From contig NZ_VFPM01000003.1 in NCBI RefSeq assembly GCF_006716675.1, forward strand, positions 496,001-560,000: a stretch of DNA of 64,000 nucleotides. The letters run 5' to 3'. The stretch is from Humibacillus xanthopallidus. GTDB taxonomy: Bacteria; Actinomycetota; Actinomycetes; Actinomycetales; Dermatophilaceae. This document shows positions 1 through 64,000 of this stretch, in pieces. The position numbers and the translations under genes are program-made. The number at the start of each line of letters is the position of its first letter. Within the stretch, counting starts at the first letter, position 1. The notes beneath the pieces are model-generated. The model worked only from the letters and a program-made list of their open reading frames with translations. It did not search any database and was not told the DNA's origin.

Positions 1-397
1 TGCTCTCGACGGCGCCCAGGTACTCGTCGGGCGGGATGACCGCGAGCGCCGTCATGTCCTCACGGAAGAGCGCGATCTCGCGCGTCGCGAGCTGCTCCCA
101 CGGTATGCCGTCGCGCTCGGCCCGCTCGAGCAGCGGGTCGTCGATGTCGGTGATGTTCTGCACGTAGCGCACGGTGTGGCCGCTGTCGCGCAGCACCCGG
201 CCGAGCAGGTCGAACGTGACGTAGGTGGCCGCGTGGCCCAGGTGCGTCGCGTCGTAGGGCGTGATGCCGCAGACATAGAGCGAGACCTCGTCGCGCGTCG
301 CCACGGGCAGCAGCTGCCCGGTCGCCGTGTCGCGGACGCGCACCTCGGGCGCCTGGCCGGGAAGGTGCGGGATGAACGGCGTCGGCCAGCTTCTCAC
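1..397 (-). CDS. mshC: Mycothiol ligase MshC, N-terminal part (runs off the left edge)
   Basis: Only the first 132 codons are inside the window. MshC is a cytosolic ATP-dependent ligase that joins cysteine to GlcN-Ins, the penultimate step of mycothiol synthesis, and is a paralogue of cysteinyl-tRNA synthetase. Residues 43-55 hold a Cys (C43, the zinc-ligand position) and the class I adenylation signature H52-L-G-H55, followed by a [16 protein letters not shown] block typical of the family. The N-terminus [12 protein letters not shown] also fits MshC rather than CysS. I use the GTG at 397 because a TAGAGT -10 box (404-409) ends 6 nt before it. The next gene upstream is the SCO1664-like gene, as in the mycobacterial and Streptomyces mshC regions. 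A true cysS is the only serious alternative. Confidence 0.9.
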
Positions 398-403
398 GGC
401 AGG

Positions 404-409
404 ACTCTA
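404..409 (-). promoter_or_regulatory. -10 box TAGAGT of mshC, leaderless type
   Basis: On the minus strand the hexamer ends 6 nt before the GTG start of mshC, so the transcript would begin at or next to the start codon. This supports GTG 397 as the start of a gene with no ATG nearby. Confidence 0.5.
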
Positions 410-426
410 TCCCCGAGGATCGTCGC

Positions 427-1242
427 TCACAGCGGCGGCCACGGGACAGAGGGCCACCCTGGGTTCGGGTGCGGGTGGACTCGGACCCGGAGCAGGCGGT
501 GCACCCGCCCCACGAGAGCCGCGACGTCGTGCTCGGGGAGCAGGGCGTCCAGCCGGTCCAGGCCCTCACTCGTGGCGAGGGCGTCCGACAGCCTCTCGAG
601 CCGCTCGAGCTCGGCGTCGGGCAGCGGTTCCCCTGCCCATCCCCACAGCACGGTGCGCAGCTTGGGCTCGGCCGACAGGCTGACCCCGTGGTCGATGGCC
701 CAGAGCCGACCCGACCCGTCACGCAGGCAGTGCGCGCCCTTGCGGTCGGAGTTGTTGAGTGCGGCGTCGAGCACGGCGAGCGAGCGCACGTCGTCGGCGC
801 CGGAGTGCACGACAGTCACGGACGATCCGCTCGGGGTCTCGCCGTCGAGCACCGCGTGCCAGCCCGGGGGCGTCCGGCCCTCGGGCACGAGGTCGACGAC
901 GAGGTCGTCGGGCACCGGCGCGTAGGGGTCACCGATCCAGAGCTGCACGGAGCCGGGGCCGAGCGGACCGTCGCGCAGCACGGTCGGTGGCACGAGGTCC
1001 CACCCGCCGAGCTCGGAGACGACGGCCGCGGCGACCTCGCGGCCGGCGAGGGTGCCGTCGGGGTAGTCCCAGAGCGGCCGCTCGCCGCGCACCGGCTTGT
1101 AGATGACGTGGACGGCTGCGGCGCTCGCCGACTCGAGCCGCGCCAGGACCGCGAGGTTCGACGAGCCGGAGATCCGGCCCACCACCTCGATCTCACCGGT
1201 GAGGTCAGGGGGTGGGGGCGTCGGGTCAGCGTTTGTAGCCAT
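427..1242 (-). CDS. SCO1664-family protein, PI3/PI4-kinase-like fold
   Basis: A 271-residue protein of the actinobacterial family found next to mshC (SCO1664 family), distantly related to phosphatidylinositol 3-/4-kinases. A candidate ATP-binding lysine lies in VIYKPVRGERPLWDYPDG (about residues 38-55). A catalytic-loop-like LNNSDRKGAHCL precedes a metal-binding-like WAIDHGVSL near residues 175-200. The substrate is unknown. The ATG at 1242 overlaps the end of the DUF3090 gene by 17 nt, so the two are translationally coupled. It has no signal peptide or membrane segment and is probably cytosolic. The link to mycothiol or lipid metabolism is inferred from position only. Confidence 0.8.
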   Translation of the reverse strand: MATNADPTPPPPDLTGEIEVVGRISGSSNLAVLARLESASAAAVHVIYKPVRGERPLWDYPDGTLAGREVAAAVVSELGGWDLVPPTVLRDGPLGPGSVQLWIGDPYAPVPDDLVVDLVPEGRTPPGWHAVLDGETPSGSSVTVVHSGADDVRSLAVLDAALNNSDRKGAHCLRDGSGRLWAIDHGVSLSAEPKLRTVLWGWAGEPLPDAELERLERLSDALATSEGLDRLDALLPEHDVAALVGRVHRLLRVRVHPHPNPGWPSVPWPPL

Positions 1243-1771
1243 TGGCCCGGGGGCAGATGTGCCCGTTCGGGTCGAGGGGCCCACCGCAGAACGGACACGG
1301 CGGCCGCCCTGCCGCGACGAGCGCGTTGCTCCGGCGGGCGAAGGCGCGCGCCGCAGCCGGCTCGAGGCTGACCCGGAGGGTGTTGAGCGCGAGCGGCACG
1401 TCCTCGACCGGCGGGTCCTCGTCGAGCTCGTCGGGGTCGTGGTCGTGGCACTCGATGACGAGCCGCTGCCGATCCTCGTCCCACGCGATTGAGAGGGTCT
1501 GCACGCGGAAGTCCTCGTCGAACGGTGTGAGCAGCGGGTCGGTGTCCTCCGGCGCGCCACCGGGCTGACCCGGCTCGATCGCGGTGGTCGGGGCGAGCTG
1601 GTCGAGCACGTCGTTGATCCGGTCGGCGAGCACCGAGACCTGCTGCTTCTCGAGACCCACCGTCACGACCCGTGGGCCGTCGCTCGCCTGCAGGTAGAAG
1701 GCTCGCTGCCCGGCAGGTCCGACGGTGCCGGCCACGAAGCGCTCGGCGGGATCGAAGTCCTGGAGCGTCAT
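1226..1771 (-). CDS. DUF3090 family protein with C-terminal zinc ribbon
   Basis: A 181-residue member of the actinobacterial DUF3090 family. It has a beta-rich N-terminal region (GQRAFYLQASDGPRVVTVGLEK) that suggests a small binding fold. A C-terminal CPFCGGPLDPNGHICPRANG carries the Cys pair and the third Cys of a treble-clef or ribbon zinc site. It is conserved beside the histidine phosphatase upstream and the kinase-like gene downstream, but the biochemical role is unknown. A TAGGGT -10 box at 1778-1783 ends 6 nt before the ATG, so it probably starts the mRNA for itself and the overlapping kinase-like gene. Confidence 0.85.
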   Translation of the reverse strand: MTLQDFDPAERFVAGTVGPAGQRAFYLQASDGPRVVTVGLEKQQVSVLADRINDVLDQLAPTTAIEPGQPGGAPEDTDPLLTPFDEDFRVQTLSIAWDEDRQRLVIECHDHDPDELDEDPPVEDVPLALNTLRVSLEPAAARAFARRSNALVAAGRPPCPFCGGPLDPNGHICPRANGYKR

Positions 1772-1780
1772 GAATCGACC

Positions 1781-2596
1781 CTAGCCGACCGGATCCGGTG
1801 CACCGGATCCCGGCCCGTCCGCGCGGTCTGCGGGCTCCTCGCGGTCTGCGCCGCCGGTGGTGGTGCCGCCGGTGATGCCGCCGGTTCCCGCTCCTCCGCC
1901 AACCTCCGCGTCGCCCTCGGCGACCGCCCGCCGCTCCGGCGGGCGCAGGCCCGCGAGGTCGCCGCCGACGTCGTTGAGCCGGAGCACGAAGGGCTTGCGG
2001 CTCGTGTAGCGCACGACGCTCACCGATGCCGGGTCGACGTTGATGCGCTGGAAGTCGTCGAGCTGGGCGCCGGTGGCGTGCGACAGGATCGACTTGATGA
2101 CATCGCCGTGCGACACCGCGACCCAGACAGCGTCGGCGCCGTGCGCCTCGAGCACGCGGGCATCGATCTCCCGGACCGCGTCGAGGGCACGCGCCTGCAT
2201 CTCGCTCAGCGACTCAGCGGGGTATGCCGCCGAGTCGGGGAAGCGCGCCTCGCTCGGTCGGTCCTGCACGACCTTCCACAGCTCCTCGGAGACGAGCTCG
2301 CTGATCGGCCGTCCGGTCCAGGCGCCGTAGCGGCACTCCCCCAGACCGGCGTGCACACTGCGGCGCACGGTGCCGGGCAGCGGAGCCGACAGCCGGTCGG
2401 CGGTCTGCACGCAGCGGTCGAGCGGCGACGACACGACCTCGACGACGGGCAGCGAGGCGGCAGCGAGACGCACACCGACGCCGTCGGCCTGCACCTCGCC
2501 GGTCTCATCGAGGTAGACCCCGGGCATCCAGCCGGCAAGCGTGCCACTGGTATTGGCGGACGAGCGCCCATGGCGCACGAAGATCACGGTGGGCAC
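1781..2596 (-). CDS. Histidine phosphatase, phosphoglycerate-mutase-like (MSMEG_4193 type)
   Basis: A 271-residue histidine phosphatase superfamily protein. The phosphorylated His is in VRHGRSSAN (residues 7-15), the second Arg in SSPLDRCVQTAD, and the second catalytic His in VAVSHGDVIKS. Substrates of this actinobacterial subfamily are not established; neighbours suggest a small phosphorylated metabolite. After about residue 225 the protein ends in a low-complexity Gly/Thr/Asp tail that is probably disordered. The GTG start is preceded by TACGCT (2604-2609) with 7 nt between, as for a leaderless message. The stop lies 9 nt before the DUF3090 start. Confidence 0.85.
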   Translation of the reverse strand: MPTVIFVRHGRSSANTSGTLAGWMPGVYLDETGEVQADGVGVRLAAASLPVVEVVSSPLDRCVQTADRLSAPLPGTVRRSVHAGLGECRYGAWTGRPISELVSEELWKVVQDRPSEARFPDSAAYPAESLSEMQARALDAVREIDARVLEAHGADAVWVAVSHGDVIKSILSHATGAQLDDFQRINVDPASVSVVRYTSRKPFVLRLNDVGGDLAGLRPPERRAVAEGDAEVGGGAGTGGITGGTTTGGADREEPADRADGPGSGAPDPVG

Positions 2597-2669
2597 GTCG
2601 GCCAGCGTAGACGCCGCACCCGACCGGACGGCATACCGCCTCGAGCTGGTGACGGCACGCGGCCCTTCC

Positions 2670-2953
2670 CGTCGCCCGGGCTACCGAAGGTGCGGCCCCC
2701 ACCGCCGAACCGCGCCATTCTCATCGCCCGGGCTACCGAAGGTGCGGGCCCCACCACCGAACCGCGCCACTCTCATCGCCCCGGCTACCGAACGTGCGGC
2801 GCCGGTATGCCGCCCGCCACCCTCGTCGCCCGGGCTACCGAACGTGCGGGCCCGACACGAAAACCGCGCCACCCTCGTCGCCCGGGCTACGAAAAGTGCG
2901 GGCCCCACCACCGAACCGCGCCCTTCTCGTCGCCCGGGCTGCCAAAGGTGCGG
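2670..2953. repeat. Six-copy 52-bp tandem repeat filling the intergenic region
   Basis: The 400-bp gap between the histidine phosphatase gene and corA holds six copies of a 52-bp unit whose 26-bp core begins CGTCGCCCGGGCTACCGAAG. Cores start at 2670, 2722, 2774, 2824, 2876 and 2928, so spacings are 52, 52, 50, 52 and 52. The third copy carries a GTATGCCG octamer in its spacer half (2815). There is no convincing ORF. It resembles a MIRU/VNTR-type minisatellite. Confidence 0.85.
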
Positions 2954-2996
2954 CGAGGTGCGTGCCGCAGCCTCGCGCGCGTGGTGAAGTAGGGCT

Positions 2997-3995
2997 GTGA
3001 TCGTGGACAAGGCCATCTACCGCAAGGGCCGGCGCCAGGGCTGCGGCGACCTCAGTGACGAGCTCGACGTGCTGCGCCTCACCCAGGACGGCTTCCTCTG
3101 GATCGGTCTCAAGGACCCCACCGACGAGGAGTTCGACCTCGTCAACGAGGAGCTGCACCTGCACCCCCTCGCCGTCGAGGACGCCGTCCACGGCCACCAG
3201 CGCGCCAAGATCGAGCAGTACGAGTCCTCGACCTTCGTCGTGCTGAAGACCTTGCGCTACATCGAGTCGACCAGCGACATCGAGACGGGCGAGGTGATGC
3301 TCTTCATCGGCGACTTCTTCGTCGTCACGGTGCGCCACGGCGAGGGAAACCCGCTCGCGGGGGTGCGTCAGCGTCTCGAGAACGAGGCCGAGCGGCTCGA
3401 GCACGGTCCCGTCTCCGTGCTGCACGCCGTCATGGACTCCGTCGTCGACAACTACATCGTCGTGGACCGCGAGGTGCGGCGCGACCTCGAGCAGATCGAG
3501 GAGCAGGTCTTCGCCTCGGCCGCCGGCGGCGACGCCAACACGATGTACCGGCTGAAGCGGGAGGTGCTCGAGTTCCGCCGCGCCACGCAGCCGCTCGCCG
3601 ACACGCTCGCGTCGTACATGGAGCGCAGCGGCCGACGGCTGCCGGACGCCATCCTGCCCTTCTTCCGCGACGTCGGTGACCACCTGCGCCTCGTCAACGA
3701 CCACGTCGAGTCCTATGACCGGCTGCTCACCGACGTGCTGTCGGCCCACCTCGCGAGCGTGTCCGTGAAGCAGAACGAGGACATGCGCAAGATCTCGGCG
3801 TGGGTGGCGATCGCGGCCGTTCCGACGATGATCGCCGGCATCTACGGGATGAACTTCGAGCACATGCCCGAGCTGTCGGCGAGCGTGCACGTCGGCAACG
3901 GCGAGTTCCAGTACGGCTACTACGTCGTGCTGCTCGTCATGGCGACCGCGTGCACGGGCCTCTACCGCGCGTTCAAGCGCTCCGGGTGGCTCTAG
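2997..3995 (+). CDS. corA: CorA-type magnesium/cobalt transporter
   Basis: A 332-residue CorA family channel for Mg2+ (and Co2+) uptake, working as a pentamer in the cytoplasmic membrane. The long cytosolic N-terminal domain shows LTQDGFLWIGLKDPT and HPLAVEDAV. A coiled stalk (about residues 150-260) leads to two C-terminal membrane helices, with the diagnostic YGMNFEHMPE (GMN loop) between them. The length is normal. The start is a GTG right after the 52-bp repeats. The stop codon is the first base triplet of a 15-bp repeat. Confidence 0.92.
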   Translation: MIVDKAIYRKGRRQGCGDLSDELDVLRLTQDGFLWIGLKDPTDEEFDLVNEELHLHPLAVEDAVHGHQRAKIEQYESSTFVVLKTLRYIESTSDIETGEVMLFIGDFFVVTVRHGEGNPLAGVRQRLENEAERLEHGPVSVLHAVMDSVVDNYIVVDREVRRDLEQIEEQVFASAAGGDANTMYRLKREVLEFRRATQPLADTLASYMERSGRRLPDAILPFFRDVGDHLRLVNDHVESYDRLLTDVLSAHLASVSVKQNEDMRKISAWVAIAAVPTMIAGIYGMNFEHMPELSASVHVGNGEFQYGYYVVLLVMATACTGLYRAFKRSGWL

Positions 3996-4037
3996 CGCCG
4001 GTCCCTGTAGCGCCGCTCCCTGTGGCGCCGGTCCGGA
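3993..4037. repeat. 15-bp tandem repeat (x3) starting at the corA stop codon
   Basis: Three imperfect copies of TAGCGCCGGTCCCTG begin at 3993, 4008 and 4023. The first TAG is the corA stop, and because 15 is divisible by 3 the second copy supplies another in-frame TAG. Confidence 0.7.
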
Positions 4038-4062
4038 GACTGCGAAACCGCGCGTCGCGGCG

Positions 4063-4287
4063 TCACTCCAGGGCGGCCCGATCGAGGTCGTCGTCCTCGT
4101 CGGGAACCTCGGTGTGCTGGTCCACGACGTCGGCCTCGTCAGCCGCGTCGGGCAGGCTGCCCAGCCCCTGGTCTCCGAGCGGCTCGCCCTCCTCGGGCAC
4201 CTCGTCCGGAAGCACCTCCTCGGCCACCCACTCGGGCTCGACCTCGTCACCCGGCTGGACCGGGCCGCCCGTTGTCGTCCCCATCAT
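4063..4287 (-). CDS. Small acidic hypothetical protein
   Basis: A 74-residue, strongly acidic protein (many Glu/Asp, Pro and Gly; very few Lys/Arg). I recognise no motif. It is accepted as real because a GGAGGAGG ribosome-binding site stands 6-8 nt before the tandem ATG-ATG start at 4287, and codon positions show the expected high GC3. It is probably disordered and cytosolic. It sits convergently to corA and upstream of uppP on the same strand. The function is unknown. Confidence 0.55.
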   Translation of the reverse strand: MMGTTTGGPVQPGDEVEPEWVAEEVLPDEVPEEGEPLGDQGLGSLPDAADEADVVDQHTEVPDEDDDLDRAALE

Positions 4288-4427
4288 CTCGAACCTCCTC
4301 CGTCAGCGTTGCGGCGCCGGTGCTTCTCGTGTCCGACGCTACTCCCCGACGGGGCAGCGAGCGGGCGTGTGCCGCAGACGTCACGGCCCGCAGGCCAGCA
4401 GGCCCGCAGGTCGAGCAGGTGCCGCGA

Positions 4428-5288
4428 TCAGGTGGCGCTGAGCAGGCCCGCACCGAGGACGCCGACGAGGAGCACGCCGAGGATGACGCGGTACCAGACG
4501 AACGGCAGCAGGCTGTGGTTGGCCACGAAGCGCAGCAGCCAGGCGATGGTGGCGTAGGCGACGAGGAACGCGACGACGAGGCCGACGATGACCGGTCCGA
4601 TGCCGAGGGCGCTGAGTCCGTCCTTCTCCTCGACCGCCTGGAAGAGACCGGCCGCCGTCAGGGCCGGGATGGCGAGGAAGAAGCTGAGCCGGGTCGCCGT
4701 GACGCGGTCGATGCGCAGGGCGAGACCCGCCGAGATGGTGGCACCGGAGCGGGAGACGCCCGGGATCAGCGAGAAGCACTGGACGAGACCGATGATGAGT
4801 CCGTCGATGGGGCGCACCGAGTGCTCGCCGCGCAGTCGGCCCTGCCGCTCGAACGTCGTGTGCATCCGCTCCGCAACGACGATGACGATGCTCCAGAGCA
4901 CGAGCGCTGCGGCGACCACCCAGAGGCTGCGCAGCGGGCCGGAGATGATGTCCCGGGCGAGGAAGCCGACGACGCCGACCGGGATGGAGCCGATGATCAC
5001 GGCCCAGGCGAGGCCGTAGTCGGGGTCCTTGCGCGCCTCGGTGTCTCGCAGCCCACGGAACCACGCGAGGGCGAACCGCACGAAGTCCTTGAAGAAGTAG
5101 ATGAGCGTGGCGGCGATGGCCCCGATCTGGATGAAGGCCGTGTAGGCCGTCACCGCGGGGTCGTCCACCTCGAGGCCCAGGAGCTTCTCGGTGATCGTGA
5201 GGTGCCCGGTGGAGGAGACGGGGAGGTACTCGGTGAGGCCTTCGACGATGCCGAGGATGATGGCGTCGAGGTAGCTGAGGTCAGCCAT
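4428..5288 (-). CDS. uppP: Undecaprenyl-diphosphatase UppP/BacA
   Basis: A 286-residue membrane phosphatase that recycles undecaprenyl diphosphate to the monophosphate carrier for peptidoglycan and other envelope polymers; overexpression of this family gives bacitracin resistance. It shows IVEGLTEYLPVSSTGHL (residues 14-30) with the conserved Glu and His, and PGVSRSGATIS with the phosphate-binding Arg-Ser. About eight hydrophobic segments are visible. A mycobacterial homologue also lies near the histidine phosphatase and mshC genes. A possible -10 box TAGGCT (5370-5375, minus strand) would give a leader of about 80 nt. Confidence 0.93.
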   Translation of the reverse strand: MADLSYLDAIILGIVEGLTEYLPVSSTGHLTITEKLLGLEVDDPAVTAYTAFIQIGAIAATLIYFFKDFVRFALAWFRGLRDTEARKDPDYGLAWAVIIGSIPVGVVGFLARDIISGPLRSLWVVAAALVLWSIVIVVAERMHTTFERQGRLRGEHSVRPIDGLIIGLVQCFSLIPGVSRSGATISAGLALRIDRVTATRLSFFLAIPALTAAGLFQAVEEKDGLSALGIGPVIVGLVVAFLVAYATIAWLLRFVANHSLLPFVWYRVILGVLLVGVLGAGLLSAT

Positions 5289-5458
5289 GGGTCAGGGAGA
5301 GCCTTCTGCGCTGGGGACGAGGACGGCCGCGCGTCATCGTGGACGGGCGGCCTGGCGGGCACAGTGTGGCAGCCTATCCCGACGGCCGGCTGACAGCCCC
5401 GAGCAGGTATGCCGTCCGGCGAGCCGCCGCACGCCGGCTCGGTTGGTCGCTCCCCGGG

Positions 5459-6577
5459 TCAGCTCGGCCGGTCGGCTCGGCCGGACGGTGTCAGGTCGGC
5501 GATCGTGGCGACCGCACCCAGCGTGGCCAGCGCCTGCTCGCGCGACATGCCGCCACCGGTGGCGATCGAGAGCGTCGTGACGCCCGCCTCCTCGTAGCGC
5601 CTCATCCGCTCTGCGACGCGCTGCGGAGAGCCGAGCAGCGCTGTCTCGTCGATGAACTCGATCGGCACGGCTGCCGCCGCCTCACGTGGCCGGCCGGCGA
5701 GGTAGAGGTCCTGGATGCGCTCGGCGTCGCGCTCGAACCCCATGCGGCAGGCGAGCTGGTTGTAGAAGTTCTGCTCGCGCGAGCCCATGCCGCCGATGTA
5801 GAGCGCGCAGTAGTCACGCACGTACGACGCGGCCTCCTCCACGTCGTCGACGAGCACGACGGGAGTCGTGGCGACGACATCGAACCCGGCCATGACGTTC
5901 GCGGGCCCGGAGGTGGCTCCCCCGCCGGGCTCCGCGTCCGAAGAACGTGTCGCCTGGCGTCGCCCGCGCTCGATGGTCGAGAGCAGGTCGCCGGCGTGCT
6001 CCGGACTGAAGAAGATGGCGAGCCAGCCGTCGGCGATCTCGCCCGTGAGCTCGAGGTTCTTCGGGCCGACGGCCGCGAGGTAGACCGGCACGTCCGGCCG
6101 CACGGTGCGCGCCGAGAGACGCAGCGGCTTGCCGGGTCCGCCGGGCAGGGGCAGCGGGTAGTGCGGCCCCGGGCTGCTGACCGTCTCGCGGCGCAGCGCC
6201 GTGCGGACGATCTCGACGTACTCGCGCGTGCGTCCGAGAGGGCTCTTGAAGGGCACCCCGTGCCAGCCTTCGCTCACCTGGGGTCCCGACACCCCGAGGC
6301 CGAGGCGGAAGCGGCCGCCGGAGAGCGTGTCGATGGTCGCGGCGGTCATCGCCGTCATCGCCGGGGTGCGTCCCGGGATCTGCATGACGGCAGAGCCGAG
6401 CCCAACGCGCTCGGTCAGCGCTCCGATCCAGGCGAGCACCGACGGGCTGTCCGAACCGTAGGCCTCGGCGACCCAGACGCTGTCGTAGCCGAGCCGGTCC
6501 GCCTCGCGGGCGAGTGCCACCTGGTCGGCTCCGGTCACGCCACGTCCCCAGTAGCCGAGGTTCACACCGAGTCTCAT
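5459..6577 (-). CDS. LLM class F420-dependent oxidoreductase
   Basis: A 372-residue luciferase-like (LLM) flavin/F420 enzyme with a TIM-barrel fold. The N-terminus MRLGVNLGYWGRG, the EADRLGYDSVWVAEAYGSD stretch and the GGRFRLGLGVSGPQVSEGWHG segment are typical of the F420-binding actinobacterial branch. It probably transfers hydride from reduced F420 in the cytosol; the substrate is unknown. A TAGGGT box at 6584-6589 ends 6 nt before the ATG. It follows uppP in the same orientation, 170 nt away, so it is transcribed on its own. Confidence 0.87.
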   Translation of the reverse strand: MRLGVNLGYWGRGVTGADQVALAREADRLGYDSVWVAEAYGSDSPSVLAWIGALTERVGLGSAVMQIPGRTPAMTAMTAATIDTLSGGRFRLGLGVSGPQVSEGWHGVPFKSPLGRTREYVEIVRTALRRETVSSPGPHYPLPLPGGPGKPLRLSARTVRPDVPVYLAAVGPKNLELTGEIADGWLAIFFSPEHAGDLLSTIERGRRQATRSSDAEPGGGATSGPANVMAGFDVVATTPVVLVDDVEEAASYVRDYCALYIGGMGSREQNFYNQLACRMGFERDAERIQDLYLAGRPREAAAAVPIEFIDETALLGSPQRVAERMRRYEEAGVTTLSIATGGGMSREQALATLGAVATIADLTPSGRADRPS

Positions 6578-6698
6578 GACGCGACCCTAGCCCCGTGCCC
6601 GCTCCATTTCGCCGCGCCGTCTGGGGCCGACGGTGGGAGTCTCGGAAGGCTGGTCCGCGCGGGGGCTCCGGGCAGCCTCAACCGAGGAAAGGGAATCC

Positions 6699-8321
6699 AT
6701 GAGACACCCGAAGACGTCATGGTCCGCGATCAGCCTTCGCAGCGCGGCCCTGGGTCTGGCGCTCGTCGCGGCGGTGCCCGCGGCCGCCGCCCCACCGACG
6801 AAAGCACCCCAGCGCGGTCCGCTGCCGGGCGGCTACACCAACCTCGTCGTCATCTACGAGGAGAACCACTCGTTCGACAACCTCTACGGCCAGTGGGGCC
6901 GGGTCGGCGGGCAGGTGGTCGACGGCCTGCAGAACGCGGGCGACTCGACGACCCAGGTGGCCCAGGACGGCACGGCATACGGCTGCCTCCTGCAGAACGA
7001 CGTGAACCTCACGTCGCCGAAGCCGCTCTCGACGACGTGCAGCGACCCCGCCCACGGGGTGCCGGCGAGCCACTTCGGCAACAGCTGGTGGACCATCGAC
7101 GACTACATCCGGCCGACCGACACCACGTGCCCGGCCCCCGGGGTCTTCGCCCCGACCGGAGTGCTCGCCGGCACCGGCCTCCCGGGCGGCTGCACCCGCG
7201 ACATCGTGCACCGGTTCTACCAGGAGCAGTACCAGATCGACGGCGGCAAGCAGGACCGCTACGTCACCGGCTCCGACGCGGTGGGGCTGACGATGGGGCG
7301 GTATGCGACGACCTCGCTCCCGATCTACCGCTACCTCCACAGCAAGGGCGCCCCCAACTACGTCGTGGCCGACCGCTTCTTCCAGGCGGCCTTCGGCGGC
7401 TCCTTCCTCAACCACCAGTACCTCATCGCGGCCCGAGCACCCGTCGACACCGGCGGCGCCACCCCGGTCGCGAGCAACTCCGTCCTCGACAGTGCGGGGA
7501 TGCCGACCTCCTACCCGCTCTACACGGCCACCTCTGCCGTCAAGGACGCCCAGCTCACCCGGGCGTGCACCAACGGCGCTGCCTTCGACTACACGGCTGC
7601 GTGCGGCAACATCGCCGTCAACACCGTGCAGCCGTCGAGCGCCCCGTCCGGCGGAGGCGCAAAGATCCCGCTCATCGACGACGCCGTCTACCCCAACATC
7701 GGCGACCGGATGAGCGACGCCGGCGTCACGTGGAACTGGTACTCCGGAGGCTGGGACGACGCCGCTGCCGGCCACCCCGGCCCGCTCTTCCAGTACCACC
7801 ACCAGCCGTTCAACTACTTCAAGAACTACGCCGTCGGCGCCCCCGGCCGCTCGCACCTGCAGGACGAGACGACGTTCGTCGCGGCGGCCAAGGCCGGGAC
7901 GCTCCCGCAGGTCTCGTTCGTCAAGCCCTACGGCGCCGAGAACGAGCACCCCGGCTACGCGAGCGAGCCCGACGGCAGTGACCACCTCGTCGATCTGCTC
8001 CGGACGATCATGTCGGGCCCGCAGGCCAAACAGACGCTCGTCGTCGTGACGTATGACGAGTTCGGCGGCCAGTGGGACCACGTCTCGCCGCCCGTGGTGG
8101 ACAAGTGGGGGCCCGGCACGCGCATCCCCGCCCTCGTCCTCTCGGCGGGCATGGTGAAGTCGGGGGTCGACAGCACGACCTACGACACGACCTCCATCAT
8201 GGCCACGATCGAGCACAGCTTCGGGCTGGCCCCCGTGGCGCCTCGCGATGCGGGTGCCACCGACCTCAGCGCCGCGGTGCGGATGGGAGACCCACGCCAC
8301 CAGGGTCCGGTCAGTCCCTGA
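6699..8321 (+). CDS. Secreted phosphoesterase family protein (phospholipase C / acid phosphatase type)
   Basis: A 540-residue exported enzyme of the bacterial phosphoesterase family (PF04185 type) that hydrolyses phosphate esters such as phospholipid head groups. A signal peptide (basic start, then SAALGLALVAAVPAAAA) ends near residue 31. The metal-site motif is VIYEENHSFDNLYG at about residues 50-63. Later stretches TYDEFGGQWDHVSPP and SFVKPYGAENEHPGY fit the C-terminal metal and phosphate site. The ATG at 6699 is chosen over an upstream in-frame start because the ribosome-binding site GAGGAAAGGGA precedes it and the signal peptide begins there. The stop codon falls inside a 13-bp direct repeat. 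Confidence 0.87.
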   Translation: MRHPKTSWSAISLRSAALGLALVAAVPAAAAPPTKAPQRGPLPGGYTNLVVIYEENHSFDNLYGQWGRVGGQVVDGLQNAGDSTTQVAQDGTAYGCLLQNDVNLTSPKPLSTTCSDPAHGVPASHFGNSWWTIDDYIRPTDTTCPAPGVFAPTGVLAGTGLPGGCTRDIVHRFYQEQYQIDGGKQDRYVTGSDAVGLTMGRYATTSLPIYRYLHSKGAPNYVVADRFFQAAFGGSFLNHQYLIAARAPVDTGGATPVASNSVLDSAGMPTSYPLYTATSAVKDAQLTRACTNGAAFDYTAACGNIAVNTVQPSSAPSGGGAKIPLIDDAVYPNIGDRMSDAGVTWNWYSGGWDDAAAGHPGPLFQYHHQPFNYFKNYAVGAPGRSHLQDETTFVAAAKAGTLPQVSFVKPYGAENEHPGYASEPDGSDHLVDLLRTIMSGPQAKQTLVVVTYDEFGGQWDHVSPPVVDKWGPGTRIPALVLSAGMVKSGVDSTTYDTTSIMATIEHSFGLAPVAPRDAGATDLSAAVRMGDPRHQGPVSP

Positions 8322-8353
8322 CGACTCTCCCTGACGACTCTCCCTGACGACTC
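8315..8353. repeat. 13-bp tandem repeat (x3) over the phosphoesterase stop codon
   Basis: Three perfect copies of TCCCTGACGACTC begin at 8315, 8328 and 8341. The TGA of the first copy is the stop of the phosphoesterase gene. A TCCCGGCCGGC duplication follows. Confidence 0.75.
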
Positions 8354-8451
8354 TCCCGGCCGGCTCTCCCGGCCGGCACGGAACGCTGGCCGGTGGTGGG
8401 CCTGCGCGGGGCACCCGCGCGGCGCCTCCGCCACCGGCTAGCGTTCAGCCC

Positions 8452-9387
8452 ATGCGTAGGCGACTCGGCACCTCGGGGCTCTCGGTGACCCCGCTCGCGC
8501 TCGGCACGATGACGTGGGGCAACGCCGTCGACCGGCACGATGCCGGCGACCACCTCCGGGCCTTCCTCGATGCCGGCGGCAACCTCGTCGACACCGCCTA
8601 CGGCTACGGCGGGGGCGAGTCGGAGACGATCCTCGGTGAGCTGCTCGACGACACGGTCGACCGCAGCGACCTCGTCCTCTGCACGAAGTCCGGCATCTCG
8701 CGCTCCGGCGGCACGCGCCGGGTCGACGTGTCGCGTCGCGCGCTGATGGGCCAGCTCGAGACGTCGCTGGCCCGCCTGCGGACCGACCACGTCGACCTGT
8801 GGCTCGTCCACACGTGGTCCGACGAGGTGCCGTTGACCGAGACCCTGTCGGCCCTCGAGTGGGCCGCCGCCTCGGGACGCGCCCGCTATGTCGGCGTCTC
8901 CAACTACAGCGGGTGGCAGTCCGCACGCGCGGCGAGCCTTCTCGAGCAGTCGCGAGTTCCGTTGGTGGCCAACGAAGTCCAGTACTCCCTCGTATGCCGT
9001 TCGCCTGAGGACGAGGTGGCGCCCGCTGCCGAGGCGCTGGGCTTCGGCCTGCTGGCGTGGTCTCCGCTCGGACGCGGCGTCCTCACGGGGAAGTACCGCA
9101 ACGGCATACCGTCGGGGTCGCGGGCCGCGTCCGACCACTTCCCGGGCTTCGTCGACCGCTTTCTCGACCAGCACAGCGTGCAGGTCGCCGAGGCGGTCAC
9201 GATGGCGGCGCGAGGTCTCGGCGTGAGCGCCGCTCAGGTCGCCCTCAGCTGGGTGCGCGACCGTCCAGCGGTCGCGGCGCCGATCGTCGGGGTGCGCACG
9301 ACGAGCCAGCTGCGGGCAGCGCTCGGCAGCCTCGACCTCGTGCTGCCCGACGAGATCGTCTCGGCCCTGGACGACGTCTCCGCCTGA
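8452..9387 (+). CDS. Aldo/keto reductase
   Basis: A 311-residue NADPH-dependent aldo/keto reductase (TIM barrel, cytosolic). The catalytic tetrad is visible as D47, Y52, K79 (LCTKSG) and H120 (WLVHTW). The NADPH-binding stretch VGVRTTSQL is near residue 280. The order and length fit the YghZ/potassium-channel-beta-like branch; the substrate is unknown. A TAGCGT -10 box at 8439-8444 ends exactly 7 nt before the ATG. A short 7-bp hairpin follows the stop. Confidence 0.9.
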   Translation: MRRRLGTSGLSVTPLALGTMTWGNAVDRHDAGDHLRAFLDAGGNLVDTAYGYGGGESETILGELLDDTVDRSDLVLCTKSGISRSGGTRRVDVSRRALMGQLETSLARLRTDHVDLWLVHTWSDEVPLTETLSALEWAAASGRARYVGVSNYSGWQSARAASLLEQSRVPLVANEVQYSLVCRSPEDEVAPAAEALGFGLLAWSPLGRGVLTGKYRNGIPSGSRAASDHFPGFVDRFLDQHSVQVAEAVTMAARGLGVSAAQVALSWVRDRPAVAAPIVGVRTTSQLRAALGSLDLVLPDEIVSALDDVSA

Positions 9388-9399
9388 GCACGCTCAGGC
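9382..9399 (+). terminator. Short hairpin at the end of the aldo/keto reductase gene
   Basis: GCCTGAG and CTCAGGC form a 7-bp stem with a 4-nt loop. The left arm contains the TGA stop. There is no U-tract, so termination is only a possibility. Confidence 0.3.
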
Positions 9400-9415
9400 A
9401 GGTACGCCGAGGCCT

Positions 9416-9826
9416 TCAGCGCCGCGGAGTCGGGGACTCGTCGTCCTCGTCGTCCTCGTCGTCCTCGTCGTCGTCGTCGTCCTCGTCGTCCTCGTCGTCC
9501 TCGTCGTCCTCGTCGTCCTCGTCGTCCTCGTCGTCCTCGTCGTCCTCGTCGTCCTCGTCGTACTCGTCGGACTCGAGACCGGCGTAGACCCCGCCGTCCT
9601 CTTCGTTGTCGTCGCCCTCGAGCTCCTCGCCGTAGATGGCGAGGGGCGTGGCGACCTCCGTCGCGACGAAGAGGGCTTCGTCATAGTCGTCGAAGGCGTC
9701 GGCGAGATCGGTCGCGGCGGCGATCACCATCGGGTGGTCGGGGTCGCGATTGGCCGTGGCCGCCTCGAAGTGGCGTTCGAGCGCTGAGACGAGCGACTCG
9801 AGGGCAGAGCGTGGGTCCTGGGCCAT
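9416..9826 (-). CDS. Acidic protein with a (Asp-Glu-Asp)n tail
   Basis: A 136-residue protein. The first 75 residues (ESLVSALERHFEAATANRD...) look helical and conserved-protein-like. The last 50 or so are almost only Asp and Glu, encoded by a 9-bp repeat. I recognise no domain; similar actinobacterial proteins are annotated only as hypothetical. Such tails often mimic nucleic acid or bind basic proteins and cations, which is inference here. A TACGGT box at 9833-9838 ends 6 nt before the ATG, supporting expression. Confidence 0.7.
   Translation of the reverse strand: MAQDPRSALESLVSALERHFEAATANRDPDHPMVIAAATDLADAFDDYDEALFVATEVATPLAIYGEELEGDDNEEDGGVYAGLESDEYDEDDEDDEDDEDDEDDEDDEDDEDDEDDDDDEDDEDDEDDESPTPRR
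9438..9563. repeat. 9-bp minisatellite inside the acidic protein gene
   Basis: About fourteen copies of a CTCGTCGTC-type nonamer, with one run of pure GTC triplets near 9469-9480. Each unit encodes Asp-Glu-Asp on the minus strand, so copy-number changes keep the frame. Confidence 0.8.
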
Positions 9827-9883
9827 GCCACGACCGTAGTCGACGCCCCACCCGGCGGACAGCCGTTTGTCGTGCGCAAAAAG

Positions 9884-9924
9884 CGACGGCCCGGCCTCGA
9901 GCGGAGCTCGGGGCCGGGCCGTCG
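9884..9924 (-). terminator. Intrinsic terminator of the lipoprotein gene
   Basis: Arms 9884-9902 and 9906-9924 form a 19-bp stem with one G-U pair and a 3-nt loop. On the minus strand it is followed by five Ts (9879-9883), the classical arrangement, which is rare in this GC-rich window. It lies about 40 nt past the lipoprotein stop. Confidence 0.85.
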
Positions 9925-9965
9925 ACGAGGGTTCGTGCCGACGTCAGCGAGAGGTCACCACCGGG

Positions 9966-10766
9966 TCACATCGGCGCCTTCACGGTCTGGGCGGCCGGCG
10001 GCGCGGTGATGTCGACCGGCTCGCCGTACTTGCTCATCGTCATCGTCGCCTTGGAGCCCATGATGTCGAAGGTCACCTTGCGCAGGTGGTTGGCCTCGTC
10101 CACCCAGGCGAGGTAGGTGATCGTGTCGGGGACCTTTACGCCGCTGCTGCTCGCGAGCGAATCACCCATCGCCTTGGTGTCCAGGGTCAGCTCGTACTTG
10201 TACGCCTTGTCGCCGTCGACCGGGTCCTCGCCCATCGGCTTGACGTCGGTCACGGCCTTCTCGAACTGGTCATACATCTTCGTCGGGTCGGCCTGCGCCA
10301 GCGAGCTCTCCATCTGCTTGCCGACGTCGGAGCTGCTGTCGACGACCGCCCACTTGCCGGCCGGCAGCCCGGGCATGCCCTTGAGGTAGATCTTCTTGTC
10401 GACGAGGAGCATGTCCAGCTTCATCTGCGAGCCCATGTCCATCGACACCTGCATGGCGGGGTTCGTCGCATCGATCTTCGTGTCGCCCTGCATCGAGATC
10501 TTCTCGCCCGCGGCGGTCATGTCCATGACGACGTGCGCCGTCGTCGCGGACGTCGCGCCCGACTTGAGGCCGGCGATGAGGGCGGCTTTGTCCTGGTAGG
10601 GCTGCGCGGTCGTCGCACCTGCGTCCGAGGTAGCGGCGGCCGAGGCCGTGGCGCCGGCGGCCGTGGTGCCCCCCGGAGCCGGCTCGGCCTGCTTGCCGCA
10701 GGCTGCCGTGGCGAGCACCGCGGGGAGGATGAGGGCTGCCGCCGTGCGGCGGAAGGTGAGAGTCAT
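9966..10766 (-). CDS. Putative lipoprotein, LppX/LprG-like
   Basis: A 266-residue exported lipoprotein. A basic N-terminus, a hydrophobic helix and Cys23 (LATAAC) form a relaxed lipobox, followed by an Ala/Thr/Gly-rich linker to about residue 60. The rest alternates short strands with segments such as HVVMDMTAAGEKISMQGDTK and the closing WVDEANHLRKVTFDIM, the pattern of actinobacterial LppX/LprAFG-type proteins that bind lipid in a LolA-like fold. The ligand is not predictable. The ribosome-binding site AGGAGAT precedes the ATG, a likely -10 box TAGCCT (10852-10857) gives a leader of about 80 nt, and a strong intrinsic terminator follows. Confidence 0.8.
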   Translation of the reverse strand: MTLTFRRTAAALILPAVLATAACGKQAEPAPGGTTAAGATASAAATSDAGATTAQPYQDKAALIAGLKSGATSATTAHVVMDMTAAGEKISMQGDTKIDATNPAMQVSMDMGSQMKLDMLLVDKKIYLKGMPGLPAGKWAVVDSSSDVGKQMESSLAQADPTKMYDQFEKAVTDVKPMGEDPVDGDKAYKYELTLDTKAMGDSLASSSGVKVPDTITYLAWVDEANHLRKVTFDIMGSKATMTMSKYGEPVDITAPPAAQTVKAPM

Positions 10767-10898
10767 GTCGTCGATCTCCTGGGCCGTGGACGTCGGCGCG
10801 GGTCGCTGCCGGTCCCCCTGTGGGTGCCGGCCGGTCGGCCGACAGAGGGCGAGGCTATCGCGCCGACCTGATGCACGCGGTCACGGATCGATGTCAGA

Positions 10899-11093
10899 AT
10901 GGCCGCGATGCTGGAGTACGAGTACCGGGTGCTGACCTTCGACCGTCACACGTCCAAGGCCGCGGCCCGCCAGGAGATCCGCGAGCACGCCGAGTACGGC
11001 CGGTGGGAGCTCGCGCGCAGCGTCGTCTACGAGGGCGGCGTCCGCCGGATGTGGCTGCGCCGGCGGATCATGCGCGTCGACCGTACGGCCTGA
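10899..11093 (+). CDS. DUF5703 family small protein
   Basis: A 64-residue protein matching the actinobacterial DUF5703 family: EYEYRVLTFDRHTSKAAARQ, then HAEYGRWELARSVVYEGGVR and a basic end RRRIMRVDR. The family is conserved in this small size, with unknown function. The start is either ATG 10899 or ATG 10908 (MLEYEYR); the second fits family N-termini better and neither has a clear ribosome-binding site. Confidence 0.8.
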   Translation: MAAMLEYEYRVLTFDRHTSKAAARQEIREHAEYGRWELARSVVYEGGVRRMWLRRRIMRVDRTA

Positions 11094-11152
11094 CGCGCGA
11101 CCGCACCGCGCCCCTGCACCGCGCACCTGCGCCCGCTCTGCCGCATCCTCGC

Positions 11153-12517
11153 TCAGCAGGTGCGCAGGAAGTCCGACAGGACCCGCGCCCCGAAGCGCAG
11201 CGACGAGGTCGGTACGCGCTCGTCGATGCCGTGGAACATCGGCGCGAAGTCGAGGTCCGCAGGCAGCCGCAGCGGTGCGAAGCCGTAGCCGGTGATGCCG
11301 AGCCTGCCCAGCGCCTTGTTGTCGGTGCCGCCCGAGAGGCAGTAGGGCAGGATCGCCGCGCCGGGGTCCTCCCGCAGCAGCGACTGCTTCATCGACTCGA
11401 CGAGGTCGCCGTCGAAGGGCGCCTCGAGCGCGACGTCCCGGTGCACGACCTCCACCTCGACGTGCTCACCAGCGAGCGCCCGGATGGTGTCCATGAGGTC
11501 TCGCTCGTGCCCGGGCAGGAAGCGGCAGTCGACGGCGGCCGAAGCGGTCTGGGGAATGACGTTGTGCTTGTAGCCCGACTCGAGCATCGTCACGTTCGCG
11601 GTGTCGCGCAGGGTGCCTCGCACGAAGCCCTGGGCACCGCCCAACGTCGCGAGAAGCGGCTCGAGGTCGTCCGCGGCATACCTGATGCCGGTGATCTCAC
11701 TGACGCCCTCGAGGAGCTGGCGCACCGAGGCGATGTACTCCCGGGGCCACTCGTGCGCGGCGATCCGGCCGATGGCGCCGGCGAGTCGCACGATGGCGTT
11801 CTCGTCGTTCGGCACGGAGCCGTGCCCCGCGCGTCCGTGCGCTCGCAGACGCAGCCAGGCGATGCCCTTCTCGGCCGTCTGCAGCAGGTAGGCGCGGCGC
11901 TCGCCCTCGGGCGTCGGGAGGGTGACGCTGTAGCCGCCGACCTCGCTCACCGCCTCGGTGACACCCTCGAACCACTGCGGGTGGTGGTCGACGAGCCAGT
12001 GGCTGCCCATCGTCCCGCCCGCCTCCTCGTCGGCGAAGAAGACGAAGGTCGTCGTGCGCGCCGGCTTCGTGCCCGTGCGCGCGAAGTCGCGGATGGAGGC
12101 GAGGATCATCGCGTCCATGTCCTTCATGTCGACGGCGCCGCGGCCCCAGAGGCAGCCGTCACGCTCCTCCGCGGCGAAGGGGTCGACCTGCCAGTCCGCG
12201 GCGTTCGCGGGCACGACATCGAGGTGTCCGTGCACCGCGAGCCCCGGGCGGGCGGGGTCCGCGCCCTCGAGGCGCACCACGACGTTGGCCCGGCCGGGGG
12301 CGCTCTCGAGCAGCTCCCCCTCGAGGCCGACCTCGGCGAGCTGGGCCATGACGTACTCCGCTGCCGCCCGCTCCCCCGGTCCGGTGCCGTCACCGGGGTT
12401 GGTCGAGTCGATGCGGATGAGGTCGGCGCAGAGGCGCACCACCTCGTCCTCGGGCGCCACCGCCCCGGCGCTGCGGTCGTCGGGGCTCGCGAGGTCGGCG
12501 CGCTCGGCGGTCGTCAT
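11153..12517 (-). CDS. M20/M25/M40 family metallopeptidase
   Basis: A 454-residue zinc peptidase/deacylase of the M20 family, cytosolic, likely a dipeptidase or acylase. The metal ligands are seen in VHGHLDVVP (His, Asp), GRGAVDMKDMDA (bridging Asp) and FADEEAGG (general-base Glu and ligand Glu), with a late His in MFHGIDERVP. A lid/dimerisation domain starts near AHGRAGHGSVP. The ATG at 12517 is preferred to the upstream in-frame start at 12589 because TACGCT (12525-12530) ends 7 nt before it. The start of tRNA-Leu lies 137 nt upstream, on the other strand. Confidence 0.9.
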   Translation of the reverse strand: MTTAERADLASPDDRSAGAVAPEDEVVRLCADLIRIDSTNPGDGTGPGERAAAEYVMAQLAEVGLEGELLESAPGRANVVVRLEGADPARPGLAVHGHLDVVPANAADWQVDPFAAEERDGCLWGRGAVDMKDMDAMILASIRDFARTGTKPARTTTFVFFADEEAGGTMGSHWLVDHHPQWFEGVTEAVSEVGGYSVTLPTPEGERRAYLLQTAEKGIAWLRLRAHGRAGHGSVPNDENAIVRLAGAIGRIAAHEWPREYIASVRQLLEGVSEITGIRYAADDLEPLLATLGGAQGFVRGTLRDTANVTMLESGYKHNVIPQTASAAVDCRFLPGHERDLMDTIRALAGEHVEVEVVHRDVALEAPFDGDLVESMKQSLLREDPGAAILPYCLSGGTDNKALGRLGITGYGFAPLRLPADLDFAPMFHGIDERVPTSSLRFGARVLSDFLRTC

Positions 12518-12653
12518 GCCGATCAGCGTATGCCGCCGCGCGGGGTCGCTCACCTCGGCGTGCTCAGCCGGCCGATTCGTCTCCCGCACAAGCCCCGTGC
12601 TAACGTTTCCACTCGCCGCAAGGGACTCCCACGGGTCCCCTGCACATCACCTT

Positions 12654-12740
12654 GTCGGGGTGGCGGAATGGCAGACGCGCTAGCTTGAGGTGCTAGTGCC
12701 CTTAACGGGCGTGGGGGTTCAAGTCCCCCCCTCGACACCA
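12654..12740 (+). tRNA. tRNA-Leu(GAG)
   Basis: An 87-nt class II tRNA with an encoded CCA end. The acceptor GTCGGGG pairs with CCTCGAC (one G-U). The anticodon stem CTAGC/GCTAG encloses loop TTGAGGT with anticodon GAG at 12687-12689. A long variable arm (GCCC-TTAA-CGGGC) marks it as leucine or serine type, and the anticodon makes it Leu. The T arm is GGGGG-TTCAAGT-CCCCC. It would read CUC and CUU codons. Confidence 0.97.
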
Positions 12741-12742
12741 CA

Positions 12743-12773
12743 GAAGGGCCCGGGTCACAGACCCGGGCCCTTC
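12743..12773 (+). terminator. Hairpin terminator behind tRNA-Leu
   Basis: GAAGGGCCCGGGT (12743-12755) and its perfect complement (12761-12773) form a 13-bp stem with a 5-nt loop, 2 nt after the CCA end. No U-tract follows, which is common in this GC range. Confidence 0.7.
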
Positions 12774-12801
12774 GTCGTGCCCGTCCTTCGTCGTGCGACG
12801 C

Positions 12802-13467
12802 CTAGGCCAGGGCGGCCTCGGCGTGCTCGTGGGCCATGCGCTCTGCCACCTCGTGACCGGCCCTGCGGCTCTGGACCGCGATGTCCGCGAGGTGGGCGAG
12901 CTTGGGGTTGATGTGCGCGAGGGTGAGGTCGACGAAGATCTCCGACAGCTCCATCCCGAGGATGTCGACGACGTGCCGGCGCAGGTAGGGCTCCTCGTAG
13001 TCCCACCCATCCATGGGTGTGCCCGGGCCGTAGGCGCCGCCCCGGGCGCTCACGACGACGCAGCGGCGACCCGACAGGGGGCGCGTGATGCCGAAGCCCG
13101 GGAAGAGCCGGATGTCGGTGTAGATGCGGTCGAGCCAGGTCTTGAGGCCCGCCGGGATGCCGAGGTTGTAGAGCGGGGCGCAGAGCAGGACGGTGTCGGC
13201 CGCGAAGAGCTCGTCGGCGAGCGCCGCGGCCTCCGCCTGTGCCGCAGCCTGCTCGGGGGTGCGGTACTCGCTCGGCACGAACATCGCGGTGTGTTCGAGC
13301 TCGGATAGGTAGGCCGGCGGCGACAGCCCGACGTCGCGGCGCACGACGCGCGCCTCCGGCCGGGTCTCGCACCAGTGGCGCTCGAAGGTGTCCGCGATCT
13401 CGCGGGTGACGGAGTCGGTCGCGCGGATGCTGGCATCGATGCGCAGCAGGGTGGGTGATGGAGCCAT
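12802..13467 (-). CDS. azoR: FMN-dependent NADH:quinone oxidoreductase / azoreductase
   Basis: A 221-residue flavodoxin-fold enzyme of the AzoR (formerly AcpD) family. It reduces quinones and azo compounds with NADH, probably in electrophile defence, in the cytosol. The FMN phosphate region DASIRATDSVTREIAD is at the N-terminus. APLYNLGIPAGLKTWLDRI (about residues 97-115) is the family fingerprint, and VSARGGAYGPGTPMDGWD forms the second flavin loop. GAGGAGAT precedes ATG 13467. A full promoter is visible 100 nt upstream. The shadow reading that starts at 13557 is not needed. Confidence 0.88.
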   Translation of the reverse strand: MAPSPTLLRIDASIRATDSVTREIADTFERHWCETRPEARVVRRDVGLSPPAYLSELEHTAMFVPSEYRTPEQAAAQAEAAALADELFAADTVLLCAPLYNLGIPAGLKTWLDRIYTDIRLFPGFGITRPLSGRRCVVVSARGGAYGPGTPMDGWDYEEPYLRRHVVDILGMELSEIFVDLTLAHINPKLAHLADIAVQSRRAGHEVAERMAHEHAEAALA

Positions 13468-13563
13468 GGGATCTCCTCGGAGACGTCTCCACGACCGACC
13501 GCCTCCCGACCGACCCGGCCATGAAAGGTTGCGGTGCGCGGACGTCCCTGCCCGCACGCCCCA

Positions 13564-13592
13564 ACGCTAGGAACCACCAGCAGATCCGGCAA
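13564..13592 (-). promoter_or_regulatory. Sigma-70-type promoter of azoR
   Basis: On the minus strand TTGCCG (13587-13592), a 17-bp spacer and TAGCGT (13564-13569) make a well-spaced -35/-10 pair. Transcription would start near 13557, giving a leader of about 90 nt before azoR. The rest of the 294-bp gap up to the MFS gene shows nothing I can name. Confidence 0.5.
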
Positions 13593-13748
13593 GAGGACGA
13601 AAGCCGCACAACCGCGGACCGTCTCACGGTTCGGTGGCGCGAATGCCCCACGACGATGCAAAGGCCTTGAACCGCAGCCAGCGAATCCGCCACCACCCCG
13701 GGCGCGCCGCGCTGGCAGACGGGCGCGGGCCGCGCCCGTCGCGCACCG

Positions 13749-13754
13749 TACGCT
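13749..13754 (+). promoter_or_regulatory. -10 box TACGCT of the MFS gene
   Basis: It ends 7 nt before GTG 13762, fixing that start over the in-frame start 228 nt upstream. Confidence 0.5.
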
Positions 13755-13761
13755 GTGCCGC

Positions 13762-15030
13762 GTGACTTTCCTGCGCGCAGTGTGGACGCTGCTGCACCTG
13801 CGTGGCTTCCGCAGGCTCTTCCTCGCGCGCATCACGTCGTCGTTCAGCGACGGCGTCTTCCAGGTGGCACTGGCGAGCCACGTCCTGTTCAACCCCGAGA
13901 AGGCCGCCGACGCCCGGAGCATCGCGCTCGCCTTCGCCGTCGTCCTCCTGCCCTACAGCGTGCTCGGACCGTTCGTCGGCGTGCTCCTCGACCGCTGGAA
14001 CCGGCGCCGGGTGCTCGTCGTGAGCCAGCTCATCCGCGTCGTCGCCATGGTCGGGGTCGCCGCCCTCGTCATGAGCCCTGACACGGGCATCCTCTTCTTC
14101 GCGCTCGTGCTGCTCGTGTTCTCGGTCAACCGCTTCATCCTCGCGGGCCTCGCCTCGGCCATGCCGCACGTCGTGAGCCGCGACCGCCTCGTCAGCGCCA
14201 ACTCCGTCGCGCCGACCTGTGGTTCGATCGCCTACCTCCTCGGCGGCGCCGTCGGCACCGGGGTGCGCGCTCTCGGAGCGAGCGACCTCGTCGTCGTGCT
14301 CACTGCCGCGACCGGTGTCCTCTGCGCGTCCTGGACCGCGAGCCGCCTGCCCTTCATCGGCCCCGACGACACGAGCGACGCGCCTGCCCTGCGCGACCTC
14401 GCCGGGTCGGTGCTCTCCGGCATCGTCGAGGCGGTCGTGCAGGGTCCGCACCGCGCCCGCCTGCTCCTCGTCCTCGTCTTCGTCACCCGCCTGCCGTTCG
14501 GCTTCTTCCTCCTCCAGTCGCTGCTGCTCTTCCGCGGGCCGTTCGAGCACGGTCACGGCGCCCTCGGCTTCACCATCGCCGCGGTGGGCGCGGCGGTCGG
14601 CTTCTCGCTCGCCGCCTTCATCACCCCGTGGCTGGCTCCCCGTCTGGGCCCCGTGCCGTATGCCGCCCGCATGCTCGCGCTCGGCGCGCTCGTCTGCGTC
14701 GCCCTGGGTCTGCTGCTCACCCCGTGGGCGATCATCGTCATCGGCTTCGTCGTCTCCTTCACGTCGCAGTGCGTCAAGATCACCGTCGACTCGCTCATGC
14801 AGACGCACGTGCCCGACCACCTGCTCGGGCGGGCGTTCTCGGCCTACGACGTCGTCTACAACGCCGGCATGGTGGCGGCAGCGGCGCTCGGCGCCCTGCT
14901 CCTGCCGCCGTCCGGGCTCGTCTGGTGGCCGCTCATCGGCTTCGCCGTGATCTACGGCGCGACGGCGACCCTGCTCCCGCGGCAGTGGGCACGGGTCGGA
15001 CGGCTCGACGACGCCCGGACACTAGGCTGA
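13762..15030 (+). CDS. Major facilitator superfamily transporter
   Basis: A 422-residue membrane protein with about 12 hydrophobic helices. The MFS loop 2-3 signature appears as GVLLDRWNRRRVLVVSQ (about residues 75-91), with a repeat-like PWLAPRLGPVPYAARM in the second half. The overall pattern resembles MFS_3/enterobactin-exporter-type drug or metabolite exporters; the substrate is unknown. The end TLLPRQWARVGRLDDARTLG is cytosolic. The HipA-like gene starts 4 nt after the stop, suggesting some co-transcription although that gene has its own -10 box. Confidence 0.85.
   Translation: MTFLRAVWTLLHLRGFRRLFLARITSSFSDGVFQVALASHVLFNPEKAADARSIALAFAVVLLPYSVLGPFVGVLLDRWNRRRVLVVSQLIRVVAMVGVAALVMSPDTGILFFALVLLVFSVNRFILAGLASAMPHVVSRDRLVSANSVAPTCGSIAYLLGGAVGTGVRALGASDLVVVLTAATGVLCASWTASRLPFIGPDDTSDAPALRDLAGSVLSGIVEAVVQGPHRARLLLVLVFVTRLPFGFFLLQSLLLFRGPFEHGHGALGFTIAAVGAAVGFSLAAFITPWLAPRLGPVPYAARMLALGALVCVALGLLLTPWAIIVIGFVVSFTSQCVKITVDSLMQTHVPDHLLGRAFSAYDVVYNAGMVAAAALGALLLPPSGLVWWPLIGFAVIYGATATLLPRQWARVGRLDDARTLG
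15023..15028 (+). promoter_or_regulatory. -10 box TAGGCT of the HipA-like gene, overlapping the MFS stop
   Basis: It ends 6 nt before GTG 15035 and lies across the end of the MFS gene, so the kinase/DUF3037 pair may be expressed separately from the transporter. Confidence 0.45.
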
Positions 15031-15034
15031 CCGG

Positions 15035-15805
15035 GTGCTGCCCGAGCTCACCGCCATCCGCTACGTGACGCCGCTCAAGGAGGGCGGCTCGCTGCCCGGC
15101 ATCGTCGAGGCCGACGACGACGGCACCTACGTCCTGAAGTTCCGCGGCGCGGGTCAGGGCCTCAAGGTCCTCGTGGCCGAGGTCATCGTGGCCGGGATCG
15201 CCCGCCTCATCGAGGTGCCCGTGCCGGACCTCGCAGTCATCGACCTCGACGCGCGCATCGCCCGCTACGAGGCCGACGAGGAGGTCCAGGACCTCCTCAC
15301 CGCCTCGGTCGGCACCAACCTCGGGGTCGACTACCTGCCTGGCTCGCTCGGCTACGACGGGTCCCGGCCGCCGTCCGCCGACCTCGCCGAGCGGATCATC
15401 TGGCTCGACGCCCTCACCGCGAACGTCGACCGCACGTGGTCCAACCCCAACCTGCTCGTCTGGCACGGCCGCACGTGGGCCATCGACCACGGCGCGGCCC
15501 TCTACTTCCACCACTCCTGGCCGGGGCGCGCACCCTCGCCGGAGCGCTTCGCCGCACAGCCCTTCGACGCCAGTCGGCACGTGCTGCGCGACGTCGCCGG
15601 CGATGTCGCTCGGAGGCACGACGAGCTGGCCGTGGTGCTCAGCGACGACGCGATCGAGCGGGTCGTCGCCGACGTGCCCGACGAGTGGCTCGAGCCCACC
15701 GCCGAGCTCGCGGACGTGGCTGCGGTGCGGGCGGCATACCTGCTCATGCTCCGGGCGCGGCTGGGCTCGCCCGCCGCGTGGCTGCCGGACGGGGTCGCGG
15801 CGTGA
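15035..15805 (+). CDS. HipA-like kinase
   Basis: A 256-residue protein of the HipA-like kinase family, smaller than true HipA. It shows YVLKFRGAGQGLKVLVAEVI (candidate ATP-binding Lys), IIWLDALTANVDRTWSNPNLLV (catalytic-loop-like Asp and Asn) and TWAIDHGAALYFHH (metal-binding-like Asp). These match the HipA/PI4K-type catalytic core; the target is unknown. Its stop overlaps the GTG start of the DUF3037 gene by 4 nt (GTGA), a tight pair seen in many actinobacteria. There is no HipB-like DNA-binding partner here, so a classical toxin-antitoxin role is not supported. Confidence 0.8.
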   Translation: MLPELTAIRYVTPLKEGGSLPGIVEADDDGTYVLKFRGAGQGLKVLVAEVIVAGIARLIEVPVPDLAVIDLDARIARYEADEEVQDLLTASVGTNLGVDYLPGSLGYDGSRPPSADLAERIIWLDALTANVDRTWSNPNLLVWHGRTWAIDHGAALYFHHSWPGRAPSPERFAAQPFDASRHVLRDVAGDVARRHDELAVVLSDDAIERVVADVPDEWLEPTAELADVAAVRAAYLLMLRARLGSPAAWLPDGVAA

Positions 15806-16182
15806 AGGGCTACCAGTACGTCCTGCTGCGCCTCGTGCCCCGCGTCGACCGCGAGGAGTTCATCAACGTCGGCGTCGTGCTCTACTGCCAGGACGCCGAC
15901 TACCTCGACGCCGCGTGGGAGCTCGACCCGGCCCGGGCCGCCGCCCTGGCCCCGGCCTGCGACCTCGACGGGGTGCGGGCCATGCTCGAGCGCGTGCGTG
16001 CGGTCTGCCGCGGCGAGACGGGCCGCGGGCTGCCGAGCCTCGACAAGCGGGGGCAGCGCTTCGGCTGGATCATCGCGCCACGATCGACCGTCGTGCAGCC
16101 CGGCCCGGTGCACGGAGGTCTCTGCGAGGACCCGGCGACCGAGCTCGAGCGGCTCATGGAGCGGCTCGTCCGCACGGCCTAA
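15802..16182 (+). CDS. DUF3037 family protein
   Basis: A 126-residue protein beginning KGYQYVLLRLVPRVDREEFINVGVVLY, the hallmark start of DUF3037 proteins. It ends in a helix rich in Glu/Leu (EDPATELERLMERLVRT). The function is unknown; the family travels with HipA-like kinases, and a role as partner, substrate or regulator of the kinase is inference. The GTG start overlaps the kinase stop, so translation is coupled. An eight-copy decamer repeat begins 19 nt after the stop. Confidence 0.85.
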   Translation: MKGYQYVLLRLVPRVDREEFINVGVVLYCQDADYLDAAWELDPARAAALAPACDLDGVRAMLERVRAVCRGETGRGLPSLDKRGQRFGWIIAPRSTVVQPGPVHGGLCEDPATELERLMERLVRTA

Positions 16183-16200
16183 GGCCGGCCGGGGGGCTCG

Positions 16201-16280
16201 GCGGCGCTCGGCGGCGCTCGGCGGCGCTCGGCGGCGCTCGCCGATGCTCGCCGATGCTCGCCGATGCTCGCCGATGCTCG
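16201..16280. repeat. Decamer tandem repeat, 4 x GCGGCGCTCG then 4 x CCGATGCTCG
   Basis: Eight perfect 10-bp units in two blocks (16201-16240 and 16241-16280) share the end GCTCG. They fill most of the 115-bp gap between the convergent DUF3037 and rRNA methylase genes. The 10-bp period is close to one helical turn. Confidence 0.9.
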
Positions 16281-16297
16281 GCGTCAGGTCGGGGCGG

Positions 16298-17110
16298 TCA
16301 GTCCCGGACGCGCAGCGACCACATCGCGACGGCGGCTGCTGCTGCGACGTTGAGGGAGTCGACCCCGCCAGCCATCGGGATGCGCACCGTGACGTCCGCG
16401 GACGCCACCGTCCGGGCCGAGAGGCCGTCACCCTCGGCGCCGACGACGAGCGCGACGCGCTCGGGCGGGTCCACCTCGAGGGCGTCGAGCGACACCGAGT
16501 CGTCGCTGAGGGCCATGGCCACGACGGTGAAGCCCAGCCCGCGCAACCGGTCGACCCCCTGCGGCCAGGGGTCGACGCGGGTCCACGGCACCTGGAAGAC
16601 CGTGCCCATCGAGACGCGGATCGACCTGCGGTAGAGCGGGTCGGCGCAGCGGGGCGACACGAGGACCGCCTCGGCGCCCAGGGCGGCCGCGCTGCGGAAG
16701 ATCGCACCGACGTTCGTGTGGTCGACGACGTCCTCGACGACGACGACGCGGCGGGCACCTGCCACGACCGCCTCGACGCTCGGCAGCTCGGGCCGCTGCA
16801 TGGAGGCGAGGGCGCCCCGGTGCAGGTGGAAGCCCGTGCGCGCCTCGATGACGTCGTGCGCCGCCACGTAGACCGGGATGCCGTCGGCCTCGGCGGCCTC
16901 GACGAGATCGGCGAGATCGGTGACCCACCGCTCGGCCATGAGGTAGGAACGTGGCCGGTGCCCCGCGGCGAGGGCTCGGCGGATGACCTTCTGGCTCTCG
17001 GCGATGTAGAGCCCACGCTCGGGCTCCGTGCGACGGCGCAGGGCGACGTCCGTCAGCGAGACGTAGTCCTCGAGCCTCGGGTCGGAGGAGTCGGTGATCG
17101 CGATCGGCAC
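16298..17110 (-). CDS. TrmH/SpoU family RNA 2'-O-methyltransferase
   Basis: A 270-residue SPOUT-class methyltransferase using SAM to 2'-O-methylate rRNA or tRNA. After an N-terminal substrate-binding domain the three SpoU motifs are clear: DHTNVGAIFRSAAALG (motif 1, about residues 130-145), ALVVGAEGDGLS (motif 2) and IPMAGGVDSLNVAAAAA (motif 3, SAM-binding knot). The second of two near GTGs (17110) is chosen because TACGGT (17117-17122) ends 6 nt before it and would abut the first. Which nucleotide is modified cannot be told from sequence. Confidence 0.9.
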   Translation of the reverse strand: MPIAITDSSDPRLEDYVSLTDVALRRRTEPERGLYIAESQKVIRRALAAGHRPRSYLMAERWVTDLADLVEAAEADGIPVYVAAHDVIEARTGFHLHRGALASMQRPELPSVEAVVAGARRVVVVEDVVDHTNVGAIFRSAAALGAEAVLVSPRCADPLYRRSIRVSMGTVFQVPWTRVDPWPQGVDRLRGLGFTVVAMALSDDSVSLDALEVDPPERVALVVGAEGDGLSARTVASADVTVRIPMAGGVDSLNVAAAAAVAMWSLRVRD

Positions 17111-17116
17111 CCCCAC

Positions 17117-17122
17117 ACCGTA
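17117..17122 (-). promoter_or_regulatory. -10 box TACGGT deciding the start of the SpoU methylase gene
   Basis: It touches GTG 17116 but lies 6 nt before GTG 17110, so the downstream GTG is the likely leaderless start. Confidence 0.5.
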
Positions 17123-17185
17123 GTTGGCACTGAGCGGCCTTCGGTGCAGCCTCCGGGCTCCGGCGGCACGACGTCGGGCCCGCCG

Positions 17186-17953
17186 TCAGGAGAACCAGAC
17201 GAGCTTGACGATGGCGACGACGCCGATGACGACGATGAGCGCCCGTAGCGCGGTGGGCGGGATGCGGCGGCCGACGTGCGCGCCGATGATGCCGCCGACG
17301 AAGGAGCCCACGGCGATGAGCAGCACGATGACCCAGTCGATCTCGTCGCGGGCGAAGAGCACGAAGACGGCGGCGGCCACGACGTTGACCACGAGGGCGA
17401 GCACGTTCTTGTAGCCGTTGAGGCGCTGGAGCGGCTCGGTGCTGAGGGCACTGAGGATGCCCATGAGCAGGACCCCCTGCGCCGCACCGAAGTAGCCGCC
17501 GTACATCCCGGCGACGAAGACACCGGCCCCCATCGCGGGCACGTGCCACGCCGGCACGGGCTCACCCTCGTCGGGGGCCGCCCACTGCTGGATCCGCGGA
17601 CCGAGCACGACGAGGACGAGTGCGATGAGGATGAGGACCGGCACGATCGCCTGGAAGGCGCTCGCCGGCAGGACGAGCAGCAGCGAGGCGCCGATGACGG
17701 AGCCGACGAACGACAGCGGGATGAGGCGCCGGATGGTGGCCGCGCGACCGGTCAGCTCGTGGCGGTAGCCCCAGGACCCGGTGACTCCCCCGGCGACGAG
17801 GCCGATGTTGTTGGACACGTTGGCGACGAGCGGGTTGACGCCGAAGAAGAGCAGCGTCGGGAAGGTGATGAGACTGCCCGACCCGACGACGGTGTTGATG
17901 AGGCCGGCCCCGGTGCCCGCCAGCGCGATGGCGAGGTAGGACCAGAACGACAC
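17186..17953 (-). CDS. TSUP (TauE/SafE) family permease
   Basis: A 255-residue membrane protein with about eight helices in two repeats. The first opens with GTGAGLINTVVGSGSLITFPTLLFFG and the second with AGMYGGYFGAAQGVLLMGIL, the paired glycine-rich motifs of the sulfite/sulfoacetate exporter family (TauE/SafE). These permeases move sulfur oxyanions or small organic acids across the cytoplasmic membrane; the substrate here is unknown. The GTG start is preceded by TAGGGT (17960-17965) at 6 nt. Confidence 0.88.
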   Translation of the reverse strand: MSFWSYLAIALAGTGAGLINTVVGSGSLITFPTLLFFGVNPLVANVSNNIGLVAGGVTGSWGYRHELTGRAATIRRLIPLSFVGSVIGASLLLVLPASAFQAIVPVLILIALVLVVLGPRIQQWAAPDEGEPVPAWHVPAMGAGVFVAGMYGGYFGAAQGVLLMGILSALSTEPLQRLNGYKNVLALVVNVVAAAVFVLFARDEIDWVIVLLIAVGSFVGGIIGAHVGRRIPPTALRALIVVIGVVAIVKLVWFS

Positions 17954-18035
17954 CCGGTCACCCTACAAGGGTGCCGGATGTCGTTCTCGTGCAGTTCGCC
18001 CCGAATCGGAGGACGGACCGCCGGACGCCATGAGG

Positions 18036-19274
18036 TCAGCGCGCGGTCGGCTCCTCCGGCGTCTGCGGGGGCTGCGCGGGCTCGGGCAGGTCGCCCCGGG
18101 TGGGCGCGACCGGGGGTGCCGGGGGCACCGGGGGCGCGGGGGTCACCGGGGTGACATGCGGAGCCTGCGAGAAGGGCGAACCCCCCGAGGGCGGAGGCAC
18201 CTGGCCGGCCGGCGGTCGGATGGGCGGCTGCTGCCGTCCGGCCGGTGCCGCGTGCTCTGTCGACTCGGCGCTGGCCTGAGCGGCCTGACCCCGGGCCTCG
18301 GCGAGCGCCTTGGCGGGGTCCTCGAGGACCGTGCCGGCAAAGGCATCCTCGAGCTCGTGCTCCCCTTCCCAGCTCTCGTCGTCGACGTCGGGCTCGGGCC
18401 GCGGAGCCGTGCCTCCGAGCGCGTTGCCGATGCCCTTGAGGGCATCGGTCAGCTCGGACGGGATGATCCACATCTTGTTGGAGTCGCCGCGGGCGAGCTG
18501 GGGCAGCACCTGGAGGTACTGGTAGGCGAGCAGCTTCTGGGTCGGCTTGCCGCGGTGGATGGCGGCGAAGACCTGCTGGATCGCCCGGGCCTGCCCCTGG
18601 GCCTCGAGGATGCGGGCCTGTGCCGAGCCCTCCGCGCGCAGGATCTGGCTCTGCTTCTCACCCTCAGCGGTGAGGATGGCCGACTGCTTGAAGCCCTCCG
18701 CGGTGAGGATGGCCGCACGGCGGTCGCGCTCGGCGCGCATCTGCTTCTCCATCGTCTCCTGGACGGAGCGGGGCGGGTCGATCGCCTTGAGCTCGACGCG
18801 GTTGACGCGGATGCCCCAGTTGCCGGTCGCCTCGTCGAGGACACCGCGGAGCTGGCCGTTGATCTGGTCGCGGCTCGTCAGCGCCTGCTCGAGGTCGAGC
18901 GACCCGATGACGTTGCGCAGCGTCGTGACGGTCAGCTGCTCGATGCCCTGGATGAAGTTGGCGATCTCGTAGACGGCGGCCTTGGCGTCGGTCACGGAGT
19001 AGTAGATGACGGTGTCGATGTTGACGACGAGGTTGTCGCTCGTGATGACCGGCTGCGGCGGGAAGGTGACGACCTGCTCGCGCAGGTCGATGTTGGCGCG
19101 CACCTTGTCGACGAACGGGATGAGGAAGTGGATCCCCGCCGTCAGCGTCTTGTTGTAGCTGCCGAGCCTCTCGACGATCTGGGCTGTCTGCTGCGGCACG
19201 ATGCGCACCGTGCGTACGAGCACGATGATCGCCACGATGACGATGAGCAGCGGGATGATGAGTAGCGGGTCCAC
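18036..19274 (-). CDS. SPFH/band 7 membrane protein (stomatin-like)
   Basis: A 412-residue stomatin/prohibitin-family protein. One N-terminal membrane helix (LLIIPLLIVIVAIIVLVRTV) precedes the SPFH domain (about 25-200; VPQQTAQIVERLGSYNKTL and NVIGSLDLEQALTSRDQIN). A coiled-coil region rich in AEG repeats follows (AILTAEGFKQSAILTAEG), then a Pro-rich disordered tail from about 285. Such proteins form large membrane-microdomain assemblies. Its partner NfeD lies 153 nt upstream on the same strand, the classical SPFH-NfeD pairing. The Pro tail is longer than in short stomatin homologues. Confidence 0.9.
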   Translation of the reverse strand: MDPLLIIPLLIVIVAIIVLVRTVRIVPQQTAQIVERLGSYNKTLTAGIHFLIPFVDKVRANIDLREQVVTFPPQPVITSDNLVVNIDTVIYYSVTDAKAAVYEIANFIQGIEQLTVTTLRNVIGSLDLEQALTSRDQINGQLRGVLDEATGNWGIRVNRVELKAIDPPRSVQETMEKQMRAERDRRAAILTAEGFKQSAILTAEGEKQSQILRAEGSAQARILEAQGQARAIQQVFAAIHRGKPTQKLLAYQYLQVLPQLARGDSNKMWIIPSELTDALKGIGNALGGTAPRPEPDVDDESWEGEHELEDAFAGTVLEDPAKALAEARGQAAQASAESTEHAAPAGRQQPPIRPPAGQVPPPSGGSPFSQAPHVTPVTPAPPVPPAPPVAPTRGDLPEPAQPPQTPEEPTAR

Positions 19275-19427
19275 GACCTTCTCGACCTTCTCCCTGTGTG
19301 AGGACCGCTCCCCCGAGGGTGCGGCTGGTCGGACGGGCCGGGTGGACCGTCCGGGTGTCTGTGTGGTGCCAACGGATCGCTTGCCCGGTCGGCTGCCGGG
19401 GCAGCCGGCCGGTGAGTCGTTGCCGGG

Positions 19428-19883
19428 TCAGCTGCCCACGACGTGGGCCCGGCTGACGATGGCTGTCGCGCCGTCGATCGAGTCGACGACGACCTCCTCC
19501 CCCGGCTCGATGCTGTCTCGGAGGGTGCGGGCCGACCACGTCTCGCCGGAGAGCTTGACGCGACCGCCCGCCGGCGTTACCCGGTCGATCGCGTAGGCCG
19601 AGCGCCCGACCTGGGCGGCGGCTCCCATGAGCTCAGGTGCATTGGCGGTGAAGCGGCGCTTCATCCACGGGCGGACGATGGCGAGGAGCGCGACCGCCAC
19701 GAGGGCGGCGACGACGGCCTGCACGACCGGCCCGGCACCGAAGGCCGCGGCGACGGAGGCCCCGACCGCGCCGCCCGCCAGCATGAGGAAGGTGAAGTCG
19801 ACGGTGACCGCCTCGATCGCGACCAGGACCAGGGCCACCCCGAGCCAGACCATCCATGCCTGTTCCGCGCCCACTGTGGCCAC
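19428..19883 (-). CDS. NfeD-like protein
   Basis: A 151-residue short NfeD: two or three membrane helices (WLGVALVLVAIEAVTVDFTFL; VVAALVAVALLAIVRPWM) followed by a C-terminal OB-fold domain (RSAYAIDRVTPAGGRVKLSG ... VVVDSIDGATAIVSR). NfeD partners stabilise SPFH oligomers at the membrane. The protease domain of long NfeDs is absent, as usual for this class. The GTG start has no clear ribosome-binding site. It is the first gene of a two-gene unit with the SPFH gene. Confidence 0.88.
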   Translation of the reverse strand: MATVGAEQAWMVWLGVALVLVAIEAVTVDFTFLMLAGGAVGASVAAAFGAGPVVQAVVAALVAVALLAIVRPWMKRRFTANAPELMGAAAQVGRSAYAIDRVTPAGGRVKLSGETWSARTLRDSIEPGEEVVVDSIDGATAIVSRAHVVGS

Positions 19884-20000
19884 CCTGCCTTCCTCGCGAC
19901 GGTACGCCGACGACCGACGTCCCCCTCGTCACTTCTGTAACGACTCCGATTGTGCCTCAGTTCCCCTCCGCCGCCGCGGCTGAGTGGGGGGCCATTCGGG

Positions 20001-20786
20001 TCAGGTCCGGGCGCGCGCCGAGTAGCGCTCGCCGTGCTGCTCGAGCAGGAGCGGTAGGCCGAAGGTCTCGCTGAGGTTCTCCGCGGTCAGCGTGAGCGGG
20101 ATCGGACCGGCCGCCACCACCCGCCCGCCGCGGATCATGAGGACATCGGTGAAGCCGGGTGGGATCTCCTCGACGTGGTGGGTCACGAGCACCATCGCGG
20201 GGGCCTCCGTGTCGGCCGCGAGGTCACCGAGGCGACGCACGAGGTCCTCACGGCCGCCGAGGTCGAGGCCGGCAGCCGGCTCGTCGAGGAGCATGAGCTC
20301 CGGATCGGTCATGAGGGCACGGGCGATCTGCACCCGCTTGCGCTCCCCCTCGCTCAACGTGCCGTAGTGCCGGTCGGCGAGGTGCTCGGCGCCGAGCGCC
20401 TTGAGCAGTTCCATGGCGCGTGCGTAGTCGAGGTCGTCGTACTGCTCGCGCCAGCGTCCGATGATGCCGTAGGAGGCCGTGACGACGACGTTGCCGACGA
20501 CCTCGTCGCCCGGGATGCGCTCGGCCATGGCGGAGCTCGCGAGCCCGATGCGGGGGCGCAGCTCGAAGACGTCGACGGCGCCGAGCACCTCGCCGAGGAT
20601 GCCGGCGACCCCGGTCGTCGGGTGCATGCGCGCCGCGGCGATCTGCAGCAGCGTCGTCTTGCCGGCGCCGTTGGGGCCGAGCACGACCCAGCGCTCGCCC
20701 TCCTCGACCTCCCAGGTGACGTCCTCGATGAGGGTCGACGGTCCACGACGGACGGTGACACCGGCGAAGGCGAGGACGTCGCTCAT
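20001..20786 (-). CDS. ABC transporter ATP-binding protein
   Basis: A 261-residue stand-alone ATPase. Walker A is GPNGAGKTT (about residues 38-46), the signature LSEGERKRVQIARALM, Walker B LMLLDEPAAGLD, and the switch His is in VTHHVEEIP. The signature starts LSEGE instead of LSGGQ. The insertion GIIGRWREQYDDLDYARA matches a family often annotated as molybdenum/iron-type ATPases (ModF-like). No permease gene is adjacent, so the partner is elsewhere or the protein is non-transport. A TAGGGT box at 20793-20798 lies 6 nt before the ATG. Confidence 0.85.
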   Translation of the reverse strand: MSDVLAFAGVTVRRGPSTLIEDVTWEVEEGERWVVLGPNGAGKTTLLQIAAARMHPTTGVAGILGEVLGAVDVFELRPRIGLASSAMAERIPGDEVVGNVVVTASYGIIGRWREQYDDLDYARAMELLKALGAEHLADRHYGTLSEGERKRVQIARALMTDPELMLLDEPAAGLDLGGREDLVRRLGDLAADTEAPAMVLVTHHVEEIPPGFTDVLMIRGGRVVAAGPIPLTLTAENLSETFGLPLLLEQHGERYSARART

Positions 20787-20872
20787 GCCCCGACCCTATG
20801 GCACGGCCCCGGCCGTCTCGCCTCCGACACCGCCCTCCTGCCGTGGTTCGCGCGCCGACCTACGATGACGGG

Positions 20873-21637
20873 GTGTCTGAGCTGCCCGCCTCCGTCCGCC
20901 TCGCCCTCTGGGTGACGGCCGCGTGGCGCGGCGACCTGCCCACGCGAGAGGCGCTGGCTCAGTCGTTCCCCGACCTCGACCACGTCGCCGGTGACCTCGC
21001 GCGCCTCGACGTCTGGCGTGACCTCGGCGAGGGCGCGCTCTTCGTCGCCCTCCCCCGCCCGGGCGACGTCAGCGGTATGCCGCGGGCGTCCACCGCCGCC
21101 ACAGCCCACGCCGCCGAAGCCGGCGAATGCGTCTACGTGGCAGGCATCGGCGGGCTTCTCGTGCCGACCCTGACGTCGTTCGGGCCCGAGGGAGACACGG
21201 GTCACCGCGTCGACTGGACGGCCTACGACGCCGACCCGGTGCCCCGCCACCGACTTGAGATGCTCGACCTGCGCGACGTCGAGCGCACGCTCATGACGCG
21301 ACTGGCGGAGCACACGGCGAGGCTCGCCGGCATCGGCGGCCAGCCCTGGGGTCAGGAGGCCCGCGCGGCGGCGGAGTCCGACCTCGACACGCGGCTCTGG
21401 GGTGTGCCCCGCACGACCCCCGGACGAGCCCTACGACTCATGTCCTTGGCCGGCACCGCGTCGCAGCTGGCAGACCGGGCCGCGAGCCTCACGGCGCTCG
21501 GCTCCAGCGGCGTCGACACGGCCACGATGTCGTCCCGGTCGGCCGCTCTGCGCTCGCTGGGTGGCGACGCCGACACCGCGCTCGCCGAGGCGACGAACGT
21601 CGCCGTCATGACGCTCGCCGGCTGGCGGCCGGCCTAG
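20873..21637 (+). CDS. Conserved hypothetical protein
   Basis: A 254-residue protein I do not recognise by family. It begins VSELPASVRLALWVTAAWRG. The middle FVALPRPGDVSGMPRAS is followed by an Ala-rich helical C-terminus (RALRLMSLAGTASQLADRAASL). There are no membrane segments or signal peptide. GTG 20873 is chosen because TACGAT (20861-20866) ends 6 nt before it. Its end overlaps the end of the opposite-strand gene by 4 nt (CTAG serves both stops). GC3 and a GTATGCCG octamer mark it as resident DNA. Confidence 0.7.
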   Translation: MSELPASVRLALWVTAAWRGDLPTREALAQSFPDLDHVAGDLARLDVWRDLGEGALFVALPRPGDVSGMPRASTAATAHAAEAGECVYVAGIGGLLVPTLTSFGPEGDTGHRVDWTAYDADPVPRHRLEMLDLRDVERTLMTRLAEHTARLAGIGGQPWGQEARAAAESDLDTRLWGVPRTTPGRALRLMSLAGTASQLADRAASLTALGSSGVDTATMSSRSAALRSLGGDADTALAEATNVAVMTLAGWRPA

Positions 21638-22038
21638 CTCTCGTCGAGAGCCGCGAGCAGCGCTCTGGCGTAAGCGCGCTCGGCCTCGATGTCGGCGTGC
21701 CGCTCGACGGAGCCGTCGGCGCGAGTGACCGACACGGCATACCCCCCCTCTAGCTGCTCGAGCATGACGAAGGTGTCACCGAGGAGGTCGCGCAGCTGGT
21801 CCTCGCGCGGCAGCCACACGACCTTGTCCTGCTCGACGCTGTCGAGCGCCCACTCGGTCGTGCCGTTGAAGCCGATGACGTCGCCGGTCTTGAAGTGGTG
21901 GACGTCGACGGTGAGGTCGCTGATGACGAAGACCTCCTCCTCCATGCCGGCGACGGGGAGCACGAAGCGGTCACCGGCGCGCGGGGTCCACGTGAGGCCG
22001 GCGGTGCGCAGGCGTCGGGCGAGCTCGATCGGCAGCAT
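21634..22038 (-). CDS. Conserved hypothetical protein (actinobacterial)
   Basis: A 134-residue protein with pattern MLPIELARRLRTAGLTWTPRAGDRFVLP ... EDQLRDLLGDTFVMLEQ. Homologues are widespread in actinobacteria and are sometimes labelled pilus assembly protein CpaE, without support I can see. It looks soluble, mixed alpha/beta, about the size of a SUKH/YrhA-like fold, which is a guess. The ATG at 22038 gives the conserved N-terminus. The stop overlaps the convergent neighbour. Confidence 0.75.
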   Translation of the reverse strand: MLPIELARRLRTAGLTWTPRAGDRFVLPVAGMEEEVFVISDLTVDVHHFKTGDVIGFNGTTEWALDSVEQDKVVWLPREDQLRDLLGDTFVMLEQLEGGYAVSVTRADGSVERHADIEAERAYARALLAALDES

Positions 22039-22092
22039 GCCTCATCCTCACATCCGCCCGGCCTCGCCTCAAGGTCGGCTAGATTCGCCGGC

Positions 22093-22824
22093 ATGACCGA
22101 TGCGCCGACGCTCCAGCCCCTCGACGAGTCGACCTTCGAGACCGTGTTGTGCGTCGCCGCACACCCCGACGACCTCGAGTACGGCATGGCCGCGGCCGTC
22201 GACAAGTGGGTGGCCGCCGGCAAGACGGTCACCTACCTGCTCGCCACCCGGGGCGAGGCCGGCATCGACACGATGGCTCCCGCGGAGGCCGGCCCCGCTC
22301 GCGAGCAGGAGGAGCGCGACGGCGCGGCACGGGTGGGTGTCGAGATCGTGGAGTTCCTCGACGGCTTCGCCGACGGGGTCGTCGAGCACGGGCTGCCGCT
22401 GCGCCGGGCCATCGCCCGCGAGATCCGCATCCGCCGCCCCGACCTGCTCGTCACGCTGACGTATGCCGACCGCTTCCCGGGCGGGCAGGTCAACCAGGCC
22501 GACCACCGCGCCGTCGGGCTCGCCGTCCTCGACGCGAAGGCCGACGCCGGCAACCGGTGGATCTTCCCCGACCTCGTCGACGAGGGCCTCGATCCGTGGC
22601 AGGTGCGCCAGCTGCTCATCGCGGTCGATCCCGAGCCGTCGCACTTCATCGACGTGTCCGACCACTTCGACGCCGCGGTCGCGTCGCTGTCGGCCCACGC
22701 CGCCTACCTCGAGGCGCTCGGCCCTGAATACCCTTCTCCCACAGAACTGCTGGGCAACATCCTCGGCGGGCCCGCAGAGGTCGTCGGCGTGCCGTATGCC
22801 GTGACGGGCCGGCTCATCGGCTGA
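22093..22824 (+). CDS. PIG-L family deacetylase
   Basis: A 243-residue LmbE/PIG-L zinc deacetylase. The zinc site is [10 protein letters not shown] (residues 23-32) together with the His in NQADHRAVG. Family members remove N-acetyl groups from GlcNAc-type substrates; mycothiol enzymes MshB and Mca belong here, but this protein is shorter than those and lacks enough cues to be called either. It is cytosolic. The ATG has TAGATT (22080-22085) ending 7 nt before it. An 11-bp hairpin separates it from convergent glgA. Confidence 0.88.
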
Positions 22825-22833
22825 CGCGCGAGC

Positions 22834-22859
22834 GCCCGCCGGCCCCTCGGCCGGCGGGC
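22834..22859. terminator. Bidirectional hairpin between the PIG-L gene and glgA
   Basis: GCCCGCCGGCC (22834-22844) pairs perfectly with 22849-22859 around a 4-nt loop, in a 46-bp gap between convergent genes. Confidence 0.7.
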
Positions 22860-22870
22860 CGGTCAGCCCG

Positions 22871-24073
22871 TCAGTCGCCGAGGACCGACCGGTAGACCTC
22901 GAGCGTGCGGTCGCCGATCGACGCCCACGAGAAGGAGTCGACCGCCCGGGTGCGGCCGGCCCTGCCGAAGGCGGCCGCCCGGTCGACGTCGGACACGGCC
23001 TCGTTGAGTGCTGCTGCGAGGTCGGTGACGAAGCGCTCCGGGTCGACGGGGGTGCCGGTGCCGTCCTGCACCTGCTCGATCCGCACGAGCCACCCCGTCT
23101 CGCCGTCGACGACGACCTCGGGAATGCCGCCTGTCGCGGTGGCGACGACGGGCAGCTCGCACGCCATCGCCTCGAGGTTGACGATGCCGAGCGGCTCGTA
23201 GACCGAGGGGCAGGCGAAGACCGTGCCGTGGCTCAGCAGCGCGATGACCTCGGCGCGCGGCAGCATGTCGGGGATCCAGACGACGCCCTCGCGCTTCGAG
23301 CGCAGGTCGTTCATGAGCCCCTCGACCTCGGCGAGGATCTCGGGGGTGTCGGGCGCGCCGGCGCACAGGACGAGCTGCACGTCCGGAGGCAGCTCGGCGC
23401 AGGCGCGCAGGAGGTAGGGCAGGCCCTTCTGGCGCGTGATACGCCCGACGAAGACGACCGAGCGCTTGTCGGGGTCGACGCCGTGACGGCGCACCGTCTC
23501 GGTCGCCGCCGCGGACCGGTCGGCCGCCCACAGCTTCGAGTCGATCCCGTTGTGCACCACGTGAACTCGGTCGGGGTCGAGCGACGGATAGCTCTTGAGG
23601 ATGTCCTCGCGCATGCCGGCACTCACCGCGACGACGGCGGCCGCGCCCTCGTAGGCGGTGCGCTCGGCCCACGACGAGACGCGGTAACCACCGCCCAGCT
23701 GCTCGGCCTTCCACGGGCGCATGGGCTCGAGAGAGTGGGCGGTCACGACGTGCGGCATACCGCCGAGGAGCGAGGCGAGGTGCCCGGCCATGTTGGCGTA
23801 CCACGTGTGGGAGTGCACGAGGTCGGCGCCGACGCAGTCGCCGGCCATGCTGACATCGACCCCGAGCGTCTGCAGGGCGGCGTTGGACTGTGCCAGCTCG
23901 GGCAGGTCGGCGTAGGCGGTCGTGCCGGCCTCGTCGCGCTGGGCGCCGAAGCAGCGCACCTGCACGTCGATGTCACCACGCTCGCGAAGGGCCCGGACGA
24001 GCTCGGCCACGTGGACGCCGGCGCCTCCGTAGATGGCCGGCGGGTATTCCTTGCTGAGGATGTCGACGCGCAC
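22871..24073 (-). CDS. glgA: Actinobacterial glycogen synthase / maltose-1-phosphate synthase (GT4)
   Basis: A 400-residue GT4-family glycosyltransferase (GT-B fold). It matches the actinobacterial GlgA/GlgM branch that uses ADP-glucose to extend glucan or make maltose-1-phosphate. The N-terminus [19 protein letters not shown] holds the donor/acceptor glycine loop. [10 protein letters not shown] and [16 protein letters not shown] mark the second domain, and [18 protein letters not shown] contains the EX7E retaining-transferase motif. It is divergent from glgC, which makes its substrate. The GTG start has TAGGGT (24080-24085) at 6 nt. Confidence 0.92.
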
Positions 24074-24079
24074 GCTCCG

Positions 24080-24085
24080 ACCCTA
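24080..24085 (-). promoter_or_regulatory. -10 box TAGGGT of glgA
   Basis: It ends 6 nt before GTG 24073. With the glgC box at 24163-24168 it defines a 102-bp divergent promoter region, suitable for shared control of both glycogen genes. Confidence 0.5.
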
Positions 24086-24162
24086 GCCCGCAGACCATCC
24101 CGAGGCGCGGGAAGCCGACGCCATTCCGCGCTCTGGACCTGCCGATGCGCCGATGTTGGCCC

Positions 24163-24168
24163 TAGGGT
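24163..24168 (+). promoter_or_regulatory. -10 box TAGGGT of glgC
   Basis: It ends 7 nt before ATG 24176. The hexamer is identical to the one in front of glgA on the other strand. Confidence 0.5.
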
Positions 24169-24175
24169 GGCGTCC

Positions 24176-25435
24176 ATGGCCCGACGAAGCGCTGCCGGTG
24201 GTCCCAAGGTCCTCGCGATCGTCCTCGCGGGGGGTGAGGGGAAACGGCTCATGCCGTTGACGGCCGACCGTGCCAAACCGGCCGTGCCCTTCGGCGGGAT
24301 CTACCGCCTCATCGACCTCGCCCTGTCCAACGTCGTCAACTCTGAATACCGCAAGGTCGTCGTGCTGACGCAGTACAAGTCGCACAGCCTCGATGCGCAC
24401 GTGACGAAGACCTGGCGCCTGTCGACCCTGCTCGGCAACTACATCACCACCGTGCCGGCGCAGCAGCGCGTCGACAAGAACTGGTATCTCGGCAGCGCCG
24501 ACGCGATCTACCAGAGCCTCAACCTCGTGCACGACGAGCGTCCCGACATCGTCGTCGTCGTGGGCGCCGACCACGTCTACCGCATGGACTTCAGCCAGAT
24601 GGTCGACCAGCACATCGAGTCCGGCGCCGCGTGCACCGTCGCGGCGATCCGCCAGCCGATCTCGATGGCCGACCAGTTCGGCGTCATCGAGGTCGACCCC
24701 GACGACCCGATGCGCATCGCCGCGTTCCGCGAGAAGCCGTCGGACCCGCAGGGCCTGCCCGACAACCCGGGCGAGATCCTCGCGTCGATGGGCAACTACG
24801 TCTTCACGGCGTCGGCGCTCGAGGAGGCCGTGGTCCGCGACCACGAGCGCGAGGGCAGCAAGAACGACATGGGCGGCGACATCGTCCCCGACTTCGTCAG
24901 CCGCGGCGAGGCGGCCGTCTACGACTTCGGCATCAACGAGGTGCCGGGCGCCACCGAGCGCGACCGCGGCTACTGGCGCGACGTCGGCACGATCGAGTCG
25001 TACTACGACGCCCACATGGACCTCATCTCGATCCACCCCGTCTTCAACCTCTACAACTACGACTGGCCGATCTACACGAGCCACAGCCCGTACCCGCCGG
25101 CGAAGTTCGTGCACGGCAGCGGCGACCGCATCGGTGAGGCCCTCAACTCGGCGGTCTCGCCCGGCGTCGTCGTCTCGGGCGCCCACGTCTACGCCTCGGT
25201 CCTCTCCCCGCTCGTCAAGGTGCACTCCTACGCGAGCCTCCAGGGCTCGGTGCTCCTCGACAACGTCGAGGTGCACCGGCACGCCCAGATCCGGCGCGCG
25301 ATCATCGACAAGAACGTCGTCGTGCCGGAGGGCGCCCAGATCGGCATCGACCACGAGCACGACCGCGCGAGAGGCTTCCACGTGACGGAGACGGGCATCG
25401 TCGTCGTCGGCAAGGGCCAGACCGTCACGCGGTGA
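24176..25435 (+). CDS. glgC: Glucose-1-phosphate adenylyltransferase (ADP-glucose pyrophosphorylase)
   Basis: A 419-residue GlgC, making ADP-glucose from glucose-1-phosphate and ATP, the committed step of glycogen synthesis. The N-terminal nucleotidyltransferase signature [25 protein letters not shown] is residues 18-42 region. Later come [12 protein letters not shown] (metal/sugar site) and FREKPSDP. A left-handed beta-helix (hexapeptide) C-terminus starts near [16 protein letters not shown]. Length and allosteric N-terminal Arg/Lys are normal for the family. The ATG at 24176 has the -10 box at 7 nt. The stop overlaps the next gene's GTG. Confidence 0.95.
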
Positions 25436-26337
25436 CGCCACACGTCCACATGAGAGATGAGACCGGAGGAACGACGATCGACGAGCAGGCTTCTCCCGCA
25501 AGCACATCCGACCCGCGGCCGGCCCGCGTCGGCATCCAGGTGCCACCGCAGCACGCCACGTGGGCACAGATCCGTCGCACCGCCTCGACGCTCGAGGAGA
25601 TGGGGGTCGACGTCCTGCTCAACTGGGACCACTTCTTCCCCCTGAGCGGTGACCGCGGCGGCCTGCACTTCGAGTGCTGGACGATGCTCGGCGCGTGGGC
25701 CGAGTCGACCGAGAGTGTCGAGATCGGCGCCCTCGTGACGTGCAACAGCTATCGCAACCCCAGCCTGCTCGCCGACATGGCACGCACCGTCGACCACATG
25801 AGCGAGGGGCGGCTCATCCTCGGCATCGGGTCGGGTTGGGCGCAGCTCGACTACGACGAGTACGGCTACGAGTTCGGCACCGCCGGCAGCCGCCTCGACG
25901 ACCTCGACCGCGACCTGCCGATCATCCGCGAGCGCTGGACGAAGCTCAACCCGGCGCCCACCCGCGACATCCCCATCCTCATCGGCGGCGGCGGCGAGAA
26001 GAAGACCCTGCGCATCGTCGCCGAGCACGCGAGCATCTGGCACGGTTTCGGCGGCCCCGAGGAGATCGCGCACAAGCACCGTGTCCTCGACGACTGGTGC
26101 GCGCGTCGGGGACGCGACCCGCTCGAGATCGAGCGCTCTGCCGGTGTGGCCTTCGTGCCGGGTCGCAACCCCAACCAGTCGGGCGACTACGCGAGCAACG
26201 CCCAGCAGCTGCACGACGTGGGCACGCGCCTCTTCACGGCGAGCGTCGCGGCCGCCGACCCCGACCTCGCGCGCGTGCGCGACCTCCTCCAGTGGCGTGA
26301 CGACGTCAACCGGGCCGAGGGAGTGCCCACGGCCTGA
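25432..26337 (+). CDS. LLM class F420-dependent oxidoreductase
   Basis: A 301-residue luciferase-like protein of the actinobacterial F420 branch. [19 protein letters not shown] opens the barrel, [23 protein letters not shown] and [20 protein letters not shown] are the F420-pocket strands, and [21 protein letters not shown] binds the phosphate side. The reaction is unknown. The GTG at 25432 overlaps the glgC stop (GTGA), suggesting coupling with glgC. An internal ATG at 25450 is an alternative start, and a GGAGGA at 25462 lies just after both, so the start is uncertain. An octamer hairpin follows the gene. Confidence 0.85.
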
Positions 26338-26352
26338 GCGGCCCCGGCCGCG

Positions 26353-26378
26353 CGGCATACCCCTCGGGCCGTATGCCG
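26353..26378. repeat. Inverted pair of GTATGCCG octamers (putative terminator)
   Basis: CGGCATAC (26353-26360) and GTATGCCG (26371-26378) are perfect complements around a 10-nt GC-rich loop, 15 nt after the LLM gene and 32 nt before the serB -10 box. Confidence 0.75.
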
Positions 26379-26409
26379 GATGGCCGGGCAAGCGCGTAGG
26401 CGCGCTCAC

Positions 26410-26415
26410 TACCCT
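26410..26415 (+). promoter_or_regulatory. -10 box TACCCT of serB
   Basis: It ends 7 nt before GTG 26423 and excludes the much longer upstream reading of the same frame. Confidence 0.5.
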
Positions 26416-26422
26416 GATCCGG

Positions 26423-27685
26423 GTGAGCGAAGCGAGCGCATCGTCCCTGCCCGCCGACGACGGGTGGGAGGGCCACACCCTCAGCATCACCGTGACGGGT
26501 GAGGACCGCCCGGGAGTCACGGGCACCCTTCTCGGAGCCGTGGCCGGCATCGGCGCCGAGGTGCTCGACATCCAGCAGGTCGTCGTGCACGGTCACCTCA
26601 CCCTGACGCTGCTGCTGCGGCCCGGCGCACACGTCGAGCAGCTGCGCGACGCCGCCGCCGTCGCCGCCCACCGCCTCGGCCTCGTGCTGACCGTCACCGA
26701 GGGCAGCGGCGACAACGCCCGGCCACGCCAGGGCCGTGCGGCCGTGGTCGTGCTCGGCGCTCCGCTGCAGGCCGACGCGGTCTCGCTCGTCACGACCCGG
26801 ATCGCCGAGCACGGCGCCAACATCGACCGCATCCGGCGCCTCTCGCGCTACCCCGTGACGACGGTGGAGTTCGACATCTCCGGTGCCGACGTGCCGTCGC
26901 TGCGCACCGAGCTCGCGCTCGTCGCGACGAGCGAGGGCATCGACATCGCCGTCGCACCCGGTGGGCTGGCCCGCCGGGGCCGTCGCCTCGTCGTGCTCGA
27001 CGTCGACTCGACGCTGATCCAGCAGGAGGTCATCGAGCTGCTGGCGGCCCACTGCGGACGCGAGGCCGAGGTCGCCGAGGTCACGGCGCGCGCGATGGCC
27101 GGCGAGCTCGACTTCGAGGAGTCGCTCCGGGCGCGCGTCGCCACCCTCGCCGGTCTGCCGGCCTCGGTGCTCGACGAGGTCAGGGACGCCATCGAGCTGA
27201 CCCCGGGAGCCCGGACGCTCGTGCGCACCCTCAAGCGACTCGGCTTCACCGTGGGCCTCGTCAGCGGCGGCTTCATCGAGATCGTCGGGAGGCTCGCCGA
27301 CGACCTCGGCATCGACCACGCGCGCGCGAACCGTCTCGAGATCGAGGACGGCCGTCTCACCGGGCGCGTCGTCGGCGAGGTCGTCGACCGGGCCGGCAAG
27401 GCCCGCGCACTGCGCGAGTTCGCCGAGCAGGAGGGCCTGCCGCTCAGCCGGACCGTGGCCATCGGCGACGGCGCCAACGACCTCGACATGCTCGACGCCG
27501 CCGGGCTCGGCGTCGCCTTCAACGCCAAGCCGATCGTGCAGGAGCAGGCGCAGACCTCGGTCAACGTGCCCTACCTCGACTCGGTGCTCTACCTGCTCGG
27601 CATCTCGCGCGAGGAGATCGAGGAAGCCGATCTCGACGACGGCACGCCGACCCACGCTCCTCCGGTCCCTCACGCGTCTCACTAG
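26423..27685 (+). CDS. serB: Phosphoserine phosphatase with two ACT domains
   Basis: A 420-residue SerB, releasing serine from O-phosphoserine in the last step of serine synthesis. Two N-terminal ACT-type regulatory domains (about residues 15-90, ITVTGEDRPGVTGTLLGAV, and 105-180) precede a HAD phosphatase core. That core has nucleophile motif VLDVDSTLIQQEV (about 190-202), motif II LVSGGF, and motif III AIGDGANDLDMLDAAG. The double-ACT form is usual in actinobacteria and suggests serine feedback. The GTG start is leaderless by its -10 box. The TAG stop is part of the cyanophycinase -10 box. Confidence 0.93.
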   Translation: MSEASASSLPADDGWEGHTLSITVTGEDRPGVTGTLLGAVAGIGAEVLDIQQVVVHGHLTLTLLLRPGAHVEQLRDAAAVAAHRLGLVLTVTEGSGDNARPRQGRAAVVVLGAPLQADAVSLVTTRIAEHGANIDRIRRLSRYPVTTVEFDISGADVPSLRTELALVATSEGIDIAVAPGGLARRGRRLVVLDVDSTLIQQEVIELLAAHCGREAEVAEVTARAMAGELDFEESLRARVATLAGLPASVLDEVRDAIELTPGARTLVRTLKRLGFTVGLVSGGFIEIVGRLADDLGIDHARANRLEIEDGRLTGRVVGEVVDRAGKARALREFAEQEGLPLSRTVAIGDGANDLDMLDAAGLGVAFNAKPIVQEQAQTSVNVPYLDSVLYLLGISREEIEEADLDDGTPTHAPPVPHASH

Positions 27686-27688
27686 GCT
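27683..27688 (+). promoter_or_regulatory. -10 box TAGGCT of cphB, overlapping the serB stop
   Basis: It ends 6 nt before ATG 27695; its first three bases are the serB stop codon. Confidence 0.45.
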
Positions 27689-27694
27689 GGCCCG

Positions 27695-28612
27695 ATGCAG
27701 AGCGTGACATCGTCCGGATCGAGCCAGGGGTCCACCCCACGCCGCACCCTGCTCATCATCGGGGGCGCCGAGGACCGCATCGGGCGGTCGGTCGTCCTCA
27801 AGCGCTTCGTCAAGCTCGCCGGCGGGCGCCATTCGCACATCGTCGTCATCCCGACCGCGTCGTCCTTCGCCCAGGAGGTCTCCGAGGCCTACCGCGACGT
27901 CTTCACCCGGCTGCGCGGCGGTGACGTGTCGGTCGTCCACCCGGCCACGCGACGCGAGGCGAGCGACCCGGCACTCGTCGCTGCCCTCGACTCGGCGACG
28001 GGTGTCTTCCTCACCGGCGGCAGCCAGGTCAAGCTCGCCCAGAACGTCGTCGGCACCCCGGTGGGCGACGCGATCGTGCGCGCCTACGAGCGCGGCGCCG
28101 TCGTGGCGGGCACCTCCGCCGGCGCCTCGATCATGAGCCGCTACATGATCTCGCTCGGCGAGGAGGGCCTGACCCCGCGACAGCGTGCCAGCCAGATCTC
28201 GGCGGGTCTGGGGCTCGTCGAGGACGTCATCATTGACCAGCACTTCGACCAGCGCGGTCGCTACGGCCGTCTCATGTCGATGGTCGCGGCCTCCCCCAAC
28301 CTCCTCGGCATGGGCATCGACGAGAACACCGCCGCCGAGATCCGTGACGCCAAGGTCATGTCGGTCATCGGGGCCGGCGCGATCTTCGTCGTCAACGCCC
28401 GCAACGCCATCACCGACGCCCCGGACGCGCGCCGCGGTGCCCCGCTGCTCGTTTCGGGAGCGGTGGTGCACACGCTGCCCACGGGCAGTACCTTCGACCT
28501 GCAGCACGTGGAGCTGACCGCCTTCGTCGAGCGCCACCCGGACATCGAGGGTGCGGTCGTTCCCGCGAAGGTCCGCGCCGCGCGCTCCGCCCCGAGCAGC
28601 GCTGCCCACTGA
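27695..28612 (+). CDS. cphB: Cyanophycinase (S51 serine peptidase)
   Basis: A 305-residue CphB. The family degrades the storage polymer cyanophycin (multi-L-arginyl-poly-L-aspartate) to beta-Asp-Arg dipeptides. The opening LLIIGGAEDRIGRSVVLKRF, the FLTGGSQVKLAQ segment and the nucleophile elbow VAGTSAGASIMSR (catalytic Ser about residue 140) are family hallmarks, with IIDQHFDQRGRYGRL as the later His-containing block. There is no signal peptide, so it is intracellular. It lies 44 nt before cphA on the same strand, the common cphB-cphA order, so synthesis and mobilisation are encoded together. Confidence 0.93.
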   Translation: MQSVTSSGSSQGSTPRRTLLIIGGAEDRIGRSVVLKRFVKLAGGRHSHIVVIPTASSFAQEVSEAYRDVFTRLRGGDVSVVHPATRREASDPALVAALDSATGVFLTGGSQVKLAQNVVGTPVGDAIVRAYERGAVVAGTSAGASIMSRYMISLGEEGLTPRQRASQISAGLGLVEDVIIDQHFDQRGRYGRLMSMVAASPNLLGMGIDENTAAEIRDAKVMSVIGAGAIFVVNARNAITDAPDARRGAPLLVSGAVVHTLPTGSTFDLQHVELTAFVERHPDIEGAVVPAKVRAARSAPSSAAH

Positions 28613-28656
28613 GTCCCACGAGCAGTCCGTTTCAGACGACCCGCAGGAGGAGTCCC

Positions 28657-31545
28657 ATGGCCGTCGAGGTCCCCACCCCCACCGGTCCGGCGCGCCCGGA
28701 CCTCACGATCCTCGAGACGCGGATCTACCGGGGCCCCAACGTCTGGTCCTACCAGCAGGCCATCCACCTCGTCGTCGACCTCGGCTCCCTCGAGGACTAC
28801 CCCACCGTCTCGCTCCCGGGCTTCACCGAGCAGCTGCTCGAGGCCGTGCCCGGGCTGCACAACCACACGTGCTCGCGCGGACGCCGCGGCGGCTTCGTCG
28901 AGCGGCTCCACGAGGGAACCTGGCTCGGGCACGTCGCCGAGCACGTTGCCCTCCAGCTCCAGACGCTCGCCGGCCACGAGTCGAGGCGCGGCAAGACGCG
29001 CGCGGTCAAGGGGGTGCGGGGCCGATACAACGTCATCTACAGCTACACCGACGAGACCGTCGGGGTCGCGGCCGGCAAGCTGTCGGTCCGGTTGCTCAAC
29101 CACCTCGTGGCGCCGGAGGACGGCTTCGACTTCGAGACCGAATTCAACGCCTTCCTGCGCCAGGCAGAGCGCGTGGCCTTCGGACCGTCGACGGCCGCGA
29201 TCCTCGAGGAGGCGGCGTCTCGCGACATCCCCTTCATCCGGCTCAACTCGGCCTCGCTCGTCCAGCTCGGCCAAGGCGTCCACGCCCAGCGCATCCGGGC
29301 CACGATGACCTCCAAGACGGGCGCCCTCGCGGTCGACATCGCGAGCGACAAGGACCTCACGACCAAGCTGCTCGGCTCGGCGGGGCTTCCCGTGCCGAAG
29401 CAGGAGTCGGCCCGCACCCTGCGGGGCACCGTCGAGGCGGCCCGACGCATCGGCTTCCCCGTCGTGGTCAAACCGCTCGACGGCAACCACGGACGCGGGG
29501 TCTGCCTCAACCTCATGAGCGACGCCGACGTCGAGAAGGCCTACGACATCGCCAAGGCGGAGTCGCGCCGCGGCACGATCATCGTCGAGTCCTTCGTCAC
29601 CGGGCGCGACTACCGCTGCCTCATCGTCGGCGGCAAGATGCAGGCGATCGCCGAGCGGGTGCCGGCCCACGTCATCGGCGACGGCACGAGCACGGTGTCC
29701 GAGCTCGTCGACCTCACCAACGCCGACCCACGCCGCGGCGTCGGCCACGAGAAGGTCCTGACCAAGATCCGTGTCGACGCGAACGCCGAGGAGATCCTCG
29801 CGGGGCAGGGCTACACCCTCTCCTCCGTGCCGCCCGAGGGCGAGATGGTCAAGCTCGCGCTGACGGGCAACATGTCGACGGGCGGCATCTCGATCGACCG
29901 CACCTTCGACGCGCACCCCGACAACGTCGAGATCGCCGAGGAAGCCGCGCGCATGGTCGGTCTCGATGTCGCGGGCATCGACTTCATCTGCCCCGACATC
30001 ACCTACCCGGTGCGTGAGACGGGTGGCGCGATCTGCGAGGTCAACGCTGCGCCCGGCTTCCGCATGCACACGCATCCCACGGTGGGTGAGCCCCAGTTCA
30101 TCGCCAAGCCGGTCGTCGACCTGCTCTTCCCGCCCGGCGCGCAGTCGCGGGTGCCGATCGTCGCGGTGACCGGTACCAACGGCAAGACGACGACCTCGCG
30201 CATGATCGCCCACATCTTCAAGGGCCTCGGGCGCAAGGTCGGCATGACCTCGACCGATGGCGTCGTCATCGACGAGCGCCTCGTCATCAAGGCCGACGCG
30301 TCGGGGCCGCGCTCCGCGCGGATGGTCCTGCAGAACCCCCGTGTCGACTTCGCCGTCATGGAGGTCGCTCGTGGCGGCATCCTGCGTGAGGGCCTCGGCT
30401 ACGACCGCAACGACATCGCGGTCGTGACGAACGTCCAGCCAGATCACCTGGGCCTCAAGGGAATCGACACCTTGCGCCAGCTCGCTGACGTCAAGGCCGT
30501 CATCGTCGAGGCCGTGCCGCGCGACGGCTTCGCCGTCCTCAACGCCGACGACCCGCACGTGCGCAACATGCGCCGCCGGTGCTCCGGAGGCATCGTCTGG
30601 TTCACCATGGCCGAGCCGGGCAGCGAGGTGCGCGAGTTCGTCGACGACTACTGCCGTCGGGGTGGCCGCGCCGTCGTGCTCGAGCCGAGCGAGCGCGGCG
30701 AGATGATCGTCATCAAGCACGGTCGGCGGAGCATGCAGCTCGCCTGGACCCACCTGCTGCCGGCCACCTTCGGCGGAGCCGCCCGCTTCAACGTGGCCAA
30801 CTCGCTGGCGGCCGCCGGTGCCGCCTTCGCCGCGGGCGCACCGCTGCACGACATCCGCCAGGGCCTGCGGACCTTCGCCACGACCTACTACCTCTCCCCC
30901 GGTCGCCTCAACCTCATCGAGGTGGGCAATGCCGACGTCTTCGTCGACTACTGCCACAACGCGGCCGGCATGAAGGAGCTCGGCGCCTTCGTCGACCGCT
31001 ACGCCGCGCAGAAGCAGGGCCAGCACGACCTGACGAAGACCTCCCGCATCGGGATGATCGGCGCCGCCGGCGACCGGCGTGACGACGACATGCGCGAGCT
31101 CGGCCACGTCGCGGCCCAGCACTTCGACGTGCTCGTCATCCGCGAGGACGAGCGGCTCCGCGGCCGCAAGCCCGGTGAGACGGCGGGGCTCATCGCCGAG
31201 GGAGCCCACACGGCGATGCAGGAGGGGGCCCGCTGCCGGCAGGTCGAGGTCGTCCTCGACGAGCTCGAGGCCACCCGTCACGTCCTCGCCCGCACCAACC
31301 CCGGCGACCTCGTCGTCATGTGCGTCGACCAGCACGCCATGGTTGTCACCGAGCTCGAGGAGCGCACCAAGCACGCGCAGGCCGGCGCCCGCATCGGGCT
31401 GCCCAGCGCCGCCACGAGCGACCCCGACCTCGACCCGACGACCCTCACCTCGACCGCGGAGGCAGAGGGCACCGAGGCCGAGGGCGAGGCCCTCGCGGTC
31501 GTCCCGGGCGAGACCCACCCGCCCCTCGACGACACCGCCATCTGA
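28657..31545 (+). CDS. cphA: Cyanophycin synthetase
   Basis: A 962-residue CphA that adds Asp and then Arg to the growing polymer, with one ATP used for each. The order is an N-terminal domain (about 1-165, ILETRIYRGPNVWSYQQAIH), an ATP-grasp domain (about 215-480, FPVVVKPLDGNHGRGVCLNL; EVNAAPGFRMH) for Asp addition, and a Mur-ligase-like domain (from about 490; P-loop VTGTNGKTTTSRMIAH near 505) for Arg addition. All three catalytic parts look intact. After about residue 905 comes an acidic low-complexity tail. The ribosome-binding site AGGAGGAG precedes ATG 28657. An inverted repeat lies between it and a convergent Mur ligase gene. Confidence 0.95.
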   Translation: MAVEVPTPTGPARPDLTILETRIYRGPNVWSYQQAIHLVVDLGSLEDYPTVSLPGFTEQLLEAVPGLHNHTCSRGRRGGFVERLHEGTWLGHVAEHVALQLQTLAGHESRRGKTRAVKGVRGRYNVIYSYTDETVGVAAGKLSVRLLNHLVAPEDGFDFETEFNAFLRQAERVAFGPSTAAILEEAASRDIPFIRLNSASLVQLGQGVHAQRIRATMTSKTGALAVDIASDKDLTTKLLGSAGLPVPKQESARTLRGTVEAARRIGFPVVVKPLDGNHGRGVCLNLMSDADVEKAYDIAKAESRRGTIIVESFVTGRDYRCLIVGGKMQAIAERVPAHVIGDGTSTVSELVDLTNADPRRGVGHEKVLTKIRVDANAEEILAGQGYTLSSVPPEGEMVKLALTGNMSTGGISIDRTFDAHPDNVEIAEEAARMVGLDVAGIDFICPDITYPVRETGGAICEVNAAPGFRMHTHPTVGEPQFIAKPVVDLLFPPGAQSRVPIVAVTGTNGKTTTSRMIAHIFKGLGRKVGMTSTDGVVIDERLVIKADASGPRSARMVLQNPRVDFAVMEVARGGILREGLGYDRNDIAVVTNVQPDHLGLKGIDTLRQLADVKAVIVEAVPRDGFAVLNADDPHVRNMRRRCSGGIVWFTMAEPGSEVREFVDDYCRRGGRAVVLEPSERGEMIVIKHGRRSMQLAWTHLLPATFGGAARFNVANSLAAAGAAFAAGAPLHDIRQGLRTFATTYYLSPGRLNLIEVGNADVFVDYCHNAAGMKELGAFVDRYAAQKQGQHDLTKTSRIGMIGAAGDRRDDDMRELGHVAAQHFDVLVIREDERLRGRKPGETAGLIAEGAHTAMQEGARCRQVEVVLDELEATRHVLARTNPGDLVVMCVDQHAMVVTELEERTKHAQAGARIGLPSAATSDPDLDPTTLTSTAEAEGTEAEGEALAVVPGETHPPLDDTAI

Positions 31546-31564
31546 CCTCGACCCCGTCGGGAAC

Positions 31565-31640
31565 TGGGCACTCGACGGTGAATTCTCGTCGAGTGCCCAC
31601 TTCCTGACGCCCCGGTCACGTCGAGAACTGGGCACTCGAC
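31565..31640. repeat. Inverted and direct repeat between convergent cphA and the Mur ligase-TPR gene
   Basis: TGGGCACTCGACG (31565-31577) and its perfect complement (31587-31599) form a 13-bp stem with a 9-nt loop. A further direct copy GAACTGGGCACTCGAC lies at 31625-31640. It probably works as a two-way terminator; the extra copy suggests a mobile or amplified intergenic element. Confidence 0.75.
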
Positions 31641-31654
31641 CTCGGGACATGGGT

Positions 31655-34003
31655 TCAGTCGGCGCGCGGCGGGGCCAGCTCGTCCGCGTAGGCGCGCAGG
31701 GCTCGACGGTAGGACTGCGTGTCGACGTCCGTGGTCGCCTCGAGCGATGCCCGGATGAGGTCGGCGACCGCCTGCCGCTCCTGACCGAGGTCGGCCTGCA
31801 CGAGCGCCCGGAACATGATGGCCGCCGTGTTGTGCGGTCGAGCCTCCAGGACCTCGTCCACGATCGGCGCGGCCTCGGCGGCACGGCCCACGACCCGCAG
31901 GCTGGACGCGAGCTGGAGCTGGGCGCGGTGACGGTGCGGCTCCTTGAGGCCGGCTGCCAGCGCGTCCTCGTAGAGGCTGATCGCCTCCTGCTCGTCGCCG
32001 GCCGAGTCCTTGGCGCCGGCGAGCTCGAAGACGAGGCGGGCGTCGCCGGGGTGGTCGTCGACGAGGTGCTGCGCCTCGGCGACCAGCGCTGCGGCGTCGT
32101 CCATGCTCCAGAGGGCGGCGATCTCCGACTCGAGCTCGTGCTCGCCGCGCGCCGCGACGACCTTGCGGCGGATCGTGCGCGCGTCGTCGACCGTGCCGCC
32201 GTGCTCGCGGATCCAGCCGTCGACCTCGGCGCGCTCGGCGTGACACATCAACGCGATGACGTCACCGGCGTGGGCGTGCGGAGCGAGGGCCTCCAGCGAG
32301 GCGAGCTCCGTGCCGTAGCCCGGCACGTCGAGGACGCCGACCTTGGCCAGCCCCTCCCGGAAGAGGTCGAGCAGGTCGTCGGCCTCGCGTCCGCGCAGGT
32401 AGTGCCGGGCGACCTTGAGGGCGACCTCCTCGGCGCCTCGGCCGGCGATCTCGCCCATGGCGATGATGGCCTCGTCGGTGCGGTCACCGGCGCACCCGAG
32501 GCTGAGCCGCACCGCCCCTCCGGGCGCCACGAGGCCCCGGGCCACCTCGAGCAGGGCCTCGAGGCCGGCCTCGTTGTGGGCCATGTCCATGATGACCGTG
32601 GCCCGGCCACCGGTCTCGAGCGGGAGCGAGTAGGTGTTGAGCCGCCCCCAGTTGTGCTCGGGGTCGGGCGCGAAGGTGCGCAGCCCCTCGATGACGGCAG
32701 AGCGCGCGACGCCGAGGCCCAGGGCCGCCGCAGCGCCGGCGAGGGCGTTGGCGATGTTGTTGTGCGACAGGCCGGACAGCGTCATAGGCACGTCGACGAT
32801 CTTGACGAGGCGGTCGGGGTCGCCGTTCTGCGACAGCACGACGATCTCGCCGTCGAGCACGGTGATGCCGCGCCCGCCCTGGTTGATCGACTCCCACAGC
32901 GCGGGCGATGCAGGGTCGAGGCTGAAGGCCCACGGCTTCGCCTTGATGCCGTGCCGCATCGCCCAGACGCGCGGGTCGTCGCCGTTGAGGACCACCCACC
33001 CCTCCGGCTTGGTCACGGTCGTGACGATGGCCTTGACCTCAGCCAGCTGGTCGAGGGTGTCGATCCCCTGCAGGCCGAGGTGGTCGGCGCTGACGTTCGT
33101 GACGACGCTGACGTCGTTGGCGGTGACGCCCATGCCCTTGAGGAGCATCCCGCCCCGGGCGGTCTCGAGGATGCCGATCTCCAGACCGGGCGTCTCGAGC
33201 ACTCCCCGGGCGCCGGCCGGGCCGGAGAAGTCACCGGCCTCCTTGGTCTCGCCCATGACGACCACGCCGTCGGTCGAGCTCCACGCGGTGCGCAGGCCCG
33301 CGGTCATGCACATGTGCGCCATGAGGCGCGTCGTCGTCGTCTTGCCGTTCGTGCCGGTGACGGAGGCGACCGGGACCCGCGGCGTGATGACGCTCGGCGG
33401 GGGACCGTCGGGCGAGGCGAGGATGACGGCGCCCGCCGCCTCGATGACCTCGTCCGGTCGCCGCGACGGGTCGAGCAGCCCTGCCAGCATGGCGCCGATC
33501 TGCTCACCCGCCACCTGTCCGCGGGTGCGGTGAACCCAGGGGAAGGCGATGACGACGTCGTCGACGGTCTGCCCGGCGCGCACGCGCACTCCGAGGCGCC
33601 CCACCCCGATCTCGGAGCCGACCCGCTTGGTCACGGTGCGAATCACCCGCATGACGAACCGCTGGCGCAGAGCGCTGCCTCGACGACCCGGACGGGCAGC
33701 GCGCATCCCGAGGCGCCGGGCCAGCGCCTCGGCCTCGGTGCGCCGCATCGACAGGTAGCCGTGCAGGTGGAGGCTGACCTTGATCGTGGGGCGGGGGAAG
33801 TAGAGGTTGGGCCCCTCGAGCACGCGCACCTCGTCGACCCGCACGGCGGGCACCTCGGCAGGCACGTCGGCGGTCATCTCGCCGCCCGACGGGGCCGTCG
33901 GCGGCCTCGCGCCGGATGGTGCGGTGGTGTCCGAGGCGGTGTCCGAGACGCTGCCTGGCTCGGACGTCAGGGCAGGGGTGGAGGGGCTACCGGCGTCGGG
34001 CAT
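31655..34003 (-). CDS. CphA-like Mur ligase without ATP-grasp, fused to C-terminal TPRs
   Basis: A 782-residue fusion. After a Pro/Ser/Thr-rich leader (1-60), residues about 70-200 resemble the CphA N-terminal domain (RVLEGPNLYFPRPTIKVSLHL), but no ATP-grasp domain follows. A Mur-ligase core begins near 215 (VTGTNGKTTTTRLMAH) with VVTNVSADHLGLQGIDT and MDMAHNEAGLEALLEVARG, close to the CphA muramyl-ligase half. From about 635 to the end are tetratricopeptide repeats (GDARLVFELAGAKDSAGDEQ; QLQLASSLRVVGRAAEAAPI). It may ligate an amino acid to an acidic polymer or peptide; the acceptor is unknown. ATG 34003 has TAGAGT (34011-34016) at 7 nt. It is convergent with cphA. Confidence 0.85.
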   Translation of the reverse strand: MPDAGSPSTPALTSEPGSVSDTASDTTAPSGARPPTAPSGGEMTADVPAEVPAVRVDEVRVLEGPNLYFPRPTIKVSLHLHGYLSMRRTEAEALARRLGMRAARPGRRGSALRQRFVMRVIRTVTKRVGSEIGVGRLGVRVRAGQTVDDVVIAFPWVHRTRGQVAGEQIGAMLAGLLDPSRRPDEVIEAAGAVILASPDGPPPSVITPRVPVASVTGTNGKTTTTRLMAHMCMTAGLRTAWSSTDGVVVMGETKEAGDFSGPAGARGVLETPGLEIGILETARGGMLLKGMGVTANDVSVVTNVSADHLGLQGIDTLDQLAEVKAIVTTVTKPEGWVVLNGDDPRVWAMRHGIKAKPWAFSLDPASPALWESINQGGRGITVLDGEIVVLSQNGDPDRLVKIVDVPMTLSGLSHNNIANALAGAAAALGLGVARSAVIEGLRTFAPDPEHNWGRLNTYSLPLETGGRATVIMDMAHNEAGLEALLEVARGLVAPGGAVRLSLGCAGDRTDEAIIAMGEIAGRGAEEVALKVARHYLRGREADDLLDLFREGLAKVGVLDVPGYGTELASLEALAPHAHAGDVIALMCHAERAEVDGWIREHGGTVDDARTIRRKVVAARGEHELESEIAALWSMDDAAALVAEAQHLVDDHPGDARLVFELAGAKDSAGDEQEAISLYEDALAAGLKEPHRHRAQLQLASSLRVVGRAAEAAPIVDEVLEARPHNTAAIMFRALVQADLGQERQAVADLIRASLEATTDVDTQSYRRALRAYADELAPPRAD

Positions 34004-34066
34004 GGGCAGGACTCTAGCGAGCCGCAGGCGTGCCCGCTGCGCCGCGCCCACGCCGCACCGGCAGGG

Positions 34067-34828
34067 TCACTGACCCATCGCGTGGACGCCGCCGTCGACG
34101 TGCACGATCTCGCCCGTCGTGGCCGGGAACCAGTCGGACAGCAGGGCCGCACAGGCCTTCGCGGCCGGCACCGGGTCGTTGACGTCCCAGCCGAGCGGGG
34201 CTCGGTCGTCCCAGATCTGCTCGAACTGCTCGAACCCCGGGATCGACTTCGCCGCGGTCGTGCGGATCGGACCCGCCGCCACGAGGTTGCACCGCACGTC
34301 CTTCGGCCCGAGGTCGCGGGCGAGGTAGCGGTTCGTCGACTCGAAGGCGGCCTTGGCGACACCCATCCAGTCATAGACGGGCCAGGCGAACTTCGCGTCG
34401 AAGGTGAGACCGACGACGCTGCCGCCCTCGGGCATGAGGGGCAGGCACGCGACGGCGAGCGACTTGAGGCTGTAGGCCGAGATGTGCACCGCTGTCGACA
34501 CGTCCTCCCACGTGCCCTCGAGGAAGTTGAAGGCGCCCTGCGGCGCGAAGCCGATCGAGTGGAGCACGCCGTCGAGGCCGTCGACGTGCTCGCGGAGCCG
34601 GTCGGCGAGCGTGTCGAGGTGCTCCTGGTCGGAGACGTCGAGCTCGATGACGACAGGCGTCTCGGGCAGCCGCTTGGCGATGGTCTGCGTGATCTTCATC
34701 GTCCGGCCGAACGAGGTGAGCACGACGGTCGCACCCTCCTGCTGCGCGATCTTCGCGACGTGGAAAGCGATCGAGCTGTCCATGAGGACGCCGGTGATGA
34801 GGAGCTTCTTGCCTTCGAGGATTCCCAT
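34067..34828 (-). CDS. fabI: Enoyl-[acyl-carrier-protein] reductase (InhA/FabI)
   Basis: A 253-residue NADH-dependent enoyl-ACP reductase finishing each fatty-acid elongation cycle. The start MGILEGKKLLITGVLMDSSI carries the divergent dinucleotide-binding loop of FabI/InhA. LHSIGFAPQGAF and the catalytic VYDWMGVAKAAFES (Tyr and Lys spaced by six) lie near residues 150-165. The end GGVHAMGQ is typical. ATG 34828 is chosen over the in-frame start at 34879 because it gives the conserved N-terminus. It follows fabG on the same strand by 80 nt, the mycobacterial fabG1-inhA order. A perfect octamer palindrome lies between them. Confidence 0.94.
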   Translation of the reverse strand: MGILEGKKLLITGVLMDSSIAFHVAKIAQQEGATVVLTSFGRTMKITQTIAKRLPETPVVIELDVSDQEHLDTLADRLREHVDGLDGVLHSIGFAPQGAFNFLEGTWEDVSTAVHISAYSLKSLAVACLPLMPEGGSVVGLTFDAKFAWPVYDWMGVAKAAFESTNRYLARDLGPKDVRCNLVAAGPIRTTAAKSIPGFEQFEQIWDDRAPLGWDVNDPVPAAKACAALLSDWFPATTGEIVHVDGGVHAMGQ

Positions 34829-34878
34829 GCCTGCGACTTTCTCGTGTGGTGAGGAGGCTTGCTGCACAACGGGCTTCA

Positions 34879-34898
34879 CGGCATACGGGCGTATGCCG
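34879..34898. repeat. Perfect palindrome of two GTATGCCG octamers in the fabG-fabI gap
   Basis: CGGCATACG and CGTATGCCG form a 9-bp stem with a 2-nt spacer. It lies 10 nt after the fabG stop and 50 nt before the fabI start, so it could terminate or attenuate read-through into fabI, or serve as a binding site. Confidence 0.8.
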
Positions 34899-34908
34899 CG
34901 GGTGGGGG

Positions 34909-36046
<1,138 letters not shown>

Positions 36047-36050
<4 letters not shown>

Positions 36051-36280
36051 CCGGACCCGACGTCGCACCTGACGGCGAGCACGTCTGCAGCGCCAAGGGG
36101 TGCCGGCAGGCCGCCGCGCACGCCGTCATCTGGCGCAACCCCAAGCTGCACACTCCGGAGCGGCGCAAGGTATGGCTGGCCTGCGACGAGCACCGCCAGT
36201 CGCTGGCCGACTTCCTCGCACTGCGTGGCTTCCTCATCGAGGTCGTCGGCGTCGCGGACCTGACCGACGCCGACGGGTGA
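36047..36280 (+). CDS. Small zinc-binding-like actinobacterial protein
   Basis: A 77-residue protein with CSAKGCRQAAAHAVIWRNPKL followed by WLACDEHRQSLADFL. The spacing of Cys, Cys, His, Cys and His suggests one zinc site. Homologues are common in actinobacteria and are sometimes mislabelled acetone carboxylase. It is co-translated with the DUF3099 gene through a GTGA overlap. The function is unknown. Confidence 0.8.
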
Positions 36281-36318
36281 GCTGCGCGCCGGGCGTGGGC
36301 CTCGGCGTCCGCGAGCCT

Positions 36319-36348
36319 GTCGCGGCACCCTCGAGCCGGCGCCGCGAC
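36319..36348. terminator. Possible hairpin between convergent genes
   Basis: GTCGCGGC (36319-36326) pairs with GCCGCGAC (36341-36348) across a 14-nt loop in the 81-bp gap between the small zinc protein and the SBP-VWA gene. Confidence 0.45.
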
Positions 36349-36361
36349 CGGCACGCACTCC

Positions 36362-38206
36362 TCAGCCGGTGAGGGCTGCGAGGAAGACCTTGTCGAGGTC
36401 CTCGGGCTGCCGGGCGACATAGGCCTCGCCGCGGGTCACGTCGGAGAACTTGCGCAAGGTCGCCGCGTCGGCCGCGCCGCCGAGAGCGATGCTGAGGATC
36501 CTGACGGGGCGGTCACCGCCGCCGAGCGACCTCAGCCTGGTGAGCACCTGCTCGAGGCTGGCACTGCCGGGGTCCTCGTTCTTGCCGTCGCTGATGAGGA
36601 TGATCGTGTTGTCCCCCGCGCGCCACCCGCGCTGCGCGGCGTCGGCGGCAGCGATGACGGTGTCGTAGAGCCCGGTTGCGCCATCGGCGCGCAGGCCCGA
36701 GACCGACTTCTGCAGCGCCTGCATGGCGGGCGTCCCCCCGATCGTCCGCGAGGGTGGACCGAGGTCGAGGACCGACGTGTAGTCGGCCCGGTTGTCCTTG
36801 CGCGAGAAGGTCCACAGCCCGACGTTCGTGCGATCCGAGAAGAGCGGCAGCGACGCCGAGATGGCCTGCTTGGCGAGGTCGAGGCGGGTCGCGTTGCCGG
36901 CGGCGGCGACTCGCTCGTTCATCGACCCCGAGGTGTCGAGCACCACCATGACGGAGCCCTGCCGGTCGACGGCCGTCCACCCCTGCAGTGCCCGCGCGAG
37001 CTTCCACGAGCTCGGCCCGGCCGGGGTGTAGCGCGGCTCGGACGCCACGGCGCCGTCGCTGATGTCCGACTCGGTCTCGAGCCGCGGCGTGCGCCACCCC
37101 GCTGCCGCGAACTGACCGCTGGCCTGACCGGACACGATGAAGACCGCGAACCGGTCGAGGGCGGCCTGCTGCTGCGGAGTCACCCAGCCGGCGCGGACCG
37201 TGATGAGCGGGACCTCGTTGGGATAGATCCCGTCGGTCGGGTAGAGGGCGACGAGCGGAACGCGCGGTGACGACGCGTTGAAGGTCCGCACGGCATGCTC
37301 CGTCGTGGGCATCAGGGAGGCGGATCGAAGCACCTCGGGGAGCGGCTTCGACGAGTCGCGCAGGGGCGCGAAGACCTTCTCCGCGTCGGCGTGGAGGGTG
37401 GCGAGGGAGCTCTGGGTCCGGAGCAGGCTCCGGCGGGTGGCATCGGCGGTGTCGGCCTCGGGCACGACACCGTCGGTGAGGCTCACCATCGCGCTGAGGC
37501 TGGCGGCGTCGGTGAGCGGATCCTGCCAGCTGATCCGAGCCCGCCCCCAGTCGGCGTGCCCGTGCGCCGCCCAACCCGCGGGGTTGCGTCCGAGCTCGAG
37601 CAGCTGCGCCCAGCTCGGCTGGGTGGCGGGCCACCCGAGGGCCTCGGCCATCGGCCGCGGGGCCGCGACCACGACCGGACTGACGGCGACGACCGGGAAC
37701 GACGGCGAGAGCGCCTTGGCCAGCTCCGGGCGCCGAGACAGGACCTCGCTCCAGATGCTCGCGTCAGGCATCCACGCGGTCGGTGCGTTGGCCCCGCCGC
37801 CCGCCTCGAGCGCGGTGCGCAGCGTGTCGCCGAACGCCTCCGGCTCGGTGGCCACGACCTTCGTCGTCGTGCACCGCCCGTCGACGAGCGACTCGGTGCC
37901 CCGGTCGAAGTCGGCAGCGGCCTTGGTGAGCACGGGCGCGAGCGAGGGGGATGCGGCGATCGTCAGCGGCACGCGCGTCGGGCCGCACGCCAGCGCGGCG
38001 TCCGCGCTCTCGTCGTCGGGCCGGAGCAGGGCGAACGCGCCGAGACCGAGGACGAGGGCGGCGACCACACCGAGGATGACCAGCCGGACGGAGCGTCGCG
38101 GCCCGCGCCCGGGGGCTCGGTGGCGCCCGCCGCCTCGGCGCTCAGGGGTCGAACCCGCAGCGGAGCCGGCGAGCTTCTCGGTCAGGCTTCGCTCATAGGG
38201 GCCCAT
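36362..38206 (-). CDS. Membrane-anchored substrate-binding-like protein with VWA domain
   Basis: A 614-residue protein. A basic cytosolic start (1-38) leads to one membrane helix (LVILGVVAALVLGLGAFALL, about 41-60). Then comes an extracytoplasmic type-II solute-binding-like region (about 75-400: LTIAASPSLAPVLTKAAADF ... TAWMPDASIWSEVLSRRPEL) similar to ModA/phosphate binders. Last is a von Willebrand A domain (about 415-600) with MIDAS motif VLDTSGSMNERV, TNVGLWTFS and LISDGKNED. It probably binds a ligand and a metal-dependent protein partner at the cell surface. ATG 38206 is used; an in-frame TTG at 38317 with TACGAT 8 nt before it is an alternative leaderless start. The 258 bp upstream show nothing else. 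Confidence 0.85.
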   Translation of the reverse strand: MGPYERSLTEKLAGSAAGSTPERRGGGRHRAPGRGPRRSVRLVILGVVAALVLGLGAFALLRPDDESADAALACGPTRVPLTIAASPSLAPVLTKAAADFDRGTESLVDGRCTTTKVVATEPEAFGDTLRTALEAGGGANAPTAWMPDASIWSEVLSRRPELAKALSPSFPVVAVSPVVVAAPRPMAEALGWPATQPSWAQLLELGRNPAGWAAHGHADWGRARISWQDPLTDAASLSAMVSLTDGVVPEADTADATRRSLLRTQSSLATLHADAEKVFAPLRDSSKPLPEVLRSASLMPTTEHAVRTFNASSPRVPLVALYPTDGIYPNEVPLITVRAGWVTPQQQAALDRFAVFIVSGQASGQFAAAGWRTPRLETESDISDGAVASEPRYTPAGPSSWKLARALQGWTAVDRQGSVMVVLDTSGSMNERVAAAGNATRLDLAKQAISASLPLFSDRTNVGLWTFSRKDNRADYTSVLDLGPPSRTIGGTPAMQALQKSVSGLRADGATGLYDTVIAAADAAQRGWRAGDNTIILISDGKNEDPGSASLEQVLTRLRSLGGGDRPVRILSIALGGAADAATLRKFSDVTRGEAYVARQPEDLDKVFLAALTG

Positions 38207-38464
38207 GGGGCGGGATGGATGGTCTGGCTCTTGCTCCACGGCGGCCTCCGGGCGACGCAGTTGCCGTACGGCTGACGGGTCCACGCGGTCCCCGTCCCGA
38301 GCGCGGCAGCCAGCCAATTGCGGGCATCGTACACAAGCACGCGATGAGCCGTGGGCGTCGCCCGAGGACTGCCGCCTACGGGCGGGAGCTGCTCCGGTGC
38401 CCGCTCGACACGTCGGAGCGCAGGTCCGACCCCCCTCCCGTATGCCGCGTCGACGCGGAGCCGG

Positions 38465-39511
38465 TCAGCCCCCGATGGCCGACATCGGCCGGTCGGGCTG
38501 CACGAAGTCGGGTGCGTCGATGCCGTGGCCGCGGCGCTTGCGCCACATCTCGCCCCGCATGAGCCCGAGCAGCTCGTCATCGGTGGCGCCGTCGCGCATC
38601 GGGCCGCGCAGGTCGGTCTCGGTCGTCGAGAACAGGCAGTTGCGCACCTGGCCATCGGCCGTGAGTCGAGTGCGGTCGCAGGCGGCGCAGAAGGGTTGGC
38701 TGACGCTGGCGATGATGCCCACCGTGGCCGGACCGCCGTCTACGAGGAAGCGCTCGGCCGGCGCGCTGCCGCGGTCGGCGGCCGGCAGCGGGGTGAGGGT
38801 GAAGCGCTCCGAGAGCCGCTCGCGGATCTCGGCGGCGCTGACCATGTCGCTGCGCTCCCAGGCGTGCTGGGCGTCGAGCGGCATCTGCTCGATGAACCGC
38901 AGCTCGTAGCCGCGATCGAGACACCAGGCGAGCACGTCGGCGACGTCGGCGTCGTTGACGCCGCGCATCGCGACCGCGTTGACCTTGACCGGCGTGAGGC
39001 CGGCGTCGGCGGCTGCCTTGAGGCCCGCCTCGACGTCGGAGAGCCGGTCGCGACGCGTGAGCCGGGTGAAGGTCTCGGAGTCGATGGTGTCGAGGCTGAC
39101 GTTGACGCGGTCGAGGCCGGCGGCGGCAAGGGGGCGCGCCAGCCGGTCGAGCCCGACGCCGTTGGTCGTCATGGCGATCTTCGGACGCGGGCGCAGCGCA
39201 GAGATGGCCGCGACGACGTCGACGAGCGACCGGCGCAGCAGCGGCTCGCCCCCGGTGAGGCGGACCTGGGTGATGCCGTCACGAACGAAGAGGCCGACGA
39301 TGCGGACGAGCTCGTCGTCGGTCAGCATGTCGGGCTTGGGCATCCACGGCAGGCCCTCTGCCGGCATGCAGTACGTGCAGCGCAGGTTGCAGCGGTCGGT
39401 GACCGACACGCGCAGGTCGCGGGCCACCCGCCCGAACTGGTCGGCCAGCCCCGTCAGGCCCTCAGGACGCGGCGCGGCCGACCGGAAGGTCGGGTCGGGG
39501 AGGCGGGTCAT
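38465..39511 (-). CDS. moaA: GTP 3',8-cyclase MoaA
   Basis: A 348-residue radical-SAM enzyme, first step of molybdenum cofactor synthesis (with MoaC). The N-terminal 4Fe-4S site is C41-x3-C45-x2-C48 (TDRCNLRCTYCMP). LTGGEPLLRR follows. The C-terminal substrate-binding cluster is in FCAACDRTRLTADGQVRNC. The protein ends in the conserved Gly-Gly needed for activity. ATG 39511 has TACAGT (39519-39524) at 7 nt. No other moa gene is adjacent. It is divergent from SURF1 with only 33 bp between starts. Confidence 0.95.
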   Translation of the reverse strand: MTRLPDPTFRSAAPRPEGLTGLADQFGRVARDLRVSVTDRCNLRCTYCMPAEGLPWMPKPDMLTDDELVRIVGLFVRDGITQVRLTGGEPLLRRSLVDVVAAISALRPRPKIAMTTNGVGLDRLARPLAAAGLDRVNVSLDTIDSETFTRLTRRDRLSDVEAGLKAAADAGLTPVKVNAVAMRGVNDADVADVLAWCLDRGYELRFIEQMPLDAQHAWERSDMVSAAEIRERLSERFTLTPLPAADRGSAPAERFLVDGGPATVGIIASVSQPFCAACDRTRLTADGQVRNCLFSTTETDLRGPMRDGATDDELLGLMRGEMWRKRRGHGIDAPDFVQPDRPMSAIGG

Positions 39512-39518
39512 GGGTTCC

Positions 39519-39538
39519 ACTGTAGGCCGGGGTACCGT
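39519..39538. promoter_or_regulatory. Overlapping divergent promoters of moaA and SURF1
   Basis: ACTGTA (39519-39524) is the minus-strand -10 TACAGT, 7 nt before moaA. TACCGT (39533-39538) is the plus-strand -10, 6 nt before SURF1. The two boxes are 8 bp apart, so the polymerases would exclude each other. Confidence 0.5.
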
Positions 39539-39544
39539 CAAAGC

Positions 39545-40402
39545 GTGCTTCGACTCTGGCTGACGCGGCGGTGGCTGCTGGGGACCCTCATCGGCATCCT
39601 CTTCGCCGTCGCGTGCTTCTACCTCGGACTGTGGCAGTGGCACCGCCACGTCGAGCAGCGCACCAAGGTCGAGGCCATCGGAGCCAACTACGACGCCGTG
39701 CCCGTGCCGCTCACCCGCCTCGAGCCGCTGCGTCCGCTGACGCCGGAGCAGCAGTGGACCCGCGTCACGCTGACGGGCACGTATGCCGCCGGGCAGGACC
39801 TCCTCGTGCGCAACCGCACGCTCGACCAGACCGTCGGCTTCGAGGTGCTGACCCCCTTCACCACGGACGGGCGCACCATCCTCGTCGACCGCGGCTGGGT
39901 GGCCAACGCCCAGAACGCCGAGACGGCCCCGCCGGTCGACCCACCCCCGTCCGGGCAGGTGGCCCTGACGGGCTGGCTGCGCACGGGCGAGCCGCAGCTC
40001 GGGCGCGACCTGCCACCCCCGCAGCTCGCGAGCATCAGCATCGCGGACGCCCGGGCCTTGCGACCGGAGCTCGCCGCCGACGACGTCTACGTCGTGCTGG
40101 GTGCGCAGCAGCCGCCCGTCCTCGCCGGGGAGCACCCGGTGCTGCCGCTCCCCCGTCCGGAGGAGGATCTCGGCCCGCACCAGGCCTATGCCTACCAGTG
40201 GTGGCTCTTCATGCCCGGAGCGCTCGTCTTCGTCGTCCTCGCGATGCGTCGCGAGCTCGCGGCCGGCGAGGCGGGCGACGGCCCGGCGGGGGGCGACGGC
40301 TGGGACGCGGACGGCGCCGGGGACCCGGACGGCCGACGGGCCGCCGCGCGACGACCCGTCAAGGCCAAGAAGGTGCGCATCTGGGACGAGGAGGACGCCT
40401 GA
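39545..40402 (+). CDS. SURF1 family cytochrome oxidase assembly protein
   Basis: A 285-residue SURF1/Shy1-type membrane protein that helps mature haem-copper (aa3) oxidase. It has an N-terminal helix (WLLGTLIGILFAVACFYLGLWQ with the conserved GxWQ-like end), an extracytoplasmic loop with TLTGTYAAGQDLLVRNRTLD and ILVDRGWVANAQ, and a second helix near WWLFMPGALVFVVLAMRREL. After that comes an Ala/Gly/Asp-rich tail ending in a basic-acidic stretch. The GTG start is fixed by its -10 box. No ctaA/B gene is adjacent. Confidence 0.92.
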   Translation: MLRLWLTRRWLLGTLIGILFAVACFYLGLWQWHRHVEQRTKVEAIGANYDAVPVPLTRLEPLRPLTPEQQWTRVTLTGTYAAGQDLLVRNRTLDQTVGFEVLTPFTTDGRTILVDRGWVANAQNAETAPPVDPPPSGQVALTGWLRTGEPQLGRDLPPPQLASISIADARALRPELAADDVYVVLGAQQPPVLAGEHPVLPLPRPEEDLGPHQAYAYQWWLFMPGALVFVVLAMRRELAAGEAGDGPAGGDGWDADGAGDPDGRRAAARRPVKAKKVRIWDEEDA

Positions 40403-40433
40403 CGTCCGGCCGCGTGACCCGCGGGCGCCGTGC

Positions 40434-42335
40434 TCAGACGGGGTCGAGCGCTCCCGAGCCGGCCAGCTGGTCGGCGCGGCCCTCGTCGAACTGGGTCGCG
40501 TGCAGGAGGGCGTAGAGCCCACCTGCCGCGAGCAGCTCGGCGTGCCGCCCGGTCTGCACGACGCGGCCGTGGTCGAGCACGACGATGAGGTCGGCCTGGC
40601 GGATCGTCGAGAGCCGGTGGGCGATGACGATGGAGGTGCGGCCCTCGAGGGCCGCATCGAGGGCGCGCTGCACCGCGACCTCGGACTCGGAGTCGAGGTG
40701 GGCCGTCGCCTCGTCGAGGACGACGACGTCGGGCGCCTTGAGGAGGAGCCGCGCGATGGCGAGGCGCTGCTTCTCGCCGCCCGAGAGCCGGTGACCGCGG
40801 TCGCCGACGACGGTGTCGAGGCCCTCGGGAAGCTCATCGACGAGGGCGCTGATCTGCGCGGCCGTCAGGGCGGCGCGGATCTGCTCGTCGGTGGCGTCAG
40901 GGCGGGCATAGAGCAGGTTGGCCCGGATCGTGTCGTGGAAGAGGTGGGCCTCCTGGGTGACGACCCCGACCCGGTCGCGCAGCGAGGTCATCGTCGTGTC
41001 GCGCAGGTCGACTTCGCCGATGCGCACCGCCCCGGACGTGGGGTCGTAGAGGCGTGCCACGAGCGAGGTGAGCGTCGTCTTGCCGGCGCCGGAGGGCCCG
41101 ACGAGGGCGACGAGCGCACCGGCAGGCACCGAGACGGTGATGTCCTGGAGCACGACCCCGCTACCGCGCCGGTCGCCCGAGGCGACGGACTCCAGCGAGG
41201 CGAGCGACACCTCGTCGGCCGAGGGGTAGCGGAACCCGACGTGGTCGAGCTCGACCCCCAGCGGACCGGCGGGGAGGTCCACGGCGCCGGGCTTCTCGGT
41301 GACGAGCGGCTCGAGGTCGAGCACCTCGAAGACGCGCTCGAACGAGATGAGGGCCGTCATGACGTCGACGCGGACGTTGGACAGCGACGTCAACGGCCCG
41401 TAGAGCCTGGCGAGCAGCGCGGCGAGCGCGAGCAGGGTGCCGACCGAGAGGCTGCCGTTCACCGCCATGACGCCACCGAAGCCGTAGACCATGGCGGTGG
41501 CCAGAGCGGCGACGAGACTCAGCGCTGCGATGAAGATCGTGCGGTTGAAGGCGATCTGCACCCCGATGTCACGCACCCGGCCGGCGCGCTCGGCATACTC
41601 CTGCTCCTCGCGGGCCGGGGAGCCGAAGAGCTTGACGAGGAGCGCACCCGCGACGTTGAAGCGCTCCGTCATCCGCGTGCCCATGTCGGCGTTGAGCGTC
41701 ATCTGACGGTGGGCGAGCTCGGCGAGTCGCTTGCCCATGAGCTTGGCCGGGATGAGGAAGAGGGGGACGAGCATCAGCGACCCCAGGGTCAGCTGCCACG
41801 AGAGGGCGAGCATCGCCGCGATGACGAGGGCTACGGAGACGATGTTGGACACGACGTTGGACAGCACCGAGGTGAAGGCTTGCTGGGCACCGACGACGTC
41901 GTTGTTGAGGCGCGACACGAGCGACCCGGTCTGGGCCCGGGTGAAGAAGGCGATGGGCTGGCGCAGGACGTGCGCAAAGACCTGCGTGCGCAGGTCGTTG
42001 ATGAGCCCCTCACCGATGCGCGAGGAGTACCACCGGGAGACGACGGTCAGCACGGCGTCGAGCACGGCGATGACCGCCACGAGCAGCGACAGCCGGATGA
42101 CGACGGAGGAGTCCTTGGGGATGACACCGTCGTCGACGAGGCTCTTGAGCAGGAGGGGCACCGTGACCACGAGCACCGAGTCGAGCACCACGACGGCGAG
42201 GAAGGCGATGATCGCCCGACGGTAGGGGCCGGCATACGCCAGCACACGTCGCCGCGTGCCCGGCGCGAGACGGCGCTCGGCGACGGACGAGTCGCGTGAC
42301 ATCGACCGCATCGCCATCCACGGCTGCATGCCCAT
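40434..42335 (-). CDS. ABC exporter, fused permease-ATPase
   Basis: A 633-residue half-transporter of the multidrug/lipid exporter type, working as a dimer in the cytoplasmic membrane. Six membrane helices span about 40-330 (IIAFLAVVVLDSVLVVTVPLL at the start). The ATPase domain has Walker A GPSGAGKTT, Q-loop VTQEAHLFHDTI, signature LSGGEKQRL, Walker B VVVLDEATAHLD and H-loop IAHRLST. The substrate is unknown. AGGAGGT stands 6 nt before ATG 42335, which overrides the upstream in-frame start. An insertion after the FRYPSADE stretch is slightly longer than usual. Confidence 0.92.
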   Translation of the reverse strand: MGMQPWMAMRSMSRDSSVAERRLAPGTRRRVLAYAGPYRRAIIAFLAVVVLDSVLVVTVPLLLKSLVDDGVIPKDSSVVIRLSLLVAVIAVLDAVLTVVSRWYSSRIGEGLINDLRTQVFAHVLRQPIAFFTRAQTGSLVSRLNNDVVGAQQAFTSVLSNVVSNIVSVALVIAAMLALSWQLTLGSLMLVPLFLIPAKLMGKRLAELAHRQMTLNADMGTRMTERFNVAGALLVKLFGSPAREEQEYAERAGRVRDIGVQIAFNRTIFIAALSLVAALATAMVYGFGGVMAVNGSLSVGTLLALAALLARLYGPLTSLSNVRVDVMTALISFERVFEVLDLEPLVTEKPGAVDLPAGPLGVELDHVGFRYPSADEVSLASLESVASGDRRGSGVVLQDITVSVPAGALVALVGPSGAGKTTLTSLVARLYDPTSGAVRIGEVDLRDTTMTSLRDRVGVVTQEAHLFHDTIRANLLYARPDATDEQIRAALTAAQISALVDELPEGLDTVVGDRGHRLSGGEKQRLAIARLLLKAPDVVVLDEATAHLDSESEVAVQRALDAALEGRTSIVIAHRLSTIRQADLIVVLDHGRVVQTGRHAELLAAGGLYALLHATQFDEGRADQLAGSGALDPV

Positions 42336-42415
42336 CGGGTGACCTCCTGTCCTCCCCCGATCCAACCGCGCGGTGGTGACAGCGATTCCCCCGGGGTCGC
42401 GTCGCGCTCCCGCCG

Positions 42416-43210
42416 TCAGCCGGCGGCGCCGCCCATCAGGGCACGCAGCAGCCCGCTCTGGGCGGAGCGCTCGGCCGCCAGCTGGGTGTCACGGTCGGCG
42501 GTCACGGCCGACCGGAGCAGCGCCTTGAGCGCCCGCACGGCGGGCTCGGGCGCCGAGAGCACGTGCTGGACGAGCGAGAAGGTCGCCTCGTCGAGGTCTG
42601 CCGCGGGAGCGATCGCGTTGACGAGACCCATCGCGTGGGCCTCGGGGGCACTGACACGGCGGCCCGTCGCGCAGATCTCGAGGGCGCGCGAGTAGCCGAC
42701 GAGGTGCACGAGCGGCCCGGTGCCGCCGAGGTCGGGCACGAGCCCGAGGCTCGTCTCACGCATCGCGAACCACGCGTCGAGCGAGGCCACCCGCAGGTCG
42801 GCGGCCAGGGCGAGCTGGAAGCCCGCGCCGATGGCATAGCCGTGGACCTGGGCGACGACGAGTGCCGGGCACTCCCCCCACGCCGTGAAACCTTCCTGGT
42901 ATGCCGCGATGGCCCGGTCCATGGCCTCGGGGCCGTGCGTCGCGACGAGCTCCGCCATGTTCTCCTCGCCCTCGATGCCGGCGGGCGTGAACATCGCGGT
43001 GTCGATGCCGGCGGAGAAGGCCTCGCCCGCACCGCGGATGACGACGACCCGGACCTCCTCGGGGACGCTGCGGGCCTGCTCGGCCAGCGCACGCCAGAGC
43101 GAGGGCGTCTGCGCGTTGCGCTTGTCTGGCCTGTCGAGCGTGACGACGCGGACCGGACCGTCGGTCTCGACGCGCAGGTGCGGGTGGGGGTGGGTGGCGT
43201 CAGTCATCAT
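42416..43210 (-). CDS. Enoyl-CoA hydratase/isomerase family protein
   Basis: A 264-residue crotonase-fold protein. VVTLDRPDKRNAQTP, the oxyanion-hole stretch GAGEAFSAGIDTAMF and VHGYAIGAGFQLALAADLRV are present. At the position of the first catalytic Glu of classical hydratases (GGGCE) this protein has Gln, while the second Glu is kept (MRETSLGLVPDLGGTG), so it may not be a plain hydratase. Acyl-CoA is the expected substrate class. A TAGCCT box at 43218-43223 lies 7 nt before the ATG. Confidence 0.85.
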   Translation of the reverse strand: MMTDATHPHPHLRVETDGPVRVVTLDRPDKRNAQTPSLWRALAEQARSVPEEVRVVVIRGAGEAFSAGIDTAMFTPAGIEGEENMAELVATHGPEAMDRAIAAYQEGFTAWGECPALVVAQVHGYAIGAGFQLALAADLRVASLDAWFAMRETSLGLVPDLGGTGPLVHLVGYSRALEICATGRRVSAPEAHAMGLVNAIAPAADLDEATFSLVQHVLSAPEPAVRALKALLRSAVTADRDTQLAAERSAQSGLLRALMGGAAG

Positions 43211-43291
43211 GGCAGGCAGGCTACCTGCGGGGCTCGGCCCGCCGCGGGAGCCGCGGGAGCCTCCGGCGCCTCGGGGCGCCGGTGGCCGAGC

Positions 43292-43489
43292 TCACGCAGC
43301 GGCCGCGGCGACCCGCACGGGCGGCACGACCCGCAGCACGCCCCAGCCGGTCACCGAGGCCGGCTGGACCAGCTCGACCCGGAAGACGCGGGCACAGTCC
43401 AGGCACGACCACGCGGAGGTGGGGTCGGGGAAGGGTGTCACGTCGTCACCCGCGCAGAACGGGCAGGTGAGGTGGTGGTCGCTGGGCAT
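43292..43489 (-). CDS. Small zinc-ribbon protein
   Basis: A 65-residue protein with two Cys pairs, LTCPFCAGDD and AWSCLDCARVF, forming one zinc ribbon, followed by a hydrophobic Val/Ala tail. It is similar in style to small ribbon proteins encoded near assimilatory sulfite reductase in some actinobacteria, which I cannot confirm. ATG 43489 is chosen because it starts just before the ribbon; the longer frame reaches into an AT-rich upstream region. No ribosome-binding site is evident. Confidence 0.65.
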   Translation of the reverse strand: MPSDHHLTCPFCAGDDVTPFPDPTSAWSCLDCARVFRVELVQPASVTGWGVLRVVPPVRVAAAAA

Positions 43490-43516
43490 GACAGTCAGTG
43501 TGCCGAGCGGGTCCCC

Positions 43517-43566
43517 CAAATACAATAAGCATCCATTATGTGATCCAAACTGTTTGATTATGCTTG
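43517..43566 (-). promoter_or_regulatory. AT-rich upstream region of the zinc-ribbon gene
   Basis: About two thirds A+T over 50 bp, unique in this window. It contains the perfect palindrome CAAACTGTTTG (43546-43556), inverted AAGCAT/ATGCTT (43526-43531 and 43560-43565) and two ATTATG copies. A TATTGT -10-like box lies on the minus strand at 43522-43527, about 33 nt before the ATG. It probably holds a promoter and an operator; the regulator is unknown. Confidence 0.45.
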
Positions 43567-43615
43567 CGGCGACGCCTGCATCACACCGCGTCCCCGACCG
43601 ACAGGCGCCGGGGCG

Positions 43616-45214
43616 TCAGGCCAGCGAGATGAGGTCCATGTAGTCCGGACCCCAGAGGTCCTCGACCCCGTCGGGCAGGAGCAGGATGCGCTCGGGCTCC
43701 AGCGCGTCGACGGCGCCCTCGTCGTGGGTGACGAGCACGACCGCGCCCTCGTAGGTCGACAGGGCGCCGAGGATCTCGGCCCGGGACGCCGGGTCGAGGT
43801 TGTTGGTCGGCTCGTCGAGGAGCAGCACGTTGGCGGCCGAGACGACGAGCAGCGCGAGCGAGAGCCGGGTCTTCTCGCCGCCGGAGAGCACGCCCGCAGG
43901 CTTGTGCACGTCGTCGCCGGAGAAGAGGAAGGAGCCGAGCACCTTGCGCACCTCGGTCTCGCCGAGCTCAGGAGCCGCCGACTTCATGTTCTCGAGCACC
44001 GTGCGGCCGACGTCGAGGTTCTCGTGCTCCTGGGCGTAGTAGCCGAGGCGCAGCCCGTGGCCGGGCTCGACCTCGCCGGTGTCAGGGGCGTCGACCCCGG
44101 CGAGCATCCGCAGCAGGGTCGTCTTGCCGGCGCCGTTGAGACCCAGCACGACCACCTTCGACCCGCGGTCGATGGCGAGGTCGACGTCGGTGAAGACCTC
44201 GAGCGACCCGTAGGAGCGTGACAGCCCGGACGCCCGCAGCGGCGTCTTGCCGCAGGCCGCGGGCTTGGGGAAGCGGAGCTTGGCCACCTTGTCGGTCTGC
44301 CGCTCCCCCTCGACCCCGGCGAGCAGCCGCTCGGCCCGCTTGGCCATGTTCTGGGCTGCCGTCGCCTTCGTCGCCTTGGCGCGCATCTTGTCCGCCTGCG
44401 CCATGAGCGCACCGGCCTTCTTCGTCGCGTTGGCCAGCTCGCGCCTGCGGCGCTTCTCGTCGGTCTCGCGGGCCTGGAGGTAGGTCTTCCAGTTGACGTT
44501 GTAGACGTCGAGCGCCGAGCGGTTCGCGTCGAGGTGGTAGACCTTGTTGACGACCGCATCGAGCATCTCGGCGTCGTGGCTGATGATGATGAGCCCGCCC
44601 TTGTAGGCGCGGAGGTACTCCCTCAGCCAGACGATCGAGTCGGCGTCGAGGTGGTTGGTCGGCTCGTCGAGGAGCAGGGTCTCGTTGCCGGAGAAGAGGA
44701 TCCGCGAGAGCTCCACCCGGCGGCGCTGACCACCGGAGAGGGTGCCGAGGGGCTGGCCGAGGATGCGCTCCTCGAGGTTGAGCGCGCTCGCGATCGCTGC
44801 GGCCTCCGACTCGGCCGCATAGCCACCCTGGGCCTCGAACTCCAGCTCGAGCCGGGTGTACCTGCGCATCGCCTTCTCGCGCACGGCCTCGTCGTCGCTG
44901 CCCATGCGGGCCTCGGTCTCGGCGCGCTGGCGCACGATCTCGTCGAGCCCTCGTGCGGAGAGGATGCGGTCACGGGCGAGCATCTCGAGGTCGCCGGTGC
45001 GGGGGTCCTGCGGCAGGTAGCCGACGGCGCCGGTGCGGGTGACCGTGCCCGCAGCGGGCATGGCCTCGCCGGCGAGGACCTTGGTCAGGGTCGTCTTGCC
45101 GGCTCCGTTGCGCCCGACGAGCCCGATGCGGTCGCCGGCATCGATGCGGAAGCTGGCGTCCTCGACGAGCAGGCGCGCCCCAGCGCGCAGCTCGATCCCG
45201 GTGGCGACGATCAC
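43616..45214 (-). CDS. ABC-F family ATPase
   Basis: A 532-residue soluble protein with two ABC domains and no membrane segment, the ABC-F class acting on ribosomes in translation or antibiotic protection. The first Walker A is GRNGAGKTT (about 35-43) with LSGGQRRRVELSRIL and LLLDEPTNHLD. The inter-domain linker (about 235-310) is Lys/Arg/Ala-rich. The second Walker A is GLNGAGKTT with LSGGEKTRLSLALL and LLLDEPTNNLD. GTG 45214 is used with GAGAGG upstream. It resembles the actinobacterial Ettl/Uup-type group; the exact subfamily is uncertain. Confidence 0.9.
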   Translation of the reverse strand: MIVATGIELRAGARLLVEDASFRIDAGDRIGLVGRNGAGKTTLTKVLAGEAMPAAGTVTRTGAVGYLPQDPRTGDLEMLARDRILSARGLDEIVRQRAETEARMGSDDEAVREKAMRRYTRLELEFEAQGGYAAESEAAAIASALNLEERILGQPLGTLSGGQRRRVELSRILFSGNETLLLDEPTNHLDADSIVWLREYLRAYKGGLIIISHDAEMLDAVVNKVYHLDANRSALDVYNVNWKTYLQARETDEKRRRRELANATKKAGALMAQADKMRAKATKATAAQNMAKRAERLLAGVEGERQTDKVAKLRFPKPAACGKTPLRASGLSRSYGSLEVFTDVDLAIDRGSKVVVLGLNGAGKTTLLRMLAGVDAPDTGEVEPGHGLRLGYYAQEHENLDVGRTVLENMKSAAPELGETEVRKVLGSFLFSGDDVHKPAGVLSGGEKTRLSLALLVVSAANVLLLDEPTNNLDPASRAEILGALSTYEGAVVLVTHDEGAVDALEPERILLLPDGVEDLWGPDYMDLISLA

Positions 45215-45367
45215 GGCAGTTCCTCTCTGGTGCCGCACTACGTCAGCGGCCGAATGACCCCTCCATTCTGCCAGCGCCCGAGGGGTGCTCTCGACGCGTT
45301 ATCCGCCCTCCCGCTCACTCGGACGCACCAGGTCCAGGTGATCGCAGCACCCACGTCGGCGGCGGCA

Positions 45368-46477
45368 TCACCTCGAGCCGGGTGCGGCGACCGGCATGAG
45401 CACCGAGAAGCCGGCGCCGTCGCCGCGGATCGCGAGCGGCCGGTGGGGCCCGTCGAGCACCAGGGTGGGCCGAGGCCCTGCCACGGCGAGCGCCTCGTGG
45501 AGGAACTCCGGGTCGACGTAGAGGTCGGCCACGGCATCGCCGCCCGACCCGTCCGCGACGAGGAGGCCGACAGCGTCGTCGCCGACGACGAGGCCGACCG
45601 ACTCCTGCTCGACCGGCAGGAGGGCCTGCAGGCCGTCGGCGTCGACGGGGGGCCGCTGCGGGTCGATGGCGACGATGCTCCGGTAGTCGGGGAAGCTGCC
45701 CGGGAGCACCGGTGTGGCGACCAGCTGACCGTCGACGACGACACCGACGCCGTCCTCGCTCACCTCGACGACCACCTCGTCGTCCGGGCCGACGGCGCGG
45801 CAGGCGTCCGCGACCCGGTCGGCCCATCCGGCGGGCACGACGGCGCCCACGGGCACCGACGCCGCGGGAGCACCGACGAGGGGCGCCCACCCGACCGCGA
45901 GACGGTAGCGATCGGTCGCGATGCATCGGAGCTCGGCGCCGCAGAGCTCGATGAGCATGCCCGTCAGCACCGTGAGGTCCGCACCGCCCGGCGCGCCCGC
46001 GGTCGGCTCCCCCGGCGCCACGGCGAACCGGACCGAGCCGATCGCAGCGGCGAGCTCGCCCGCTCGCACCCTGTTCCGGTCGCCCACGCCGTCGCCCCGG
46101 CCGCGCTCGGCCAGCAGCGCCAGGGTGCGACGGATCTCCGCCCGCGCGTCGACGAGCCCGTCGACGAGTCGCTGCTCGTGGGCGACGACGACGTCACCGG
46201 CCGCCCCGGACGCACCCCGCTCGTCCTCGTCGAGCACGAGCGCGACTTCGGCGAGCGGCATACCGACCCGGCGGAGCGACGCGAGCAGGCGTGCGGGGCG
46301 GACCTGCGCGGCGGCATACCTCCGGTAGCCCGTCACGGCGTCGACGGACGCCGGCACGAGCACACCCTCGCGGTCGTAGAAGCGCAGTGCGCTCGCGCGA
46401 AGTCCGCTGCGACGGGCGAGCTCGCCGATCGTCAGGAGTCGGTCGGGGTCGGCATGCGGTGCGGAGGTGGTTGGCAT
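45368..46477 (-). CDS. MerR family regulator with DNA sliding-clamp-like C-terminal half
   Basis: A 369-residue protein. Residues about 13-85 are a MerR winged helix (LLTIGELARRSGLRASALRFYD and SVDAVTGYRRYAAAQV), followed by a coiled segment to about 150. From about 180 to the end the sequence follows the bacterial beta clamp (DnaN): LTGMLIELCGAELRCIATDRYRLAVG, then LPGSFPDYRSIVA, then YVDPEFLHEALAV and a closing FSVLMPVAAPG. These equal clamp domains 2 and 3 in order; domain 1 is absent. It may bind a ligand or protein through the clamp fold to control its own and the divergent glucosidase gene. There are no effector Cys ligands like those of CueR/SoxR. ATG 46477 faces the next gene at 63 bp. 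Confidence 0.85.
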   Translation of the reverse strand: MPTTSAPHADPDRLLTIGELARRSGLRASALRFYDREGVLVPASVDAVTGYRRYAAAQVRPARLLASLRRVGMPLAEVALVLDEDERGASGAAGDVVVAHEQRLVDGLVDARAEIRRTLALLAERGRGDGVGDRNRVRAGELAAAIGSVRFAVAPGEPTAGAPGGADLTVLTGMLIELCGAELRCIATDRYRLAVGWAPLVGAPAASVPVGAVVPAGWADRVADACRAVGPDDEVVVEVSEDGVGVVVDGQLVATPVLPGSFPDYRSIVAIDPQRPPVDADGLQALLPVEQESVGLVVGDDAVGLLVADGSGGDAVADLYVDPEFLHEALAVAGPRPTLVLDGPHRPLAIRGDGAGFSVLMPVAAPGSR

Positions 46478-46500
46478 GACGAGAACACTGGGCCTTGCAC

Positions 46501-46521
46501 CGGGTCGAAGGTCAAGACCCG
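46501..46521. promoter_or_regulatory. Dyad between the MerR-clamp gene and the glucosidase gene
   Basis: CGGGTC (46501-46506) and GACCCG (46516-46521) are inverted around 9 nt. On the minus strand it overlaps a TTGACC -35-like box. This is a plausible site for the MerR-type protein encoded next to it. Confidence 0.4.
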
Positions 46522-46540
46522 TAACCGTGGCGACACACGG

Positions 46541-49252
46541 ATGCACGACGATGTGCGCATGAACAGCCCCCTGCCCCCCGGTGAACCGCTGGGTGCCGAG
46601 CACGCCCGGCTCAACGAGTCTGCAGGTGCCGACGCCCCGTGGCGCCTCTGGGGGCCCTACCTCTCCGGCCGTCAGTGGGGCACCGTGCGCGAGGACTACT
46701 CGGCGGAGGGCAACGCGTGGTCGGAGTTCCCGTTCGACCACGCGGTGTCGCGGGCCTACCGCTGGGGCGAGGACGGGCTGGGCGGCATCAGCGACCGCTT
46801 CGGCTTCCTCAACGTCGCCGTCGCGCTGTGGAACGGCAAGGACCCGATCCTCAAGGAGCGCCTCTTCGGCCTCACCAACGAGGAGGGCAACCACGGTGAG
46901 GACGCCAAGGAGTACTGGTGGGCGGTCGACGGCACGCCCACGCACTCGTGGATGCAGTGGCTCTACCGCTACCCGCAGCAGGAGTTCCCGTACGAGCAGC
47001 TGCGCCGCGAGAACCGCGAGCGCACCCGTGACGAGCGGGAGTTCGAGCTCGGCGACACGGGGATCCTCGACAACCACGAGTTCTTCGACGTCATGATGAC
47101 CTACGCCAAGGCCGGCCCCGACGACGTCTGCATCCGCATCACCGCGACGAACCACGGCCCCGAGGCCGCGCCGCTGCACGTCCTGCCCACCATCTGGCTG
47201 CGCAACACGTGGTCCTGGGGCCTCGACGACCGCGTCACCGAGCTGCACGAGATCCGGCGCAACGGCCGCCCGCCGCGCGGCTTCCGCGCGGCGGAGGTCT
47301 CGCACGGCTTCCTCGGGCACTACGTCATCGCCGCCGCGGGCTCCCCGACGGCGCTCTTCTGCGACAACGAGACCAACGCCAAGCACCTCTTCGGCGAGCA
47401 GGCCCTCGCCAACCAGTCGCTCTATCCCAAGGACGCCATCAACCAACGGGTCGTGCACGGCCGCGCCAAGGCGGTCAACCCCGCGGGCTACGGCAGCAAG
47501 TGCGCCTTCTGGTACCGCTTCGACTCGATCGCACCCGGCGAGACCGTCACCGTCGACCTGCGGCTCGCGACGACCGACCCGAGCCTCGAGTGGTTCGGCG
47601 AGCAGTTCGATGCGGTCATGGACAGCCGCCTGGCCGAGGCCGACGAGTTCTACGGTCACGTCATCCACCCCTCGCTGAGCGAGGGCGACCGGCACGTCGC
47701 GCGTCGGGCGTATGCCGGCCTGCTCTGGGGCAAGCAGCTCTACCGCTACGACGTGGCCCGGTGGATGGAGGGCGACCCCGCCGCCCCACCGCCGCCCGCC
47801 TCGCGCCAGAGGGGCCGCAACGAGCACTGGAAGCACCTCGCCCTCGCCGACGTCATCTCGATGCCCGACGAGTGGGAGTACCCGTGGTTCGCTGCGTGGG
47901 ACCTCGCCTTCCACACGATCCCGCTCGCGCACGTCGACGCGGCGTTCGCCAAGGAGCAGCTCGTCCTCATGTGCCGCGAGTGGGCGATGCACCCCAACGG
48001 CCAGCTGCCGGCCTACGAGTGGGAGTTCGGCGACGTCAACCCGCCGGTGCACGCCTGGGCGGCCTGGCACGTCTACCGCATCGACGGCTACCGCGACCGC
48101 GAGTTCCTCACCCGCGTCTTCGCCAAGCTGCTCCTCAACTTCGCCTGGTGGGTCAACCGCAAGGACGCCAACGGCTCCAACCTCTTCGAGGGCGGCTTCC
48201 TCGGCATGGACAACATCGGGCTGTTCAACCGCTCCGCTCCCCTGCCGCCCGGCTTCCGGCTCGAGCAGAGCGACGCGACGAGCTGGATGGCGTTCTACTG
48301 CCAGCAGATGCTGAAGATCGCCCTCGAGCTCGCCCGCACCGACAAGGCGTGGGACGACGTCGCGACGAAGTTCCTCGAGCACTTCCTCTCGATCGCGCAG
48401 GCGATGCGCCACTTCGGCTCGAGCGACAAGAGCCTCTGGCACGAGGAGGACGGCTTCTACTACGACGTCCTCGTGCAGCCCGACGGCACCGCGCCGCACA
48501 TGCGGGTGCGCTCGATGGTCGGCCTGCTGCCCATCCTCGGCGCGACGGAGGTGCCGCCGTGGGTCGTCGACGAGTGCCCGGACGTGACGCGCAACTTCCG
48601 GTGGCTGCAGGAGCGCCGGCCCGACCTCGTCAAGCCGATGCTCGGCCGCGACGACGGCAAGATGCTGCTCACCCTCGTGCCGCCCAAGCGGCTGCGGCGC
48701 ATCCTCGAGCGGATGTTCGACACCGACGAGTTCCTCTCCCCCTTCGGCATCCGCTCGCTGTCGGCGGCCACGCGCGAGGCCGTGACGGCGACGGTGGGCG
48801 GCCGGACCGTCTCGATCGAGTACGAGCCCGGTGAGTCGCGCACCGGCATGTTCGGCGGCAACTCCAACTGGCGCGGGCCCGTGTGGTTCCCCGTCAACGT
48901 GCTGCTCGCCGACAAGCTGCGCACCTACGGGCGCTACTTCGGCGACTCCTTCACCATCGAGCTGCCGACCGGGTCGGGCAACTGGGGCACCCTCGAGGAC
49001 GCCGCCGACCTCATCGACGGCGGCCTGACAGCGCTCTTCCGACCCGTCGACGGCCGGCGCCCGTCCGACGGCAAGCGCATCGAGTCGTCCCCGGACCCGC
49101 TGTGGAGCCAGCACCCCACCTTCTCCGAGTACTTCGACGGTGACACCGGCGAGGGCCTCGGAGCGACGCACCAGACGGGCTGGACCGCTCTCGTCTCCCA
49201 CCTGCTCAACCCGCGGCTGCCGCCCGACCCCCGCACGATGGGCTGGGGCTGA
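46541..49252 (+). CDS. MGH1/GH63-type glucosidase-like protein
   Basis: A 903-residue protein of the bacterial mannosyl-oligosaccharide-glucosidase-like group (GH63 clan, (alpha/alpha)6 barrel), acting on glucosides such as glucosylglycerate or oligosaccharides. It shows GPYLSGRQWGTVREDYSAEG, AYRWGEDGLGGISDRFGFL, GNHGEDAKEYWWAVDGTPTH in the N-terminal beta-domain, and EYPWFAAWDLAFHTIPLAHVD, GGFLGMDNIGLFNRS and GNSNWRGPVWFPVN in the barrel. There is no signal peptide, so it is cytosolic. The start is ATG 46541 or ATG 46559, neither with a good ribosome-binding site. It is divergent from the MerR-clamp gene, its likely regulator. Confidence 0.85.
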   Translation: MHDDVRMNSPLPPGEPLGAEHARLNESAGADAPWRLWGPYLSGRQWGTVREDYSAEGNAWSEFPFDHAVSRAYRWGEDGLGGISDRFGFLNVAVALWNGKDPILKERLFGLTNEEGNHGEDAKEYWWAVDGTPTHSWMQWLYRYPQQEFPYEQLRRENRERTRDEREFELGDTGILDNHEFFDVMMTYAKAGPDDVCIRITATNHGPEAAPLHVLPTIWLRNTWSWGLDDRVTELHEIRRNGRPPRGFRAAEVSHGFLGHYVIAAAGSPTALFCDNETNAKHLFGEQALANQSLYPKDAINQRVVHGRAKAVNPAGYGSKCAFWYRFDSIAPGETVTVDLRLATTDPSLEWFGEQFDAVMDSRLAEADEFYGHVIHPSLSEGDRHVARRAYAGLLWGKQLYRYDVARWMEGDPAAPPPPASRQRGRNEHWKHLALADVISMPDEWEYPWFAAWDLAFHTIPLAHVDAAFAKEQLVLMCREWAMHPNGQLPAYEWEFGDVNPPVHAWAAWHVYRIDGYRDREFLTRVFAKLLLNFAWWVNRKDANGSNLFEGGFLGMDNIGLFNRSAPLPPGFRLEQSDATSWMAFYCQQMLKIALELARTDKAWDDVATKFLEHFLSIAQAMRHFGSSDKSLWHEEDGFYYDVLVQPDGTAPHMRVRSMVGLLPILGATEVPPWVVDECPDVTRNFRWLQERRPDLVKPMLGRDDGKMLLTLVPPKRLRRILERMFDTDEFLSPFGIRSLSAATREAVTATVGGRTVSIEYEPGESRTGMFGGNSNWRGPVWFPVNVLLADKLRTYGRYFGDSFTIELPTGSGNWGTLEDAADLIDGGLTALFRPVDGRRPSDGKRIESSPDPLWSQHPTFSEYFDGDTGEGLGATHQTGWTALVSHLLNPRLPPDPRTMGWG

Positions 49253-49257
49253 GGCAC

Positions 49258-49318
49258 GCGGCATACCGCAGCGGGTCGTGGGGCCGCGGCGCCGCGTGCG
49301 ACGCCTGCGGTATGCCGC
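49258..49318. repeat. 14-bp inverted repeat built on two GTATGCCG octamers
   Basis: The perfect arms 49258-49271 (GCGGCATACCGCAG) and 49305-49318 flank a GC-rich 33-nt loop, 6 nt after the glucosidase stop. It is likely a terminator and is the longest of the octamer inverted pairs. Confidence 0.8.
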
Positions 49319-49372
49319 CCGGCCGGGTGAGGTGTCCGACGGCGCGGTCGCGCTCGGGTAGCGTGAGCGACC

Positions 49373-50491
49373 GTGAACGCCCCCATCACGGTCCGTGACA
49401 TCTCCGCGGAGGAGCACCGCGCCTGGCTGCGCACACAGCCGGCGGCGAGCTTCCTGCAGACCCCCGCGTGGGGCGAGGTGAAGCGCGACTGGCGGCACGA
49501 GTCGGTCGGGTGGTTCGAGGGCCAGCAGATGGTCGGCGCCGCGCTCGTGCTGCACCGGTCGCTGCCGCGCGTCAAGCGGTCGCTCGCCTACGTGCCCGAG
49601 GGGCCGTGCATCGACTGGGACTCCCCGCGGCTCGTCGAGCTGCTCCGCGCGCTGCGCGACCACCTCAGGGGCAAGGGCGCCTTCGCGCTGCGGATCGGGC
49701 CACCGGTGGCGACGCACCGCTGGGGTGCCACCGCCATCAAGGAGGCCATCGCGAGCGACATCGTGCGGCGCTACGACGAGGCACCGCCGACGAGCACCGA
49801 CGCCGTCGGGGTCACCGTCGTCGACACGCTGCGGCGGCTGGGCTTCCGGCACCTGTCAGCTGACGACGGCTTCACGGCCGGGCAGCCGGAGTACGTCTTC
49901 CAGGTGCCGCTCGAGGGGCGCACCGAGGCCGACCTCCTCGCCGGCATGAACCAGCTGTGGCGGCGCAACATCAAGAAGACCGAGCGCAACGGCGTCCAGG
50001 TGCGGGTCGGCGACGCGAGCGACATCGCGGCCTTCCACCGCGTCTACGTCGAGACCGCCGAGCGCGACCGCTTCACCCCGCGCGGCCGCGAGTACTTCGA
50101 GCACATGTACGCCGTGATGTCGGCCGAGGACCCCGAGCGGATCCGCGTCTACCTCGCCGAGCACGAGGGCGACGTCCTCGCGGCCACGATCTGGATCCGC
50201 GTCGGCGAGCACGCCTGGTACTCCTACGGTGCGTCGACGGCGGCCAAGCGGGAGCTGCAGGCCTCGACGGCGATCCAGTGGCGGATGATGCGCGACTCCC
50301 TTGCGGCCGGGGCGACCGTCTACGACCTGCGCGGCATCACGAACACCGTCGCCGCCGACAACCCGCACATCGGCCTCATCCGCTTCAAGGTCGGCACCGG
50401 TGGTGAGGCCGTGCGTCTCGCAGGCGAGTGGGACCTCCCGCTGAATCGCTTGCTCTACAAGGCTTTCGACCTCTACATGAAGCGGCGGTGA
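49373..50491 (+). CDS. FemX/FemAB-type aminoacyltransferase
   Basis: A 372-residue Fem-family transferase (tandem GNAT-like fold) that adds amino acids from aminoacyl-tRNA to the peptidoglycan precursor side chain. It shows ASFLQTPAWGEVKRDWRHES at the N-terminus, YVPEGPCIDWDSPRL, a coiled-coil-like MNQLWRRNIKKTERNGV, and the C-terminal GITNTVAADNPHIGLIRFKVG. The amino acid transferred is unknown. The GTG start has TAGCGT (49359-49364) ending 8 nt before. The stop is 6 nt before a racemase-like gene, suggesting an operon for bridge synthesis. Confidence 0.9.
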   Translation: MNAPITVRDISAEEHRAWLRTQPAASFLQTPAWGEVKRDWRHESVGWFEGQQMVGAALVLHRSLPRVKRSLAYVPEGPCIDWDSPRLVELLRALRDHLRGKGAFALRIGPPVATHRWGATAIKEAIASDIVRRYDEAPPTSTDAVGVTVVDTLRRLGFRHLSADDGFTAGQPEYVFQVPLEGRTEADLLAGMNQLWRRNIKKTERNGVQVRVGDASDIAAFHRVYVETAERDRFTPRGREYFEHMYAVMSAEDPERIRVYLAEHEGDVLAATIWIRVGEHAWYSYGASTAAKRELQASTAIQWRMMRDSLAAGATVYDLRGITNTVAADNPHIGLIRFKVGTGGEAVRLAGEWDLPLNRLLYKAFDLYMKRR

Positions 50492-50497
50492 GCTCCC

Positions 50498-51514
50498 GTG
50501 TCGTTCGTGCTGCACGTTGACGGTGCGCGCTGGCGAGCCGGCCTCGACCGGTTCGTCACCGCGCACCCCGGTGTCGTGCCGGTCATCAAGGGCAACGGCT
50601 ACGGCTTCGGCCGCGACCTGCTCTGCGCCGAGGCCTCGCGGCTGGGCGTGCCGATGATCGCCGTGGGCACGTATGCCGAGCTGCCCACCGCCTTGGCCGC
50701 CTTCGGGCACGACGTGCTCGTCATGGAGCCCTTCCGCGCGGCGGTGCACGGCGGTGTGCCCGACCTCGCGAACCGCCGGGTTGTGCACACCGTGACGGCG
50801 GCGGACGACCTCGGGGCGCTGCGGGGGGTGGAGCCGGACGCCCGGGTCGTCGTCGAGGGGCTCACGTCGATGAACCGCTTCGGCGCTCCGGTGGACGAGG
50901 TCGGGGCGCTCGCGGCCGACGCCGGCGCCGAGGGCGTGACGCTCCACCTGCCGCTCGGCACGGGACACGTCGAGGAGATCAGCCGCTTCATCTCTGCCGT
51001 GCCCGGGATCCGGCGCTGGTTCGTCTCGCACGTGTCAGCGGCCGAGCTCGCGACCCTCGCCGGACGGCATACGGACCTCGAGCTGCTGCCGCGCATCGGC
51101 ACGGCGCTCTGGTACGCCGACCCGGCCTCCTACGAGGTGCGCGCCCACGTGCTCGACGTGCGGCCGGTCGTCAAGGGAGACCACGCCGGCTACCGCCAGC
51201 GGTCGCTGCCGAGCGGCCACCTCGTCGTCGTCAGCGGCGGCACGTCGCACGGCGTGGCGATGGAGAGCCCGTCGTCGGCTGCGACCGCGCGCACGCGGGC
51301 CATCGCCGTCGCCGAGGGCGTGCTCGAGGCGGCCCACCGGGTGCGGTCGCCGTTCACCGTGTCGGGCACGATGCCGCGCTTCGCCGAGCCGCCGCACATG
51401 CAGTGCAGCCTGCTCGTGCTGCCTGACGGCGTCGCTCCGCCACGGGTCGGCGACGAGGTGACGGTGCGGATGCGCCTCACGACGACCACGCCGGACGCCG
51501 TCGTCGTCTCCTGA
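50498..51514 (+). CDS. Alanine racemase-like PLP enzyme
   Basis: A 338-residue fold-type III PLP protein. The PLP lysine sits in VVPVIKGNGYGFGRDLL (canonical VKADAYGHG; here the Asp is replaced and Gly-Asn-Gly precedes Tyr). Later LPRIGTALWYADP matches the PRIGxxLYG strand, and AGYRQRSLPSGHLVVVSGGT stands where the catalytic-Tyr loop lies. The C-terminal beta domain is short. The altered motifs suggest a substrate other than alanine, or a reduced function. It is co-transcribed with the FemX-like gene, so it may supply a D-amino acid for the envelope; this is inference. Confidence 0.8.
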   Translation: MSFVLHVDGARWRAGLDRFVTAHPGVVPVIKGNGYGFGRDLLCAEASRLGVPMIAVGTYAELPTALAAFGHDVLVMEPFRAAVHGGVPDLANRRVVHTVTAADDLGALRGVEPDARVVVEGLTSMNRFGAPVDEVGALAADAGAEGVTLHLPLGTGHVEEISRFISAVPGIRRWFVSHVSAAELATLAGRHTDLELLPRIGTALWYADPASYEVRAHVLDVRPVVKGDHAGYRQRSLPSGHLVVVSGGTSHGVAMESPSSAATARTRAIAVAEGVLEAAHRVRSPFTVSGTMPRFAEPPHMQCSLLVLPDGVAPPRVGDEVTVRMRLTTTTPDAVVVS

Positions 51515-51685
51515 CCTCGCCAGCGGGCGGGCGGGCGGCACGTCGGACCCCCGAAGTCCGCGGCGCCGAGCCTCGCGTGCGGGCTCACCCGAGGCCGCAG
51601 AGGCTTTGTGGGTCCGAGCTGCGGTTGGCCCTCATGGGCCGCAGGTCCTGCACCGCTCCGTATCCTGAGAGGGAGCGAGAGGTCG

Positions 51686-53014
51686 GTGACCGCGCCGATG
51701 ACCATCGAACGTGTGAGCGCCAGCGACGCGACGACGCTGGCGACCGATCGGGGACCAGCCCCCATGAACATCGGCGTCGTCCTGCGTGTCGAGGCCGGTG
51801 CCGTGCTGTCCTTCGACGAGGTGCGCGGGCTCGTCGCCTCACGGGTGACGCTCGTGCCACGCCTGCGCCAGCGCCTGGAGCGCACTCCGCCGGGCTGCGG
51901 ACGTGCCCTCTGGGTGGACGCGGCCGACTTCGACGTCGGCGACCACCTCGAGCAGACCGTGCTCGAGAACGGCGCTGGCACCGCCGAGCTGCTCACTGCC
52001 ACAGCCACTTTCGTCTGCACCCCGCTCCCCCGCGACCGGCCGCTCTGGGCCGCCCGCTGGGTCACCGGCCTCGACGGCGGGTCGGCCGCGCTGGTCCTCA
52101 GCGCCCACCACTGCCTCGCTGACGGCATCGGTGGGCTCGCCGTCCTCGCCGCACTCTCCGACGAGGGGTCCTCCGGCGCACCCCCGGCCGGGCCGTTCCC
52201 GACCGCGGCACCGCGCACGGGCGACGTAGCTCTGGACGCCTGGCAGGGCCGCCTGCGTGCGCTTCGGCGTATGCCGTCACGGCTGGCCGACACGGCCGCC
52301 GGGATCCGCGAGCTGGCCGGGACACCGCGTCGCCCGCGGCTCGCCGAGCGCACCTCGCTCAACCGGCCGACCGGCCCGCTTCGTCGGCTGACCGTCGTCT
52401 CCACGACCCTGCCCGAGCTCGTCGCGGCCGCCCACTCGCGTGGCTGCACCGTCAACGACCTCGTCCTCAGCAGCGTCGCTGCAGCGGTCGGCGGCCTCCT
52501 GCGCGCCCGGGGGGAGCAGGTGAGCGATCTCGTCGTCTCGGTGCCCGTGTCGGCGCGGAGCTCGGCCTCCCCTGACGGCCTCGGCAACCACAACGGCGTC
52601 ATGGCGCTCGCACTGCCGCTCGTCGTCGACCGCGACGAGCGCCTGCGGCGGATCGTCGCGCTCACCTCCGACCGCAAGGCGCCGCAGCGCGGCACGTCGT
52701 CGGGTCCGCTCGGACTGGCCTTCAGGGCGTTGGCCCGGGTGGGCGCCTTCCAGCTCTTCATCGACCACCAGCGGCTGGTCCACACCTTCGTGACGAACGT
52801 TCGGGGACCCCGCCTGCCGTGGCACGTCGGCGGCCACGAGGTCACCACGGTCGTCCCGGTCGCGGTCACCCCCGGCAACGTCGGGGTCAGCTTCGACGTG
52901 CTGTCGTATGCCGGCCGGCTGGCCGTCACCGTCGTCGCCGATCCGGCGGTGGTGCCCGACCAGGACGTCCTCACCGCAGCCCTCGCCGACGAGCTGGCCC
53001 GCGTCAGCCGCTGA
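51686..53014 (+). CDS. Wax ester synthase/diacylglycerol acyltransferase (WS/DGAT)
   Basis: A 442-residue WS/DGAT-type acyltransferase that esterifies acyl-CoA to diacylglycerol or fatty alcohol at the membrane surface. The catalytic motif HHCLADG (HHxxxDG) is near residues 140-146. SLNRPTGPLRRLTVVSTTLP, GCTVNDLVLSSVAAAVGG and FVTNVRGPRLPWHVGGHEV are the conserved later blocks. GTG 51686 is used (VTAPMTIERV), with ATG 51698 as alternative; a TATCCT -10 box is at 51661-51666. The 171 bp before it hold no other feature. Confidence 0.88.
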   Translation: MTAPMTIERVSASDATTLATDRGPAPMNIGVVLRVEAGAVLSFDEVRGLVASRVTLVPRLRQRLERTPPGCGRALWVDAADFDVGDHLEQTVLENGAGTAELLTATATFVCTPLPRDRPLWAARWVTGLDGGSAALVLSAHHCLADGIGGLAVLAALSDEGSSGAPPAGPFPTAAPRTGDVALDAWQGRLRALRRMPSRLADTAAGIRELAGTPRRPRLAERTSLNRPTGPLRRLTVVSTTLPELVAAAHSRGCTVNDLVLSSVAAAVGGLLRARGEQVSDLVVSVPVSARSSASPDGLGNHNGVMALALPLVVDRDERLRRIVALTSDRKAPQRGTSSGPLGLAFRALARVGAFQLFIDHQRLVHTFVTNVRGPRLPWHVGGHEVTTVVPVAVTPGNVGVSFDVLSYAGRLAVTVVADPAVVPDQDVLTAALADELARVSR

Positions 53015-53187
53015 CGCCCGGTCGGCTGACCGAGCCGGCGCAGGCCGGGCCGGACAGTGCGGCGCACGGAGGGACGGCCCCGCGGGTACGACACCCTCAT
53101 GGCAGCATTCGGCGACCCGCACTCGCACACTATGGTGATCTCGACCGGACCCGGGAGGCCTATGGTCCCCAGCACGAGGAGCACCCG

Positions 53188-54144
53188 ATGACCTTCAACG
53201 ACAACGCGCAGCTCGACACGTCGCAGGTCGAGTCCGGCGGCGGCAGCCGTGGTGGCGGCGGTGGTGGCTTCCCCGGCGGCATCCAGGTCGGCGGCGGCAT
53301 CGGTGGCCTCATCCTGCTCATCCTCACGCTGATCTTCGGCGGCAACGTGCTGGGCGGAGGCAGCGACTCGAGCGGCTCCGGCTCCGCTGGTGGTTCCTCC
53401 CAGCAGCTCCAGACCGACCAGGTGACGGCGGCCGGTCAGGTGCCGGACTCGGCGTTCGCCGCCTGCAAGTCGGGCGCCGACGCGAACACGAACGACGTGT
53501 GCCTCATCGTCGGCACGGTCAACAGCGTGCAGGACTACTGGACCAAGCAGCTGCCGAAGTACCAGATGAACTACGAGCCGGCCAAGACGGTGATCTACCA
53601 GGGCCAGACGCGGTCGGGCTGCGGCACGGCCAACTCGCAGGTCGGCCCCTTCTACTGCCCGCTCGACAGCAAGGTCTACGTCGACGCGAGCTTCTTCCAG
53701 GAGCTCCAGAGCAAGTTCGGCGCCGACGGCGGCCAGCTGGCCAAGGAGTACGTCATCGCCCACGAGTACGGCCACCACATCCAGAACCTCCTCGGCATCC
53801 TGAACCGCGCCCAGCAGGACCCCCAGGGCCCGAACTCCGGCGCCGTGCGGGTCGAGCTCATGGCCGACTGCCTCGCGGGCACCTGGGTCAACCACGCCAC
53901 CGAGACGACGGACGCCTCGGGCAAGCCGCTGCTCCAGCCGATCACGGAGGACGACATCACGTCGGCCCTCTCCGCAGCCTCCGCCGTCGGCGACGACCGC
54001 ATCCAGGAGAAGATGCAGGGACGCGTCACACCCGAGAACTGGACTCACGGCTCGGCCGAGGCCCGGATGAAGTGGTTCACGCAGGGCTACCGCACGGGAG
54101 ACATCAACCAGTGCAACACCTTCGGAGTCGAAACCGTGTCGTGA
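53188..54144 (+). CDS. Neutral zinc metallopeptidase (YpfJ family)
   Basis: A 318-residue membrane-anchored putative peptidase of the YpfJ/KPN_02809 family. The N-terminus is Gly-rich and polar, with one membrane helix (GGLILLILTLIFGGNVLG, about 38-55). The zinc motif HEYGHHIQNLLG is near residue 191, with ELMADCLAGTW as the third-ligand region. Extracytoplasmic Cys pairs may form disulfides. CGAGGAG precedes ATG 53188. TTCGGC, a 17-bp spacer and TATGGT at 53108-53136 make a candidate promoter. Confidence 0.9.
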   Translation: MTFNDNAQLDTSQVESGGGSRGGGGGGFPGGIQVGGGIGGLILLILTLIFGGNVLGGGSDSSGSGSAGGSSQQLQTDQVTAAGQVPDSAFAACKSGADANTNDVCLIVGTVNSVQDYWTKQLPKYQMNYEPAKTVIYQGQTRSGCGTANSQVGPFYCPLDSKVYVDASFFQELQSKFGADGGQLAKEYVIAHEYGHHIQNLLGILNRAQQDPQGPNSGAVRVELMADCLAGTWVNHATETTDASGKPLLQPITEDDITSALSAASAVGDDRIQEKMQGRVTPENWTHGSAEARMKWFTQGYRTGDINQCNTFGVETVS

Positions 54145-54246
54145 CCTGACACGACCGGCGTTGCGCCCCAGGGGGGCATCGAAGTCCCTAATGTTCTCCC
54201 GCTGGCCCCGACACGAGTGGGCCCTCGACAACTGGAGACTCTTCTG

Positions 54247-54684
54247 ATGGCCTCGCTGTCCACTGTCGCGACCCTCGTCGCCGACACCACCACGACCTCT
54301 GCCCAGACCGGTCCGGCGCTCGTCGGTGGCCTTCTCGGCTACGTCATCGGCGCCATCGCGCTGATGGGCGTGTTCCGCAAGGCGGGCGAGCCCGCCTGGG
54401 CCGCCTGGGTGCCGTTCTACAACGCCTACGTCCTCACGCGCATCGCCGGGTACAACCCGTGGATGTTCCTGCTGTTCCTCATCCCGATCGTGAACTTCAT
54501 CTTCTCGATCATGGTCGCCCTGGGCCTCGGCCGCGCCTTCGGCAAGGGCGGTGCCTTCAGCTTCTTCCTGCTGTGGATGTTCGCGATCATCGGCTACTTC
54601 GTCGTGGGCTACGGCAGCGCTCAGTTCGTCGGCCGCGGCGGCGCCCGGGCCGGCAACGACGGCCGGCGCGAGGCGCTCGTCTGA
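54247..54684 (+). CDS. DUF5684 family membrane protein
   Basis: A 145-residue protein with about four hydrophobic segments: GPALVGGLLGYVIGAIALMGVF, then the family core KAGEPAWAAWVPFYNAYVLT, NPWMFLLFLIPIVNFIFSIM and FSFFLLWMFAIIGYFVVGYG. This arrangement (aromatic-rich PFYN, then IPIVN) is typical of DUF5684, sometimes annotated signal peptidase I-like without catalytic residues. The function is unknown. CTGGAG precedes the ATG. A perfect hairpin follows. Confidence 0.82.
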   Translation: MASLSTVATLVADTTTTSAQTGPALVGGLLGYVIGAIALMGVFRKAGEPAWAAWVPFYNAYVLTRIAGYNPWMFLLFLIPIVNFIFSIMVALGLGRAFGKGGAFSFFLLWMFAIIGYFVVGYGSAQFVGRGGARAGNDGRREALV

Positions 54685-54699
54685 CCCCGTCCTGCTGAC

Positions 54700-54747
54700 C
54701 GGCAACGGCCTCTCCCGCGCGATCCTGCGCGGGAGAGGCCGTTGCCG
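54700..54747. terminator. Perfect 21-bp hairpin between convergent genes
   Basis: Arms 54700-54720 and 54727-54747 match without mismatch around the 6-nt loop GATCCT. It serves the DUF5684 gene from one side and the acVLRF1 gene from the other. It has no U-tract. Confidence 0.85.
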
Positions 54748-54755
54748 TCAGTGGG

Positions 54756-55367
54756 TCAGGACGTTTCGGTGAGGGCGACGCGGACGGCACGTCCGCGCCG
54801 CAGTGCGGTCTCGAGCACGTCGCGCTTCGGGTCGGGCAGGTCGTAGAGCTCACGCGTCGGTAGCCCTCGCAAGGCTCGGAGGGCGGAGGCCTCGAGCACC
54901 TCGCGCACCAGCGCGCGGTCTCCCCCGACGACGAGACCGCGAGGGATGCCGTCCGCTCCCTCGCGGGGTGACTCGTCGTCGCCGAGGAGGATGCGTCGCG
55001 CGTGGCCAACGACGGCGTCGACCAGCGCATCGGCCTGGTTGCCCCGTCGACGCGCGAAGCGCTGCTGCGACCAGCCACCGGCGGCGGTGCGCGACTGCAC
55101 GTGACGGCTGCCGACCTTGGACGAGGCGAACGTGCCCCGCGACGCCAGCCCGACGGCATACCCACCGCGTCTGACGAGGACGACGCCGAGCGGCTCATGC
55201 GCGAACGGCGTTGCCACCACAGTGGATCCGTCAGCAGCGCGCGCAGACACGACGACGCCACCGGGATTGAACTCCTCGGTGGCGTCGGCGGGGCCGTGCC
55301 GCTCGGCGAAGCCGGCGAGCCAACGGTCGAGCCGCTCGGGATCGACCTCGATGACGCGCGTCGTCAC
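54756..55367 (-). CDS. acVLRF1 family peptidyl-tRNA hydrolase
   Basis: A 203-residue member of the actinobacterial Vms1-like release-factor group. It shows GGYAVGLASRGTFASSKVGSR and the active loop SRTAAGGWSQQRFARRRGNQ, where GGWSQQ stands for the GGQ-type catalytic loop that frees peptides from tRNA on stalled ribosomes. The rest (GDRALVREVLEASALRALRG) follows the eRF1 domain-3-like pattern. It is cytosolic. GTG 55367 gives the conserved start. It lies 19 nt behind sufT on the same strand, so SUF transcripts may run into it. Confidence 0.85.
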   Translation of the reverse strand: MTTRVIEVDPERLDRWLAGFAERHGPADATEEFNPGGVVVSARAADGSTVVATPFAHEPLGVVLVRRGGYAVGLASRGTFASSKVGSRHVQSRTAAGGWSQQRFARRRGNQADALVDAVVGHARRILLGDDESPREGADGIPRGLVVGGDRALVREVLEASALRALRGLPTRELYDLPDPKRDVLETALRRGRAVRVALTETS

Positions 55368-55386
55368 GAGCGCGGGTGAAGCCGGC

Positions 55387-55719
55387 TCAGAGGTTGAAGC
55401 CGAGGGCGCGCAGCTGGTCGCGGCCGTCCTCGGTGATCTTGTCGGGGCCCCACGGCGGCATCCACACCCAGTTGATGCGGTGGGAGGCGACGAGACCCTC
55501 GAGGGCCTGGGCCGCCTGGTCCTCGATGACGTCGGTGAGCGGGCAGGCCGCCGACGTCAGGGTCATGTCGATGACGGCGTGCGACTGGCTGTCGACGGTG
55601 ACGCCGTAGATGAGGCCGAGATCGACGACGTTGATGCCGAGCTCTGGGTCGACGACGTCGCGCAGGGCTTCCTCGATGTCGGCGACGTTGGTCGGGGACT
55701 GCTGGCTCGTCTGGCTCAT
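55387..55719 (-). CDS. sufT: SufT-like metal-sulfur cluster assembly factor (DUF59)
   Basis: A 110-residue DUF59/MIP18 protein: VADIEEALRDVVDPELGINV and DLGLIYGVTV are followed by LTSAACPLTDVIEDQA with the conserved Cys, and VWMPPWGPDKITEDGRDQL. The family helps Fe-S protein maturation. The ribosome-binding site AAGGAG precedes ATG 55719, which overlaps the sufU stop by 4 nt. It is the last gene of the SUF block. Confidence 0.92.
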   Translation of the reverse strand: MSQTSQQSPTNVADIEEALRDVVDPELGINVVDLGLIYGVTVDSQSHAVIDMTLTSAACPLTDVIEDQAAQALEGLVASHRINWVWMPPWGPDKITEDGRDQLRALGFNL

Positions 55720-56203
55720 GACGAGACTCCTTGTCTGGGGGTCGAATCGGTGGTCGTCGTGCTGATGTCGACGCCGCTGCGGGCGAGGGCGTCGGTGAAC
55801 GCGGTCCAGCCGAGCAGAGCGCACTTGACGCGGGCGGGGTACTTCGAGACGCCGGAGAGGGCCACCCCGTCGCCGAGGACGGTCTCGTCTCCTGGGACCT
55901 TGCCCCGCGAGGTGAGCATGTCGCGCATGGCCGCGAAGGTCTCGAGGGCCTCGCCCACCGAGTGGCCGATGACCTCGTCGGCGAGCACCGAGGCGCTGGC
56001 GACGGAGATCGAGCAGCCCTGTGCCGCATAGGAGACGTCGCGGACGACGGCGTCGTCACCTGTGCCGGTCAGCTCGACGCGGAGGGTGACCTCGTCGCCG
56101 CACGTCGGGTTGATGTGGTGCACCTCGGCGTCGAACGGCTCGCGGAGGCCGGCGTGGTGCGGCCGCTTGGAGTGCTCGAGGATGAGCTCCTGGTAGAGGT
56201 CCA

Positions 56204-56204
<1 letters not shown>
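55716..56204 (-). CDS. sufU: SufU, zinc-dependent sulfur acceptor/scaffold
   Basis: A 162-residue SufU. The three Cys ligands are in NPTCGDEVTLRV (C35), AAQGCSIS and VKCALLGW. The SufU-specific insert is present between the second and third (about residues 75-110). It accepts sulfur from SufS for Fe-S assembly. Its ATG overlaps the sufS stop by one base (TGATG), so translation is coupled. Confidence 0.94.
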
Positions 56205-58301
<2,097 letters not shown>

Positions 58302-58304
58302 CGG

Positions 58305-59563
58305 TCAGTTCTCCTTGCTGGCGTGCTGGCTGGGGGTCTGCTGGATGGGGGCGGCGTAGTCGGTCGTCGCGAGCTCCTCCTCGATCGCTGCGGTGATCTC
58401 GTCACGCAGGTCGGCGAGCGGGATCTCGCGGATGACGTCGACGAAGAAGCCGCGCACGACGAGGCGCTTGGCCTCGTCCTCGGGGATGCCGCGCGCCTGC
58501 AGGTAGAACAGCTGCAGGTCATCGAAGCGCCCTGTCGCAGAGGCGTGCCCGGCTCCCTCGATCTCGCCGGTCTCGATCTCGAGGTTGGGCACCGAGTCGG
58601 CGCGGGCTCCGTCGGTGAGCACGAGGTTGCGGTTGAGCTCGTAGGTGTCGGTGCCCTCGGCCTCCGCGCGGATGAGCACGTCGCCCACCCAGACCGTGCG
58701 AGCCGTCTCGCCCTGGAGAACGCCCTTGTAGGTGACGCGGCTCTTGCAGTGGGGGGCGTTGTGGTCGACGAACGAGCGGTGCTCGAGGTGCTGGCCGGCA
58801 TCGGCGAAGTAGACGCCGAGCAGCGTCGCGTCGGCGCCCGGACCGGCATACCGCACGTTGGCGTTGACGCGGACGACCGCGCCGCCGAGCGTCACCGAGA
58901 CGTGCGTGAAGCGCGCGTCACGGCCGACGAGGGCGTCGTGCTGCGCGAGGTGCTGGGCGTCGTCGGCCCAGCGCTGCACGGAGACCACGGTGACGTCGGA
59001 CCCGTCGCCAGTGACGACGGAGAGCAGCTCGGAGACCCGGGCGCTGCCGGCGTGCTCGACGACGACGACGGCCTTGGAGAAGCGGCCGGCGCGCACCACG
59101 ACGTGGGCGTGCACCGGGTCGGAGCCGGAGCCGTCGAGACGGATGCGGACCGGCTCGGTGAGCTCGGCCTCGGCGGGCACGTCGACAAGGACGGCGCCGC
59201 CGGCCGACGCAGCCGCGAGGACCGCCGCCCGGTCCTGCGGGGGCAGGATGCCGAGGTCGCGGGCCTCGCCGGCCGAGATGGTCGACGTCGTGACCCCCTC
59301 GGGCAGGCTCGTCGTCCAGTCGAGGTGCCCGGTGGCGCCCTCGGCGAGCAGGGCGGCGAGCTTCTTCACCGGGGTGAAGCGCCACTCCTCCTCGCGTCCG
59401 GACGGCAGCGGGAACGCCCCGATGTCGAAGGACGCGGCGCGCTCGGCGCGGGACTGCTGCGGGACGAATCCGGCCGCCGAGGCGGTCTGCGGGTCGACGT
59501 GCGTGGTGCGGCTGGCGTCGGTCACGGAGGCATCCGTGTCGACGAGCGTGTCGGCAACGGGCA

Positions 59564-59564
<1 letters not shown>
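58305..59564 (-). CDS. sufD: Fe-S cluster assembly protein SufD
   Basis: A 419-residue SufD with the beta-helical core shared with SufB: EEWRFTPVKKLAALL, HVSVTLGGAVVRVNANVRY, VDHNAPHCKSRVTYKGVLQG and GRFDDLQLFYLQARGIPEDEA. It pairs with SufB and SufC in the scaffold. Its ATG overlaps the sufB stop by one base, with GGAAGGAG just upstream. Confidence 0.95.
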
Positions 59565-60981
<1,417 letters not shown>

Positions 60982-60985
<4 letters not shown>

Positions 60986-61884
60986 GAGGAACCTTCCTTG
61001 ACGTGCGTGCGGTCGTTCCGTGGGGTTCGCGTCGTGGGGGTGGGTCGGTCGGTGGTGCCGGTCGTGCCAGTGGTGCCGTTGGTGTCTGTCGTGTCGGTGG
61101 TATGCCGTCCGGTGCCCACGGGTGCGTCAACACCGCTGGCGACGGGGCTCTTCCGCACCTGGCGGGTCAGGTCACCTGCCGGGACGACGGTCGGCACGAA
61201 GGTCGTGCACACGTGGTCGCCGCCCGCGAGGGTGGCGAGGCGCTGCACGTGGACGCCGAGCAGGCGCGAGAACGCGTCGGTCTCGGCCTCGCAGAAGGCG
61301 GGGAACTCGGCTGCGGCGTGCTGCACCGGGCAGTGGCCCTGGCACAGCTGCACCCCGGTCAGGCCACCGGCGCCGACGGGTCGCGCGGTGGCGGAGAAGC
61401 CGTCCTCGCTCAGGGCCTCGACGAGGGCCGCGGTGCGGGCGGCGGGGTCGGTGCCCGCGTCGGCCAGCCGGACGGCATACCGCTGCTCGAGGGTCGCGAC
61501 GCGGCTCCGGGCGAAGTCGGCGACCGCGGCGGGGCCTGCGGTGGTCTCGAGGTAGCGCAGCACCTCGACGGCGAGCGAGTCGTAGTCGGCCTCGAGGGCG
61601 CCGTGCCCGGCGTCGGAGACGACGTAGGCGCGGGCGGGACGCCCGCGGCCGCGGCGCGCGGCGGTGGGCTCGTGCTCGACGACGGCGCCCTGCTCGACGA
61701 GGACGTCGAGGTGACGGCGGACGGCAGCGGGGGTCAGCTGGAGGTGACGCCCCAGCTCGGCAGCGGTGACAGGGCCGTCGGAGGAGACCATGTGCAGGAC
61801 CCGGGAGCGCGTGCGCGACTCGAGCGGCGAGACGTGCTCGCCGTCCCTCGTCTCGCGCTGCGACTGCTCAGGGAAAAACACCAC
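60982..61884 (-). CDS. sufR: SufR-type Fe-S sensing repressor
   Basis: A 300-residue winged-helix regulator heading the SUF operon. The HTH is at about 20-85 ([35 protein letters not shown]). The cluster ligands are in [21 protein letters not shown]-x3-C-x12-C, as in cyanobacterial and mycobacterial SufR. Holo-SufR is expected to repress the operon. After about residue 245 comes an unusual Thr/Gly/Asp-rich low-complexity tail ending in a basic stretch. The GTG start at 61884 has no ribosome-binding site, so the message is probably leaderless. Confidence 0.92.
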
Positions 61885-61902
61885 ACCATTGTGACCTAAT
61901 TA
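61882..61902 (-). promoter_or_regulatory. Possible SufR operator and promoter over the sufR start
   Basis: CACA-n4-TGTG (61882-61893) overlaps the GTG start, next to an AT-rich TAATTA (61897-61902). It resembles the ACACT-n5-TGTGA-type site described for mycobacterial SufR, with shorter spacing. Confidence 0.35.
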
Positions 61903-61918
61903 CCCCGAGGACTTCTAG

Positions 61919-62887
61919 TCAGGGTCCCCTAACCGTGTCGTCGGCCCCCGTGGGTGCCTCGCCGGACCCGTGGGCGGAGACGTCGTCGCTGTCGTCGTCG
62001 GGGTCCATGTAGTCCGGGTCCGCCTCCGGCGGCATGATGACCGACGGCAGCCGGCGGCGCGGCGGTGCGACCGCCTCAGGCCCGAACCAGCGCCGCCGCA
62101 GCGGCGCGGTGAGCCAGCCCAGCGGGCAGGTGAGCACGTAGCCGTAGGCCACCGTGAGCGCCGTCGCGCCGGGGAAGAAGATGAGGCCGAGGACGAGCAG
62201 GATCCCGAGCGGCACCGAGATGCGAAGGTGACGCGGCGAGAGCAGGTCACGGAAGGACCGGAACCGGAACGACGTGGCCATGAGGGCAGCCGGCAGCACC
62301 CCGGCGGCGACCGGCAGCAGGGGCGCCCAGTCGTAGAGCGGGTCGCCGATCGCGAGGACGGTCGCGATGACGACGCCCGCCGCACCGGGGCTCGCGAGCC
62401 CGACGAAGTAGCGCTTGTCGGCGAGCGGGTCGATCGTGACGTTGAAGCGGGCGAGGCGGTAGGCCGCACAGGCGAGCCAGAACATCGCACCGGCCCAGGC
62501 CCACACGGGGTAGGCGGGCAGGGCCCACGTGTAGACGAGCACGGCCGGCGCGATGCCGAAGGAGATGAGGTCGGCGAGCGAGTCGAACTGCAGGCCGAAG
62601 GGGGTGATCGCCCCGACCGCGCGCGCGACGGCGCCGTCGGCGATGTCGAGCACGATCGAGACCGCGATGAGCACAGCGGCAGCGCGGTAGTGCGTCTGGA
62701 AGGAGAGCAGCACCGACGAGAACCCGCAGATCATGTTGCCGAGGGTGAAGAGGCTCGGCAGCACCGCCCGAGCGCGGACCCGAGGGTTGAGCCGGCTCCA
62801 CGGCACGACGCGCGCGCCGGTGGCGGAGACGAGCTGGAAGCGGCGCCCGATGCGCTCGCGCCGGCTCGGGGTCGCGCCGCCGGTCAC
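61919..62887 (-). CDS. pssA: CDP-diacylglycerol-serine O-phosphatidyltransferase
   Basis: A 322-residue CDP-alcohol phosphatidyltransferase, making phosphatidylserine in the membrane. The motif DGx2ARx8Gx3Dx3D is seen in ADGAVARAVGAITPFGLQFD plus SLAD. About eight membrane helices begin at LPSLFTLGNMICGFSSVLL. After the last helix comes an acidic, Pro-rich cytosolic tail, longer than in most homologues. The GTG start overlaps the psd stop by 4 nt, the usual psd-pssA order. Confidence 0.93.
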   Translation of the reverse strand: MTGGATPSRRERIGRRFQLVSATGARVVPWSRLNPRVRARAVLPSLFTLGNMICGFSSVLLSFQTHYRAAAVLIAVSIVLDIADGAVARAVGAITPFGLQFDSLADLISFGIAPAVLVYTWALPAYPVWAWAGAMFWLACAAYRLARFNVTIDPLADKRYFVGLASPGAAGVVIATVLAIGDPLYDWAPLLPVAAGVLPAALMATSFRFRSFRDLLSPRHLRISVPLGILLVLGLIFFPGATALTVAYGYVLTCPLGWLTAPLRRRWFGPEAVAPPRRRLPSVIMPPEADPDYMDPDDDSDDVSAHGSGEAPTGADDTVRGP

Positions 62888-63549
62888 GACGGGTCCGTGG
62901 CCGGGAAGCGTCCGAGCACGGTCTCCCCGCCGACCGCGCGCTTGCCCTTGGTCACCTCGAGCACGACCTCCGGCGGCACGAAGACGTCCATCCGCGACCC
63001 GAACTTCATCAGGCCCATGCGCTCCCCGGTCGCGATCTCGTCGCCGGGCTCGATGCGCGTGACGATGCGCCGCGCGAGCTGGCCGACGAGCTGGCGGTAG
63101 ACGACGCGGCGGGTGCGCCCGCGCACGACCTGCTCGACGATGACCTCGCTGCGCTCGTTCTTCATCGCGCTCTCGGCGCGGTACGCGGCGAGGAAGCGGC
63201 CCTGGGTGTGGGTGACGTCGACGACGCGGCCGCCGTAGGGCGAGCGGTTCATGTGCACGTCGAGGAGCGAGAGGAAGATGCTCACCTGCTGCCACTCCCC
63301 CGGCGGCGCGATGCCGGGCTGGGGTGCACCGACGTGCGTCACGATGCCGTCGGCCGGCGCGAGCACGACATCGGGGTCGGTGACCGGCGACCGGTCGGGG
63401 GTGCGGTCCGGGTCGCGGAAGAAGAGCGTCACTCCCGCGGTCAGCAGCCCCAGGGCCAGGGTCGTGCGCGGGCGTCGGGCAAGGGCGGCGACCACCGTCG
63501 GCACGGCTGCCATGACGGTGAACGGCCGAGCGGCCGGGTCGATCTTCAC
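62884..63549 (-). CDS. psd: Phosphatidylserine decarboxylase
   Basis: A 221-residue short-type proenzyme that decarboxylates phosphatidylserine to phosphatidylethanolamine. The hydrophobic start (FTVMAAVPTVVAALARRPRTT) anchors it. It shows FFRDPDRTPD, LAPADGIVTHVG, FLSLLDVHMNRSPYGG and the self-cleavage site KFGSRMDVFVP, where Gly-Ser splits to give the pyruvoyl group. GTG 63549 is chosen for the family-like VKIDPAARPF start and upstream GGGAG; ATG 63630 in frame would add 27 basic residues. Confidence 0.93.
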   Translation of the reverse strand: MKIDPAARPFTVMAAVPTVVAALARRPRTTLALGLLTAGVTLFFRDPDRTPDRSPVTDPDVVLAPADGIVTHVGAPQPGIAPPGEWQQVSIFLSLLDVHMNRSPYGGRVVDVTHTQGRFLAAYRAESAMKNERSEVIVEQVVRGRTRRVVYRQLVGQLARRIVTRIEPGDEIATGERMGLMKFGSRMDVFVPPEVVLEVTKGKRAVGGETVLGRFPATDPS

Positions 63550-63665
63550 AGGTCGGGCTCTCCCAGTCTGGGGTCGTCGGCGGGGGCGGGGCGGCCGGGT
63601 GTCGCGGCCTCGTCTCACCCGGGCGGTCATCGGGTGTGGTGACACCGAGCCTAGACTCATCAGCC

Positions 63666-64000
63666 ATGACCGCAGCGGTGACACTGTCCGACGTCCGTCG
63701 CCGGTTCGGAGCCGTCGACGCCCTCGACGGACTGTCCTGGACGGCCCCCTCCGGCGCCGTCACCGCGGTGCTCGGCCCCAACGGTGCCGGCAAGACGACG
63801 GCCATCGAGTGCGCGGTCGGCCTGCAGCGACCCGACTCCGGCACCGTGCGGGTGCTCGACACCGATCCGGGCACCGCAGGGCCCGACCACCGGGCCCGCG
63901 TCGGGGTGATGCTCCAGAGTGGCGGCCTGCCGAACGGCGCGAAGCCGATGCGCCTCCTCCAGCACCTGGCGCGCTTCTACGCAGAGCCCGCCGACGTCGA
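63666..64000 (+). CDS. ABC transporter ATP-binding protein, N-terminal part (runs off the right edge)
   Basis: 111 codons are visible. Walker A GPNGAGKTTAIECAVG is at residues 38-53; the Q-loop VGVMLQSGGLPNGAKPMRLL follows. The signature and Walker B lie outside. The style (drug- or lipid-export ATPase of the DrrA/CcmA type) fits the actinobacterial ABC genes commonly found near sufR and haem/quinone genes. A TAGACT box (63652-63657) ends 8 nt before the ATG. It is divergent from psd with 116 bp between. Confidence 0.88.
   Translation, partial: MTAAVTLSDVRRRFGAVDALDGLSWTAPSGAVTAVLGPNGAGKTTAIECAVGLQRPDSGTVRVLDTDPGTAGPDHRARVGVMLQSGGLPNGAKPMRLLQHLARFYAEPADV

Follow-up and report, generated by a model that had tools for sequence, protein, structure and literature searches.

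What does a CphA-like ligase that lacks the G half of cyanophycin synthetase do beside a complete CphA? In the window, the whole stretch of 64,000 nucleotides from Humibacillus xanthopallidus that was analysed, the plus strand carries genes for the cyanophycinase CphB (27695..28612; TIGR02069 228.6 bits, cut-off 126.6) and for a complete CphA with N, G and M domains, HVAEH in the N domain and an intact P-loop and DHLG motif (28657..31545; TIGR02068 1153.9 bits, cut-off 850). Converging with these genes from the minus strand, as the sequence-only reading of this DNA had described, is a gene for a 740-aa CphA-like ligase without a G domain (31655..33877), with approximately 110 bases separating its end from that of cphA. 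We refer to this protein and its relatives as companion ligases. Cyanophycin is a nitrogen store, studied also as an industrial polymer source, and the literature on its synthesis, in the accessible parts that are cited throughout, credits CphA1 or CphA2. Our reading, to which we give a probability of roughly 0.55, is that the companion would be a working ATP-dependent amide ligase that acts, beside complete CphA, on cyanophycin or Asp-ended pieces and probably adds an amino acid other than arginine.

The longest open frame of the ligase gene runs from 34051 to 31655 on the minus strand, and the gene had earlier been given a start at 34003. The likely start is instead the ATG at 33877, 126 bases further in, since in 11 relatives that carry the motif RVLEGPNLYF (compared within an alignment of 13) plausible start codons lie approximately 12–23 residues upstream of that motif; residues are numbered here from this ATG. 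Among the matches listed, the closest named relative, at 97% identity, belongs to Humibacillus xanthopallidus, with Terrabacter and others ranking next. The minus strand also carries fabG1-like and InhA/FabI-like genes upstream (34067–35763), approximately 190 bases before the start of the ligase gene, which may share their transcript; no sigma-70-like promoter was found in 31400–34200, and PADLOC returned no match to defence families. Between the convergent genes, at 31565–31641, are three copies of TGGGCACTCGAC(G/C), two of them as an inverted pair, in a stretch predicted to form strong hairpins (z -4.8 for one strand and -6.0 for the other). The core of this repeat, GGGCACTCGACG, occurs 48 + 48 times in the genome, often in clusters, compared to 5 times for a reversed control, and is a REP-like dispersed repeat.

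The architecture of the companion is that of CphA without its G domain. Pfam identifies Mur_ligase_M, Mur_ligase_C and TPR_5 (E 4e-25 for the last) in the ligase and no ATP-grasp family at E 1e-3, none is listed for 56 family members, and the AlphaFold model of the ligase has no room for a G domain. The CphA-type Mur ligase (M) domain occupies residues 165–560 (32198..33385, minus strand), is recovered in PDB matches and by TIGR02068 (333.7 bits over residues 224–604 of the longer frame only, which does not reach the cut-off of 850), and contains the P-loop GTNGKTT at residues 175–181 (33335..33355, minus strand), of which K179 and T180 are invariant in 112/112 family rows. Residues 1–160 (33398..33877, minus strand) form a divergent N domain of CphA type. 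None of the 56 aligned family members reaches the Pfam model of the CphA N domain (PF18921) at E 1e-3; hhalign nevertheless matches the N-region profile of the ligase to CphA N domains with a probability of 95% (E 3.7e-8, an E-value for a single comparison), and the AlphaFold model (mean pLDDT 94.8, pTM 0.89) shows the same fold. Overlay of the model with VIA-align places its residues 12–560 on residues 1–877 of TeCphA1 (Z 53.3, rmsd 3.1, 524 aligned residues), compared to Z 33.3 for the best Mur ligase other than CphA. With 524 aligned residues, the N and M domains are covered in one overlay and are placed as in CphA1, with G missing. Thus a CphA-type N domain, a Mur ligase core with an intact P-loop and the absence of ATP-grasp, each of which had been read from the sequence, were all confirmed by Pfam, hhalign and fold. 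The N domain of the ligase contains no HxxEH primer-making site. Most CphA1 enzymes use this zinc site to cut primers for themselves, and the full motif is present in 83% of CphA1 (PMC9262961).

The M domains of the ligase and of the CphA next to it share 37% identity. By PDB profile search CphA1 scores 340 bits, the best other Mur ligase 90 and MurT 39. We placed 92 M domains in a tree (quick IQ-TREE with SH-aLRT support only and four Mur rows, MurT being compared by profile only), in which 37 actinobacterial companions form one clade (SH-aLRT 99), to which two companions from Alphaproteobacteria attach (99), and in which companions fall on the CphA side, far from the four Mur rows (support 100); their position among the CphA branches has support of only 82–85, so that the family may either have lost G or stem from an ancestor that predates the fusion with G. 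Grouping with an unrelated Mur ligase family, which had been set as a check on the identification, therefore did not occur in the tree or by profile (340 compared to 90 bits). Because of long branches, the union of the actinobacterial and alphaproteobacterial companions is less sure than its support, and the lid insertion and tyrosine that the two groups share (see below) are further evidence for it. Forcing the actinobacterial companions together with actinobacterial CphA gave an AU p of 0.20, so duplication inside Actinomycetota is not rejected. That the alphaproteobacterial companions are recent copies of the adjoining cphA was rejected (AU p 0.0013, with long branches a caution). Taken together, descent of the M domain provides strong computational evidence that the window ligase belongs to the CphA family in a wide sense.

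Is the companion equipped for catalysis? We compared residues in the companions (112 rows), in actinobacterial CphA (105 rows) and in other CphA (10 rows), a set that repeats some genomes (e.g. loci L121 and L137) and omits loci 1–53, four re-fetched loci and short rows. In TeCphA1, ATP and Mg are bound by Lys499, Thr500, Thr522, Glu558, Arg731 and His748 (PMC9427784), and changing the DH pair inactivates the M domain of SuCphA1 (PMC9262961). These ATP/Mg positions and the DH pair are identical in 112/112 companion rows, and the ligase in the window, whose P-loop reads TGTNGKTT, has the catalytic residues of the CphA1 M domain. Other positions differ consistently from CphA. Ser542 of CphA is Gly in 112/112 companion rows, and Glu607, which contacts the polymer at the N-domain site in SuCphA1 (PMC9262961), is replaced by Arg (57), Lys (26) or Thr (22). 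The window ligase has all of the features of the G-less companion family that we propose, namely N and M domains with no G domain, the residues Gly542 and Tyr803 in TeCphA1 numbering, and a position beside cphA.

Changes that concern the incoming amino acid are found in the lid. The lid of CphA reads ED..(L)RGR, with Asp801 in 99% of the 105 actinobacterial CphA rows and 100% of the 10 others, whereas the companions have one additional residue and no conserved Asp at 801, which is replaced by E (40%), R (12%) or A (12%), and carry Tyr at 803 in 112/112 rows. A further one-residue insertion is found at 546, where 86% have His. In the window ligase the altered loop, residues 487–497 (32387..32419, minus strand), ends in YLRGR; the stretch reads KVARHYLRGR and so lacks the His-Lys pair that most relatives have. 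In our alignment position 801 falls on the leading Asp of DNPR, a motif of MurE, and in Staphylococcus aureus MurE the lysine side chain is held by this Asp (Asp-406) together with Glu-460 (PMC3829189). Because the MurE counterpart of Asp801 contacts lysine and position 801 is altered in the companions, we expect an altered arginine pocket in the companion lid, although the 40% of companion rows with Glu at 801 would still present an acidic residue there. As the residue at 801 varies, the new amino acid is not predictable from one conserved residue; the His, Lys and Tyr of the lid loops of most relatives suggest that it is perhaps neutral or acidic.

CphA1 positions a chain that ends in a bare Asp between its N domain and M core, and adds Arg there (PMC9427784). 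We propose that the polymer would lie in the corresponding place in the companion, that ATP would be used to activate a carboxylate (most likely the beta-carboxylate of an Asp that carries no modification), and that an amino acid, probably not arginine, would then be joined to the activated carboxylate. The backbone would not be extendable by the known route, the G half being absent, and a G-less ligase can soundly be predicted to be unable to make cyanophycin alone. Since the companion keeps the N–M unit and the ATP chemistry, has no means of backbone extension and has an altered loop, addition to cyanophycin or to Asp-ended pieces appears most likely, and lid loops that are consistently unlike those of CphA1 make arginine an improbable substrate. 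The computations establish the family, the architecture, the intact ATP and Mg site, the linkage with CphA and the purifying selection (see below); action on cyanophycin, the carboxylate used and a differing amino acid are what we infer.

The sequence-only reading had suggested that the ligase might add Arg or another amino acid. Addition of Arg is possible, and the best surviving alternative, though an unlikely one, is a helper arginine ligase that would place Arg onto Asp left bare by CphA, or make the first beta-Asp-Arg unit, and so finish or start chains. The M domain of the companion most resembles the domain with which CphA1 adds Arg and keeps its ATP-site residues, Glu occupies the place of Asp801 in two-fifths of the family rows, and the joining of Asp and Arg has been proposed to be among the slow first steps (PMC9262961). 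The lid residues, however, argue against an arginine pocket like that of CphA, with the aspartate that is present in 99–100% of CphA lost and a residue inserted in the amino-acid loop, and most of the companion-bearing genomes looked at have a CphA with its own HxxEH, intact P-loop and DHLG. The separate idea that the companion rescues a CphA with a dead M domain was rejected, as the alignment shows an intact P-loop, TGSNGKTT, in the CphA proteins concerned.

The companion co-occurs with CphA. In the order, CphA above the cut-off is present in 13/198 genomes and the companion in those same 13. In the class, where the search used E up to 1e-70 and two candidates were scored per genome, CphA above the cut-off is present in 37/394 genomes and the companion in 30/37 of these, never alone. 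Across the phylum, 23/396 genomes have CphA (22 above the cut-off, with that of G686 partial), and all 23 have a companion, 21 of them plus two (G696 and G735) in which it is in pieces, beside cphA or across contigs. These draws overlap, and pooled they contain 61 different CphA genomes, 54 of which have a companion. In the remaining seven the companion is absent with all candidates scored; three are genomes of one family with two CphA each, and four have lower CphA scores (977–1017 bits). With 7/61 CphA genomes lacking it, the companion is not essential for cyanophycin as such.

The link extends to gene order. All or part of cphA is found at 76 of the best 80 of 320 related loci; of the other four, that of Nostocoides jenkinsii belongs to a genome with cphA elsewhere, and three are on short contigs or less than 5 kb from a contig end. 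Among the 104 loci with one companion and one cphA, 102 are convergent and two, both alphaproteobacterial, are tandem. Inspection by eye of the open frames listed for the wider gaps revealed no conserved third gene between companion and cphA. On Shinella and Ruegeria plasmids the gene order is cyanophycinase, cphA and a gene annotated 'Mur ligase family protein', and in the two Alphaproteobacteria examined the companion relative is directly downstream of cphA. Although this adjacency spans distant families, it could partly reflect shared descent. The companion is not a local oddity, and the computational evidence that ties it to cyanophycin genes is strong.

These data bear on a second alternative, which we consider doubtful, namely that the companion builds or modifies a different molecule and is linked to cphBA by descent only. 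Its amino-acid loops and the polymer-contact position 607 are changed, it lies far from cphA in Nostocoides jenkinsii, and one draft genome (G773, 67% complete) has a companion without a detected CphA. Against this reading are the phylum-wide co-occurrence with CphA and the fact that the companion also adjoins cphA in Alphaproteobacteria. Consistent presence in genomes without cyanophycin genes, which had been named as an outcome that would count against a role with cyanophycin, was not observed in the draws searched, that one incomplete draft being the only case there.

The C-terminal tail of the window ligase (TPR_5, residues 615–734; 31676..32035, minus strand) had been read as a fusion to TPRs that might dock on CphA or on granules. 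A TPR_5 tail is indeed present here, but it does not define the family, since a long tail is found in 61/114 companions and none in 53/114. Judging by Pfam and by tail lengths, it is a late, lineage-specific addition; the long-tailed members are the window ligase and those at loci L054–L112 and L114, by their titles from Dermatophilaceae and near families. Tailless members also stand beside cphA (17/20 tailless loci within the best 80 of 320 matches), so TPR docking is no general mechanism and we rejected it as the core idea, while in this actinobacterial group the tail is perhaps a docking add-on. At L053:9256-11148 (G050) the TPR tail is degenerate or frame-shifted and the N and M domains are kept. 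Other genomes of the order encode TPR proteins 29–46% identical to the tail (loci L015–L029 and L031), 14/16 of them in frames of 172–294 aa, and the fused TPR may derive from such proteins.

TPR tails often bind proteins, and we counted this in favour of a third alternative, that the companion regulates CphA or partners it structurally, for instance in a mixed oligomer, and binds ATP for control and not for ligation. CphA1 is a tetramer in which the M core contacts N and G (PMC9427784), and the companion keeps N and M. We regard this role as improbable, because invariance extends beyond the nucleotide site to catalytic residues, among them the DH pair and the Arg and His of the lid.

Nei-Gojobori dN/dS for four relatives is 0.22–0.29 in the N domain, 0.11–0.22 in the M domain and 0.24–0.51 in the TPR part, and the ligase is under purifying selection throughout. 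That the companion is a decaying, functionless CphA duplicate, as the lack of a G domain, the loss of the N-domain site, the degenerate tail in G050 (L053) and the gene in several frames in G735 might suggest, is therefore very improbable, given that dN/dS stays well under 1 in all three parts (N, M and TPR) and that the catalytic residues do not vary across the phylum.

We thus favour an amide ligase that would act on cyanophycin or Asp-ended pieces. That a second ligase is conserved beside CphA across a phylum suggests that the CphA1/CphA2 picture lacks a step, one by which cyanophycin may be made or modified and which has gone unrecognised. More tentatively, and with less confidence than in the activity itself, the cyanophycin of Actinomycetota and some Alphaproteobacteria might not be the plain Asp-Arg polymer: it might receive from this second ligase a different amino acid on Asp side chains or chain ends, and the resulting polymer, capped or mixed, would have a solubility or turnover of its own. 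The finding bears on the cphA cluster of phosphorus-removing wastewater bacteria formerly called Tetrasphaera, which is described as cphB, cphA, glgA, glgC and serB in section 3.3 of PMC10687191, a section that does not name a companion ligase gene.

Other reduced or duplicated forms of CphA were also encountered. G206 (loci L147 and L148) belongs to a family of three genomes with two CphA genes and no companion; its second CphA has no HxxEH by pattern search and has Arg at position 801, and for these reasons may stand in for the companion. A gene on a plasmid of Legionella adelaidensis (L177:3347-5215) encodes N, with HVIEH kept, and M without G, adjoins genes for cyanophycinase and isoaspartyl peptidase on a plasmid with no full CphA, and is apparently an independent G-less CphA. 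CphA-like proteins of Deinococcus plasmids (L174:2804-5320 and L176:3044-5218), in which G is eroded or missing, group with Deinococcus CphA and are another independent reduction.

We found no literature account of a CphA relative that keeps M and loses G, in a search that was thin on subscription journals, so that a description elsewhere is possible; none is described in the accessible parts of PMC10206079, PMC9123174 and PMC12978653. Among known systems, MurT is distant by profile (39 bits, compared to 340 bits for CphA1). MurE shares the fold and the ATP site, and its amino-acid motif, DNPR or DNPA, matches the lid loop, but it is distant in sequence and in the tree with its four Mur rows and has no CphA-type N domain. 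The 'Mur ligase family protein' of Shinella, Ruegeria and Roseateles plasmids has an N-like region (GPNLY or GPGLL) and M, has no G, lies beside cphA, groups with the actinobacterial family (99) and, in the two members compared, has the lid insertion and Tyr; it differs in having no TPR, in being tandem and not convergent, and in its long branch, and its database entries give no function. CphA1 (TIGR02068; PDB 7wae, 7lg5 and 7lgq) has the same arrangement of N and M and the same ATP/Mg residues, while the ligase is without G and HxxEH, has altered lid loops and, here, carries a TPR tail. CphA2, compared by its description, resembles the companion as a CphA relative cut to one active ligation site, which in the companion is a predicted one, and in the absence of the N-domain motif (PMC9262961 for CphA2). 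It differs in what is kept, since CphA2 retains the G reaction and is without the P-loop and lid of M (PMC9427784), and the companion ligase is the reverse.
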